Shown here piece by piece: positions 1 through 64,000 of a DNA stretch of 64,000 bases (position 1 is its first letter; each line of letters begins with the position of its first letter). The position numbers were made by a program, and so were the translations under genes. The stretch is from contig SMMW01000214.1 of assembly GCA_004794655.1 (NCBI GenBank), forward strand, positions 1,246,001-1,310,000, given 5' to 3'. Source of the DNA: Marisa cornuarietis (lineage: Eukaryota; Mollusca; Gastropoda; Architaenioglossa; Ampullariidae). The notes beneath the pieces were generated by a model, which saw only the letters and a list, made by a program, of their open reading frames with translations, did no database searches and was not told the DNA's origin.

Positions 1-60
1 TGAAATTTTTTTTATTATTGAGCACTTGTATCCGCAGCTCCAATTCTCGCCTAAATATCA

Positions 61-175
61 AACATGTCGGAATGTTGTGACTCCACGTCTCAGAACTACA
101 TTTTTAACATGTCGGAATGTTATGACTCAGAACTACTTTTTAACATGTCGGAATGTTTTGACTCCATATGTGTAC
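61..175. repeat. Short degenerate tandem repeat, about 3 copies
   Basis: The words AACATGTCGGAATGTT and GACTC(C/A) recur about three times between a T-rich spacer and CAGAACTAC. No coding meaning is seen. Confidence 0.6.
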
Positions 176-1654
176 TTTGGCTATGACACTCGTTCCCCAG
201 ATGAGGCCGAGCACTTTTTTTTATCTGCCTTATTATGAACCTGTCCGCACGTGTGCATGTCCTGCTACAACAGGAGAAACTGATTCGCGTGTATTATTGA
301 GCAAGATGAGTGTTGAACTAACTTCTGACTGCCTCGTCACAAGTTTCGACTCTCGCAGCTTCAGTAAATAGCCATCTTGTTTGATGTGAGAGCGAGTGAG
401 AGAAAGCAGACACGCTTACATGCACAGCTATTACAACTTGAGGCCGGGTAAACAAACACAGGGTGGATTTCCCGAGATCCACTGACTTGACAGGCTGTCG
501 ACACCCTCCATGCGAGACTTGAATCACAGACACAGACTTGTGGTAGTTTCTTCACACATCACTGGGCATGGCGCGGGGCACCCAGTCTTCTCGCCAGAGT
601 TTGGGAATCAACTCCAGATACCAGCACAAGATCTGTGGAGACACAAACCCACACCACCAGTCACGACTAGTTTTTGTCTCCTGAATGTGAAAAGTTTAGT
701 TTTCTTTGTACGAACTCAGACTGGGTTTCGGTGCCAGCGATGATCTGTTGCTGGTAGAGTGCATCGACTAATTATTTAATTCTGAAGGGCGCAGCTTACA
801 CTCTCCATCACTGCAGTCTTCAGGCGCTCATTTGCCAGAACCTTCTCTCTACCACAATAACAGTCTCAAACAAAGAACAAAATATGGAACATTCGGGGAA
901 GGGTAGGAAGAAACGCGGATGAAAGAAATGATGAGCAGCTACATCAAGAGATCGATGGATAGATTGATCGATAGCAGACGAGAAATGACATGACGAGACG
1001 AGGAGCAAGTTAACATGAAGAGTGTGTAGCGAGCAGCCATCAACACCGGCCCCAGGTAGGTCTGAGAATGTGAGACTGTGAGTCAGGTAACTGTACTCAG
1101 TGGCCCCAGGCACCCAGCCTCTCAATCTCACGGGCTTTTACAGGCTCCGCCAGGGAAGGCAACAAGAGCCCAAAAATCACCAGCGCATTTTTTTTCGGGC
1201 AACAACGTCAGCCTTCAGCAAAAACTCTGAGGGGGGTAGGGGGAGGGTAAGGGTAGGGGGAGGGGAAAGGGCAGGGGGAGGGTAAGGGCCGAGGGGAGGA
1301 GAGAGTACATTTTCCCAGGACACCGACCTGTGGATGTGGCAAGCATATTGCGATGCCTGGGAATTTAGGTGAAAAACAGAAAAATATGATGAACATATCG
1401 CAATCCCCCAAACACAAAAACAAAGCAAGAAGTGAAAGAAACCTATTTCTTACTTCCCTGATAGAACTCAAAGACTCAGCGGGAATCTTCTTATTAGCTG
1501 ATAAACAGGACAGACTACTGGTCCAGTAAATTAATCAATGAATTGATAACTAATGTCGTCCCCTGATCTTGTCAGGTCGTTGGGGGGAGGAGAGGGCGGG
1601 GGGAGGTGTTAGAGACTCTTTTTTTCCTCGGAGCCAGCTGTAGTGAGGGTGGTA
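176..1654. other. No gene recognised; contains a G-quadruplex-prone tract
   Basis: I find no exon-like segment with sensible splice borders here. The one striking stretch is 1231-1300 on the plus strand, a run of GGG/GGGG blocks separated by one to three bases (for example GGGAGGGTAAGGGTAGGGGG). This is the classic shape of overlapping G-quadruplexes. Confidence 0.5.
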
Positions 1655-1659
1655 TCCAT

Positions 1660-1820
1660 CTCCTCTCCCTGACTACCTTACCTCCCCCAACCCTCAATGG
1701 AGTCAGGTACCCATTCCTGCCAGAGGGTCGACTGGGGAAAGTTTGCTGCGCTACTCGGGTATCGAACCAGCGGGTCTTTCATTTCGGACGCCAGCTCTCT
1801 TACTACTCGGCTATCTGCTT
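1660..1820 (-). mobile_element. tRNA-derived SINE, minus strand (family B, copy 1)
   Basis: On the minus strand a good internal RNA polymerase III promoter is visible. An A-box-like TAGCCGAGTAGTAAGAG lies at 1797-1813 and an exact B-box GGTTCGATACC at 1759-1769. Downstream of the B-box comes a GTAGCGCAGC word and a body that is also present at 39895-40060. Two copies with the same order of blocks support a SINE family rather than a lone tRNA relic. Confidence 0.65.
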
Positions 1821-1969
1821 CCCCGGAACGACTACTAGTTTAACTTTCGGTGAGGTGAGCACCTCTCTTTCCCAAACCGTCCAGAATCTTGTTGTGATCA
1901 TCATTATGTCTGAAATCTCAAATCAATGCCGTCTCTAAGTCTATCCTGGTGTGTTCACTCATCATCATC

Positions 1970-2240
1970 TATTTTATCTGCCATCAATGGAGTTCATCTT
2001 GCTTAAGCTTCGCAGGATGAGTCCCATCCGACCCTTCCTGTCAGTTTCTGCCACCAAACTGTTCATGTCTGCTTTTGTGTTGTCCCAGTTGGATTATTGC
2101 AACTCTCTGTTTGTCTATCTCCCTAACCTGCTACTGGACAAACTTCAATGGGGCTCAGAGTAATGTTACTCAGAGTAATGTTGCTCGTATTGTATTCCGT
2201 AGGCGAGAAGCAGACCATGCCCCTATACCTCTCCTCTGGA
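1970..2240 (+). mobile_element. Degraded LINE reverse-transcriptase fragment
   Basis: Translation gives a C-terminal non-LTR reverse-transcriptase signature: KLRR near 2005, then SQLDYCNSL near 2083-2109 and LLLDKLQ near 2131-2151. After a frame change come NVARIVFRRREADH and LLWKEW up to about 2247. The order RLDYCNSL, then LDKLQxVQNxAARxV, then HWLP is known for CR1/L2/Jockey-type LINE ORF2 proteins. The frame break and a stop at 2161 show it is dead. The 3' end of the element is not recognisable, because it runs into the palindrome that starts at 2240. Confidence 0.75.
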
Positions 2241-2437
2241 AGGAATGGGCCTAGACCTTTGGGGGTAATCAGAATGATGGATACGACTGTCTCACTGTTG
2301 AGTTTGGGTGGCGACCATGCGTGTGCCAGTGAAAACCAAACTACGGGCCGAAACGCACGGTCACCAGCGAAACATCAACAGTGTGACAGTCGTATCCGTC
2401 AGTCTGATTACCCACTGAAGGTCTACACCCATTCCTT
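2240..2437. repeat. Long imperfect palindrome (hairpin, stem about 90 bp)
   Basis: The sequence starting AAGGAATGGG at 2240 is mirrored by CCCATTCCTT ending at 2437. Matching words continue inward on both arms: GGTAATCAG, GGATACGACTGT, CACTGTTGA, GACCNTGCGT. They meet near 2338 with a loop of roughly 20-30 bases. The left arm begins inside the end of the LINE remnant. It could be a MITE-like hairpin or an inverted duplication. Confidence 0.75.
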
Positions 2438-2800
2438 ACGAGGGCAATGTGACATGCAAAGCAGTCAACCACCACCACAAGTCGACCAACAAGCCCGAAC
2501 TCCACGTTGGACACCTACACCACCTCCACCATCTTGGTGGCCGGCACAGACAGTCGGTCAGACGGGCACTTCTCCCACACAACCATCGCTTCTCGGAGAC
2601 GAATCCAATGTGACGAGTACCCGGGATACGGCAACATCGCCACATTTTGCACCCATAATGTACCCTTCTTCACAGCCAGTCTCCGCTTACAGAGACGAAC
2701 CAGTTTCAGCGAATATCGCCATATTGTGTTCATCGTCTACCCTAGAAGAGTTGGGAAAATTAGCAATGTACCCAGTAAAGGTGAAAGGAAAACCAGTTCA

Positions 2801-3205
2801 GGTACCCCCCCACACACGGGGGTCACTACGTCCATGTCCGCGCTGCCCTCGTCAGATGATGTTATCATGACTGGAGGACACGTGGCACCTCTGGGAGAGC
2901 CTGCTGTAACAGCAGTTCATGGGGTGTTTGACTGGGCATAAACCAGCAGGAAAGGTGTCTTGCTGCTTGTTGATGAAGCTGACCCTTTTTTAGGAGACCA
3001 CAAGGAGCTGATCAGAAAGAACTTGCGAAATGTCCTCAATGCATTCCTTAAGAGAACAGGAGAACAATCTCAAAAGTTTATGCTTGTGCTGGCCAGCCAT
3101 CAGGTTGATCAGTTAAACTCTGCAGTCTATGTTCATTTGGATACAGTGGTGAAGTTTGATGATCCTGGTCTTGAAGAGAATGAGAGAATGGTTTGCCAGT
3201 ACTTT
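2801..3205 (+). pseudogene. ATAD3-like AAA+ ATPase pseudogene fragment
   Basis: One reading frame resembles the ATPase core of ATAD3, a mitochondrial inner-membrane AAA+ protein involved in nucleoid and cristae organisation. In order it shows: a Walker A relic TPPHTGVT at 2804-2827, where family members have GPPGTGKT, so the catalytic lysine is valine; IMTGGHVAPLG with VFDWA; an in-frame TAA at 2939-2941 where the family has asparagine (DWAN); TSRKGVLLLVDEAD with an intact Walker B; LNAFLKRTGEQSQKFMLVLAS; and DPGLEENERMVCQYF. The family's NDR arginine is replaced by VHL. About three residues are missing between Walker A and MTGG. No intron interrupts the copy, so it may be retroposed, but a duplicated genomic piece cannot be excluded. 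It is almost certainly non-functional. The family match is from memory. Confidence 0.8.
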
Positions 3206-3435
3206 GTATTCATTAGTATTGGGTAACTGATATATAATCCAATGAGCTTTACAGAACCCGTCCGTGTCCGCATAATAAACAGATATATGATATATCCACT
3301 CCGTGAATCACTACACGAACGGTGAATAACCCCCCAGTGCTGGGGACACGTTGATGTCACTACGTGACACTCCAACAGAGGTCGTCAGGTCGAGCGTGCA
3401 CGTGTAGTTTGGAACGGGAAGACTTACTCACTCTC

Positions 3436-4064
3436 ACACTACACGCATGTCATGGTGTACAAAGCTGTCTCACACCCCAGCTGTAACCTGTAACTCACCT
3501 CACATGTCATGGTGTACAAAGCTGTCTCACACCCCAGCTGTAACCTGTAACTCACCTCACATGTCATGGTGTACAAAGCTGTCTCACACCCCAGCTGTAA
3601 CCTGTAACTCACCTCACATGTCATGGTGTACAAAGCTGTCTCACACCCCAGCTGTAACCTGTAACTCACCTCACATGTCATGGTGTACAAAGCTGTCTCA
3701 CACCCCAGCTGTAACCTGTAACTCACCTCACATGTCATGGTGTACAAAGCTGTCTCACACTCCAGCTGTAACCTGTAACTCACCTCACATGTCATGGTGT
3801 ACAAAGCTGTCTCACACCCCAGCTGTAACCTGTAACTCACCTCACATGTCATGGTGTACAAAGCTGTCTCACACCCCAGCTGTAACCTGTAACTCACCTC
3901 ACATGTCATGGTGTACAAAGCTGTCTCACACTCCAGCTGTAACCTGTAACTCACCTCACATGTCATGGTGTACAAAGCTGTCTCACACCCCAGCTGTAAC
4001 CTGTAACTCACCTCACATGTCATGGTGTACAAAGCTGTCTCACACCCCAGCTGTAACCTGTAAC
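3436..4064. repeat. 57-bp minisatellite, 11 copies
   Basis: A 57-bp unit starting ATGTCATGGTGTACAAAGC repeats from 3447 with almost no divergence; the only common change is CACACC to CACACT. Because 57 is a multiple of three and the unit lacks stops, both strands stay open for over 200 codons. The very low divergence points to recent expansion. I see no start context, splice border or known domain that would make it coding. Confidence 0.9.
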
Positions 4065-4065
4065 T

Positions 4066-4690
4066 TATTTGTTCTATTAACAACTAAGATTGTACACGAG
4101 AATTCTGCTCGTAGCTTTTTCTCATAGCTTTGCTTAATCTCACATCAATATTCACGTTTTTTTCTGAAATACTCTTTAATAAGAAGTCTAAGTATACAAT
4201 AACTAGGGAATTGACAGAAAACACTTGACCTCGTGTAGTCGAGGCAGCACATTGACTGAGGTCGCGGAGCACACAACCACAATCGACCTCCGCACTTTAC
4301 AATTTGCGGTCAGTGGGGACCGCGGCGTGACACCACCTTCCTCCGCCATGATGGGAAGTCTACTGCCTCTCACTCAGTTCACTCACTCGTCATTCTAGTA
4401 AATTCTCTCATTTCACGCTCTGTCTGCATGCACACACCTACACCATATAGCGTCTCTATGCACGGTTGACCCATGACACCTCCACGAGGGTCACTGTTTG
4501 TCACTTCCAGCTCTCACTGGTCACAAAGATGGTCAGACTGTCCTACAGTTATCTTCACGGACGGGAGAAATTCCGCACACGCTCCTTCTCTTTCTCAGGC
4601 CCCACGGTTTGGAATTCTGGAGGAGGGTTGTTCTACTGATAGACATACTGCACTAAAATAACCGGCTCTGGCACAGGGAAATGATGTTTA
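4066..4690. other. No gene recognised
   Basis: Mixed-composition intergenic DNA without recognisable exon, repeat or RNA gene. Confidence 0.4.
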
Positions 4691-5315
4691 TGTGCTGTGA
4701 TATGGATGTTGTACTGTGATATAAGTATTTTATACTGGGATATGGATGTTGTACTGTGAGATATGGGTATTGTACTGTGATAAATGTATTTTGTACTGTG
4801 AGGTATGGATGCTGTAGTGTGAGATATGGATACTGTACTATGAGATATCGGTATTGTACTGTGTTCTACGTATTTTGTACTGTGAGATGTGGATGCTGCA
4901 CTGTGAGATGTGGATGCTGCACTGTGAGATGTGGATGCTGTAGTGTGAGATGCGGATGCTGTACTGAGATATAGATGTTGTACTGTGAGATATAGATGTT
5001 ATACTGTGATATAAGTATTGTGTACTGTGAGATATAGATGCTGCACTGTGAGATGTGGATGCTGTAGTGTGAGATATGGATGCTGTGCTGAGATATAGAT
5101 GTTGTACTGTGAGATATAGATGCTGTGATGTGAGATACGGATGCTGTAGTGTGAGATATGGATGCTGTATTGTGAGATATAGATGCTGTACTGTGAGATG
5201 TGGATGCTGTAGTGTGAGATGTGGATTCTGTACTTTGAGATATGGGTATTGTACTGTGATCTACATATTTTGTACTGTGAAATATGGATCTTGTACTGTG
5301 ACATGTGGCTCTTTA
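4690..5315. repeat. Degenerate minisatellite, about 21-bp unit
   Basis: The motif TGTACTGTGAGATATGGATGC recurs about 28 times with many substitutions and occasional short units. The high divergence suggests this array is older than the neighbouring 57-bp array. Open frames on both strands are by-products of the 21-bp period. Confidence 0.8.
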
Positions 5316-6640
5316 AAAAAGGTTGTTGTACCTGACGTCATAGGTTGCTATGGAAGTGTCTGTACTAGTAAAGACCTTTTTGACCCCCGTCTCCTCCATC
5401 GTGGCAAAGCAAACTTGATGAGAGTGTGAAGTGGGGGGTATGGTGGGAGGAAAGCATTGACGCTCCAATACCGGAACCCTAGGCCCGCGGTAATTTCGTC
5501 TTATTGAGCTTGTCTCTGAAACGGGCATCAGGAAGCAGGTGGCAGCAGGGTGGCGGAAACTTCTCTCAACATGCAGATAAGTGTGTGCCCCCAGAGTGCC
5601 GCCCCCCCCCCGGCCCCTCCCTGTGGCCTCCTGGCCACTGCTCTCCCTCTCTCGCTTCCTGGGACCCAGAATTCTCCTGTCATCCCACCTGTAGTTATTT
5701 TATGTCAGGTTACACGCAAAACATACAGGTCCCACAGACTCAGAATTGATATGCACTTTTGAATAAGTCAATAAAGGTTTGACAAGTCAACACAAGTTTG
5801 TCATGTACATCACAGACAGGACTGACTAAAGTACATCATGGCGTGCGAATTGTTAAGAATTATTAAGATTATGAATTAAAATAGTAAAAGCTCCTAATAG
5901 TTTATCTTTTCATGATACATTAACTACAGACTTGTGCTGCTCAAACCCTGTGTGAATAGAATGAGGACAGCAGTTTCAGGAAGAAATAAAATAAGGTGAG
6001 GGTAAACACGAACTCGTAGAGAGTAACAGCAAATTAAACAACAATTCCTCTCAATGCTGCTGACCTTCTTGCCCCCTCATCTGTCGGAATCTTTATTGAG
6101 CGAGTTGTTAAACAAAGCAGTTTGTTTGCTGGTTATTTAGTTTAATAAGAATCCATCGATCAGTTCTGAGCTGTGCGGGTGATTGAAAAGATGAAATATT
6201 AAATAGCTGTTATAGTTGAAGAAAGAAGCACCCACAGACAGGATGTGGACAGCTGTTATTCTGTGTGTGGAAGCTTGTATGTAAATGTCTATTGTATGTG
6301 GAAGCCAGTCTGGCCGACAGTTGGAGAGTTTTGACCCACAGACTAGTGCATTACACAGTTACAGCTGCTTGTAACTACTTGTAACCACTTGTAACAGCTG
6401 GAGCCAGCTTTCACTCAGTCTTCATTGCCTGTACTTGAGGCCTGTGATAGACAGCAGCCATAGACAGCGACAGTAGTCTGTGTTTGACGACCATCTGAGG
6501 CCGAGGTAGTCAACTATTCCAGCAGTTTGTACCTGGCTAGGTTCTTAGCAAATTGCACTGGACGATGGGGCACGTGACATTCATTGTTGTTGGCTTTGCG
6601 ATAGACTGCAACAAGCTTCAGAATGATGGCTTATGAAATT
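5316..6640. other. No gene recognised
   Basis: AT-richer intergenic sequence between two minisatellites. It contains a C-rich run near 5604-5625. No exon-like element was found. Confidence 0.4.
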
Positions 6641-6642
6641 AG

Positions 6643-9600
6643 TCTGACAGGTGCATATAACGCTCGGTCTGACAGTCTGACAGGTGCATATAACGCTCGG
6701 TCTGGCAGTCTGACAGGTGCATATAACGCTCGGTCTGACAGTCTGACAGGTGCATATAACGCTCGGTCTGACAGTCTGACAGGTGCATATAACGCTCGGT
6801 CTGACAGTCTGACAGGTGTACATAGCGCTCGGTCTGATGGTCTGACAGGTGTCTATAATGCTTGGTGTGGCGGTCTGCCAGTCAGACAGGTGTATAACGC
6901 TCAATATCACAGTTAGACAGGTGTATAACGCTCAACATGACAGTCAGACAGGTGTATAACGCTCAACCTGACAGTCAGACAGGTGTATAACGCTCAACAT
7001 GACAGTCAGACAGGTGTATAACGCTCAACATGACAGTCAGACAGGTGTATAACGCTCAACATGACAGTCAGACAGGTGTATAACGCTCAACCTGACAGTC
7101 AGACAGGTGTATAACGCTCAACATGACAGTAAGACAGGTTATAACGCTCAACATGACAGTCAGACAGGTGTATAACGCTCAACACGACAGTCAGACAGGT
7201 GTATAACGCTCAACATGACAGTCAGACAGGTGTATAACGCTCAACACGACAGTCAGACAGGTGTATAACGCTCAACATGACAGTAAGACAGGTTATAACG
7301 CTCAACATGACAGTCAGACAGGTGTATAACTCTCAACATGACAGACAGGTGTATAACGCTCAACCTGACAGTCAGACAGGTGTATAACGCTCAATATCAC
7401 AGTTAGACAGGTGTATAACGCTCAACACGACAGTCAGACAGGTGTATAACGCTCAACATGACAGTCAGACAGGTGTATAACGCTCAACATGACAGTCAGA
7501 CAGGTGTATAACGCTCAACATGACAGTCAGACAGGTGTATAACGCTCAACATGACAGTCAGACAGGTGTATAACGCTCAATATCACAGTCAGACAGGTGT
7601 ATAACGCTCAACCTGACAGTCAGACAGGTGTATAACGCTCAACATGACAGTCAGACAGGTGTATAACGCTCAATATCACAGTTAGACAGGTGTATAACGC
7701 TCAACACGACAGTCAGACAGGTGTATAACGCTCAACATGACAGTCAGACAGGTGTATAACGCTCAACATGACAGTCAGACAGGTGTATAACGCTCAACAT
7801 GACAGTCAGACAGGTGTATAACGCTCAACCTGACAGTCAGACAGGTGTATAACGCTCAACCTGACAGTCAGACAGGTGTATAACGCTCAACCTGACAGTC
7901 AGACAGGTGTATAACGCTCAACCTGACAGTCAGACAGGTGTATAACGCTCAATATCACAGTTAGACAGGTGTATAACGCTCAACATGACAGTCAGACAGG
8001 TGTATAACGCTCAACCTGACAGTCAGACAGGTGTATAACGCTCAACCTGACAGTCAGACAGGTGTATAACGCTCAACCTGACAGTCAGACAGGTGTATAA
8101 CGCTCAACCTGACAGTCAGACAGGTGTATAACGCTCAACCTGACAGTCAGACAGGTGTATAACGCTCAATATCACAGTTAGACAGGTGTATAACGCTCAA
8201 CATGACAGTCAGACAGGTGTATAACGCTCAATATCACAGTTAGACAGGTGTATAACGCTCAACACGACAGTCAGACAGGTGTATAACGCTCAACATGAAA
8301 GTCAGACAGGTGTATAACGCTCAACCTGACAGTCAGACAGGTGTATAACGCTCAACATGACAGTCAGACAGGTGTATAACGCTCAACATGACAGTCAGAC
8401 AGGTGTATAACGCTCAACACGACAGTCAGACAGGTGTATAACGCTCAACATGACAGTCAGACAGGTGTATAACGCTCAACATGACAGTCAGACAGGTGTA
8501 TAACGCTCAACATGACAGTCAGACAGGTGTATAACGCTCAACATGACACTCAGACAGGTGTATAACTCTCAACATGACAGACAGGTGTATAACGCTCAAC
8601 CTGACAGTCAGACAGGTGTATAACGCTCAATATCACAGTTAGACAGGTGTATAACGCTCAACACGACAGTCAGACAGGTGTATAACGCTCAATATCACAG
8701 TCAGACAGGTGTATAACGCTCAACATGACAGTCAGACAGGTGTATAACGCTCAACATGACAGTCAGACAGGTGTATAACGCTCAACATGACAGTCAGACA
8801 GGTGTATAACGCTCAACATGACAGTCAGACAGGTGTATAACGCTCAATATCACAGTCAGACAGGTGTATAACGCTCAACATGACAGTCAGACAGGTGTAT
8901 AACGCTCAATATCACAGTTAGACAGGTGTATAACGCTCAACACGACAGTCAGACAGGTGTATAACGCTCAACATGACAGTCAGACAGGTGTATAACGCTC
9001 AACCTGACAGTCAGACAGGTGTATAACGCTCAACACGACAGTCAGACAGGTGTATAACGCTCAACCTGACAGTCAGACAGGTGTATAACGCTCAACACGA
9101 CAGTCAGACAGGTGTATAACGCTCAACCTGACAGTCAGACAGGTGTATAACGCTCAACCTGACAGTCAGACAGGTGTATAACGCTCAATATCACAGTTAG
9201 ACAGGTGTATAACGCTCAACATGACAGTCAGACAGGTGTATAACGCTCAATATCACAGTTAGACAGGTGTATAACGCTCAACACGACAGTCAGACAGGTG
9301 TATAACGCTCAACATGAAAGTCAGACAGGTGTATAACGCTCAACCTGACAGTCAGACAGGTGTATAACGCTCAACATGAAAGTCAGACAGGTGTATAACG
9401 CTCAACATGACAGTCAGACAGGTGTATAACGCTCAACACGACAGTCAGACAGGTGTATAACGCTCAACATGACAGTCAGACAGGTGTATAACTCTCAACA
9501 TGACAGTCAGACAGGTGTATAACGCTCAACATGACAGTCAGACAGGTGTATAACGCTCAACATGACAGTCAGACAGGTGTATAACGCTCAACATGACAGT

Positions 9601-9780
9601 CAGACAGGTGTATAACGCTCAACATGACAGTCAGACAGGTGTGTTTAATGCTCGGTGAAGCGGTCTGACAGTCAGACAGGTGTATATAATGCTCAGTCTG
9701 ACAGACAGGTGTATGTAAAGCTCGATCTGACATTTAGACAGGTGTATGTAATGCTCGGTCTGACAGTCTGACAGTTTAAT
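6643..9780. repeat. 31/33-bp minisatellite, about 95 units, with block duplication
   Basis: The left edge (6643-6890) is made of 33-bp units carrying GTGCATATAACGCTCGG. The body is 31-bp units around CAGACAGGTGTATAACGCTC followed by a variable tetramer (AACATG, AACCTG, AACACG or AATATCAC). The right edge (9640-9780) is diverged again. A rare short unit with TATAACTCTC occurs at 7324 and 8561, followed by the same succession of unit types. This shows a block of about 40 units (about 1.24 kb) was copied as a whole. Confidence 0.9.
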
Positions 9781-11042
9781 CATAGAAACGTCCGAAAACG
9801 TCTGACTCAGGTAAAAATTCCGCAACCACCCTGACTGAAGGAGACTGCGGCAACCATTGTACACTCAGCCTCAAAGAAGTAAACTTTTCAGTGACTACTG
9901 ACGAGTTGCTTTGCTCACCATCAGCCAGAAAATGTGACTTTGGTGCTGAGCAAACATTTTCCCCGTCACCCAGGATCCTGGCCTTCAACTTTCGTTTCGC
10001 TCGATCATTTTATAGCCTTTTATCTTAAAACAAAACAGATTTTATTAACACCTTTTGTTTCATCCCATGGCTTTTGTGTTAAAGTTTCTACTCTCTTTTG
10101 CTATCTTTTTGTAAAGACTGGCGCCAATCAAACTGGGTTTCTTGTTTGAATTTTGAAAATAAAATGGACGAAGATAGAGTTTGAGATATTTTAAAATTCT
10201 CGCTTTTGGTCGTGTAACTTATTTTTGCTTTAATTATCTAAGAAATAGGAAATGTCTTCAAGGCAAGACTTTCGGGGGAGGGGGGAAACAAACACAAGAA
10301 TTCCGTTTTCTGGGGCAGTTTGTGATTGGTTTACCTGTCAAGGAAACGGAAGAGTGCTTGACTGGTCAGCCTGATGCAAACAGACGGCAACCTCAATCAA
10401 ATTGTCACCGGAAGTAGCCAATCAGAGCTGGACGAGTGCGGAGGTCGTGTGACTTACAAGCCTCCTCATCTTTGTGGCCACTGACCCGGAACACATTACT
10501 GCACAGCACGCATGCAGATTTTGTCCTTCCGGGTCTCCGGTCGTCTTGACGTCACAGCTGACTGATCAACTTGGACATCAAAGAGACGCGGGAGGCAGGT
10601 CCCCGTGAAATCCTCCATCAACATGATGCACGCTCAAAACAAAGAAGAAAATTTTGCAATTGAAGCTATCGTCACCTTAGATGTTCTTTTTATTAATGCA
10701 TGATTATTGCAGACTATGATGTCTGAAATTGTTCAACAGATCGATGCCTCTTCTGTGTGCGGTGTGCCTGCGCGAGTTCACGAATACCTCACGTGCATCT
10801 AACAGCATGCAAGCACGCGACCACAGAAACCAGAAACACGAGTCACCAGTTTGGCTGTTTTCTTTCATGCCACAAGATGAGGAGAAAATTTGTGCTCAGT
10901 TCCAGGTTTGCCATCCCGATGAAGAGTTCATCCACGCGAGGCGTATGCCTCGGACTTCCGGCCAGTAGGAACGAGGCTTTGTAGATAGCGGCAAGCAGGT
11001 CACCAGGGAAACAACACCAACCTGGCAACAGGAGGACGGGAG
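9781..11042 (+). promoter_or_regulatory. Upstream region of the receptor gene; possible promoter
   Basis: This stretch lies directly before the receptor's presumed 5' UTR. It contains a CCAAT box (10418-10422, context AGCCAATCAGAG) and an inverted CCAAT near 10324, with locally higher CG content from 10430 to 10610. No TATA box is obvious. The role is inferred from position only; no transcription start can be fixed from sequence. Confidence 0.3.
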
Positions 11043-11308
11043 GTAAGGTTTATAAACTGATTAACTTTCTACCGGCTGTTTCTGTTCAAGGTGGCCCATC
11101 ACCCGAGTGAGTCCAGGAGAGTAAAAATGTTACAAATCGAGCATTCTCCCAAACATCTGTTTTGCGGGTTCAATTCTTCCCAATCATCCTCTAAGACCCT
11201 AAATTTGCTTATAACCATTATATATATATATATATGTATTTCTTAAACATTAGGGATATAGTATAATAATTATTAATAATACTTCTTTTTTCTTTTATCT
11301 GTCATCAG
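11043..11308 (+). other. Candidate 5' UTR intron of the receptor gene
   Basis: The donor GGGAG|GTAAGG at 11043 and the acceptor with pyrimidine tract TTCTTTTATCTGTCATCAG ending at 11308 would remove 266 bases just before the start codon exon. The inner part holds a short TA repeat near 11219-11237. Plausible but unproven. Confidence 0.4.
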
Positions 11309-11387
11309 AAGCGATTTCCTGGTAGTCGAGACAGAAAAAGTTGCCGAGACTTGTCACTTTTCAAGCGCCCTCTAACGACCAAGCAGC

Positions 11388-11810
11388 ATGCCCGATGACG
11401 CCATCACGGTCACCAACGACAGCAGCAGCGTGGCAGTCAATGGTAGCGGCGCCAAGGACCACAGCCACTGTAAGTACTACCTACCAGGCCCCCCCATCGA
11501 CCAGTGCTACACCTCGGACGAAGAGCTTCTGCGGAGCATCGAGGAGTACCTGCAGCCGTCGGTGACGGAGTGGGTCTTCCTCGCCCTCTACCTCGTGTGC
11601 TTTGTGGTGGGACTGGGCGGCAACGCCCTGGTGGTGTGGGCGGTGTGTCGCAACTCGCACCTGCGCTCCACCACCAACGTGCTGCTGACCAACCTGGCGC
11701 TGGCCGACTTCCTGGCTGTCTTGGTGTGCATGCCACCCAACTTCGCGCAAACCATCTGGGAGACCTGGTTCCTGGGCCGCACACTGTGCAAGCTTGTGGA
11801 GTACTACCAG
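11388..11810 (+). CDS. Neuropeptide-type class A GPCR, exon 1 (N-terminus to TM3 start)
   Basis: First coding exon of a rhodopsin-family receptor that would bind a secreted peptide at the plasma membrane and signal through G proteins. The ATG at 11388 is preceded by an in-frame TAA at 11373-11375, which fixes the start. Residues 1-60 form the extracellular tail with glycosylation sites NDS (10-12) and NGS (18-20). TM1 is about 62-86 with GN at 78-79; TM2 is about 98-118 with LALAD, Asp107. Then comes ETWFLG (125-130) in the first outer loop and Cys134 at the top of TM3. The exon ends in phase 0 at CAG|GTAGGG. Joining all five core exons gives 372 residues plus a tail, with C134 to C217 disulphide, ERW at 158-160, FLP in TM6 and NPIIY at 341-345. 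The closest resemblance I recall is to orexin/allatotropin-like receptors; the ligand is unknown. Confidence 0.9.
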
Positions 11811-14209
11811 GTAGGGAGGCTGTGTGCTGTCTGTCACTGGACCTCGCAGTCTGTCAACTTTCTGTCTCTGATCTTTCTTTTTAGGCTCTCTCATTAAAGA
11901 AGTATTTGTTTTTCTCCGTTCCGATGTCTTTGCTTCCTACACCCTACCCTTATTGAAGCAAACCCTGTCTGTTCGTCTGGTTGATTGTCTGTCTGTCTGC
12001 CTGTCTGCGTATTTAACTGTAGGAGCCAAACAATAATTTATTCCTGTTTCCTGTGCATGATGCTCCAGTTTCTGGGGTAATTGAGAGATGCAGGGAGGGG
12101 GTCGATAAGAAACTGACGCCCCCCCACTGCACGAGTTAATGAACCTGATTTTAGCTCTTCTGCTTCCTCAACAGAAGAAAGAAAGAAGAAATAAAAAATC
12201 TGAGAAAAGAAAAGTAAGTAAAAGAAAAAACAAACAAAAGAAGATAATGAAAAATCTATCCAGGGGGAAAAAGAGGACAAAAGCAAATATTAGCAAGAAA
12301 ATAAGGAAAGAAACATTCCTGGGTTTAAAAATTTAAGACGAAGAAGACATTTCTGGTCCACAGAGTGTCCCCCTAACAATGTTAGGGCCCGGAAGTAGAC
12401 CCTATTCGCACCTCACATGCCAGCTTCCTCTGATTATGCGCAGTGAGCTTCTCCTGCAAGCAGCCCTGTGAGAAACTCTAGAGTCCTTACACCTCACAGC
12501 CTTGACTTCAAGTCGAGGAGAGGGTGAGACTGTCTGAGAGGCGGACAGCTTCTCTTCTCCCACTTTCTCACGAGATCGTACGTGCCGCTCTCTTAATGCA
12601 GGCAGAAAGGGAGCTAATCTACGGGGAAAGAACTGTCTACAACTGAGTTTCATGCAGAGATGTAGGGAGCTTGCCTGCTAACAAACGAGCGACAACACAC
12701 GTGTCCGACCTCCTGACACAGGCCCACGAAATGCAAACATCATTGATAACCTCTAGACGCCCGCGGCATCCACAAGTCTATGTTGTGAACGCGAGTGTCT
12801 TGGTTATTGAGTTGTCTGCCCTTTTAAAACGAGCTGTTGACCTCCGGCCCTTTGTCAGGTCGCGGGGCCTGCGCGCGGGAGGAGGAAGCGGAGGCCAAAG
12901 GTAGTCAATGATGGCGGCGCCAATCGGTGTCTGCGGCGTCTCCGAGTGTCAGGGGACATAACCAATCGTTTACAATGGGCGTGTCATGCACAGGTGTCTC
13001 GGCGTCTGATTAAAAGTGTCAGGCGCAGCGATACGGACGGAGCGACGAAGTCAGGACAAATAAAGGGCGGGGAAGAAAAGAAATGATTGGTTGATTCTGT
13101 GAACTTCATGCCTCGCAATCATTATACAATGACAATTATCTTGTGGTCAATATTCTTATGTCCTCCGCCATCCACTGCTGAAGGTGTTATCAGACATCTC
13201 TTGCTTCTCCCTTTCCCCACCCGGAACACGTTCCGCAGTTCCTGTTTCTACCAATTTCATTCGTATTTCCAGTCTGAACCAGATTTTTACAAACTTGAAG
13301 TCGCAGTCTCCCTGCTTGGTGTGGCGGATCTTAAATGTTTGTGTAGTTTGTACCTGCAGCGCGCGCTTGGCTGAACACCAGGAGGTGAAATCAATCTTCC
13401 TCTGGACTAGTGCCAGGTGCTAATGAGTTCTGTTTTGGGAGGAAGCGATGAGCTCAGCGATGGTTATAACTGGGAAGGAAACTACAATCGTACAACTGAC
13501 AGTTCCTTCTTATCCAAGCTCATTAATTAGCAAAGACACAAATTAACATAAATCCTTGCCACGCTCCTACCCCTCGGGTAGTCAGACATGTCTGTGTTGT
13601 CAGAACCCTACCTAACACGTGACTGGGCTGATTCAGAGATTCTTTAACTGAAACAAGAGACCACAATATCTGTGAATGGCTTTGGATCATAGACAGACAT
13701 TTCTAATCTTTCATTCATGTTTCTCACTCACTTATTACAATTTTCAAACAAGGAATCGACATCTCGGTGTTGTTCTGTGGTCTGGTGGTCCTGTGGGTTA
13801 TTTGCTCTCAGTGGCGGTGGTAGGTCACGTGACACAGTTGTTTATCAGCAGTCGAAGCCATCGTACTTTCTCATTCATCCACAGGGACACTTCCCGTCTC
13901 GCCCGCTACTCTGCCGCCATGTTTCTCCATCAGCGAGACACAAGTAGTCGCCCCTGTCACTCACACATCCGCTTTGTCTGTAGAGGTCGAGTGTAGCGCC
14001 ATCTACTCAAGAGTCATACAGACTCAAGTAATTGGAAAATGTTTGTGGATTTTGGAATACCTGAAACACATGACACCCAGTGACCATGATGAGGATTGCC
14101 GAAGTCTTTTTCTGAACAGGTGAAGATCTAGAAAGAAGAAGAATGTGTCTGCCAGTCTCAGTTGATTATGGGGATAATGGTAGTTGAAAAATCTTGGCCA
14201 CGGAAATTG

Positions 14210-14212
<3 letters not shown>
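11811..14212 (+). other. Receptor intron 1, first part: no other gene seen
   Basis: Start of the 21.7-kb first intron. It holds an A-rich stretch (12165-12335) and a CG-richer patch (12840-13030) but no exon I can support. Confidence 0.5.

Positions 14213-14296
<84 letters not shown>
14213..14296. repeat. (TG)n microsatellite, about 42 copies
   Basis: Uninterrupted TG dinucleotides. Half-open frames on both strands (poly Cys-Val, poly His-Thr) are artefacts of it. Confidence 0.95.
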
Positions 14297-14297
<1 letters not shown>

Positions 14298-15714
14298 TTG
14301 GCCCGTCACTTGAAGTTGTGTCTGTTTCGTATGTTAAGTGTGTGTGGTTGGCCCGACTCTTCAAGATGTCTTTAGTATTTTAAGTGCACTGAGTTCCAGC
14401 ACCTTTCTTACCTGCGTCATTACTGTTGGTAAAAATGTCTCGTGCACCGCAAGCCTCAGTTTTCTCTTCATTTTACGGGTTTTTTTTTTTTTTGTCTTCC
14501 TGTTTTTAGCAGAATCGAAAAGCCTCACCATGCCAATTTTATTCTTACAACTGGAAAAGTCTGGCACACACCAGGATGGTAGGAGGAAAACTAAACCTTT
14601 ACAGTTAAGAAATGGAATATGAATACTCTGTTGGAGGTTTTGGCAAGCACGTGCACGTGCACAGCTGGTGAGTAACAGGCATGTTCAGAATAACCACCCT
14701 CACACGAATGCAGGATGTTTGGGGTTTTGTCCACACCACATCCTTTACTGCTACACTGCTCCATAAATTAGTGTAAATGATCCACTCGGTATCCGTCTTT
14801 ACATGTTCCATTCTGTCGAGACCCTCCCAGCCTGTCCGTCACTACCTGCTACACCATCTTCTCATCTGTCAGTACTTCCCACAAACACTGGCGCAACATT
14901 GGCGTTGTTTTGGCGTTTCGTTGGTTACAATATTGGCGTTTCCTTGATTGTAATATTCGTTCAAGGTGGACATTGACCCAGTATGAGTAATTGGTTCAAA
15001 CCTGGCCATATCTTGGTGTTCCATGAACGCCAATGGATCAGCCATATTGGCCCAAGACTGGTTCAATGTCGGCGCATTCCAGATTATATCCTGGCGTTTG
15101 ACTAGTGCCCATGTAATGCTCGTCTTGTCCCAGTCTTAGGCCAACCTTGGGTGCAATACTGTTTCTGGTGGCACGGGGACCCTATTTATCCCTGGATTAA
15201 TCTTGTGAGTTTGCTGAGTTGCTACACTGTCCACAAGGTTCTACAAGGCAAGTGAGCAGACTAGAGAGTAAACAGCTCTGACAGTTAAAATATAAATATA
15301 GATGTCGCTATGAAAAAGGCTAAAGAGTAGATAGCTATCAGTGTCTAAATATAGATCAATACTTGTAGCTATGACAAAGTCTAGAGAACATAAGAATACA
15401 AATATTTGATGTTGTTAGACCTTTGGGTCTATTCAAAAATTAGTGCACAAGGTATTACAGGAAAATAAATAATACACATTAGATAAAGACTATGTTGTCA
15501 CCTAGACTAGTATGTCTCTTCTATGTGTCTAGATATGAAATATTAGGTGTGTTACACAATATTATCTCTCTCGTGTTTCTTGACATCAGTATCAGTAGTT
15601 AAGCATTGTTAGGTCTATTGAAACACTTTTTTGGAATAAAACTTTTTCATAGGTCTATCAGACATGAACAGTATAATATAAAATGAAATCCTTTCTCGTT
15701 ACTGATATGACACA
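14297..15714. other. Intron 1: interspersed TTGGCG-rich segment, no gene
   Basis: Between 14885 and 15110 the words TTGGCG, ATATTGGC and CAATGTCGGCG recur on both strands in a loose pattern. This suggests an old non-autonomous repeat. The remainder is plain AT-rich intron. Confidence 0.3.
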
Positions 15715-16160
15715 TTGGGAGCGGCTTGTCTTGAATATTGTCAGAATGTCTTGTCTTGAATATTGTCAGAATGTCTTGTCTTGAATATTGTCAGAATGTC
15801 TTGTCTTTAATATTGTCAGAATATCTTGTTTTTACTATTGTCAGAATGTCTTGTCTTGAATATTGTCAGAATATCTTATCTTTAATATTGTCAGAATGTC
15901 TTGTCTTTAATATTGTCAGAATATCTTATCTTTAATATTGTCAGAATGTCTTGTCTTTAATAGTGTCAGAATGTCTTGTCTTTAATATTGTCAGAATGTC
16001 TTGTCTTTAATATTGTCAGAATGTCTTGTCTTAATATTGTCAGAATGTCTTGTCTTTAATATTGTCAGAATGTCTTGTCTTTAATATTGTCAGAATGTCT
16101 TGTCTTTAATATTGTCAGAATGTCTTTCTTTAATATTGTCAGAATGTCTTGTGACATAAT
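15715..16160. repeat. 25-bp minisatellite, about 17 copies
   Basis: Unit TATTGTCAGAATGTCTTGTC plus TTTAA, with changes such as ATATCTTA. The left edge units carry TTGAA in place of TTTAA. It lies within receptor intron 1. Confidence 0.9.
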
Positions 16161-16224
16161 GTCTGAAATTTTAAATTGAAGTCACACCAGTGCAGTTCTA
16201 GAGAATCAGAAGGTGGAGACAGGG

Positions 16225-16390
16225 TAGGCAGGAAGACAATGTTGATATGTAACAGAATGGGAAGATACACAGTGTTACATGGTGTTGATATGTAACAGAA
16301 TGGGAAGACTGTGTTACATTGTAACAGAATGTGAAGACACACAGTGTTACATCGTGCTGATATGTAACAGAATGTGAAGACAGCATCATG
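16225..16390. repeat. Small degenerate tandem repeat
   Basis: Four or five loose copies of TGTAACAGAATG(G/T)GAAGA with intervening CACAGTGTTACAT. Confidence 0.65.
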
Positions 16391-17285
16391 AATGTGAAGT
16401 GTGAATATTCAGGGAATGTGAAGACGAGGTGGTGCAGAGATTTCATGTTCTCTAGAACATGCAAGGAATGAGAGGAGAAAGCCCTCGAGGAAATGGCCGA
16501 CAGGTCTTGAGTGCGAACTGTTTAGTAAATGCGTGTGTGGAGGATGAAGAGTGTGTGTGTGTGTGTGTGTGTGCGCGCTGGTATGCATGCCGGCATTGAG
16601 GATGTTGGTGTAGTGCACAGCATGCGCGTTACCTTCATTCAGACGTTACTAGGCAACGGATCGTCCACGACACCCTTTGGTTGCCTCGGCATTAAGACCG
16701 TTCTTACTACCTGGCTTCCTCCTCCTTCACTCCATTCTACTGAATAACTAGGAATGTTACCATCGTCTGCTCCCATCAAACGCTGGTGGAAACGCGCGCA
16801 GAGGTGGATTTGCCCTGAAAGGCAGCAGCAGGTGGGAGCACAACAGGTCGTCAGTCAGGCTTCCACTTCTCTCCCGTTACCCCGTAACCTGCGGGCGAAC
16901 AATCCTCCATCACATTCCTTTCTTGTCAAACATAAAAAAGGCAAAAACCAAAAACAAAGAAAAAATAAATGAAACAAAAGTAAAGCAACAGCAGAGAAGA
17001 GCATACACTTAAAGAATAAGACACACGAACAGAAACAAACAGATAATCTTCCTCATAAAGTGTAGCCCTGACTGTCGAGGTGTGCGGCGCTGTGCACGTG
17101 ACAGGCCATTAAGAGAGACTTAGTTAAGAGAGACTAGTAGTCAGTGGAATGTGTGGTACGTGGTTAGACCTTAAGCTGTCGTGTTCCTGCTTCATGCCGA
17201 GAATAGTTTGAGTCCAGCCACACTCTTCTCTTTCTCAGTGGAGGAACAAAATCAAAACATGTCTTCACGCTTGGCGTCCGACCGA
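16391..17285. other. Intron 1: no gene recognised
   Basis: Contains a short TG tract (16551-16573) and an A-rich run (16930-16980). Confidence 0.4.
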
Positions 17286-18045
17286 AAGTGACGTTACAGC
17301 GATACGTCACGTTAGCTATCTGTGACGTTACAACAAGACACCACGTTAGCTCTCTGTGACGTTACAACAAGACACCACGTTAGCTCTCTGTGACGTTACA
17401 GCGAGACACCGCGTTAGCTCTCTGTGACGTTACAACAAGACACCACGTTAGCTCTCTGTGACGTTACAACAAGACACCACGTTAGCTCTCTGTGACGTTA
17501 CAACAAGACACCACGTTAGCTCTCTGTGACGTTACAGCAGGACACGATGTTAGCTCTCTGTGACGTTACAACAAGACACCACGTTAGCTCTCTGTGACGT
17601 TACAGCGAGACACCGCGTTAGCTCTCTGTGACGTTACAGCAGGACACGATGTTAGCTCTCTGTGACGTTACAACAAGACACCACGTTAGCTCTCTGTGAC
17701 GTTACAGCGAAACACCGCGTTAGCTCTCTGTGACGTTACAACAAGACACCACGTTAGCTCTCTGTGGCGTTACAACAAGACACCACGTTAGCTCTCTGTG
17801 ACGTTACAGCGAAACACCGCGTTAGCTCTCTGTGACGTTACAACAAGACACCACGTTAGCTCTCTGTGGCGTTACAACAAGACACCACGTTAGCTCTCTG
17901 TGACGTTACAACAAGACACTACGTTAGCTCTCTGTGACGTTACAACAAGACACCACGTTAGCTCTCTGTGACGTTACAACAAGACACCACGTTAGCTCTC
18001 TGTGACGTTACAGCAGGACACGATGTTAGCTCACTGACGTTACAC
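17286..18045. repeat. 34-bp minisatellite rich in TGACGTTA, about 22 copies
   Basis: The unit runs CTGTGACGTTACAACAAGAC followed by ACCACGTTAGCTCT. Variants (ACAGCGAGACACCGCG, ACAGCAGGACACGATG) alternate in a partly regular order. Each unit carries TGACGT, the core of a cAMP-response-type half site. Position inside an intron gives no proof of function. Confidence 0.9.
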
Positions 18046-19745
18046 AACGACGTCTCACGTCATGGAGACGTTACATCATAAATCATTACGTCGTGTCGCG
18101 GTGACGTTTCGGTGACATATCTGAGGCGTATGCACTCTTGTGCTGACAAGCTACCATTCATGACACTATCAGACACAAGGTGTCTCTACACGTCACCTAT
18201 CTCTGTCACCACTCTCCTGTTACTGACTACACTTCACAACATCACAACGGCCGTTAAAATCGCAGTCGTGTCCCTTTATTTGTCGCCATGTTGACTGTTT
18301 ACACAGACATGTACAGTTGTATACACCACCACAACAAAAACAACTTATGATGCAAAGATGCTGGTTAGGTGAGCAACAGTTCCGTCTCCTGTCAGTTAAT
18401 CTATTTCTTTCTTCCTTCCTTTCTTTTTTCTTTCTTTCTTTCTTTCCTAAAGACGACAGTTGAACAGCTCGCCAGGTCTGTTAGTCTCTCTCTCTCTCTC
18501 TTGCACTTACAACTAAAGAAGACACCCAGCTGTCTGTGTCTGTCGCACGTTTCAAATTCCGAGTCATTAGAGAAGACAATAAAATAAAATGTTGGAGGTG
18601 TGACTAGAGTTGTATAAACTGACAACATTTCAAAGCCCGAGTTGCTTTGTGTAAAATTCTCTCTCAGCAGACGTTTAGGTGTCGGTTGTGTAAGTGAGAG
18701 AGAGAGAGAGAGAAATAAAGGGATAAATCATTTTTATCTTTGAATTTTGCTCTCGCTTTGCCCTCTTTCAGCAAGAAATGTTCAGGTCATTGATCTCCCT
18801 AACAGGAAAAGGAGTAAATGAAAGGCCGTAAAAGAAAGATACAAAAAAGCCCGGCATTTCTCTTTGTGGCCAGACCTGGTTGTGACGGGGGGTGGGGGGA
18901 GGTATCAAAGGTTGCCGCTGCCACCGGGGCGCTTGGAGAGTGTCGGCCATTATGAGGAGAACATCGTAACTACAGACAACAATTATATAAAGAACTCTAG
19001 CAGCCCTTCTTTCACATCAAAAACCTTTCAGAAGACCATCTCCCCATAGCTGGCATCCCATGTTTTATTCCACTATGAGCTTTTTTCTGGGAAGCTGTGC
19101 TGGAGTTTGGATGTCATCAGTACTCCAAGAACGGACATGATAGCCTCACACCACCTCGCCTCTGACCAAGACTGATAATGAATGCATCTCCTGCCAGGAC
19201 TTTATGTGGCTTCCAAGTACATGCTTACGAGAAGGAGGAAAGGAACCCCATCTCCCCGAGAATGTAAAGATATTTTGATGACATTCTTTGTCTACGGGGC
19301 AGAGAGATGTTGGCTGTAGACCAGGCGACAGGGGAGAGAAGCATGAGACGGAGGGGAGAAGCCTCTTTGTTGGTCCCTTGTTATAACAGCTTTCTCTCTC
19401 TCTCTCCATATTTCTTCCCTGTGAGTTTTAAAGCTCATCCTCGTGGATTGTCACTAAGGCAGGACTGGAAGGCCTAGAGGGCGCTGAGTGTTGGTGGTGA
19501 CACTGCGGGACCACAGACACAGGATGGCAGGCCCGAGTGTGCTCAGCCTTTTTGATGTTTGTTTTGTTGTTGTTGCTTTGTTTTTGTTTACAAGGAGGAG
19601 CAGACGACAGAGTGGGCATGAGTGAACTATCGGAGCAAGCAAGTCATCGGCACAGAAAAATATACCCTTTTATAATATATGTAAATCTGTATATTATAAA
19701 CACACACATATCATCTATATATATATATACATATATAAAAATAAG
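18046..19745. other. Intron 1: no gene recognised
   Basis: Pyrimidine-rich low-complexity patches (18402-18505) and a GA run (18696-18712). No exon was supported. Confidence 0.4.
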
Positions 19746-20110
19746 AGTGCAAAAGAGTGCACAGTGTTTTATATCTATATGTGTTTTAATTCATATAAAA
19801 CAGTCGATATGTGTGTTTTATATCTATATTTGTGTTTATGTGTATATACGCGTAACAGCCGATATGTGTTTTTAAATCTATTTGTGTGTATATATATATA
19901 TGTATCACAGGCGATATGTGTTTTAATATCTATATATATATATATAAACAGCCGATATGTGTGTTTTATATTTATATGTGTTTACATATGTGTGTATGTG
20001 TATAGATATAAAAACAGCCGATATGTGTGTTTTATATCTATATGTGTTTATATGTGTGTATGTGTATAGATATAAAAGACATCATATACGTTTGTTTTAT
20101 ATTTATATGC
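19746..20110. repeat. AT-rich minisatellite built on AACAGCCGATATGTGTG
   Basis: The phrase ACAGCCGATATGTGTGTTTT recurs at irregular spacing of about 55-75 bp, joined by TATATCTATATGTGT-type filler, about six times. It ends at a (TG)n run. Confidence 0.75.

Positions 20111-20112
<2 letters not shown>

Positions 20113-20159
<47 letters not shown>
20113..20159. repeat. (TG)n microsatellite
   Basis: About 23 TG copies following the AT-rich array. Confidence 0.95.
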
Positions 20160-20162
<3 letters not shown>

Positions 20163-20909
20163 ATCTACAGTCTGGCACCCCTAAATATATTTGTGTGTAT
20201 ATCTTGCATGTCTTGGTAGAGGTTGCCCCTAACTTGTCGGTTGTTGCAGTGCAAGGTACTTGAGACCGCACTTTTTTCGGCACCAGCTTTTTTATTTTTG
20301 TCAGATCGGTTGTCATCCTGTCCCTACCTGTCCCTCCTTCCACAACGAGTCTGGAGTCACGTGACTGTTACACAAGCTGTTCATTTATCTTGGGGAAGTA
20401 CACTGTGATACAGGCATGGAGCCTATTGTATATTTTATAACACATTCCTAGATATTTATATCTACACCTACATATATACACCTTTCTGGGGGAATGGATT
20501 TTGTGATGCAATAGACAAAGATGTCTTAGACCGCAATCGTGGCTAAAAATAGGCGCTGACAAGATGATGCTTCGTATAAAACAACCGGTGAAATACTTTA
20601 CAACAGCGCGGATGTGATTAGTGCCACCCAGGATTTGGTTTTTGTGAAAGTAGCTGATGGAGAAACACGAAACTGATGACGATGTGCGGATAAAGGAAGA
20701 ATGTTGGAAGGGGTGAAAGTGGAGAGGACAGGGTTAAAGCAAGAAGGGAAGGGGTTAAAGTGATGAGGGAGGAGTATAATCAGGTTTTATGCGACAAACC
20801 TCCTTTCTCCACATTCACTCGTTTTATGTCTTTAACCAAGTCATTTTCTCTAGCCCTTGGAGCTTCTTTTAGGCACTAAAGTGGTTAACATTAACATGTT
20901 CCCTGTAGT
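20160..20909. other. Intron 1: no gene recognised
   Basis: Ordinary intronic sequence with no exon-like or repeat signal of note. Confidence 0.4.
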
Positions 20910-21360
20910 GCCATGTCTGCTTCATGTCTCTCGTGTCTGTCGTGTCTGTTAAGTCTGTTTCGTGTCTGTCATGTCTCTCGTGTCTGTCGTGTCTATTAAG
21001 TCTGTTTCGTGTCTGTCATGTCTGTCATGTCTGTCGTGTCTATTAAGTCTGTTTCGTGTCTGTCATGTCTCTCGTGTCTGTCGTGTCTATTAAGTCTGTT
21101 TCGTGTCTGTCATGTCTCTCGTGTCTGTCGTGTCTATTAAGTCTGTTTCGTGTCTGTCATGTCTGTCATGTCTGTCGTGTCTATTAAGTCTGTTTCGTGT
21201 CTGTCATGTCTCTCGTGTCTGTCGTGTCTATTAAGTCTGTTTCGTGTCTGTCATGTCTCTCGTGTCTGTCGTGTCTATTAAGTCTGTTTCGTGTCTGTCA
21301 TGTCTGTCATGTCTGTCGTGTCTATTAAGTCTTTTTCGTGTCTGTCATGTCTCCCATGTC
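20910..21360. repeat. Minisatellite of TGTC(T/A) words, about 47-bp unit
   Basis: The compound unit GTCTATTAAGTCTGTTTCGT plus GTCTGTCATGTCTCTCGTGTC-type sequence repeats about nine times. Inside it a nine-base GTGTCTGTC word also repeats. Confidence 0.85.
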
Positions 21361-21949
21361 CGCCGTGTGTATCTTGTCCATCAATGCCTCTGATCACAGA
21401 GAGGCTGTGGACTCGAGAGATAATAGAAGTCGTTATTTTTATGAAAGAATAAAAAATCTTGACATTCAGGTGACAGACTCTTTGTCTCCCGACCTCAGCA
21501 CTCGGGGCACCCCTGACACCCCATCTGACCCCCCCCCCAGGCGACCAGATGGAATCAGGTGTCAGACGCCAGCTAATGCCAGGCTCCTTCAGCTCGCAGA
21601 CCTACTGACTGCGCACGTGCGTCCGATGAGCACGTCAGTTAAGTCCCTTTGATGCCGACTGGCAGCAGCTCTCATTCCCCCCCAACCCCCGCTTCCTCAC
21701 AACCTCCCTCCCTCCCTTTCTGTCGTATGTTGGCGTCGGCGGACAAAGGTCATCGTGTTTATGAGGCCAGCACGAGTAACATTACAATGGCGGGTCTCTG
21801 CTCGTGCATCAGCACGCACTGTCCATACTGAGGGCAATGACTGACAGCGGGTAGTAGCAGTAAACATACAAACATACATATGTGTAGTCTGTGAAGTGTT
21901 ACAGCCGACACTGACAGAACAGCGACGACTTTGTGCCACTCGTGGAGAG
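21361..21949. other. Intron 1: no gene recognised
   Basis: Unremarkable except for a run of C (21529-21538). Confidence 0.4.
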
Positions 21950-24900
21950 TGTGACAGCGAATGTAAGCAGTGTGACAGTCAATGTAACAGTCAATGTAAG
22001 CAATGTGACAGTGAGTGTAACAGTCAACGTAAGCAGTGTGACAGTCAATGTAACAGTCAATGTAAGCAATGTGACAGTGAGTGTAACAGTCAATGTGACA
22101 GTCAATGTAAGCAATGTGACAGTGAGTGTAACAGTCAATGTGACAGTCAATGTAAGCAATGTGACAGTGAGTGTAACAGTCAATGTAAGCAGTGTGACAG
22201 TCAATGTAACAGTCAATGAGTGTAACAGTCAATGTAAGCAATGTGACAGTGAGTGTAACAGTCAATGTGACAGTCAATGTAAGCAATGTGACAGTGAGTG
22301 TAACAGTCAATGTAAGCAGTGTGACAGTCAATGTAACAGTCAATGAGTGTAACAGTCAATGTAAGCAATGTGACAGTGAGTGTAACAGTCAATGTGACAG
22401 TCAATGTAAGCAATGTGACAGTGAGTGTAACAGTCAATCTAAGCAGTGTGACAGTCAATGTAACAGTCAATGAGTGTAACAGTCAATGTAAGCAATGTGA
22501 CAGTGAGTGTAACAGTCAATGTGACAGTCAATGTAAGCAATGTGACAGTGAGTGTAACAGTCAATGTAAGCAGTGTGACAGTCAATGTAACAGTCAATGA
22601 GTAACAGTCAATGTAAGCAATGTGACAGTGAGTGTAACAGTCAATGTGACAGTCAATGTAAGCAATGTGACAGTGAGTGTAACAGTCAATGTAAGCAGTG
22701 TGACAGTCAATGTAACAGTCAATGAGTAACAGTCAATGTAAGCAATGTGACAGTGAGTGTAACAGTCAATGTGACAGTCAATGTAAGCAGTGTGACAGTC
22801 AATGTAACAGTCAATGCGTGTAACAGTCAATGTAAGCAATGTGACAGTGAGTGTAACAGTCAATGAAAGCAATGTGACAGGCAATGTAAGCAATGTGACA
22901 GTGAGTGTAACAGTCAATGTAAGCAATGTGACAGTCAATGTAACAGTCAATGCAAGTAATGTGACAGTGAGTGTAACAGTCAATGTAAGCAGTGTGACAG
23001 TCAATGTGACAGTCAATGTAAGCAATGTGACAGTGAGTGTAACAGTCAATGTAAGCAGTGTGACAGTCAATCTAACAGTCAATGTAAGCAGTGTGACAGT
23101 CAATGTGACAGTCAATATAAGCAGTGTGACAGTCAATGTGACAGTCAATGTAAGCAGTGTGACAGTCAATGTGACAGTCAATGTAAGAAGTGTGACAGTC
23201 AATGTGACAGTCAATGTAAGCAATGTGACAGTGAGTGTAACAGTCAATGTAAGCAGTGTGACAGTCAATGTGACAGTAAATGTAAGCAGTGTGACAGTCA
23301 ATAAAACAGTCAATGTAAGCAATGTGACAGTGAATGTAACAGTCAATATAAGCAGTGTGACAGTCAATGTGACAGTCAATGTAAGCAGTGTGACAGTCAA
23401 TGTGACAAGCAATGTAAGCAGTGTGACAGTCAATGTGACAGTCAATGTAAGCAGTGTGACAGTCAATGTGACAGTAAATGTAAGCAGTGTGACAGTCAAT
23501 GTAACAGTCAATGTAAGCAATGTGACAGTGAATGTAACAGTCAATATAAGCAGTGTGACAGTCAATGTGACAGTCAATGTAAGCAGTGTGACAGTCAATG
23601 TGACAGTCAATGTAAGCAGTGTGACAGTCAATGTGACAGTCAATGTAAGCAGTGTAACGTGTGACAGTCAATGTAACAGTCAATGTGACAGTCAATGTAA
23701 GCAGTGTGACAGTCAATGTGACAGTCAATGTAAGCAATGCGACAGTCAGTGTGACAGTCAATGTAACAGTCAATGTGACAGTCAATGTAAGCAGTGTGAC
23801 AGTCAATGTGACAGTCAATGTAAGCAATGTGACAGTCAGTGTGACAGTCAATGTGACAGTCAATGTAAGCAGTGTAACGTGTAACAGTCAATGTGACAGT
23901 CAATGTAAGCAGTGTGACAGTCAATGTGACAGTCAATGTAAGCAATGTGACAGTCAGTGTGACAGTCAATGTGACAGTCAATGTAAGCAGTGTAACGTGT
24001 AACAGTCAATGTGAAGTCAATGTAAGCAGTGTGACAGTCAATGTGACAGTCAATGTAAGCAATGTGACAGTCAGTGTGATAGTCAATGTAACAGTCAATG
24101 TGACAGTCAATGTAAGCAATGTGACAGTGAATGTAACAGTCAATATAAGCAGTGTGACAGTCAATGTGACAGTCAATGTAAGCAGTGTGACAGTCAATGT
24201 GACAGTCAATGTAAGCAGTGTGACAGTCAATGTGACAGTAAATGTAAGCAGTGTGACAGTCAATGTGACAGTCAATGTAACAGTCAATGTAAGCAATGTG
24301 ACAGTGAATGTAACAGTCAATATAAGCAGTGTGACAGTCAATGTGACAGTCAATGTAAGCAGTGTGACAGTCAATGTGACAGTCAATGTAAGCAGTGTGA
24401 CAGTCAATGTGACAGTCAATGTAAGCAGTGTAACGTGTGACAGTCAATGTGACAGTCAATGTAAGCAGTGTGACAGTCAATGTGACAGTCAATGTAAGCA
24501 ATGCGACAGTCAGTGTGACAGTCAATGTAACAGTCAATGTGACAGTCAATGTAAGCAGTGTGACAGTCAATGTGACAGTCAATGTAAGCAATGTGACAGT
24601 CAGTGTGACAGTCAATGTGACAGTCAATGTAAGCAGTGTAACGTGTAACAGTCAATGTGACAGTCAATGTAAGCAGTGTGACAGTCAATGTGACAGTCAA
24701 TGTAAGCAATGTGACAGTCAGTGTGACAGTCAATGTGACAGTCAATGTAAGCAGTGTAACATGTAACAGTCAATGTGACAGTCAATGTAAGCAGTGTGAC
24801 AGTCAATGTGACAGTCAATGTAAGCAATGTGACAGTCAGTGTGACAGTCAATGTAACAGTCAATGTGACAGTCAATGTAAGCAGTGTGACAGTCAATGTG

Positions 24901-25103
24901 ACAGTCAATGTAACCAATGTGACAGTCAGTGTGACAGTCAATGTGACAGTCATTGTAAGCAGTGTGACAGTCAATGTGACAGTCAATGTAAGCAATGTGA
25001 CAGTCAATGTAACAGTCAATGTGACAGTCAATGTAAGCAATGTGACAGTCAATGTGACAGTCAATGTAAGCAGTGTGACAGTGAGTGTAACAGTCAATAT
25101 ACT
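21950..25103. repeat. 3.15-kb higher-order minisatellite on (CAATGTGACAGT)
   Basis: The elementary word is the 12-mer CAATGTGACAGT, varied as CAATGTAACAGT and CAATGTAAGCAGTGTGACAGT. These words combine into larger units. From 21960 to 22800 a block of about 127 bp ending in CAATGAGTGTAACAGT recurs. From 23280 on, a block ending in AGTGTAACGTGTAACAGT recurs, and about 770 bp appears copied as a whole. Almost every unit length is a multiple of three and lacks stops, so frames of up to about 350 codons are open on both strands (Val-Asn-Val-Thr or Ser-Gln-Cys-Asp type). I regard these as non-coding. Confidence 0.9.
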
Positions 25104-25783
25104 ACTGGTGTACAGGCTGAAGATGAAGCAAGACAATGTAGGAGAGACAGAGCGCGGAGAGAGTAGCAGTGAAGGTGGACACTGACCGTTGTCATGGTGA
25201 TGAAGTCAGTCAGCGGGTAGTGTCTGTGACACCCAGAGACCGGGTGCATGTCACTTTGCCAAGCAATGAGTTTTGTTGCTCGTCAAGTGGAGGAAGTTGA
25301 GCTGTTTGCTGGTGGCTAGTGTCCTGCAACATGCGCTGTGTCCGGCCTGGCGCCTGCACTTCTCACCACCTCTATGATAGGACAAGCAGACACGCAAACA
25401 CGTAGACACACGCATGATAGAGACGGCGAGGCAGCAATGATACGAGAGAGAGAGAGAGAGGGGAAGAGAGTTTGTACATTGTAATCTGGTGAATACACAA
25501 TCAAGGGGTTGGAGTAATCCCGCTGACCCCCAGCTAATGCATTACAAGTTCCCTGGGCCTCGGCAAATAACTTTGTATGGAAACTCGACTGACACACCGA
25601 CATCATCTCCACTGCCACCAGCGATGCACGCAGACCCGCTATTTGAATTTCTCAAATCTTGCCATTGTCCTCTGCATTTGATGGTGTTTGTAGTTTGAAG
25701 ACAGACAATAGGCTGTACAAGTCTTGTAATGTAAAGTGCAAACCTAATGTGAGAGACTGCGATGGGAGATCAATCTGTAGAAT
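25104..25783. other. Intron 1: no gene recognised
   Basis: Contains a GA run (25443-25463). No exon was supported. Confidence 0.4.
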
Positions 25784-25784
25784 G

Positions 25785-25880
<96 letters not shown>
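25785..25880. repeat. (ATC)n microsatellite, about 32 copies
   Basis: Perfect trinucleotide run. It yields poly-Ile and poly-Met frames that are not genes. Confidence 0.95.
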
Positions 25881-25881
<1 letters not shown>

Positions 25882-27015
25882 CACCCTGCGTGGTGTGGCC
25901 CTCTCCTGATACACACAAACCAATTACATCATTAAAAGGCGCAACAGTCTCTAAATCATCGTCTTGATTATCGGTGAAGGCAGGATTGCTGACTGATGGC
26001 CTCGGCACCTGTAACTGGAGCCCACAGGAGTAGGGTTTGCTGAATCATTAGCTCTCCTCAGATTAGCAGCAGATTATCAAGGGGTGGGTGTGTCGGGGTG
26101 GATACGACAAGCGAGAGGGGTGGGGAGGGATCGGGTGCACCAGGCGGACCCTCCCCCCTACTCCTCTCAAGAGAATGCGGAAACGCCAGGATGTCATTAT
26201 CGCCCCCGAATATTAGCGCCAGATGATTAATTATGATTCAGTGTGATGAAAGTATATCCTCACCTTTATGCAACCCGGGCATCCGGGAGGAAGGGGACCT
26301 GGTAGGTTTGACTAATGGTCTGGTCTGACCTGTGCACAAATGAGGGGGACACGAGGGTCAAAGCGACACCCGGCGCATCACGATGGCTCTCGAGGTAAGA
26401 GGACGCAACGGGTGTAGGCCACTCCATCACCCTCCCAGTCCTCAATAGACGACCTGATGAATTCTGCTCGCGTCTCTTGTCTGAGAGAGAACGAGTGCCT
26501 GCGGTAAAGCCGATAATAAAGTGCTTTGAACTCCATCGGGAAAAGTTTTAATCTCGCTGTGCACATGGCGTGTGAATTAATAATAGGAAGGCAACTCAAC
26601 AACACAAAACACAGGAGGAGACAAGACTGTACAACCACCTACTTTTACTAATTGCTTCGCAGGCCCTCAAGTGACATCTAATTTCGTGCATAGCCATCCA
26701 GTAAACATATACACGGATCAAGTAAAAATAATTCTCAATTATCGAGAATGTCTGAGTATAATTTAAAAACCCAAAAAGATTATAATTTCTTTGTGTCAAA
26801 CCATTGAGAGTAGAAAGCATCTGTGGACAACGCAACAAAAATCCACTTTTCTGTACTTAATTAATTGTATGCAAAGTATTTTTAATATTAATTATGCGAA
26901 GTGTTTCTATCACATTTGTATACGCATTTCTTAATTGTGTGTATTTGAGTTTTAAACTTCTAATTGTGTTTTTCTAGAAGTCTCTAGCGAGTTATAAATC
27001 AATCATTGCCTTGAC
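25881..27015. other. Intron 1: no gene recognised
   Basis: No exon, RNA gene or repeat could be supported. Confidence 0.4.
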
Positions 27016-27039
27016 TTGCCTGTGCGGACAGTGGGCTCC

Positions 27040-27230
27040 ATCTTGGTCTTTGACACCAAAGGTCGGGAACCATGCGGCGCCGCCCATCGCATCAAATGTT
27101 ACCATTCGAGTTACAAAGGCCAAGAGTTGCAGACTCTCACACCTTTTGCCCTTATATGGAAAGCTCGAGGGGGGGCTTCCTGTTCGAGATTTGAGACCAG
27201 GACTGACTTAACCACTCGGACACGTTCACA
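27040..27230 (-). mobile_element. Possible tRNA-Ser-like SINE relic, minus strand
   Basis: The minus strand carries GTGTCCGAGTGGTTAAG (27207-27223), which looks like the D-arm/A-box of a serine tRNA. It is followed by CTGGTCTCAAATCTCGAAC and GGAAGCCCCCC. No proper B-box follows, so it would be a truncated or decayed copy. Confidence 0.4.
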
Positions 27231-29085
27231 GCCTGTAAGCTTGCGCAAACATTTATCAGAAGCACGTGTGAAAATCGTTTGTACAGAAGGATGGAGGAAA
27301 GAGAGAGAAAAGGGGCTGTGGGGAGGAGCGGGTGAAGAAATAAATGCCCATTTGATCCATTGGTGTGGTTGTACTGTGTGTTCAGAAAACATGTAAAGTG
27401 CATCATGCAAATCTTCACCAGTAATCAGATTTGTGTCTGTCCTCCAGTACCTTCCCTATTCTTCATGAATGTGAAACTTGAGGCCATCTTACTGGCGCTG
27501 AACTCTGACCCAGGGACTGGGTGCACCACAGATCCCCTCCTTCACGTGACAAGCATGGACATTTCCTTGAAAAGTGTGTCATCACTCATTCATTCCGGGT
27601 ACTTTTGACACTTGGCCACCAGAAAAACCTATGGGGTGTTTTATCTATCCAACAATTGTGTTACTGCCTGTTACCTGTACACACATGGCAATACACAGTA
27701 TGTGAAAATATAGACAATGGCTATTGTCAGCCTTGTGGAGATCTCATGACCTAATGACCGACTTGAGTCATGTCCTGCTCGGTACGATGCCCAAATTTCA
27801 AAGAAAGATGTGGGTAGCCAAAGTCTAGCCTGAACAAGGTGAGATGAACAAATTCTGTTAACAACGAAATCGGGTCTGTTATTTCTGTTATTATTTCTAG
27901 GTCTGTTATTCCAGACACACAGGGCTTTTATTTGTATATCCGTCGGTGAGTTAACTATCCTGTCCCCTGTCAACACCACAAAGCACTTTATACACAGTAC
28001 ATGTCACAAATAGAACAGTCATGGACTGTAAGCACATCTGTACTGCTTCTACGATAGCGACTATAATGATGGCCAAGTCGACAAAGAAGAAGAAAAAGAA
28101 GAAGAAGGCAGTGGTCTCCCATCAAGTCTGGGTACACACAATAAATTACTTCTTGCACAAGAAGAGAAGGACCAGATCAATACAGATGGATGGACTGCTG
28201 ACAGACAACCAGGCCTCTTGGTGATCTCGCTCCAACTCCATCTTTACTCTGACTCCAAATGTGCGACCGTCTGCAAGCAGGACAGTTCTTGAATTTGATA
28301 TGTCTGCAGATTTGATCTTGTCTGTTGCTGTGTGTCCCTCATCTCAAACTGTCGGCCATTACACTGTTCCTCTTGCGCGCCTTTCAATTAAATTTCAAAA
28401 TGCCTTGGAGCAAGCAGAAGCCTCGTGCTGCACTTAGTCCTTGGGTGCCCGCCTCTCTGTCTCTCAGACCCTGGGCATTGCTGTGGGGGAGTAAAGCTTC
28501 AGGTTTATTTGTCTGAAAGCGTCCACCTGCCCCCCAGACTGTTCCATCAAAATGAGATGTCGCCCACAGTACAAGCCCCCACCCCCCATCTCTGTGGAGC
28601 GACGCATGTGAGCGTGAAAGAAAATTCTATAGATGGGGACGAGGAGCAAACTTGAACGGAACTCCTTGGGAACTAAGAGTAGACATAAACCCCACAATTC
28701 GATTACAGAGAGTTTATTTAGTGTCAAAATGCATTACTGTTCCATTCAACTAACTGCCGCTTTGGGGTAAATATTTTCTCTAAAACATTTCCTGCGCAAG
28801 AAGAGTTTTGACTAGTGTCCGTGCACCAGCCCGTCAGCAGGGGGTTCAAATTTCCTTTGGTGGAGACATCAACACCGGAGGATGGGCCCTCGCTAATGGG
28901 AGCAGTCTGCTGTAGGCGAGAAATAACTGCGCAAAGTAACCATTTGTGAAAGGGCAGCAGAGACAGAACATCTTTTTGGCGGGAGTGAAGGAAAGAGACA
29001 GTAAGGGGGCCAAGTCTTCCGACGGACCCCGGAGTAAAGAACAGAAACTCGCGGCGACTGTGTGTGTGCAATATTTTCTGTACAA
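27231..29085. other. Intron 1: no gene recognised
   Basis: Includes an AAG-rich run (28081-28108). No supported exon. Confidence 0.4.
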
Positions 29086-29087
29086 AC

Positions 29088-29335
29088 CAACAGCTGTTAG
29101 AGCAAACAACTGTCGGTCCAGACAACAGCTGTTAGGGCAGACAACTGTCGGTCCAGACAACAGCTGTTAGGGCAGACAACTGTCGGTCCCAGACAACAGC
29201 TATTAGGGCAAACAACTGTCAGTCCAGACAACAGCTGTTAGGGCAGACAACTGTCGGTCCCAGACAACAGCTATTAGGGCAAACAACTGTCGGTCCTAGA
29301 CAACAGCTGTTAGGGCAGACAACTGTCGGTCCCAG
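29088..29335. repeat. 35-bp minisatellite with CAGCTG, about 7 copies
   Basis: The unit contains GACAACAGCTGTTAGGGCAG followed by ACAACTGTCGGTCCA. Each copy has the palindromic E-box CAGCTG; a variant has CAGCTATT. Confidence 0.85.
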
Positions 29336-29489
29336 AAACAAGAAAAACAAACTTCGACGCTTTCCTAACTAAGAGGACACAAGACAGTTTCTGAACACAG
29401 CTCAGTGGCCAGTCACAAAGACAAGGTTACATTTAACTAAGTTATTTTTAATAGTACTTGTATCCACTGTGCTTATTTAGTACAATCAG

Positions 29490-29648
29490 GGGGATGTGGT
29501 CATTTTTGATCCTGAGCCCAAGAATGTAGGCTTGTCCACCGCTCTCACAGCCTCGCCCAATGGAGCTACTACAACCTCTACCAATGTGACTACTACGACG
29601 GCTCTCATTACAGTAACCGAATCTGTTACAACAACCACCAAGATTTAA
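29490..29648 (+). CDS. Candidate Thr-rich terminal exon (hypothetical)
   Basis: After a possible acceptor (TTTAGTACAATCAG, ending 29489) an open frame of 52 codons runs to a TAA at 29646-29648. It begins GDVVIFDPEPKNVG and turns into a threonine-rich tail with SPNGATTTS and VTESVTTTTKI; 16 of 52 residues are Thr. An AATAAA lies near 29789. It sits inside receptor intron 1, so it would be a nested gene, and no upstream exon was identified. Chance ACT/ACG richness is an alternative. Family unknown; mucin-like at most. Confidence 0.25.
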   Translation, partial: GDVVIFDPEPKNVGLSTALTASPNGATTTSTNVTTTTALITVTESVTTTTKI

Positions 29649-30650
29649 CATTTAAAATATTGTATTTTTTCACACTTGACGCAGATTGATATATATACAA
29701 AAATGTACTTTGTTCTTTTAGAATTAATGTAGAGTTTATATATGTTCAGGGATGAATGTATCTCTTCTCCTTAGTACTCATTAAAAAAATAAAGGCAAAG
29801 GCAGTCGCAGATCGTACGGTGGTCGGACTGTCTAACTGTGACAGTGCAATGGCGGGAGACCAAAAGTCTGGGACATTTCCTTGTTAGAAACACGGGGCGA
29901 GTGTCAGGAGCCTCCTCGTCCACTCATGCGGTTGTCGACGTCGCTTTCCGCGACAACGGCATCAGGTGTGTGGCTCGGCACCTAATGCACATTACATGTT
30001 TCCTCACCACCACCCCAACCCCCACAATGATTCTCACCCACCGACAGCTTGACAGGGTGTGTCCTTTCCTCACCGCATCCTTCCCATCAAGTCTGCAAGC
30101 AACAAACAAAACACGTCCACTCTCTCTTCCAAGAAAAAAAAGCAAGTGTCTGTACTAAACACAACAAACTAATTGCTGTTACTGTTGACACTGTTTGCAG
30201 TCTGTCACACTGTGATCTAAAGCCATATTTTTTGCTCGGCAACAAACAGTAATTTGTATGCCACCCACACGATGAAAGGTGAAGGTCAATGGTGCTTTGA
30301 ATGGTTGGAGTCGAGAGATCAAGCAAAGGGACAAAGTAGCTCTTCAGCGCATGTCGAGGCAGTTTTCTTCTGGCATGATCATTTTCAACTGTCTAAAAAT
30401 AAAGAAAACTTGTTTCCCATAAATGCGATGGCTGGTCGTAAACAGCTTCTACAGCGGCATTCATTGCTGGTAGGGACATGAATAAGCAGGTTGTCCAGCT
30501 CAAGCTGGGACCAGACCTTCAGTTATTTTTACCGTAGACACCTAAAGTCTAAAACAGGAGGCTGCTTACTCGTTGTACAAAATAACAAGTGATTGTAATG
30601 TTTGTGCCATGCAGAAGTATCGGCAGGACATGTCATTCATATGATCGTTT
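29649..30650. other. Intron 1: no gene recognised
   Basis: No additional supported feature. Confidence 0.4.
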
Positions 30651-30654
30651 GTAG

Positions 30655-30830
30655 AGGTTCGGTGGCGCAACAGCAAGTTCCTGTCACCTACACAGTGAAT
30701 TGATGACCAGGGTTCGCATCTCGTCTCAGGCACGCTGTTCTTTCTCTCCATGTGTCACGTGTTTATACAGGGCTGGATGTTTTACCGGGATATATCCTTA
30801 GCTGCTTGCTCGGCATAAAACACCTAGTTC
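30655..30830 (+). mobile_element. tRNA-derived SINE, plus strand (family A, copy 1)
   Basis: The head has an A-box-like TGGCGCAACAGCAAG (30663-30677) and a B-box-like GGTTCGCATCT (30711-30721). The body shares long words with the inverse of 49955-50145: CACNCTGTTCTTTCTCT, ACAGGGCTGG, GCTCGGCNTAAAACACC. The ending around GGCATAAAACACC resembles widely shared mollusc SINE bodies with GGTGTTTTACGCC, as I recall them. Confidence 0.7.
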
Positions 30831-30984
30831 TTTCTCTTCCCATGATCATTGTGTCACCTGTAACCCACGCAATGTTGACGACAAAGTATTTTATGCAAAT
30901 TCACTGTCTGGTAGTCTGTCTTTCCTTTCAGTTTTACTTTCGGTTCTACTTTAATGTTCTGGGGGGGGGGCTGTGCTGGTCCAC

Positions 30985-31630
30985 CGTTACTGGTCGTTGG
31001 GGAAGACAGGAGACAGGAAGAAGTGGCGGTCAAGACTTGCACTGAGGTCTGACTTGAGCAAGTCCTGCAAAGTATGGCCAGTCGACTTATTTATGGCAAC
31101 CAGCCAGTTTATTTTTCTGTTTTTCTCGGCGTAAACTACCAACCATGAGACCCCAAAGGGCGGTCTTAGAGTGTTGTGGCGAGTCACATGGCCAGACCAG
31201 ACAAGCTTAAGTCCTTTCACTCTTAGGAGGGATTTTAGTGACCTTCCCCTGGGATCACCGCCGCAGTGCGGACATATTTCTTGGTAGTGTGCTACATGTC
31301 GGACATTCGGAGCAATTTTCTCAGGCACTTGGTTTTGAAAGTTTGAATTTTTGTCTGCATCAGGAAGCAAAGTCCACGTCTCTCGTCTCTAGAAGAGGAT
31401 AGAGCGTTGAAGGACTTGAGCAGTGAGTGCATAATATCAAAATTTGCAGCCTACTTGATAGCATTCCTGAGTCAAATCCTCTTCATCCTGGCCATGGCTG
31501 CTGCCGCTGTTACACACTCCATGCGGATGTCTGCCTTGCAGCTGCCATCTTAGGAAAGGGTGGCTTGCAGGTTCTTGAAGCTCTTCACCTCCCTTTGCGC
31601 TTATCTTTTCTTGGCCGTTGCCGTTGGTGT
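30985..31630 (-). mobile_element. RTE-type LINE remnant (ORF2 C-terminus), minus strand
   Basis: On the minus strand, shifting between frames, the C-terminal part of an RTE/BovB-like reverse transcriptase is legible: MARMKRI near 31480, ETWTLLPDADK near 31370, TKIQTFKTKCLRKLLRMSD near 31320, LKLVWSGHVTRHNTL near 31170-31210, and a terminal LSPVFPNDQ near 30990. The known pattern is ETWTLxADxExxxQxFExKCLRKLLxISY, then KLxWFGHVTRHDSL, then SSxMSPxRPND. Frameshifts and stops make it inactive. Confidence 0.75.
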
Positions 31631-31668
31631 TAGCAAATAATGATCTTTCTCTGGTCTCTGCTGCTCTC

Positions 31669-31671
<3 letters not shown>

Positions 31672-31718
<47 letters not shown>

Positions 31719-31727
31719 GTGTGTTCA
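31672..31727. repeat. (TG)n microsatellite
   Basis: About 26 TG with one GC interruption. Confidence 0.95.
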
Positions 31728-33502
31728 TGTGTCACACCTTGTCTATATGTCACTTGCACAAAACTGCTAGCAGTTGCTCGCTAGTAGTCTTGAGGCGACT
31801 TTGGTTTACTTTGAGCATCACTTAGACGCATTGACAAGCAGATATAGGGTCAAATACTCGTAAAAATATCCAGTAATAGAACAAGATCCGCTTTCATTGT
31901 GACTTTCAAATTTTAGAACAACTGGACAGCAGAGAGAAACAATACTGGCGAAATCCACCCGAAAGCTAATTGCTTTTAGTGATGGCTTTGGACATGTCTT
32001 AACACACCCCGTACCCAATGCTTCAATTTTCACCTGAGGTATAGAGCACCTGAGCACCTTAGCGTGGCACCAAGACCTCGGCTGTTCCACGTGACAGTCT
32101 GGACACACAGCAGCTTCAGCCATCGCGGCCTCCAGGTGGCGACAGTGATCACCCTCAGAGCACTTTAGGTGGATTTACCTTCAAAGTTCAAAGAGAAAAG
32201 AGATTTGCCGCCCCTCCTCTTGGGGCAGGAAGAGAGAAATAAAGTCGGGGATGGGGATGGAGAGGGGCCTGGTGTGTTGATGAAGTTTTCACTCCACCGT
32301 AACCAAGCTCCAACCTAAGTAGCAGACGAGAAGGGAGACATGCGCAGTGGTGCCAGCAGCAGCATCTTGTACTTGTGGATGCAGCTGAACCCACAAAAAC
32401 TCTCGGTGAGTGGCGCTCGTGAAGTTTTTGCCAGGAGAGTTAGTTTTGAGTCCCTCCGCAATAAGTATTTCTTTTTTAAACAACAACAGCACAAAAAATA
32501 CTGAAGACATTTTGTCCTTGAAGGCCGAGTTAAGCTGGGTTATGAAGAACTAGTAGAAAACACGAGAGCTGAGGAGATGTGGCTGGAAGGGGGGAAGAGT
32601 TGATAGAGATTTGATGAACGAGAGGAAAAAACAATGACAATCCAAGTGCGTCACGAGACTTTATCAGAAAAGCAAATAATTGCGAAGAAAATCCTTGCAA
32701 ACGATATGCTTGCGTGAGTTCTGTTCAGTAAACACATGCCTGACCGCTAGTTCGCCACGCCTCCGCCACCTTTCCTGAGACGCAAAGAGAGTTGGGAGGG
32801 GGAGGGGGGAGGGGGAGGGTGAGGGTTGAGGAGGAGGAGAGGGTGAAAATGGAGAGACAGGAGGGGAGAGACGGTGGGGAGAGTGGAACAGGAAATGACG
32901 ACAGAGTGCTGTTAGTGCCTATATGTTCTTCCTGTCATGCGTGAATGATGAGTGTCACTGATGTCAGGCTTCCTGTGTCGTAAATACGTTGGCCATTGGC
33001 TGCCCCACGTACGGCGATCATAATTTATCAGACGTACGCCGGTCATAATTTACTGTGACTTGTACTCGTATTTTCCTTTCCTCTCCATCACTTTCAGCAC
33101 TCACCCTCTTGAATAATCGCATTGGCATCTCGGATAAGGTTCGGTGGTCGTAATAACAAGAGGACACAACGTCGTCTATTGATAAATTGTTATTTTTATT
33201 GGAAGCAGTCAGGAAAAAGAAGTATTTTGTTGTAATGAGCAGAACTTAGCATCCTCACTCGGGAAACTTGCTTGTTTGGTGGTAGAAATAAAAAAGCAAA
33301 TAATTTAAGTACCAAAAAATGTTCTTTAGTAGTCAAAGCAATAAACTTTGTTGTTTCGAATCCTTGTGAAATCGAGAAAAGAAGCTTCCGCCGATACAAT
33401 TAGACCAGAAACATTAATATTACCATCTGTGTTCCAGTAATAAATATTAATTATATGTACACAAGACTAAGCCTGATGCATGTCTTTTTCCCCCTCTCCC
33501 AG
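31728..33502. other. Receptor intron 1, last part
   Basis: Holds a G-rich tract (32795-32880) with quadruplex-like GGGGGAGGGGGA repeats. Two tandem copies of about 31 bp with ACGTACG(G/C)CG lie at 33005-33050. The intron ends with the pyrimidine tract and CCCAG at 33502. Confidence 0.45.
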
Positions 33503-33878
33503 GTCGTCTTTATCATCGTCTCTATCTTGACTCTCACCGCCATCTCGGTGGAGCGCTGGTTTGCCATCTGCCGACCTATGACCTTTAAGCAGACACGGAC
33601 TCGAGTGATGCTGTGTCTGGCGTTTATCTGGGTCGCAGCCCACGTGACTGCGGTGCCCAAGCTGTTCATCATCGAAACGGTAGGCGATTCCTTGGTGCCT
33701 GCCAACCTCACCATCCTGCTGACAGCCTGTGCTCCCGGCCCCGGGCTGCAGGCCATGGCGCTGGACTACGAGATCTTCCTGTGCGTCGTCTTCTACGCCA
33801 TGCCCATCGTCGTCATGGGCTACGCCTACACCGCCATCGCCATGAAGCTGTGGTCGTCCAAGGCAGGCATTCTGATGG
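33503..33878 (+). CDS. Neuropeptide-type class A GPCR, exon 2 (TM3-TM5)
   Basis: Acceptor CTCTCCCAG|GTC joins in phase 0 to exon 1, making a continuous TM3 (about 134-157: YYQ then VVFIIVSILTLTAISV). TM3 ends in E158-R159-W160, the DRY-motif position, followed by FAICRPMTF. TM4 is about 177-195 with Trp184 and Pro193. The second outer loop has glycosylation site NLT (209-211) and Cys217, the disulphide partner of Cys134. TM5 is about 231-252 with Pro242. The ERW form and the WFAIC context recall the orexin/allatotropin branch, where DRWYAIC is usual. The exon ends in phase 1 at ATGG|GTGAGC. Confidence 0.92.
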
Positions 33879-34992
33879 GTGAGCGGAACTCAGTACTTCA
33901 AACCTTTTCTCTTACTCATTCTCTGACTCTTCTTGTCCTCCCATCTTCTCCCATGTCCGAGGGGCTAAGATGTGAAGGGATTGTGTAGCGTATGAGGTGG
34001 AAACGCTTACAGGTCTGAGGTAAGTGTGGTTAGTCCAGGATGTGTTACGATGTGTCATAGTGTATTACAATGTGTCATTGTCATAATATGTGACGATTTG
34101 TCGTTGTCATGCTTCGGACGCTACTGTTTGCTATAATTACCTGTACCCTTGGTACTGAATATCTCGAGGAGCTGGTATGTCGGGTGTGGCAGGTCTAGCG
34201 TAGCACGTGCTCTTCAAATCAGACAACCTCCGAGTGTAATGTGTTACTATGTAAGTTTGAGTTCTGCCACGTCGACAGTTTTACTAACCCTCTACAGGCC
34301 TGGGCATCTATACGAGAGTCCAACAGTCTCATCAACTTAACACGTGGATCATACTCAATTAGTCTCAGGTTGTCTGGACTCCAAATTGGTCGTACTTCGC
34401 ATGCGCAGTTCTTTTGTTTCTCACCTGGAAAGAAAAATGAACCAATAAAAAAAACCACAATCAATTCATTTCTCAACCATTTAAACGTAGAAAATCCTGT
34501 ACAACGGAACCGATTAAAAGTCTGTTGTCTGAATGAGCTCATTATTATTCTGAGGAAATATCAGCATCGCAGATGGACCTCAATGGAGTGATAGCCAAGT
34601 TAATAAGCAATATAGATAAAATACTAGTTCAAGGAAAACATTACACTAATATTAACGATCAAAATGTCTGCCTCTATAAAACGCTCGTTTAAAATTGGTT
34701 TGTTATAATAATTTTTTAAGTTGCAGAAATTAATTTATATAATGTTAATAATATGCACAATCTTGACATTTGCAGCTAGTCCATGTGTTCTTTATGAATT
34801 TCCTGTTCAATCTTTGTGCGCTTTAATCAAACTGAATTAAAATTTTTCATGAGTTTGTAATTTGCTAAAAATTTTGTTTGTTAAAATTTTCGGGTAAATA
34901 ACTTTCAAAAATGTTTTACCCGGAGAACAACAAAAAGGAGGGTTTCCCTTAGCAACAAGCATCAACTGCTGGCCTGACATAATGGACCAGAC
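33879..34992. other. Receptor intron 2: nothing else seen
   Basis: AT-rich intron without recognisable repeat copies until the TG tract at its 3' end. Confidence 0.5.
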
Positions 34993-35041
34993 GTGTGTGT
35001 GTGTGTGTGTATCTGTGTGTGTGTGTGTGTGTGTGTGTCAG
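34993..35041 (+). promoter_or_regulatory. (TG)n tract forming the acceptor region of the TM6 exon
   Basis: The bases before the CAG acceptor (35039-35041) are almost only TG dinucleotides with one ATC interruption. There is no ordinary pyrimidine tract. UG repeats next to a weak 3' splice site are known in human CFTR exon 9 to bind TDP-43 and promote skipping. Whether this works here is inference. Confidence 0.7.
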
Positions 35042-35165
35042 AGAGCGACTCCAAGGCTATGATGACGCAGCTGAAGGTGAGGCGCAGGACGGCCAAGATG
35101 CTCATCATCGTCGTCATCGCCTTTGTCATCCTGTTCCTGCCTGTATACATCTGGAACATGATCAG
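35042..35165 (+). CDS. Neuropeptide-type class A GPCR, exon 3 (ICL3 and TM6)
   Basis: 124-base exon joining phase 1 on the left (G|AG gives Glu267) and leaving phase 2 (AG) on the right. It encodes SDSKAMMTQLKVRRRTAKML, the basic end of the third inner loop, and TM6 (about 286-306) with F294 and FLP at 298-300, the position of the usual CWxP. Its length is not a multiple of three, so skipping would shift the frame and stop the protein before TM6. The last 11 bases, AACATGATCAG, form the beginning of the first unit of the adjacent minisatellite. Confidence 0.9.
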
Positions 35166-36822
35166 GTGAGCACCTCTCTGTTTACATGTGTAACATGATC
35201 AGGTGAGCACCTCTCTGTTTACACGTGTAACATGATCAGGTGAGCACCTCTCTGTTTACATGTGTAACATGATCAGGTCAGCACCTCTCTGTTTACAAGT
35301 GTAACATGATCAGGTGAGCACCTCTCTGTTTACACGTGTAACATGATCAGGTGAGCACCTCTCTGTTTACACGTGTAACATGATCAGGTGAGCACCTCTC
35401 TGTTTACATGTGTAACATGGTCAGGTGAGCACCTCTCTGTTTACATGTGTAACATGATCAGGTCAGCACCTCTCTGTTTACATGTGTAACATGATCAGGT
35501 GAGCACCTCTCTGTTTACACGTGTAACATGATCAGGTGAGCACCTCTCTGTTTACACGTGTAACATGATCAGGTGAGCACCTCTCTGTTTACACGTGTAA
35601 CATGATCAGGTGAGCACCTCTCTGTTTACACGTGTAACATGATCAGGTGAGCACCTCTCTGTTTACACGTGTAACATGATCAGGTCAGCACCTCTCTGTT
35701 TACACGTGTAACATGATCAGGTCAGCACCTCTCTGTTTACATTTGTAACATGATCAGGTCAGCACCTCTCTGTTTACATGTGTAACATGATCAGGTCAGC
35801 ACCTCTCTGTTTACATGTGTAACATGATCAGGTGAGCACCTCTCTGTTTACACGTGTAACATGATCAGGTCAGCACCTCTCTGTTTACACGTGTAACATG
35901 ATCAGGTCAGCACCTCTCTGTTTACACGTGTAACATGATCAGGTCAGCACCTCTCTGTTTACACGTGTAACATGATCAGGTGAGCACCTCTCTGTTTACA
36001 TGTGTAACATGATCAGGTCAGCACCTCTCTGTTTACACGTGTAACATGATCAGGTGAGCACCTCTCTGTTTACATGTGTAACATGATCAGGTGAGCACCT
36101 CTCTGTTTACACGTGTAACATGATCAGGTGAGCACCTCTCTGTTTACACGTGTAACATGATCAGGTGAGCACCTCTCTGTTTACACGTGTAACATGATCA
36201 GGTGAGCACCTCTCTGTTTACATGTGTAACATGGTCAGGTGAGCACCTCTCTGTTTACATGTGTAACATGATCAGGTCAGCACCTCTCTGTTTACATGTG
36301 TAACATGGTCAGGTGAGCACCTCTCTGTTTACATGTGTAACATGATCAGGTCAGCACCTCTCTGTTTACATGTGTAACATGATCAGGTGAGCACCTCTCT
36401 GTTTACACGTGTAACATGATCAGGTCAGCACCTCTCTGTTTACATGTGTAACATGATCAGGTGAGCACCTCTCTGTTTACACGTGTAACATGATCAGGTC
36501 AGCACCTCTCTGTTTACACGTGTAACATGATCAGGTCAGCACCTCTCTGTTTACATGTGTAACATGGTCAGGTGAGCACCTCTCTGTTTACATGTGTAGC
36601 ATGTTAAGGTCAGCACCTCTCTGTTTACATGTGTAACATGATCAGGTCAGCACCTCTCTGTTTACATGTGTAACATGATCAGGTCAGCACCTCTCTGTTT
36701 ACATGTGTAACATGATCAGGTCAGCACCTCTCTGTTTACATGTGTAACATGATCAGGTCAGCACCTCTCTGTTTACATGTGTAGCATGTTAAGGTCAGCA
36801 CCTCTCTGTGAGAAGTGTAGCT
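35155..36822. repeat. 37-bp minisatellite derived from the exon 3/intron 3 junction, about 45 units
   Basis: The unit is AACATGATCAG, then G(T)GAGCACCTCTCTGTTT, then ACATGTGT. Its first copy is the true splice junction: the last 11 coding bases of exon 3 plus the first 26 intron bases. Later units keep either AG|GTGAGC, a full donor consensus, or AG|GTCAGC. The final units (AGCATGTTAAGGTCAGC) are diverged. Intron 3 therefore starts with dozens of perfect copies of its own donor. Confidence 0.95.
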
Positions 36823-37340
36823 GGGGTCATCGCTGTTCCCTCGATCTTGTGACGATGGTCAGTTTTACAGTCGAACAACAGGGAGTAACATCTTCCTCAC
36901 CGAGTATCCTGTTGTATATTTATTCATTTGCCAGTTGACTCAGTAAAAAGATTTAGATCTTCATTTCAATTGTCTAAACAAAACTCGTAAGTCCTTACCC
37001 GCTGGTTTTCCATGTTTTTAATCGCTGAGCTTTAACGAATCCAACAAAGTCCGCTGCATGTCTGCTCCATAACTGAATGATCAGGGGGTCAAAGCTTGGT
37101 TCTTTAACTTGAAGCCGGTCAACCATGAGCTAATTTTGTTGCCTGGTAATTTTTTTCTTACTACATTTTCTTACTTTATTTGTAAAATACGTGTCCTTTC
37201 ACACATTATTAAGATCTGTGCCAGATTACGTATAAATACAATGTAAAATCAAACTTTCTTCTTATATTAAATTTACTAACATTATTCTAACAGTATAAAA
37301 ATACAGTATCAGTCTGTGCAGACATCAGTGACGTATCAAA
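36823..37340. other. Receptor intron 3, middle: nothing recognised
   Basis: AT-rich sequence with no supported element. Confidence 0.4.
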
Positions 37341-38455
37341 AAGTTGGTAAATTCCTAAATTAGACTAAACTAAATTAATTAGACCAGACTAAATTACTCA
37401 ATTAGACTAGACTAAATTAATTAGACCAGACTAAACTACAAAATTAGACTAGACTAAATTAATTAAACCAGACTAAACTACTAAATTAGCCTAGACTAAT
37501 TTAATTAGACCAGAATAAATTACTGACTTAGACTAGACTAAATTACTCAATTATGCTAGACTAAACTACTAAATTAGACTAGACTATATTAATTAGAACA
37601 GATAAATAACTCAATCAGACTAGACTAAATTACTCAATTAGACTATACTAAATTAATTAGACCAGACTAAATTACTCAATTAGATTAGACTAAATTACTC
37701 AATTTGTCTAAATTACTAAATTAGACTAGACTAAAGTACTCAATTAGACTAAAATTACTCAATTAGATTAGACTAAATTAATCAATTTGACTAGACTAAA
37801 TTGCTCAATTAGACTAGACTAAACTACTCAATTAGACTAGACTAAATTACTCAATTAGACTAGACAAAATTACTCAATTTGACTAGACTAAATTACTCAA
37901 TTAGACTAGACTAAATTACTCAATTAGACTAAACTACTCAATTAGACTAGACTAAACTACTCAATTTGACTAAACTAAATTACTCAATTTGACTAGACTA
38001 AATTACTCAATTAGACTAGACTAAATTACTCAATTAGACTAGACTAAATTACTCAATTAGACTAAAGTACTCAATTAGACTAGACTAAACTACTCAATTT
38101 GACTAAACTAAATTACTCAATTTGACTAGACTAAATTACTCAATTAGACTAGACTAAACTACTCAATTAGACTAGACTAAACTACTCAATTAGACTAAAC
38201 TAAATTACTCAATTAGACTAGACTAAATTACTCAATTAGACTAGACTAAACTACTCAATTAGACTAGACTAAACTACTCAATTAGACTAGACTAAATTAC
38301 TCAATTAGACTAGACTAAATTACTCAATTAGACTAAACTACTCAATTAGACTAGACTAAACTACTCAATTTGACTAAACTAAATTACTCAATTTGACTAA
38401 ACTAAATTACTCAATTTGACTAGACTAAACTACTAAAATAGACTAGACTAAATTT
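37341..38455. repeat. AT-rich 23-bp minisatellite, about 48 units
   Basis: Units of the form CTCAATTAGACTAGACTAAA plus TTA, with a TTAATTAGACCAG variant at the left end and CTCAATTTGACTA variants in the right half. It lies in intron 3 about 330 bp before exon 4. Confidence 0.9.
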
Positions 38456-38784
38456 GGTATATGCATCTCATAGGCCTTTTTAAAAAAGATGAGAATCGCA
38501 CATCAGGAACTGTACTCTTCAGCCAAAGAAGCAAAAATTAGTTTACGATGAATTTTACTTCTTCCTCGTTCGCCAGGAAAGTAGGTGGCGGTAAGGCATC
38601 TGCAAAAGCGACATGAGCTAATGGAAATGACAGGCAGGTCTTTGCTCAAGCTCGGCCGAAGGAAAACAAAGTTGTTAAGCGCGTGCCTCGTTTTTTCTTG
38701 TCCTGCGCGTGTTTGGAGGCAATAATGTCGAGAAAAAGGTTGTGCCAGCGGCTCTAAGCCAATTTTTGTCCTCTTCACTTGCAG

Positions 38785-38909
38785 GCTGTCGGCGCCCCAG
38801 ACCCTGTCCTACATGGATGCCCATATCATCTCTGGAATCACTCTGGGTGCTCTTCTTCTTCTGGTCATAAACAGCTGCATCAATCCTATCATCTATAACT
38901 TCATGTCAG
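38785..38909 (+). CDS. Neuropeptide-type class A GPCR, exon 4 (ECL3 and TM7)
   Basis: Acceptor CTTCACTTGCAG joins phase 2 (AG|G gives Arg308). It encodes LSAPQTLSYMDAHIISG and TM7 (about 323-345) with N337-S-C and the signature N341-P-I-I-Y345, then NFMS. It ends in phase 1 at TCAG|GTTTGT. Reading on into the intron would stop soon, so splicing to exon 5 is required. Confidence 0.9.
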
Positions 38910-39452
38910 GTTTGTCGATCAGGGCCCGTATTCATGAAGCGAAGGTATGTCCCGGGCAAATCAAGGGTTAGCGCCCTGTCTCTGTAGTTATCAAGCGGCA
39001 GCCAGAGTCCCCGGATGTTTACCCATGGTACCGCAGCCCTGGTCCAGTGTCCCTGTCATAAAGCAATATCTGTCTCCATTTTGTCCCCGTATAACGAATT
39101 ACTATTGCTTCATGAATACAACCCCTGGCTTACTGTCTATTCCTGTATTTGCGTCTTAGCTTGAGCAGGTTGGCCACTCTTCAACGTTTAGGCTTTAATC
39201 CTTTTGTGCAAACATTTGTTTTTGCAAATCTGCCATGCAAAAATATTTAGTTGAGTGCGTAACACTCACGCAAGAATAATATATAATGATTTTGTTTTGT
39301 TCTCTTACCAGGATTAAGAGTTATGAAGACCGGTGATGGGACATTAAAATATCTTTTATATCTTGGTCGTCTCTGCTTTTTGGTGTGATTCTAATGTCAG
39401 ATGTGATCTTACTTGTATCTCGTATAGCACGTGACTTGCCTGTAATTTGCAG
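38910..39452. other. Receptor intron 4: nothing else seen
   Basis: Ordinary intron ending at TAATTTGCAG. Confidence 0.6.
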
Positions 39453-39521
39453 TGAAGTTCCGGAATGAATTCCGTGCAGTGTGTCACTGCTGGCTCAAGA
39501 TCTGCGCAGCAGGAGACAAAG
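39453..39521 (+). CDS. Neuropeptide-type class A GPCR, exon 5 (helix 8)
   Basis: 69 bases that follow the previous exon in phase 1 (G|TG gives Val350). They encode KFRNEFRAVCHCWLKICAAG, DK: an amphipathic helix 8 with the KFRxEF pattern typical of class A peptide receptors and several cysteines that could be palmitoylated. The exon leaves phase 1 at AAAG|GTGCAAG. Without splicing the frame stays open to a stop at 39647-39649, which would add an unrelated tail, so a longer terminal version cannot be excluded. Confidence 0.85.
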
Positions 39522-39890
39522 GTGCAAGGTCCAATAACCGTATGTATACACGTGTGAATATCCTGCACAAGCATTGTTACACACATAATCAATTGTTTTC
39601 AGTGCCGTTACACATAATTACTAAAGGACAAAGAAAAGTTACAGGATAATAAATGTCTGAAGACCGTTCTTAACTGGACAAGGTACTCAAGCCCACACTT
39701 TCGATGTACCCTAAAGTCCCATTGGCGAAGTATTGGCAGACAAGTTTTAAATTATCAGGTTAATCAAAGTTCCAATGTCTCGAAATTGTGCCCCTAAGCC
39801 ATTGGTTTCGCGTGATCTTCAAATTATCCCAAGATTTGATGACAAGAAGGGCGTTGATCCCTTTTCTCGCGGTCAGCTTGTGTTGGAGTG
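39522..39890. other. Receptor intron 5, first part: nothing recognised
   Basis: Intron sequence, no supported feature. Confidence 0.4.
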
Positions 39891-39894
39891 ATGT

Positions 39895-40060
39895 CACCTC
39901 TCCTTCGCTGCATTACCTTCCTTGACCCTGTACAGACCTAAGTATCCACTACACCGCTAGGTCAGTTAGGAGGAACTCGCTGCGCCACGCGGGAATCGAA
40001 CCGCCCAGTTCGCGCGTTTAGGGGTCGGACACCGTTGCCAAACTATTGGGCCAAACCAGA
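39895..40060 (-). mobile_element. tRNA-derived SINE, minus strand (family B, copy 2)
   Basis: The minus strand has TAGTTTGGCAACGG near the A-box position and an exact B-box GGTTCGATTCC. Both are followed by GTGGCGCAGCGAG and AACTGACC, matching the block order of the copy at 1660-1820. Confidence 0.65.
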
Positions 40061-40421
40061 CCAAGGGGAAAAATGTCTGTTCTTAAAAAAGAATTATTTC
40101 TTCCGTAGCTCTGCAACCGAACAACGTGGTTCTTTTTCTTTTTATTACAGTAATAGATTTCTGGGTGTTGAAAATCACATTTTTGAAATATTGCCATTGG
40201 TGTCTAATCTTAGAATTACAATCTTGTCTCCCTTCCTCGTCCTTGTTAATGCTGCAGAAAGTATTTAAAGCGATAACTTCATGCTCTGGCACTCACAAAC
40301 ACATTGCACTTGCATTCTTTCGTTTCCCTCCTTGATTTGTAGGGGGAAGTGCTATTCTGAAGTAGCGGAATTCCCCTACATTTACACTTAACACAACTTT
40401 TTCCCTTTTTTTCTTCCACAG

Positions 40422-40449
40422 ACGAAATGGAGCCGATGTCTGTCAAAAG
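40422..40449 (+). CDS. Candidate receptor tail microexon (28 bases)
   Basis: A strong acceptor (TTTTTTTCTTCCACAG) precedes ACGAAATGGAGCCGATGTCT... and the donor AAAAG|GTACTT follows. Entered in phase 1 from exon 5 it adds DEMEPMSVK and leaves phase 2. The acidic/Ser-rich content suits a cytoplasmic tail. Support is splice signals and frame only. Confidence 0.5.
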
Positions 40450-40711
40450 GTACTTATCTCCCCCTTGTGCAAGATTCCTACTGTATGCTGCGTGCTCTGT
40501 GTACCAGGCTTGCTCGCTTCTTTGTTTGATTCTTGTCGCTTCCTTTGCTTTTCTTTCCTTGTGACCACTGTTATTTTCGAAAGTCGCATTAAATGACAAT
40601 GTTGTTATGGTAGGAGTATGCCCACATACTGAAACCGTTATCATTATATTTAACTCAGTCTTTGTAACACAGCTTTGTAAACTAAATTATTCTTTCATCC
40701 TTTTTTCCCAG

Positions 40712-40734
40712 CCTGACCTCTTAGAATTCGGAAA
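40712..40734 (+). CDS. Candidate alternative receptor tail exon ending SLTS-stop
   Basis: The acceptor TTTTTTCCCAG ends at 40711. Read in phase 2 after the 28-base microexon it gives SLTS and a TAG at 40722-40724. A donor-like GTGAGT follows at 40735. It would give a very short tail; low support. Confidence 0.25.
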
Positions 40735-41696
40735 GTGAGTTTATATGAGTTTGAAGTGTTGTAGCTGGAAGATTGTTGACTCACTCAATGTACTCATGAT
40801 GGAAGACTGACTGTTCTGTCGGCTCAGCAAAACATTTTCTTCTGATATCAACAGTCGTGACACTACGGGAAGGGAATGGAAACTTCTTATGCTTGTGGTC
40901 CAGTTTGCAGACCACGTGACTGCTTGAAATTTAACTGAAAATTATATGGCTTTCTTTCGTGTCGCTGCTTGTTAAAAACTTATTATTTCGCAATTACACC
41001 TGAACTTGTCTTCCTGTGTCTTCTACTTACTCTTCTACTCCTACCTCCACTCCGGCTGTAGCGTGAGCGTCTATGGTCTGAAGTGAGTAGTGATGTGTGC
41101 GCATGTCCTGTTGTCATTTCCGCTCAGGTTGGTTTGATTTATCCCCCCCCCCCTGTCCATGACTCGCGCTTGTCCTTATGCACGCAGGTAGCGCTGCTAC
41201 TGCACCTCTTACCTGTATTTACGTCTTATTATTCTGTTTGGCCTACCTGTTTGCCTTACCTGTACTTGCCTACCTTTCTGTTTATCAGTGGAGTAATCCC
41301 CCCTGTGATGCTTCGCCATTTAGTTTGTCTTTTACTCTATTGCAGGCAGAGAGAAAATTTTCCTTCAGTTTTATGTAAGACTCTCTTCTTTGTTCTGTAA
41401 TTGGTTTTCATATGTTTCGCTCAAGCTTGAGTGGTCTACCCTTTGAATGAAGAAATCAACATCCTTTGCATTTCTGTACACACTGCAACATCTAACAACT
41501 AACACATTTTAAGTAACTCCAACCTGGTCTTTACTAATCCCTTAAAAAAATCTCTCACTTTTAAAAAAGGAATAATTAATCTGTAACAATTTGTGTTAAC
41601 AGAATAGTTTATAGAACCATTCTAGTCGCTGATTATTATGCAATTGTACATATTCGTATCTCACTGAAGGAAATATTGCTGATTTTTATGCAGATT
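40735..41696. other. Receptor tail intron region: nothing further recognised
   Basis: Pyrimidine-rich and AT-rich sequence with no element beyond the candidate 21-base exon. Confidence 0.35.
41062..41082 (+). CDS. Candidate receptor tail cassette microexon (21 bases)
   Basis: The acceptor CCGGCTGTAG and donor GAA|GTGAGT frame 21 bases. Entered in phase 2 from the 28-base microexon they add SVSVYGL and leave phase 2 again, so inclusion does not disturb the frame. Entered in phase 1 they hit TGA. Confidence 0.3.
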
Positions 41697-41780
41697 TTAT
41701 ATAATAATAATAATAAAGCAGATTTATATAGCGCAATTTTCAACTCCAGAGTCGACTCAATGCGCTGTACAGTGTATGGG
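41697..41780 (-). mobile_element. LINE/SINE 3' tail with (ATT)n, minus strand
   Basis: On the minus strand TACAGCGCATTGAGTCGACT leads to AATTGCGCTATATAAATCTG and ends in a TTATTATTATTAT run (41700-41715). GCGCTATATAAAT plus a short trinucleotide tail is typical of CR1/L2-type elements and SINEs that borrow their tails. Confidence 0.65.
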
Positions 41781-41784
41781 GTTA

Positions 41785-43715
41785 GTTTTAAAATCACTGA
41801 AAAATAGCAGAATTCTTGTAGTAAGATCATCAGATTAGTTTTACAATCACTGAGAAATATCCAGATTCTGTTCAAGAATTTCCGGACTGAACTACTGGAG
41901 GCAATCAGCAGTATGCTAGGATAGTCATAGACTGTGGAGTTGTGGAAGCCAGTGAGACACACCTGTCCGCTAGCTGATATAAAGCATGGGTAGTCTTCAC
42001 ACCCCTGTGTATGACCAGCAGGTCACGGCAAGAACCATAGCCCACGACAAGCATGACTGTCCACAGTTCATGGCGATGGACGAAGCTACAGTAATGTGGG
42101 AGAAGTCTCATATTGTAACTGCTTGGTTAATACATCTTTCTATACATAAGAGAACTCGTCATCTCAGTTTTCTACATCAATCCGCTTAACAGCCACCTAC
42201 AGTCCTGTTGTGGAGTGCGGAGCTACATGCAGTGTCGTTGTATCTGTGAGACCTTTGGCTATTCCTGTATATTGCTGATAGACACACGCCACACTGTCAA
42301 ACTGCACGATGACCACTTCTGATGACGATGACTCATTGATGTTGATAGTGACCTTCACCTTGTTTTCTGCCAGTGGTGGGGAGGTGATATCGTCAGGTTA
42401 CTTGCTGGTGGAGAATCAGACAACTGAGATGCGGAATAAGCACACTGATTTGTTACTGATTTGTCTGACATACCCTTTGTCTGTCTTTAGCCTCTTGTCA
42501 CTCTTGAATCTATGAACTTTACCAGCTACTTGTTTTAGCAAGTCGTCTGCTCCGGGACCCGTGCTGGCTCTCAACGGCCGTGAGTTGAGAGAAAAGCCTT
42601 CGTGTCGCTGTGTGATCTAAAGATCTTCAGAAAAAAGCGTTATGGCGTCAGGCAGAAAGCGATGCAGCGAAGAAAGTACCGACTTACACAATGGGCACTA
42701 AAAACACAACAAACTAAGAAAAATACAAAAATTGTGTCTATATTCATAGACATTTATACATACGTAGATATATATATATATACAAGTATCTTATGGAAAG
42801 AAATATCAGTTTTGCTTGTCTTGAAGGTTTGGCGACTAAAATACTACTATTTACATTAGGAGACTGTGTACCATACACACACAGAGTAAAACTTGACTTT
42901 ACAGAACGACAATCTAACATTTATCAAGTGCTTGTAAAGTTAAAAAACTTATCTACCCAACCAGTTGTGTGAATAAGGAGCCTGTTATATATAAAACCTT
43001 AACTTGAGACCCTTGCAACTAACACCTGTCAAGTCTGGAATACAGGTAAAAGTGCTTTGTTTACTCCAATGACCAGCAAAGGACTAAATCCTCTTCTGGT
43101 AAACATCTAACAGCCGAGCCTGTAATATGATTAAGGACATAGTGTCACAGTGTTGTTATGTATCATGTGACTTAGTGTAGTGGCATAACTTAGCGAGCTA
43201 TAGTTGTTACATCCTGCAATATTGACATGCAGCTAATTACTAATTTAGTGCTAAATAAAACTTTGTTTCTTTTAAATCTCAGCAATTACATCTTGATAAG
43301 TCGTGTGCGGCAACAGAAAGTACATGGCGAACAAAACTTGTGTAAATTTTTGTTTCTTAGTGTTTTCCAAACGATGCTGGAAGTCGCTAACAAGCTGTAG
43401 GTTTGTCAGAATTCTGTCTCCATTTGTACCACTTTCTGTAGCACGTGCTGCACGTTTTCTTGGAGTAACTGTTAATCATTAGTTAATCACTGCGTCTGCA
43501 GCGTAAACATAACATTACTCATTACATACCTATGAAAACATATCGCAAATTAGAAGACTTACAGCATTAATAAGATTATTGAATTTATTTTTAAATTAAA
43601 AACACTGTTAGAAGACCCAAGAAGTTTAAAAAGAAAACCAACTCAGAAACGTCTTCTTGTTTGAGGGCGAAACTCTGATCGACTCTCTAACCAACCCTCT
43701 AGCAGTACGATGACT
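41785..43715. other. No gene recognised
   Basis: AT-rich DNA between candidate receptor tail exons. No supported exon. Confidence 0.4.
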
Positions 43716-43717
43716 GA

Positions 43718-43818
43718 CTTGTTGGTGGGCCGGTTGGTGGGCTGGTTGGTGGGCCGGTTGGTGTGCTGGTTGGTGGGCTGGTAGGTGGGCCGGTTGGTGG
43801 GCTGGTTGGTGGGTGGGA
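43718..43818. repeat. 12/24-bp GGTTGGTGGGC(C/T) repeat
   Basis: About eight copies of GGTTGGTGGGCT or GGTTGGTGGGCC. The regular GG pairs could fold as two-layer G-quadruplexes. Confidence 0.85.
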
Positions 43819-44656
43819 GATTTGCTCGCTCAGTAACGTTTTATTTGATATCTGCGAAAATACTGATACACTGAGCAGGCTATCTTCGGCATGTGCACTG
43901 AATCAGAAATTGGTTTGTTTTTATTTGTGGAGTAAATGGCCGAGAAATATAAACCAACCAATCAAAATGTGCTGAGCACTTCTGTCCTGATGTTTTTCCC
44001 AGCATGGGAGGATGCTTAATGTTAATAAATACCAACAAGAACCCGTAGTCCAAATGTCCTACTCATTTCTCAACAAAACCACATGACAGCAAAACAGGAT
44101 GAAAGTAGGCCACCTTGAACATATATTTTGACACGGAAGTTTTAGGGCTGAGGACCATTATCCTTTAACACCTCAGTTGAAGTTGTTGAAGATCGTAATA
44201 TTTTAATGGAATAGTTTAAGTTGCTAGCGACCATTATTTTCTAACAGGGCAGTGGGGTAATAATTTTTGTATCTAACGACTGGGTAAGGCTCGAATCAAG
44301 ATACTCTTTCCCAAAATGTATATTAGCACCTTAGTTTGTTCTCGACATACTCGCCTACAAACTTCATGCATCATCGACTGTGCATTGAAAGAGGCTGTAG
44401 AGAGAAACACACCGCATGTAGTGCCAGCCCTCCCCTGGGCTGAAGTCTTCAGACCATAACCGTGTCTATGCACACTCCTATGTTGCTGACATTTGTGCAC
44501 GGTAATGTTTGTGTGGATGTATCTCGCGAACGGAAGGGTGTATTTATCTAAACTTGGGAAACACTGTCTTGCATTGCGCTCGAACCAATGACTAAAAGAA
44601 TGATGTACCCAACTAGTTCTTCAAACACGATAAATTTATTCAGTTAGGCATGTTAT
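43819..44656. other. No gene recognised
   Basis: AT-rich sequence with two or three loosely similar TTGAAGA/TTTTAA phrases; nothing definite. Confidence 0.35.
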
Positions 44657-44665
44657 GTTTCAGAC

Positions 44666-45370
44666 GGTGACTGGACACTTAATCCCCGGACACTTAATCC
44701 CCGGCACTTAATCCCCGACACTTCATCCCCGACACTTCATCCCCTAGACACTTAATCCCCTAGACACTTAATCCCCAGACACTTCATCCCCAGACACTTC
44801 ATCCCCAAATCGCAACACAACACTCAAAACTGCTATTTTGTGAACTTGAAATATTATAAAAGAAATGTGTCGCGTGGTAACTCTGGGTAACTCTGGTAAG
44901 ACTGGGTTGCGCTGGGTTTACAATTATGTGCGCCGGGAGAGAGAAACGTCCAAAGAAGAAGTAGGCTGAATTGGCCATGAGAATCAGCAACATTGTACAG
45001 CGATATGAGGCAATGGATCGTCTTCTGTACCTCCGATCATTAGCTTACCTGTCATATTGATTAACAACACTTTTCATATCTTAATGTTGAAGAACATTGA
45101 CTTTAATAGCTCACATGAACTGTAACTAATGTTATAAATGTTGAAATTAAGTATTATTTTAATTGTCAAACTTATTTTGATGTTTACATGAAATAATTAT
45201 TTGAATTTGAATTAAAATTTTCATTCACTTCATAATTTTTTTAGTTGAAATTTCATTTTGAGGATGAAGTGTCTGGGGGATTAAGTGTCGGGGATGAAGT
45301 GTCGGGGATGAAGTGTCTGGGGATGAAGTGTCTGGGGATGAAGTGTCTGGGGATTAAGTGTCGGGGATTC
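44666..45370. mobile_element. Foldback-type element with tandem-repeat inverted ends and 9-bp direct repeat
   Basis: The left end (about 44674-44812) is an array of GACACTTAATCCCCG/GACACTTCATCCCCA units. The right end (about 45262-45370) is the same array inverted (GGGGATGAAGTGTC, GGGGATTAAGTGTCG). The middle (44813-45261) is AT-rich and lacks coding potential. The nine bases GTTTCAGAC stand directly before it (44657-44665) and directly after it (45371-45379), as expected for a target-site duplication. Terminal arrays of short repeats in inverted orientation define foldback elements; Drosophila FB elements also make 9-bp duplications. No transposase is present, so it is non-autonomous. Confidence 0.8.
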
Positions 45371-45379
45371 GTTTCAGAC

Positions 45380-46310
45380 ATGGTAGCTTTATTTATTTCA
45401 TGCATTGTCTTTTAACAGGACATTTTAAGTTATTGCAGTGCATTATATTTAAACACTACCAGTGTCAGTTGTTGAGAATGTGCATTTTAACGGTCTTAGT
45501 TGTTGAAAACCATCAGATTTTAACAAATGGAACATTTATTCAAGCAGATTATATGTTAACACAGCAGTTAAATTGTTGAGAACCATAATATTTTAAAATA
45601 CCTGTTGTTGACGAACACTGTATTTTTTACGGCGGTCAAGAATAACATCACAAACATTCTGTTTACAAACATTAACCTGCTTTCTAGCAAAAAACTAACA
45701 TAGCCACAAACTGTTTTTATTTTAAAGATGTTAAATTGGTCTTCAGTTTCGCGTGCAATCATTCTGAATTATTTCAGGTTGTGAAAAAATACGACCTCGA
45801 GTCGATTCATGAAGGCCGCGGTGTTTACGGACTCTTTAGACAAAGAAGACAAATTGACTCTAGTCGTGACGTAGGCGGGTCCGTTGGTCACAGATTATCG
45901 AGCGAGGCTGGAGCTTTGTCAGCTGTTTTGTCACAGACCCATCGGACAAGTGTCACGTGATGCTGTGACAGTGTTGACAGTTTTGTCCACTGGCCACCAG
46001 TTACACTGGTTACTGTCTGTAATCTGTCGGCACCACGGGCGGCTTGCAAACTGCGGGAAAACAAAGTTCTACAAGAAATGTAAACATTTGTGCTGTCTGA
46101 GTCCTGTCTGTAATAAAGTGGGGGGGGGGAGTGGTGGGCGTGTTGTACAAATTTTGCTGCCAGTACAAACCGCCTGAATACAACTCAGGCTGAGGAAGTC
46201 TTATTCAGTTTTGCAATATAATTCTTATTTCTCACACGGAGATCGTTGGTCCAAAACTTTGTTTGGTAATGATGGGCAGAGTGAAGTATGTAGTGGCTAC
46301 ATTGAAACTA
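45380..46310. other. No gene recognised
   Basis: An open frame at 45779-45960 follows an acceptor-like ATTATTTCAG but has no recognisable domain and no fitting phase from the receptor exons. Confidence 0.3.
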
Positions 46311-46314
46311 TGTC

Positions 46315-46560
46315 TTTGTGTCTTATGCTCTGTCACGCCAGTATTATCTATGTTACTGTGTCACACGATCCTCTGTCACGCCACTATTATCTATGTTACT
46401 GTGTGTCACACGATCCTCTGTTACGCCGGTATTATCTATGACTGGGTGTCACTCTAATCTCTGTCAAGCCAGTATTATGTTACTGTGTCACTCTAATCTC
46501 TGTCATGACAGTATTCTGTTACTGTGTGTAACATTATCCTCTGTCACGCCAGTATTTTCC
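46315..46560. repeat. Degenerate tandem repeat, about 40-bp unit
   Basis: About six diverged copies of CTCTGTCACGCCAGTATTAT with TTACTGTGTCAC. Confidence 0.75.
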
Positions 46561-47109
46561 AGTTTGCTCAGCTTTTCTTCACTCTGCGTTTTTCATCATT
46601 TTACGAGCTCCAAATCCAGGATGCCAGTGTTTTGACGACCCCTGTCCCCCACCTCTATGCCCTCGCCATCAGGGGACTGACAGTCAACTCTCACACGTGG
46701 GTGTTAAGAGAAGTCAGTCTGTACCTCTGGCAGCCTACTTGAACCGCCTCAGTCCTGTGTATTAGATGCCATGGTTTTGCTGCTCGAAATGTTGCCAATT
46801 TAAGTCTCCTATTTAACTTATCATTTGATTTGCTTTTTCCTTTAAACGTAGCGTTCCAGGAGCAAACGTCGATTTTTTTTTTATAAAGCGTTCGCCTTTT
46901 TTGGTGAAGACTGGAGCTTTGATCCTCCATCTGGATCGATGCCAAGTGTATATACTTCTCGTAAACAAGGACCAAGGGAGGGGGGAAGTCCTTATAAAAA
47001 ATAAACAGGTTCTTGTTCGGGAAACAGATCAGTGTATAAAAAGGACAGAAAAAACGTCGCCTCCAAGATGGAAGAAACTGTCTGAAGCTGCATTTAAACT
47101 CTATTTCAG
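46561..47109. other. No gene recognised
   Basis: No supported feature. Confidence 0.35.
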
Positions 47110-47265
47110 ACTATGACTACATAAAAACTGTTTCAGAGTGTAATTATTTAAAAACCGCTTCAGAATGTATTTACTTAAACAGTTTCAGACTGTGATTACT
47201 TTAACACTGTTGCAAGCTGTAATCACTTAAACAGTTCCAGGCTCTGATTACTCAAACACGCGAGT
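47110..47265. repeat. Degenerate tandem repeat, about 32-bp unit
   Basis: Five diverged copies of AACNGTTTCAGANTGTNATT followed by ACTTAAA. Confidence 0.65.
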
Positions 47266-47287
47266 TGTCTTCTCCTCTCTACCCCAG

Positions 47288-47330
47288 TCGTGAGTCATCC
47301 ATTGAAGGCCGACTTGAAATAGCTGACTAA
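47288..47330 (+). CDS. Candidate alternative terminal exon of the receptor
   Basis: The acceptor TCTTCTCCTCTCTACCCCAG is one of the best in the window. Entered in phase 2, as left by the microexons at 40422 and 41062, the exon reads RESSIEGRLEIAD and stops at TAA (47328-47330). Ser/Glu-rich short ends of this kind are common in receptor tails. No close AATAAA was noticed. Evidence is splice signal plus frame only. Confidence 0.35.
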
Positions 47331-47334
47331 AATT

Positions 47335-48595
47335 ATGGTATTGACACGGATTTCGGAGTTTCTTATTTATAATGTGTCTTATAAAAGTTACTTCTGACTT
47401 TTGTTATTAATTCCTGTGTTCAACTGTGTCTATGCAGTTAAGGTACAGTAGAGAACGGACACAATTCAATCTTGCCAGCCATTGTGCTATCAATATTCTG
47501 AAAGAGCTCGGACATGCTGGCTAAATGTTCTGAGGACCGGAGGTCGGAAGATGATGTTTAAATATCTCTTAGGGATTCCAAGATCGAAATGCATAAAACA
47601 TATTTTGAGCTCTGACCTCGAAGCATCATCTGTGAATTTTGGCATTCATATCTTACCCATGATTGATGTTTATGGGTCTTTCGACACATGAAGCAAACTC
47701 GTATCCAGTTTCGCTGTCAAGTAGCTTTGTAGACAAATGTGCTTACTGGGTTTTTATTAGCACTTCGCATCTCTCGGGTTACTTGTTCTCGAAAGTATAG
47801 TGCTCAGCGCGTTTTGACTGACATTCTTCTCGCCCATTTACTCTCCACAGAAAAATAGATTATTTTGTTTACAAACTATTTACCTTTCGTATCTCTTATT
47901 CATGATCCTAAGTTATTTTTGGGCAGATCTGCAGTACTTGTACCTGCCTTTTGCGTGCTTTCATTTCCGGTTGTGAATACAAACCAAAGTGTTAGGGAAG
48001 AGAGATCAATGTGGTGGCTTGCACACTGTGACGGATTTAGTTCGCATGAGGTCCCGCCTGCCTTTGAACTGGATGACTTGAAATTCTCGCTGAGGGCTTA
48101 TGTATTTATTTATTTTTTACCTGTCCGCTTTCTATCTTCTTTTGCTCTCTCCTTCATCAATTAGTTCATCCCTTTCTTTCGGCGCACAGGTGTCCGTCGT
48201 CAAGCTTTTATGTTATCTACCGTTGACTTGCTGATGTGAAGACAAGAAACAGGTGCGAGAAAAGCAATGTTGCTTTGTCAGTTTCAGAAGAAGCCGAATG
48301 ACGGAGTACGACAGCGCTGGTGGTAAGACGAGCCTGACAGATGCCTGATGGGATTTGCTGACAGGAAACACAAAGACGCCATCTTGTGCTGCGTCACTTC
48401 CTACTGAATTTGTTTCTCAGCCTATTATTGTTTCTTTCATAAAATAAATTTGCTTTGAATCAATGCACAGAAGAAATGTCCAAAGAGTTTTATTCAGTGA
48501 TTAAGTTTCTTATCAAGTCAAAAATTCTTTATTCGGTGAAGAAGAAGACGCTTTATTTTAATTTACTTTATTTTCATATTTCATATATTTCATAT
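47335..48595. other. No gene recognised
   Basis: AT-rich DNA without a supported exon. Confidence 0.35.
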
Positions 48596-48597
48596 AT

Positions 48598-48927
48598 TTC
48601 CATATCCGCCACCTTCCTACAACTGAATCTTTCAAATCTGCACTGAAAACGCACCTCTTCCTTGAGCATTACTCCTAACACAGTCCACACAATGCTCGTC
48701 CTTCTTACCCCCCCCCCTTCCCTCTTGCTACTTTACCCATCTTTCTCGCAGAATCACTATATTTCTCTGTTCCTGTTACTTGATGCCTTTTGTTTTCTGT
48801 TTCGTCAGTACTGTCGTTTTCTTTCGTCCCCTTTGTTCTGTGTCTACTTAGTCCACGTCTCTTCCTCGTTTTAAGCGCTAAGAGCATGCTCTCTATGAGT
48901 GTGAATATGCGCTATACAAATCTTCAC

Positions 48928-48958
<31 letters not shown>

Positions 48959-48960
48959 TT
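48598..48960 (+). mobile_element. LINE 3' end with ORF2 C-terminus and (ATT)n tail
   Basis: One frame gives LPTTESFKSALKTHLFLEHYS followed by a stop at about 48676, the usual C-terminal end of CR1/L2-like LINE ORF2 proteins (ESFKSxLKTHLF). A short 3' UTR follows, then TGAGTGTGAATATGCGCTAT and a TAT(TAT)n tail (48927-48960). The same tail end occurs at 60097-60147. Confidence 0.8.
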
Positions 48961-49246
48961 GTCGACTGTTCACATTGCAAATTTTATTGTTCCCCTCATC
49001 GCTCGCAAGTGTTGTTTTGATAAGTGAAACACTGTACGAACAGTTCTTAAAATAGACCTCTTGTCATATAGCATGTAGAGTTTCTGTGACAGCAGCTAAG
49101 AAATACATTTGTTTACTGTTGATACAGCTGTACCTCCGCATCTCTCCGTGTTTTCGAGATGCACAATATACTTACTTCGCCACACACTTTGCGTGTTCGT
49201 GAATATTTCTTGACGCCCAATGTAATTTCCTTCTTTCCTCTTTTTG

Positions 49247-49247
49247 A

Positions 49248-49310
<63 letters not shown>
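49247..49310. repeat. (ATC)n microsatellite, about 21 copies
   Basis: Perfect trinucleotide run. Confidence 0.95.
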
Positions 49311-49312
<2 letters not shown>

Positions 49313-49950
49313 CTCGTTGTCTCTCGGGAAGATGACATTTTGTTGCATTTATTATCCTTTCTGTGTACCAGTGTTTGTAACGACTTCCATAATAACAATA
49401 ATAATAAACACATACACTGCTTTAATATTTTTTCTTTGTGAATGATACGGAGTGAATGTCTGCTGTGCCAAACGATTTCCGCAGAGGTCAGAATGATGGA
49501 AGACCTGACCTGCTTCCCTTCCTGTAAATCATTTGTTGTTGGGGAAAGTTGAAATGGCAAGTAAGACCGACTACATCCATATTGTCTGTATCACTTGATG
49601 TCGATGTAACGGCCGCGATTTGACTGCGTGCAGCCTCGTTACACGCGACAGTGAGAAACAATAGATGCCAGACAAGAAAGAGAGGGCGAGAGAGGATGCA
49701 TATCAACAAGAGGTGAGAATGTAGACAGTGGAGAGGCTGAAGGGAGATAGCTCAAGCCGTAACCATGACAATTTCTAAATGACGACAGTGGTTTTGAAAA
49801 AGAAATCCACCAATTAATTTAGCACAAGACTACTCTGAGAGGAATGTCACCAACGGGTGTCACGATATGACACTTACTCGGGACACATTCGCATTTCTCA
49901 ATAGCGACAACGCGATCGCCTTTTTGACTGCCCTAGTCGTGACAGGATCC
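49311..49950. other. No gene recognised
   Basis: No supported feature. Confidence 0.4.
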
Positions 49951-49954
49951 TTTC

Positions 49955-50145
49955 CTTTTTTTAATTGGTGTTTTACGCCGAGCCAGAAACTAAGGCTATA
50001 TCATGGCAAGGCAGCCAGCCCTGTAAACAGATGCCACATGCAGAGAAAGAACAGTGTGCCCGAGACGAGAACTGAACCCAGGACAGCCAACCTTCACTGT
50101 ATTGGTGACAGGCGCTAACCGTTGCGCTACCGGACCGCCTTAGGA
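49955..50145 (-). mobile_element. tRNA-derived SINE, minus strand (family A, copy 2)
   Basis: On the minus strand the element begins GGTCCGGTAGCGCAACGGTT, an A-box-like start, has GGGTTCAGTTCT at the B-box position, and ends in GGCTCGGCGTAAAACACCAAT. It shares its central words CACACTGTTCTTTCTCTGC and ACAGGGCTGG with the copy at 30655-30830. Confidence 0.75.
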
Positions 50146-50149
50146 TACT

Positions 50150-51445
50150 TTCCTGAACGAAGGACTTGAGACAGGACAACAAGAAACACACCATTGTAAC
50201 AGTATTCAACTGCAGTGTACGCTCAAAAATACACCTGAAACATTACCCCATATAAACCGGGGGGGGGGGAATTGCAGGTGGGAAGATCAGCACAGTTGGC
50301 GGTTGGGGGAGTGGGGTAGGAGAAGGCAAATGACAAATTACCCTAATGAAACACCAAATTGTCGTTCATCTCTACCATTTAACTGGTTTTGAGATTTTCG
50401 ACAGATTACTTGTGCCGTTTGCTAACGAAATTCAGGAATAAACCTGTCCATATCTCTGTAAACAAGTTAACTCATCCAGCTATATTTCACCTATTTGCCT
50501 CATCGTTTTTTTGTGGGGCTGTCTATCTACATGCATGTTCTAATTAAACAGCCCGTTGTACCGTTAAACATCCCGATTGAAATGCACCTTGTTGGCTGTT
50601 CATGAAATACTAGGGGCTGTTCTGTCTTTGCTTACATCAGGAGCTGCTGTTTTCCAAACACTAGGACCTCGTCTTGAGATATTAGGAGCTGGTACACTAT
50701 AGTGTCAACTGCTCCTCTTTGTCGCTTTTCTGACAGCTGCTCTGTTTTCTGAGGGGGGGGAAGGGGTAAGGATAAAAAGTTTACTAGGTTTACACGAGGA
50801 TTTGGTAATAGAAGGGCAGTCAGTTTGCACACAAGGTTATATAAGGATCGTATGTTCTCCTATGAAAACGAGGCTTTGAACAACTATACTTCCAGTCCTA
50901 CAACAGCCAGTCAGTGTGACAGCACTCCTGCACAGCATACTTCACTTTCACACTCAGCGGACACATGCATATTCTTTCACACTGACAACTCACGTATTCT
51001 TTCACACTGACAAAACAACTGTTTTATCTATGCAAGCCCTGTCTACAAAGCAAAACTTCTTTCCAGAATAGTCAACTCACAAACATAAAAAATTTACATG
51101 CAGAACCTTTCAAAGTGCTTCTCTTAGCTAAGGTCGCATATCCAAAACACGTTCAAAGGAAATTATTGGCATTGTTTATTTGCTTTTGTTTATTCAGTCT
51201 ACTACGTATTAGTTTCTGACTACACGTGGCACTAAACAAAGAGAAATTACTTAGAAAACACGAGTTTACTCACTAAGTGTAACCCTCAATTCGCCATAAG
51301 GACATAACAAGATGACTATTTCCTAAAGTCGTCTGTCGGGGACCCACGGGAGGACACACAGTAATCCTAGTGTCACCTCCAGGATATGAGGAAGTTCCAC
51401 ACACAGTTGTATAGTAATGGCAAAACTTCTGGGCTGGGTTTCGTA
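50150..51445. other. No gene recognised
   Basis: Includes poly-G runs (50259-50269, 50753-50760). No supported exon. Confidence 0.4.
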
Positions 51446-51451
51446 TGAGGT

Positions 51452-51560
51452 CTTGAAACGGAATCTTGTCGCCGGTCTCAAGTGGCAAGTCGACTTTTCT
51501 GACCACACTCAAAGAAGTCGATCTGCACTTGAGACCGGCGATTTCAGATTCATTTTCAAG
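51452..51560. repeat. Imperfect hairpin, stem about 45 bp, loop about 20
   Basis: The left arm starts CTTGAAACGGAATCTTGTCG and ends AAGTCGACTT near 51496. The right arm runs AAGTCGATCTGCACTTGAGA to ATTCATTTTCAAG at 51560 and is its reverse complement with a few mismatches. The core TCGCCGGTCTCAAGTG is exactly paired. It is isolated, with no tandem repetition around it. Confidence 0.75.
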
Positions 51561-51564
51561 ACCT

Positions 51565-52128
51565 GGCTTACACACACGTGACGGGGATGATCATGGATTC
51601 TAGACAGCCGCAGCAGTATCTACATAGGGTCTGAATCCCATTTTCCATTCATTTTATGGATAAAAAGACTAATAGTAAAGGAGAGAGAGAGAGAGGGAGA
51701 TGTCAGATTTTATTTAGTGTAAGCACGAACCCACGACTAAAAGAAGGTATAAAAAGTACATACAAGTTAAAAAATAGGAAGTGTCCGACAAGCACCTCAC
51801 TCCAAAGAAAGCTGTCTGGGAGCAGACGAGACTTGAAACACAGTCATTCTCCCTGAAGGGTGGCCTGAGAGTGTTACACGAACGAGGAGGAGGAAAAAAG
51901 AGAAGAAAACTTGCACAGAAAAGTTTATGAGAGAAAAAGAGAGAAAGAAAGAAACACAAATGCGAAGTAAACAGATTGTCCGTAACATAAATGGCAATAG
52001 GAATAATTCACGGTAGAAGGTTACAAATGTATCTGTGCTTATATATTGCGCCAGGCAGCAGACATGTATATGAGAAGCTTATACTAGCAGCCACTCCCTA
52101 TGTAATTTCACACTTCTTGTTTCGCCAG
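51565..52128. other. No gene recognised
   Basis: Purine-rich low-complexity patches (51681-51702, 51884-51957). It ends at the acceptor of the next candidate exon. Confidence 0.4.
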
Positions 52129-52208
52129 AAAATCGGAGCAGGAACGGCAACCTTTCTCTGACCCCCGAAAACGAGGTCAGTGCTCGGCGTTGTTCTCTCC
52201 CTTTTTAG
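52129..52208 (+). CDS. Candidate receptor C-terminal tail exon
   Basis: After the acceptor CACTTCTTGTTTCGCCAG the phase-1 frame left by exon 5 reads (E)NRSRNGNLSLTPENE. It either continues VSARRCSLPF to a TAG at 52206-52208 or leaves at the donor-like GAG|GTCAGT (52176). The Ser/Thr-rich sequence with SLTPENE looks like a GPCR tail. The frame is closed or interrupted in phase 0 but open in phase 1. An AATAAA near 52445 could end the transcript. If the donor is used, the exon at 54970 would add PSKQSTVQQD and a stop. Joined to exon 5 this gives a receptor of about 398 residues, normal for the class. Confidence 0.55.
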
Positions 52209-54969
52209 TTTTTGTATGTTTGATGAAGGCGTTGCTCTCTTCTCCTCCTTAACAACCAGTCATACATACTGTCGATCTCACCAAACATAGGTTGTGTTGC
52301 ATTACTGTCTAGAGTTCAGACACGCAGACTAACACAAGGAATCACAATGAGGAACGAGGGCCACTTGTTCTGTTAATAGAAAAGGAGGGAAGTAAGGTTA
52401 TGGTAGCCAGTGCATACATAACACGGGTTCACTTTAACTTCATAAATAAAAACCCAGAAATCCATCTGTTCCAATTTCATTCATTCCACATTCAAAACAA
52501 ACAGTTAAGATACATATGTATGTATTTATTTATGTATTATATAATGTATTACATAATGACAAATAACATAAGGAGGTTGGGAGGAGGGGGTTACACTGAC
52601 ATGGGATGGTGAATTGCGCATGATCGTGGCTGCTAAACTTCCAGTTTTAAATGGAGTTACAGAACGGGTATATTATTAATTTGTCATTTCATATTCACGT
52701 CAGGCTTTCTGACCTGATTTTTCTTTAAAGTTGAAACAATAGAAAAACATTATAGTATTGATGTCTCTTTGTGAACTGCAGTTGTTAAACTACTTATTAA
52801 CTAAGTCCAACGGAATAATTATATTGTGTGTTGCTACAAGGATAAAACAACCAGCAGGCTGCCCCAGACATACACCCGAATGTTAAAAACTCGAAGATAG
52901 AAGAAAGACAATAACAGAACTATTTTGAGCTACTACAGCTGTCTATTCTTTACCGGCGTTGTCGCGGACTAGTCACCGATTTTTATGGCTGATTCAGCGC
53001 CAAGCGCATTGCTTTGGTGGGACTTGAGTCAGCCACAACTACTACCACGAGCTGTACAGGAATGCGGATACAGTGCTACTTCAATGTCGAGCAATCGATT
53101 GGCGAATATGTGTCTCCGTCCTGTCTGCACACAACGACAACAGCCACCACAGAAACTGATGACGTAGAGCTCAGTGGGGTCACGTAGCGTTGCGTAACGG
53201 TCAAGGTCATCTCGCCTGCCGTCTGCAACATTATTCTTGATTGATACGCGCGGGAAATTCACCGACTGCATACGAGATTTCTCAATTACGAATTGAAGAG
53301 GTAAGAAAATAAATCAGTAGACACCTTTACTATTTTCATTCTCCTCAAATATTATGCTTCTTCGTTTTAAAGGTCTTTACAAATGTCAGAATGAGAATGT
53401 GTGGAGCCGTCGTCTGCTCTCTTCGCTGTGTTTTGTGACTGCGGTGAGAGATGTCAAGCCGCCAGCCGGCAGATCATCGGTGTCTTTGCTCTGCTTCTTT
53501 CCTTCATCTCGATTCGCGTGGCCATTTTCATCTACTCATTGTGTATTGTCGCAGGCTTCTCGTGAGAAGAAGAGATATGTGGGTATGTGTGTGTGAAGGG
53601 CACGGGACAAATATTATCGAATCTGTGGGTGTGGCATTAAAAAAAAATCAGGTAAAATATTTCGTAAAATTCTCACACATTAAGGGTTAGTCAAAATTAT
53701 ATTAACACTAAAAAGGTAGAAAACATTTTTCACAGGATACACGTGCAAGATGATTTACAGGACGATCTCAACCTGTTTGCCGTCGTCTTCAGGACACAAA
53801 AACCTGCGAGCAACAGCACATTTAAATGCCGGACAACATTTCGAAGAATATGAGATACCACAGTCCGTATTAATGCTAACATAATTTGACTAACCCTGGT
53901 GAAGAAAACTTTTGTATGCATGGACCATGCATATCAGTCTGCCTAACAAATACAAATTAGCCCTGACTCTGCACGCCGTCCTACAAGTTCTTCATTATAG
54001 CTTTTTTTTTTTTAATGGACAGCGTATTTGAGAACCATATCATTTCAGTAGTTAACAAGGAGGATGTAAACTCTCGGCGTTGGTGTGCTTGAACCAGATA
54101 CTTCCGTCCTCCATTAGCCTGTTCATATTCGTGGATTTTATCGTCTTTAGATATGACTTTCATACCGCCCCATTGGCCTGATAAGATTTATTAGTGCAAT
54201 AATAACCTCTCTCATTAAAGACCTACTGGTTAACATACGTGTTTAAGCATACAATCGCGTGGTTTTGATACCTTAGGTTCTAGCCGAGCTGCGTGACCCT
54301 TCTGTCACAAGGAACCTGTCATTCGAGTTGACCCACAACTAGTAGGCGTTAACAGTTATAGAACATAAAGCTGGGTTGTGCCTTAGGGAAAGGTGGGAGA
54401 GGGGCAAAGCAATTACTCTGTACAACTCGAACTGAGAGGCACAATACCGGTAGTGAACAGGCAGGGCTTGTCCGTCTCTTCAAACAGGTAACTACTGTGC
54501 TAAGGTCAACCTTGCAGATGCCCGAGATAGTAGATCATCTGCCATACCTTACCAGTTACCTCTTCCCTACTCGATCTCTCTCCCTCTCGCTCGCTCGATC
54601 GGTTTCTCCTCCCCTACTATCTCCATCAGTGGCTTCCAATGTTTCTGCAAGTTTAACGATATCACTCATCAAGCTCTCAAATAAACTCTCGGACTCCAGA
54701 TAATGTTTAATACGATGCTGCTCAAATGTCTTTAAATGTTAGTGAGCACATGCTGGTCATAAACATCTCAGATGTTATAGTTTTTCCTACTTTCTTTGTC
54801 GGATGGGGGTAAATGCATACATCTTGTAGTCTTTTAAGGGACGCTTTATAACAATATTATTGTATGTCATCCTATGACAATATTTTATGTCACTTTATGA
54901 CAATATTATTGCGTGTTCATATATCTTAACACAGTTTTCTGGATAACGCGGTTTTCATTTTCATTTCAG
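52209..54969. other. No gene recognised
   Basis: Possible receptor 3' UTR up to the AATAAA near 52445, then intergenic DNA. No repeat family or exon was supported. Confidence 0.35.
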
Positions 54970-55130
54970 CCCAGCAAGCAATCAACAGTTCAACAGGATT
55001 GAGGATAACAAAGTACATCTCAGAAGTTCGGATTGTTCAAAGTATCTTATCAATTGTAGGTGATCGATTACAGACGATTAATTACGGTGATCAGTTACAG
55101 ATGATCAGTAATTGTAGGTCATCAAATGCA
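54970..55130 (+). other. Candidate non-coding or terminal exon between the two genes
   Basis: It has a good acceptor (TTTTCATTTTCATTTCAG, ends 54969) and a good donor (ATGCAG|GTGAGT at 55131). It could be a 5' UTR exon of the hydroxylase gene, 130 bases before its start codon. Alternatively it could be the last coding exon of the receptor, reading PSKQSTVQQD then TGA (55000-55002) in the phase left at 52175. The donor favours the first view. Confidence 0.4.
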
Positions 55131-55258
55131 GGTGAGTGTGGAGATAGAGATTTTACCTTTTGCGAGGCTACACCCGATAATCTCTCATCTACCCAGAAAG
55201 CCAGTCGTAACTATAGAAGATCGAAGTGACGTTCACCCGTCCGTGTGCACGTGACGAC

Positions 55259-55576
55259 ATGACCAGAGAGGAGCACCCACCCCTGTCTTCACATCGACCT
55301 CTCAGTCGACAGGGAAAAGCCTTGGTGATGCTTGTCAGGGTCTGTGTCCTGCTCACTGTCCTGGCCTGCGTCGTCTGGCATGACATCATACAGCACTGTA
55401 TTAATGTCACATGGAGCTACCTGTTGACAACATGGTGGTTCAACACCGTGTACTTTGAGACAGGCTGGGCGACGCTGACTTACGCTGTCATTATTTCCGT
55501 CTACCCCTTCGCCCTCCACTTCATACGTTGGTTCGATCGATTCAAAGTCCACCCGTCAGTTACTTACATTCATCAG
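55259..55576 (+). CDS. Cholesterol 25-hydroxylase-like protein, exon 1
   Basis: Start of a 317-residue membrane enzyme of the fatty acid hydroxylase/sterol desaturase superfamily, made from four exons that join cleanly (phases 0, 0, 2). The family uses a di-iron centre in the ER membrane and O2 to hydroxylate or desaturate lipids; CH25H makes 25-hydroxycholesterol. The first in-frame ATG is at 55259; an in-frame TAG at 55214-55216 rules out extension. This exon gives residues 1-106: a hydrophilic start, a membrane segment at about 22-41, a second at about 72-91 (WATLTYAVIISVYPFALHF) and KVHPS near the end. That layout matches the N-terminal half of CH25H, where a segment ending in RYKIHP follows the second helix. 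It ends at CATCAG|GTAATT. Confidence 0.8.
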
Positions 55577-55929
55577 GTAATTTCTGTAGGCAAAATGTGT
55601 TGGATCTTTGCTCTAACGTGTTACAATAAAGTCTTATATATAGGATTATGCTGTAAAAGTGAGGAATAAAGCGTAAGTATTAGAACATGATTTTACTAAG
55701 AGTTTTGCGCGTAAGTTAATACTACTCATGTTAAGTAAACGTTAACAAAGACATCCACAACAACATTTTGAATATATTATTTAACGATAGATAGATAGAT
55801 AGATAGATAGATAAGCAGAATACAGAGAGACTGGAACTAAAAACAGATCCGATGAGTTGACGATAGCAGATAATCTTCATGCGAGTGATTGTGCGGACGC
55901 TGTCTGTGCTGTGGTCTGTCTGTTGTCAG
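55577..55929. other. Hydroxylase intron 1
   Basis: Contains a (GATA)n run of about seven copies at 55785-55814. Confidence 0.7.
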
Positions 55930-56115
55930 CCCGTTCTCTGCATAGTGAAGGACGTGGTGTGGTATATGGCACCACTGGCTTTGCTGGACACGGTCATCGT
56001 GAAGAGGTATAACGGGGTGGACCCCACACTCTGGCGCACCAAGGAGCTGGCATGGATCCAGACTACACGCGCCCTGCCTGCCGCACCCCCGTCTGTAGGC
56101 CAACTCTTTTTCCAG
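55930..56115 (+). CDS. Cholesterol 25-hydroxylase-like protein, exon 2
   Basis: 186 bases in phase 0 on both sides (TGTTGTCAG|CCC ... TTCCAG|GTACTG), residues 107-168. It begins PVLCIVKDVVWYMAPLALL with a third hydrophobic segment. A polar stretch KELAWIQTTRALPAAPPSVG, QLFFQ then leads to the catalytic half. In CH25H this region links the second and third membrane helices (PxLxQTLYQH type), so the order is preserved although identity is low. Confidence 0.8.
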
Positions 56116-57497
56116 GTACTGTACAACACGGAAGTCCAAGGTGGTAGGGTGGCTTGCTTTCTCCGATGGCTAACATCGGCTGCTGCACTGTAAATAGACA
56201 CATTTGTGTTGAATAATATTAGTGGTGAATTTAACAAAGCAACAGGACGTTTAGCCTGAAACACACACACACACAGACACAGACACTTGCTTCTCTTTGT
56301 TGGCAGAAAAGAGCTGAACATTATAGCAATGCCTACTAAACCTGAATCTTTTAAAGTTCTTTTCAGGGAGTGGAATGAATAGTGGACCGTTTGTTTTCAA
56401 GCTTTGTTTTCTCACTATTGCTGGTTGTATTGAGAGGGGCTCTTAGGCGCCGCCCCTGTGATATTTTGGGTAAGCGGTATTCACGTAAACGTGTCCGGGT
56501 ATCTTTTACGCATATCTGAATGCCTCGGTCACGTGGCTAATGTATTACTTTCTCTCTCTCTCACTCTCTCTTTTTGATGCACCTCATACATTGGAGAGTC
56601 TGTAGGATGTCAGGGTGCGAGGACAGTATACATCAATTTGGCGAGATCTTATATTACGTCCAGTTAATTTGATTCGCCTTTCAGCACAACTGGATTGAAA
56701 TAGATACCAACCGATGTACACCAGGAGAAGGCCTGTGGGATCAGTGAGGCCGATGCTTATAGTTTCCTCAGCCCTCGTTCTTTCTGCCTACCTCTCACTT
56801 TGACTTGTCCCCGGGCTAGAACATATTACCTTTGCAGTGATATCTAGGTAAAACCAAGCGTGGTTGTGGCAAGTACGCGATACAAGGGAAGTAGCCTCAA
56901 TGACACTTTCCGCTGAGTCAGCGAGGGCACATGCAGGCCTCAGTTTCCGCTTGTCGTCAGACGGTCCTGTCCCTCTGCTCTCCATTATACTTAACAACAA
57001 ATTAACAAGTTGAACAGACCTTGGCGACATTTCTGTAACGCTCTCAGTATTTGACACTTGTTCACAAGCCTAGCCGTCAGGGATTTCTTCGGGCACTCCG
57101 GTTTCCTCACCCATTCGTCATCCTTCTCCTAAACCCACCTCTAGGTGGAAGCACCTTCCAGCCAGAACAACCAACCAGCGAGCGTATAGATTTTCTCTTG
57201 CAAATGAAAAAGATGTGGCCTTACACAAAGTACTTAGAACCAAATTAGGGTTAAGAAAGAATGGAAGGGTTCTCGGTGGTGATTGTGGTAAATAGACTGC
57301 TATCTTACCCTGAAATAGACTGTTATTTACGCCTGAAATATTAATAGATTGCTAGCTACTCCTGAATAGGTTGTTATCTACCCCTAAAATAGACTATTTA
57401 TCCCTGCAATAGGCTGTTGTTGACTTCTGAAATAGACGGCCATATACCCATGAAGATGTGACTGCGAGTTTCACTTGTTGCTGGCCTTGTCTTTCAG
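56116..57497. other. Hydroxylase intron 2, with degenerate tandem repeat at its 3' part
   Basis: From about 57285 to 57445 the phrase AAATAGACTGTTAT(C/T)TACCCCTG recurs about six times with many changes. The rest of the intron holds CT-rich low-complexity patches (56553-56573). Confidence 0.6.
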
Positions 57498-57700
57498 GTG
57501 ATTGGCAGTGTGCTTATTTACGACGCCATATTCTTCTTCATACATCTAATACTGCACAAGCACCGGAACCTGTACTCCCTGCTTCATGCATGCCATCACG
57601 TGCATGAGGTCATGCACGCGCACGTCACCAACCAGCTGTCAGTGGGAGAACGTGTTACGCTGGTTCTCGCCGCTAACCAGGCGTTGAAAATACTCTTTAG
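57498..57700 (+). CDS. Cholesterol 25-hydroxylase-like protein, exon 3 (histidine boxes 1 and 2)
   Basis: Residues 169 to 236 (last codon split). It carries the first two iron-binding histidine boxes in the right order and spacing: HX3H as H184-LIL-H188 in a hydrophobic context (IYDAIFFFIHLILHKH) and HX2HH as H198-AC-H201-H202. It then continues VHEVMHAHVTNQLSVGE, where CH25H has KVHHQ followed by ATQYLSVWE. Acceptor CTTTCAG|GTG, donor TTTAG|GTTGGT, leaving phase 2. Confidence 0.88.
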
Positions 57701-57931
57701 GTTGGTGTGTTGCCAGACCCATATGTCGATATCTCCAATGTTTCTGACCAGAATCCGATGCAAAGTCTGTGTTCTTATTTTTTTCTGTCACTGTTGCTTT
57801 TTTGTAGCGAGTTCCAATATCATTTGTTTCCAGCGAAGATGCAAAGAAAGAAAGAAAGAAAGAAAGAAAAGAAAGAAAGAAAGAAACCATCCCAAATCCT
57901 AAAATTATGGAGATTGTTTTGTGTGTTCCAG
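57701..57931. other. Hydroxylase intron 3, with GAAA repeat
   Basis: A purine-rich GAAA run lies at 57844-57888. The intron is closed by GTGTTCCAG. Confidence 0.7.
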
Positions 57932-58178
57932 CCACCCGCTGTCCCGCGCCGTGTTTGTTCCTGTGTTCATTTGGCTGCTTGTCGACAACCACAGCGGTTA
58001 CGACTTTCCCTGGGGTCTGCAGCACGTGTTGCCCGGAGGCCTGATGGGCGGTGCTCGCGCACACTACGCCCATCACATGCACGGCACTCGCCACTACCAG
58101 CCCTTCTTTACCTACCTGGACAGAGCCCTCCTATGGCGCGAGGGCGGCACTAGCCAATTTCAGAAGTCCAGCAACTGA
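57932..58178 (+). CDS. Cholesterol 25-hydroxylase-like protein, exon 4 (histidine box 3, C-terminus)
   Basis: Joins as AG|C (Ser236) and runs to the TGA at 58176-58178. It has HPLSRAVFVPVFIWLLVDNH then SGYDFPWG, very close to the CH25H pattern HPLT...IWLSVEDHSGYNFPW. The third box HX2HH is H280-YA-H283-H284, followed by MHGTRHYQPFFTYLDRALL, where CH25H has NFAPYFTHWDKIL. All three boxes are intact, so the enzyme should be active. The substrate is not proved: related family members act on other sterols or alkyl lipids. The tail FQKSSN has no clear ER-retrieval signal. Confidence 0.9.
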
Positions 58179-59598
58179 AAGGAACGATTGTGACGTTGCC
58201 GGTCTACGTCTGGTTAATTAGCTAGCTTACCAAAAGTCCAATTATCACAAACAGCAGTTAATTGTTTTATATTTATATTTTATATATTTTGTGAACATTC
58301 TGCTGGATGCAGCGCCGACTTTCAAAAAATCACTCTTCAGTTCTTTGCGGCCTTGTTTGAAATCCACTTTTGAAACAGTGATGACTGCGGATTCTTGAAT
58401 CAATAAAGCATAAAGAGACCGGATAGCTGACTCTGCATCACGTGGCCTAAAGTCCCAACGTGAGCACGATGTTACAGGTACATCGGTTATCGTTTGCTGA
58501 TATGCACTGCCGGATCTGGCGAACATTGTTCGAATTCTACATTTAAATACACACATTTACCAAAAGTTGTTTTGGTAGATGAAGAAGTGTGATCTACTTT
58601 AGGATTTGATCGACGTTAGCGAGGGTTGCTACTGCGTATGCGTTTAAGGTTTTTACAGTGCAGGGGCATTTTGCGGTTATCCATATATCCATCCATGGCT
58701 GTGACTGCAAAATTAACTTTTTTTAAAAAACAAATCGTTTAAGGTATATGTTACAAGCCGTCTTTTCATGGGTTTATGGCTGACTGTTTCACCTGTATAC
58801 AGTTCTTTTCTTATTTCGGTTTTTGTTTCGTTGAAGCGACAAGCAGACGAAATAATCTCTGTTCCAATAATTTAGATTTCTAGATTTCCTCCTCCTCACA
58901 TGACCATCCTATTCATTTCCTCATCCCACGAGAAGGTAACTGCAGCTCCGAACACAACAGCTTAAGGTGGGCAAGACATCTGTGTGAAAACTCAAATTCC
59001 ACAGGATACGTCTTTTCGTCTCACTCACAGACACAAAAGTTCATTACCAAGTCGATGTTCCCTACTTTTTAGGGATTGTTTCAGTTGATTGTATCCTTTA
59101 AAAATTTTTTTGTTTGTTTGAAGAAATCTTGAACTTACTCATTTTATCCACACATTGTACATGAAATAAAGTTGTATCAGTCTGCAAGGTAGTGAAACTA
59201 CATACATTATATCGAGAAATTATCAACAAGATGGTGTAGATTATACTGCCTACAGATCATGCGTTTGCCCTAACCGTGTTATCCAATATGAGAAAAACAT
59301 AAATGAAAAAAAAATCTAGACATAAACACACAGTCCTTAAAATCTAGCAATCATTCAGCTTTAAATTCATGATATTATTAATCAAATATTCACAAATTAA
59401 TAATTTACATTTAGCCATTTACACTATTCAAAGAGAACAATAATCCATACAGCTCACAACATTTTAAAAAAAACTTAGACTCCAAAAGACTCGAATTTGC
59501 TGACTTAAAAACTCGCCTCAACATGTTTTCGAGTGAATTTACTCTCTTCTTAGAAGGTTGGTCAGGACTTATACAACGAGGAAAACTGTTAGGTTCCT
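58179..59598 (+). terminator. Hydroxylase 3' UTR and downstream DNA with poly(A) signals
   Basis: An AATAAA at about 58402-58407, some 225 bases after the stop, is the nearest poly(A) signal. A second lies at 59165-59170. The rest is AT-rich with no other supported feature. Confidence 0.5.
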
Positions 59599-59599
59599 C

Positions 59600-60095
59600 G
59601 ACCTGATCAATGATGATGATGTCCATTTATAATGCGCAGGTATCCATTCAGAAGAATGCTCATTGCGCAGCAAAAACAGAAGAGAAGAAAAAAAACAAAA
59701 CAGGAAACTAAAGAAAATAATAAAGACAGAAGTGGTCTCTTCTGAAACGTGTCAAGGCCCTGGCTCCAGTGCGCTTCTTGTTTGTGTCTTCCACTGCAGG
59801 GAGACAAAAGCGTGACTAGGAGCCAGAGCGCAGACCACGTGAGGGCTGGTAAGGAGGAACTACCTCTTGTAAATAGTCAGGAGCAGTTTTGAACATGCAG
59901 GACTGAGCAATCGAAACACTTTGTGGTTAATGCGCTTGTTAACTGGGAGCCAGTGAGGGCTCTGTAGGATAGGCGTGATGTGCTCAGTGGACGACTTTGC
60001 ACGGGAGACAATCCTGGCGGCTGTGTTCTGAACTCTTTGAAGTCGATCTAACTGCGTAGTAGGTATACCCCACAATGCACTATTACAGTAGTCTA
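59600..60095 (-). mobile_element. Degraded LINE, minus strand (RT C-terminus to 3' tail)
   Basis: The minus strand reads RLDYCNSALWGIP, LDRLQRVQNTAARIV, then SPHWLPVNKRINHKVFRLL (about 60090 down to 59930). A decayed region follows with YQPSRGLRS and finally a 3' tail TGCGCATTATAAATGGACATC with three or four CAT repeats at 59605-59618. This is the CR1/L2-type LINE order, 5'-truncated. Confidence 0.85.
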
Positions 60096-60096
60096 A

Positions 60097-60147
60097 TCTA
60101 TGAGTGTGAATATGCGCTATAAAAATCTTCATTTATTATTATTATTA
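60097..60147 (+). mobile_element. LINE/SINE 3' tail, plus strand
   Basis: TGAGTGTGAATATGCGCTAT followed by AAAAATCTTCATTTATTATTATTATTA is nearly identical to the tail at 48890-48960. It abuts the 5' end of the minus-strand LINE. Confidence 0.75.
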
Positions 60148-62210
60148 ATCTCGATCTGATGGTAGCCAGAGTAAAGGGGAGAGTACTCACAAAAAATTTT
60201 TTTTCCTCATTCCTAATCGTCACAATTTACACTAGTGCAGCCTCTGCTTTCCGATACAGAGTGCAAAATCCAGGCATTCGAGAACAAGTATCTGAAAAGG
60301 CTGCTCTGTATCTCGTACAGAACATAAAAGGGGAACAACCACCCCCTCAAAAAGATACGGAGGAAGCAAGAAAGTTTGCCCCTTCTCCACTCCATCCCAA
60401 AGCCGAGCATCTTCCCATGCCACTGCATTGCATAGAACGTTGTCCACCAAGTTTTAAACTGTAAAAGAAAACATTCACACTGATTATATCCACGCAGACG
60501 ACGAGTGTTACCCAGAACTCTAGATCTGATTTTAAAGTATGCAGCGGGTTTTACGACCTCGATAATTTTTCACATCAGAACTTATCAGAGCCGTGCTTAG
60601 GCCTAGGGGCAGGCAGACGAGGCATCTACCTAGGGCCCCGCGTGTTTGATTAATATGGCTATGGTCGAGGCCCCGCACATGCCCTATGCCTCTGGCCCCG
60701 CGGGCCTGGAACTTATACATCCTTATTGCCTAGGTCTATTTACAACAGATATAGAAATTTGTCCTTTTTTTAAGCTCGCAAGCAATAAATTAACGTAAGT
60801 CGCATCCCACCCACCCACTGCAATCCCCTCCTAGCAATATAATTATCACACATACACACACGGTACATTTGCAGATGTGTCTAATAGATTTTCTCTTATT
60901 ACAAATAAGATGCAGAGTGTCGTCTTTTTTTATTTCCAGTAAATGCCACAGCCACTGACTGCGCATATGCCCTGTGATTCAATTTCTTTCGTTCTCAACA
61001 GACACCAACGTCGTCCGTCTCTCATTCACTCGATCGTCTGCCTGCTGTAGTCAAAAGACAAATCGGAGACAGAACGAAAACGTCACACGATTAAGATAAT
61101 TAAACTAAAAATTCTTTCTAAAAATTTTGTCAGCCTGTACAATTGACAGATTTACGCATTCAATCTGTCTAATAAAAAATAAACAATTAAAAAAATTAAT
61201 GTCATCAATACTTTATTGCACTCCATAATTTTTGAGGAACCAGATGTCATCAGCGAGTCGCAAGTGTCGATGACCTCGGCCTCCGCTATCGGAGTAATTG
61301 TAAGATCAATTAAATTGTCAAAATGGGAGTTACTCGTGAAAATAAGGACATTTTCTTCGGTCCTTATGTTCAGGAGGATGCGATGCAGTAAGTCAAATGA
61401 TTTGAAATAAATTTTTGTCGTAGCCGTTTAAATTTCCGATAAAAAATATACTCATATTGATCGAAGTCGGGATGAATATTGTGTTCGTGTTTGTTTACAG
61501 CTGAATGCTTCACACAATGCTATCGTGAAACCACTGATAATGCCTCAGTCACTTAGTTTCAATATCATTTAATGTGCGAAACATACAAGTAAACGAGTTT
61601 TTTTTTTAAGTGAATCGATAGATAAACTGTTCTCTTATAATTTATCTAAAGATCTCACGTATATGCTTGCTTTAAAATCTATCTTAATACTTATGATAAT
61701 GGGAGCATGATGCGTTACAATGTAATATTGCAGCTAAGTTTAAAAGGGTACATGTAAACAAACCTCATTTATAAAGGTGGATAAGATATTTCATTAAAAC
61801 TACGTAAGTAAATAAGAAATCTTCACCAAATTCATCAGTATATCAGTCCTCAGGCAGCTGAATAAGAAGACATTTAATTTTAACAATAAAAATGTTTTCT
61901 TAAAAGTAATGTTGGAATGCAAAATTTTCATAGGGAAAATGTATTTTGAAAAAATAATAATTATTATAATGGTCAGATCTTTTTGTAGGGCGGTATCCCA
62001 GCCAAAGTCAGGCTCTCCACGCATTACAAACATAAAAACAAGACAAAATATAAAAAGTCCTGTGGCTCTGTAAAGTCATGGGAATGTCAGGTCGTTTTTC
62101 TGCCAGATGACATTCAAAGATTATGATAAGTTAAGATGCAGAAAATAGCAAACAGTCATTCAAATGGCAGTAAGAATTCATCTGCTAAGGAGGAAAAATA
62201 TTCTGTTCAG
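60148..62210. other. No gene recognised
   Basis: Mostly AT-rich. A GC-rich island at 60590-60720 with CCTAGGGCCCCGCG and GGCCCCGCGGGCC words may be the end of a non-autonomous transposon. The open frame at 60159-60464 shows no recognisable domain. Confidence 0.35.
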
Positions 62211-62395
62211 GATTCTGGAAGCAAGTGGTGGTCATTCCACTGATGAAGATGATATACAGAACCATCTTCCCATGACATACTCCAGGCATCGGCGTACACC
62301 TCGTCAGCTTCGTCCTCGCTCTGCATCACTGGAAGCTTGCCTTATTGGCATGTACAGGCGCACTGGTTCCAGACAAGCTCGCCGTACAGACAACA
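62211..62395 (+). CDS. Exon of an unidentified gene continuing beyond the window
   Basis: The acceptor TATTCTGTTCAG ends at 62210 and the donor ACAACA|GTGAGC lies at 62396. The exon codes ILEASGGHSTDEDDIQNHLP and then a basic, Arg/Ser-rich stretch with RHRRTPRQLRPRSASLEA and GMYRRTGSRQARRTDN. It reads like a disordered, phosphorylatable segment (RSAS fits a basophilic kinase site) rather than a folded domain. It leaves in phase 1 and joins the exon at 63728 without a stop. Alternatively the ATG at 62164 could be the start (MAVRIHLL). I do not recognise the family. Confidence 0.6.
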
Positions 62396-63727
62396 GTGAG
62401 CAGCTTTTCATTCTTTAATGTTCAACAAGCAGTAGATTCATGTTTTTATTTTGTTTGCTGCAGCCAGTCTAAGTCTTGCATTTCTCTTTACAAATGATTT
62501 GAAGAAAAAAATGATGTCTTTATTAATAGATTTTGAGATGGAGCAAAATTTAGGCTTTATAAGTTTAGATTTTTGTATTATTATTTCATGGGAACTACAT
62601 ATATTGCTAGTCTGTAGCTTAGTCTAATGTGCTTTGAGTCTGGCTGTTGCTGGAGGAAAGACACTAAATAAATGCGCTGATTGATTGATTTGAATGGTTG
62701 ATGAAAGGTGGGTCATGTGTACATTTGACAACAGTACCAAGCAGTTTTATGCGTTTGTAAAAATTGAAACTTATTTAACATCACTGTGTATTTATAACAC
62801 TAAACTCGTTTAGTTGTTTTGTGTTTTTGCAGTAGTCAGTACAATTTTGAACTCCAGCATATATTGATATGGCAAGAAATCTGAACTGCAAGTTTCTTTT
62901 CTTACAAGGATTGAAGTATCTGAGAAAAATGGGTACAGAGTTAAGGTACAGAGATTTGGCAAGATTCACCCGAAGAGAGACAATGTGAGAAAGAAAAACT
63001 AGACAGTGGTGGTGATAATCACTTGATTACACAGCTACAGACTGCATTGTCACTACGACCACCAACCGAAAAACACAAAACTGTGAACACTCTGTGGTTA
63101 TTTGATCAGACCCTGTTTTGTTTCTCTTTGATATAAATTTTCTCTCTCTCACTGTCCCCCTCATCAGACCATGAAAACAATAACTCATTTACACTGTGTG
63201 CTTACTGTTCCTGTGTATGGCTTGGCTTTGATGATTTTTTTTCCCCTTAGACACCGGACCTTTGGACATTTCTCTGTAGGTTAGGAAGTTGTGTAGAAGA
63301 CATTTTTTGATTTTATGTAGGTGGGTTTTGGAAAGTGCTGTGAGCCTGACTTCGGTTGGGGAACAGTGCTGTATTATTCCTATGTCATCAGAGGGAAGTC
63401 ATTAAGATATTGTGTGACTGTTCTAGTGGTAGAGCTATGTGCCTCCTCCATCTGCTGTTTCAACTTTTAAAATTGGTGTTCACGGTAGTTTTATTTTTTA
63501 AAAAAAGCTTTTGCTTCACTTCTTTTTAACCTGATCATCATCATAGTGGTACGCTTGGTAAGTTTAGGAAGCTGTGATAAGTTGGAAATCTTAAGTTTCA
63601 GCTGTTCTTTTAAAGAAACCTGCACCCAGTTTTTCTTGGCTGTTTCTGTTGCTTGGTACATGCGCATGCTGACATCTGTGGCACTTATGTAAAACTCCTT
63701 ATGTTTTTAATTGTTGTTGAACTGCAG
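62396..63727. other. Intron of the unidentified gene
   Basis: AT-rich, ending at GTTGAACTGCAG. It contains a copy-like phrase AAATGCGCTGATTGATTGAT near 62669, a possible decayed SINE end. Confidence 0.45.
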
Positions 63728-63846
63728 TCAAGCATCTGTTGAGTTTGGTGGACAGAGAGGAGGAAGGGGAGAGCAGCCAGATGCCCACCTACAACTCAAA
63801 TGTTTCTGCGTTTGCTACGCTTTTGCAGGAGCGAGAAAAAATGCAG
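63728..63846 (+). CDS. Next exon of the unidentified gene
   Basis: Joined in phase (A|TC gives Ile) it reads KHLLSLVDREEEGESSQMP, then TYNSNVSAFATLLQEREKMQ, and ends in phase 0 at CAG|GTAGGC. It is rich in Glu/Gln/Lys with a likely helical end. Intron phases and the absence of stops over both exons argue that the gene is real; the identity is unknown and the gene continues to the right. Confidence 0.6.
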
Positions 63847-64000
63847 GTAGGCTAATAAGCTACATTGTGACAAGAAAATGACTTCATGTGAAGAAATGTT
63901 TTCAAATCACAATTTATTTAATTTTATTTAATTTGCATTAATCATGTTGCTTAGTTAACTTTTAAGACAGTTGATTTTTATTATGTTGTTGCCTTTCACT

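What the first reader, a model, noticed from the sequence alone, without database searches (positions are those of the whole stretch)
35155..36822. A splice junction turned into a minisatellite: about 45 tandem copies of the receptor's own TM6 donor site
The 37-bp unit is the real exon 3/intron 3 junction: the last 11 coding bases AACATGATCAG plus the first 26 intron bases. The intron thus offers dozens of perfect AG|GTGAGC donors in a row, with others changed to AG|GTCAGC. If any downstream donor is used, the reading frame runs AGG TGA and stops at once, giving a receptor cut after TM6. The array could therefore act as a decoy or buffer for U1 snRNP binding, or as a length-variable switch between full and truncated receptor. 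I know of no described case of a coding/intron junction amplified this far.
Basis: partly seen in the sequence, partly recalled or inferred. Interest (0 to 1): 0.9.

Follow-up and report, generated by a model that had tools for sequence, protein, structure and literature searches.

The report
Splice-donor minisatellite in a receptor gene
In an animal's predicted orexin-like receptor gene, a 37-base piece spanning the end of an exon and the start of the next intron is repeated 45 times head to tail, and these spare splice sites likely lower the amount of working receptor a little, since longer repeats of a similar build go with less activity or expression in the human genes CBS and ABCA7.

Summary
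The array is exactly 45 units of 37 bp without indels (35141-36805). It carries 24 CAG|GTGAGC donors, the genuine one included, 19 CAG|GTCAGC and 2 AAG|GTCAGC. All 44 later donors give the same stop after TM6 (308 aa) with exons still downstream, so decay of the mRNA is likelier than a stable truncated receptor. The array probably began by slippage between two CTGT copies 37 bp apart.

The claim that no such case is described is wrong: human CBS (24 exonic + 7 intronic bases), ABCA7 and IFI6 are precedents. The donor 9-mer is among the more variable parts of the unit, so nothing suggests that the spare donors are kept by selection.

The less expected result is recurrence. Of 26 regular arrays picked by a donor motif from the listed part of this 534-Mb genome, 14 begin within 7 bases of a donor-like GT, against 1 of 13 control arrays; at least five of 30 sit at exons of recognisable genes. 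That threshold was set after seeing most of the data, and the planned replicate did not complete.

The parts
35141..36805 (+). 37-bp minisatellite, 45 units, each carrying one AG|GT donor
35141..35177 (+). unit 0: last 25 bases of predicted exon 3 + first 12 bases of intron 3
   Evidence: 3 differences from the consensus, all in the exonic part
35166..35171 (+). predicted genuine exon 3 donor GTGAGC
   Evidence: the reading frame and 7TM match fit a junction here
36806..36842 (+). right edge: CTGT shared with the unit start, then a degenerate partial copy; likely the original slippage microhomology
   Evidence: and reading
11388..11810 (+). predicted exon 1 (start to TM3)
   Evidence: Pfam 7tm_1
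33503..33878 (+). predicted exon 2
35042..35165 (+). predicted exon 3 (TM6), 124 nt
38785..38909 (+). predicted exon 4 (TM7)
39453..39521 (+). predicted exon 5; later exons not located
34993..35038 (+). (GT)n run forming the pyrimidine-poor acceptor of exon 3
   Evidence: pyrimidine fraction 0.5 against 0.6-0.9 at the other three acceptors
37348..38454 (+). second, unrelated AT-rich minisatellite (about 23/46 bp) in the same intron, without CAGGTRAG

Best explanation
It is a minisatellite made of 45 copies of the exon 3/intron 3 junction of a predicted orexin-type receptor gene; it likely arose by replication slippage and is predicted to act as a passive, slightly costly splicing burden rather than as a switch. 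Shown: a 37-bp segment (25 exonic + 12 intronic bases) is repeated without indels, CTGT begins the first unit and follows the last, and every copy keeps AG|GT. Inferred: slippage between the two CTGT copies made the first duplication; the copy left in the intron changed at three positions; slippage or unequal exchange then spread it. Inferred: the spliceosome uses mostly the first donor, next to the real exon. A small leak to later donors adds multiples of 37 nt, all of which stop at AGG TGA and leave exons downstream, so that mRNA is probably destroyed by nonsense-mediated decay. A long array may also favour skipping of exon 4, as ABCA7 suggests. The expected sum is a modest loss of functional receptor mRNA.
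For: Exact 45 x 37 bp, exon match 22 of 25 bases, CTGT at both edges. Gene: Pfam 7tm_1 E=2.1e-51, best solved relative hypocretin/orexin receptor 2, E=7.2e-65. Each of 44 later donors stops at 308 aa. No sign of selection for donors: among the 44 intronic copies the donor 9-mer has heterozygosity 0.065 against 0.032 in the rest, rank 31 of 37 rotations where rank 1 is most conserved. The region is rich in minisatellites: 16 arrays that I picked from the TRF table cover 19.7% of the window. Precedents: in ABCA7 retention of one unit (second donor) frameshifts and stands at about 2% (taking the paper's 'respectively' in order), and longer arrays go with lower expression and more exon 19 skipping (PMC5954066, passages); in CBS more 31-bp units are reported to lower activity (PMC5188458, passage).
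Against: No RNA evidence at all. In ABCA7 retention of a repeat unit did not change with array length, so a length effect through later donors is not what the best precedent shows; there it ran through skipping of the next exon. By pairing with U1 (5' end ATACTTACCTG in the one copy read) 23 later donors equal the genuine one (-11.1 kcal/mol), and in-vitro work with duplicated donors favoured the intron-proximal copy (recalled, not checked), so heavy use of later donors cannot be excluded. No relative with the pre-array intron could be examined.
Confidence: 0.58

Rival explanations
1. The array is a kept regulatory device: a U1 sink or a length-dependent switch between full and truncated receptor.
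For: 24 donors in the array, the genuine one among them, pair with U1 at -11.1 kcal/mol; from the exon 1 donor to the end of exon 5 the only other site as strong is the exon 1 donor. Exon 3 also has a weak (GT)n acceptor, so its inclusion may depend on donor strength.
Against: Donor 9-mer not conserved among intronic copies; 21 of 44 have C at +3. All 44 later donors give the same premature stop with further exons downstream.
Confidence: 0.12
2. The 5' splice site itself is an anchor where minisatellites form or survive in this genome; the index array is one of a class. This can be true together with the best explanation.
For: 14 of 26 regular donor-motif arrays start within 7 bases of a donor-like GT (expected 6.2) against 1 of 13 control arrays and 3 of 12 right edges; recognisable exons end at the first donor in 5 of 30 listed arrays.
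Against: Arrays were picked by a donor motif, which favours real donors; the threshold was set after seeing most of the data; the Rayleigh test is weaker (P=0.033); controls were picked a little differently (see Tried and rejected); the planned replicate with AAGGTAAG did not complete. The index array itself starts 25 bases before the GT.
Confidence: 0.3
3. A ladder for recursive splicing or a nascent intron: each AG|GT serves as acceptor and donor.
For: AG|GT in 45 of 45 units, as in the AGGT duplication model (PMC4974935, passages).
Against: The 20 bases before each CAG are half pyrimidine (consensus unit), no better than the weak exon 3 acceptor; nothing shows any intronic AG in use.
Confidence: 0.05
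4. Assembly artefact: a wrongly expanded or collapsed repeat.
For: No raw reads could be seen.
Against: Nine unit variants in an irregular order, no indel, one place in a 1.76-Mb contig of an assembly with 534 Mb in 572 contigs.
Confidence: 0.04

Closest known systems
Human CBS 31-bp VNTR, c.1444_1467+7(16_21) (PMC2630376, PMC5188458, PMC1395315: passages only)
   Same: By its notation the unit is the exon end (24 bases) plus the intron start (7 bases), tandem and of constant unit length, so copies should carry the donor.
   Different: 16-21 copies against 45; unit of 31 bp; length variation and a link to enzyme activity are reported there, nothing is known here.
Human ABCA7 intron 18 25-bp VNTR (PMC5954066: passages only)
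   Same: Array begins at the exon donor; retention of one unit frameshifts to a premature stop; dozens of copies.
   Different: Its first two bases are the donor GT, so no exonic stretch is described; alleles up to about 10 kb; the length effect is on skipping of the next exon, not on unit retention.
Human IFI6 (6-16) minisatellite (PMC4526556 intro passage; Turri 1995, title only)
   Same: Repeat units serve as alternative splice donors.
   Different: 12-bp unit (recalled), hence in frame, so isoforms differ by a few residues; here 37 bp with an immediate stop.
Intron gain by tandem duplication of AGGT segments (PMC4974935: abstract and passages)
   Same: Tandem duplication of exonic sequence with AGGT.
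   Different: Here an existing junction is multiplied inside an existing intron; no new intron is shown.
Human internal tandem repeats at exon-intron boundaries (PMC2812944: passages only)
   Same: Minisatellites of about 30 bp at gene boundaries that can change splicing.
   Different: Those are in recent human paralogues, repeated about 4 times on average.

Membership tests
Minisatellites that include a 5' splice site (CBS/ABCA7/IFI6 kind) | Tandem array whose first unit overlaps or abuts the exon's own donor | tested here: met
   unit 0 spans the predicted exon 3 donor at 35165/35166
Minisatellites that include a 5' splice site (CBS/ABCA7/IFI6 kind) | Later units keep donor sequences as good as the first | tested here: met
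   23 later CAG|GTGAGC; equal U1 pairing energy; 21 of 44 later units are weaker; sequence only, use not shown
Minisatellites that include a 5' splice site (CBS/ABCA7/IFI6 kind) | Later donors are used in transcripts | not testable with these tools
   no RNA data held
Minisatellites that include a 5' splice site (CBS/ABCA7/IFI6 kind) | Copy number varies between individuals | not testable with these tools
   one assembly, one locus
Intron gain by AGGT tandem duplication | Duplicated segment holds AGGT | tested here: met
   AG|GT in 45 of 45 units
Intron gain by AGGT tandem duplication | A new intron runs from one copy's GT to another copy's AG | not testable with these tools
   the gene model needs no such intron; no RNA data
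Orexin/hypocretin-type 7TM receptor | Rhodopsin-family 7TM protein with orexin receptors as nearest solved relatives | tested here: met
   7tm_1 2.1e-51; hypocretin receptor 2 at 7.2e-65, next family 2.1e-36; ligand not tested

The most novel reading that the evidence does not exclude
In this genome the 5' splice site is a recurrent birthplace or refuge of minisatellites: dozens of genes carry arrays that start at the exon/intron boundary and multiply the donor, so splicing of many genes is exposed to array-length variation.
Probability: 0.35. Interest if true: 0.7.

Novelty: new member of a known kind. Interest (0 to 1): 0.42.

Why it matters
One such array is a curiosity with human parallels that bear on disease risk. 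Many such arrays in one genome would be a natural experiment: arrays of identical donors with different exon content, unit length and frame would let one measure directly how the spliceosome chooses among equal 5' splice sites, and whether minisatellites form or survive preferentially at exon-intron junctions.

Tried and rejected
Genome-wide counts of donor triplets against reversed motifs (585 vs 184; 348 vs 46) look like an excess, but I do not use them as a test: matches are not arrays and the reversed word is not a fair control. The 6-mer GTGAGT triplet was swamped by (GTGA)n runs and dropped. Block structure inside the array: the longest run of identical units at a fixed offset is 4, shuffles give 3.5 on average, so none is claimed. 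Paralogues as an outgroup: the nearest multi-exon-like hits are 36-48% identical and cannot date the intron; not pursued. The first gene model had exon 2 wrong and a broken frame; one search corrected it. Species: not identified, because the protein database was switched off.

Selection and rows dropped. Only the first places of each genome list are shown, so all arrays come from that part. Donor-motif arrays listed: 18 + 12 = 30, all looked at. For the phase test I left out 3 irregular ones (L016, L057, L082) and one second copy (L085 of L061), leaving 26; the index array is also left out (it would be a miss: 25 bases). In L083, counted as a hit, the first donor is 52 bp from the next, out of register with the 28-bp period; without it the count is 13 of 25, P=0.0019. 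Scored as misses though an edge lies at a donor: L052 (begins GTAAG) and L064 (TRF starts at its CAG). Controls: 13 arrays with at least two overlapping matches; 17 other listed places (single matches or irregular) were left out, whereas single-match donor arrays were kept. Right edges run from the last in-register donor and some are internal breaks (L014), so that control is rough.

Families: 18 open frames from 18 of the 30 arrays went to Pfam and 5 to the PDB. Without a match in one or both: L051 none in the PDB; L083 and L056 none in Pfam; L068 only a chance-level Pfam match (0.056); L067 none in either; L050, L014, L018, L027, L054, L059, L062, L066, L082, L084 none in Pfam. Controls: 10 frames from 10 of 13 arrays to Pfam, no match; none to the PDB, and a 142-residue Ser/Thr-rich frame on the other strand at L078 was not searched. 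That comparison is one-sided.

Full report
Observation. The region 35141-36805 is 45 consecutive copies of a 37-bp unit without one indel (TRF 45.1 copies at 96%). The gene model reads five exons on the + strand: 11388-11810, 33503-33878, 35042-35165, 38785-38909, 39453-39521 (later exons were not found). The 372-residue product matches Pfam 7tm_1 (2.1e-51), and its nearest solved relatives are the orexin/hypocretin receptors (7.2e-65; the next family 2.1e-36). The window lies at G000:C116:1246001-1310000 in a 534-Mb assembly of 572 contigs; a piece of the array matches only here.

Anatomy. Unit 0 is the last 25 bases of exon 3 plus the first 12 of intron 3. All 44 intronic copies differ from it at the same three positions, all in the exon-derived part (43 of 44 carry the same base at one of them, all 44 at the other two). 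Read in frame they are GTA to GTT (silent), ATC to ATG and TGG to TGT in the consensus. The exon is therefore the likely source, and the copy was changed before it spread. Right after the last unit the sequence again begins CTGT, as the unit does, and then departs. Two CTGT copies 37 bp apart are what a slippage duplication would need. This origin is inferred.

Donors. The units carry 24 CAG|GTGAGC, 19 CAG|GTCAGC and 2 AAG|GTCAGC. The U1 copy that I read has the usual 5' end ATACTTACCTG (42 U1 matches; letters of one). Paired with it, CAGGUGAGC gives -11.1 kcal/mol and CAGGUCAGC -6.9. From the exon 1 donor to the end of exon 5 there are 25 GU sites at least as good as the predicted exon 3 donor: 24 in the array (that donor included) and the exon 1 donor. 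The acceptor of exon 3 sits on a (GT)n run, with a pyrimidine fraction of 0.5 against 0.6 to 0.9 at the other three acceptors. Exon 3 thus has a weak acceptor and a crowd of strong donors.

Consequence of a later donor. Each retained unit adds 37 nt, and the frame runs AAC ATG ATC AGG TGA in the first retained unit, so all 44 later donors end the protein at 308 residues, after TM6. Exons 4 and 5 still follow, so by the usual rule (recalled) such mRNAs should be degraded. A stable truncated receptor is possible but less likely.

Selection. If the intronic donors were kept as decoys they should vary less than the rest of the unit. They vary more: mean heterozygosity 0.065 against 0.032 over the 44 intronic copies, rank 31 of 37 rotations with rank 1 the most conserved. 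That goes against a maintained decoy. It does not exclude a side effect.

What is known. The library holds traces of three human precedents. ABCA7: a 25-bp repeat in intron 18 whose first GT is the exon 18 donor. Retention of one unit frameshifts and, taking the paper's order, was 2 +/- 1%; it did not change with array length. Length went with lower expression and with exon 19 skipping (PMC5954066, passages). CBS: c.1444_1467+7(16_21), by its notation 24 exonic plus 7 intronic bases, 16 to 21 copies (PMC2630376, passages), listed as exon 13-intron 13 (PMC1395315, passage), with more units reported to lower activity (PMC5188458, passage). IFI6: downstream repeat units used as donors (PMC4526556, intro passage; the 1995 paper by title only). 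The anatomy of CBS is the same as here.

Does it recur in this genome? Arrays with three CAGGTGAG or three CAGGTAAG at 20-50 bp spacing were listed (only the first places of each list are shown). All 30 listed arrays were looked at; one is a second copy of another and three are irregular, which leaves 26. In 13 of the 24 tested first, the homology begins at most 7 bases before a donor-like GT (expected 5.7, P=0.001; the threshold was set after looking). With L083 (a hit) and L084 (a miss) it is 14 of 26, expected 6.2, P=0.0009; the threshold-free Rayleigh test gives P=0.033. Right edges show 3 of 12, expected 2.7. Control arrays picked by GGTTGA show 1 of 13, expected 2.6; Fisher for 14/26 against 1/13 gives P=0.006.

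Exons at the arrays. Five of the 30 have a recognisable coding exon ending at the first donor: bZIP in L016 (3.3e-6) and beta-lactamase in L051 (0.0014, below Pfam's cut-off), AMOP in L063 (5.9e-7), DUR3 urea transporter in L068 (8e-4), chitin synthase in L083 (0.002). L056 is weak (cell-surface hyaluronidase, 0.06). In L060 a p24/GOLD exon (2.5e-7) ends 43 bp before the first array donor. In L051 the unit again holds exon: a 23-base extension before the first GT. L050 has a 40-base extension behind an open frame without a family match.

Reading of the recurrence. Picking arrays by a donor motif favours real donors, so the existence of such arrays is unsurprising in a genome where minisatellites fill about a fifth of the window. 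The left-edge clustering is less easily explained by the picking, because the motif could lie anywhere in the unit. It may mean that duplications start at the junction (CAG microhomology), or that exon-bearing copies are removed or diverge. The replicate that I fixed in advance did not complete, so I hold this at about one in three.

Verdict. The most likely account is a slippage-born junction minisatellite with a modest cost to receptor mRNA. What would lift it is the genome-wide class.

Noticed in passing
window 34993-35041: The exon 3 acceptor is a (GT)n run ending in GTCAG, pyrimidine fraction 0.5; a weak acceptor beside a strong donor array.
   Followed up: partly
G000:C48:2259757-2260490 (edge in L062): A 32-bp array whose units read pyrimidine tract, CTGCAG, CTACAG, GTAAGC: each unit looks like acceptor + 6-nt exon + donor.
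   Followed up: no
L056 (G000:C48:2236000-2237900): A 21-bp donor array behind an open frame weakly like cell-surface hyaluronidase; one retained unit would be in frame (7 residues), the next has a stop.
   Followed up: partly
G000:C29:2014700-2015500 (L061) and G000:C71:70380-71180 (L085): The same 47-bp array and flank occur on two contigs, identical over 747 of 747 compared bases: a haplotig or a recent duplication.
   Followed up: partly
window, 16 arrays picked from the TRF table: Minisatellites of 12-72 bp units cover 12.6 kb, 19.7% of the window; only the index array holds CAGGTRAG.
   Followed up: yes
window 57498-57698: An open frame with a sub-cut-off fatty acid hydroxylase match (1.3e-5), likely a second gene.
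   Followed up: no
G000:C112, C230, C231, C348, C451, C503, C527: U1 matches in tandem clusters about 4.2-4.3 kb apart.
   Followed up: no
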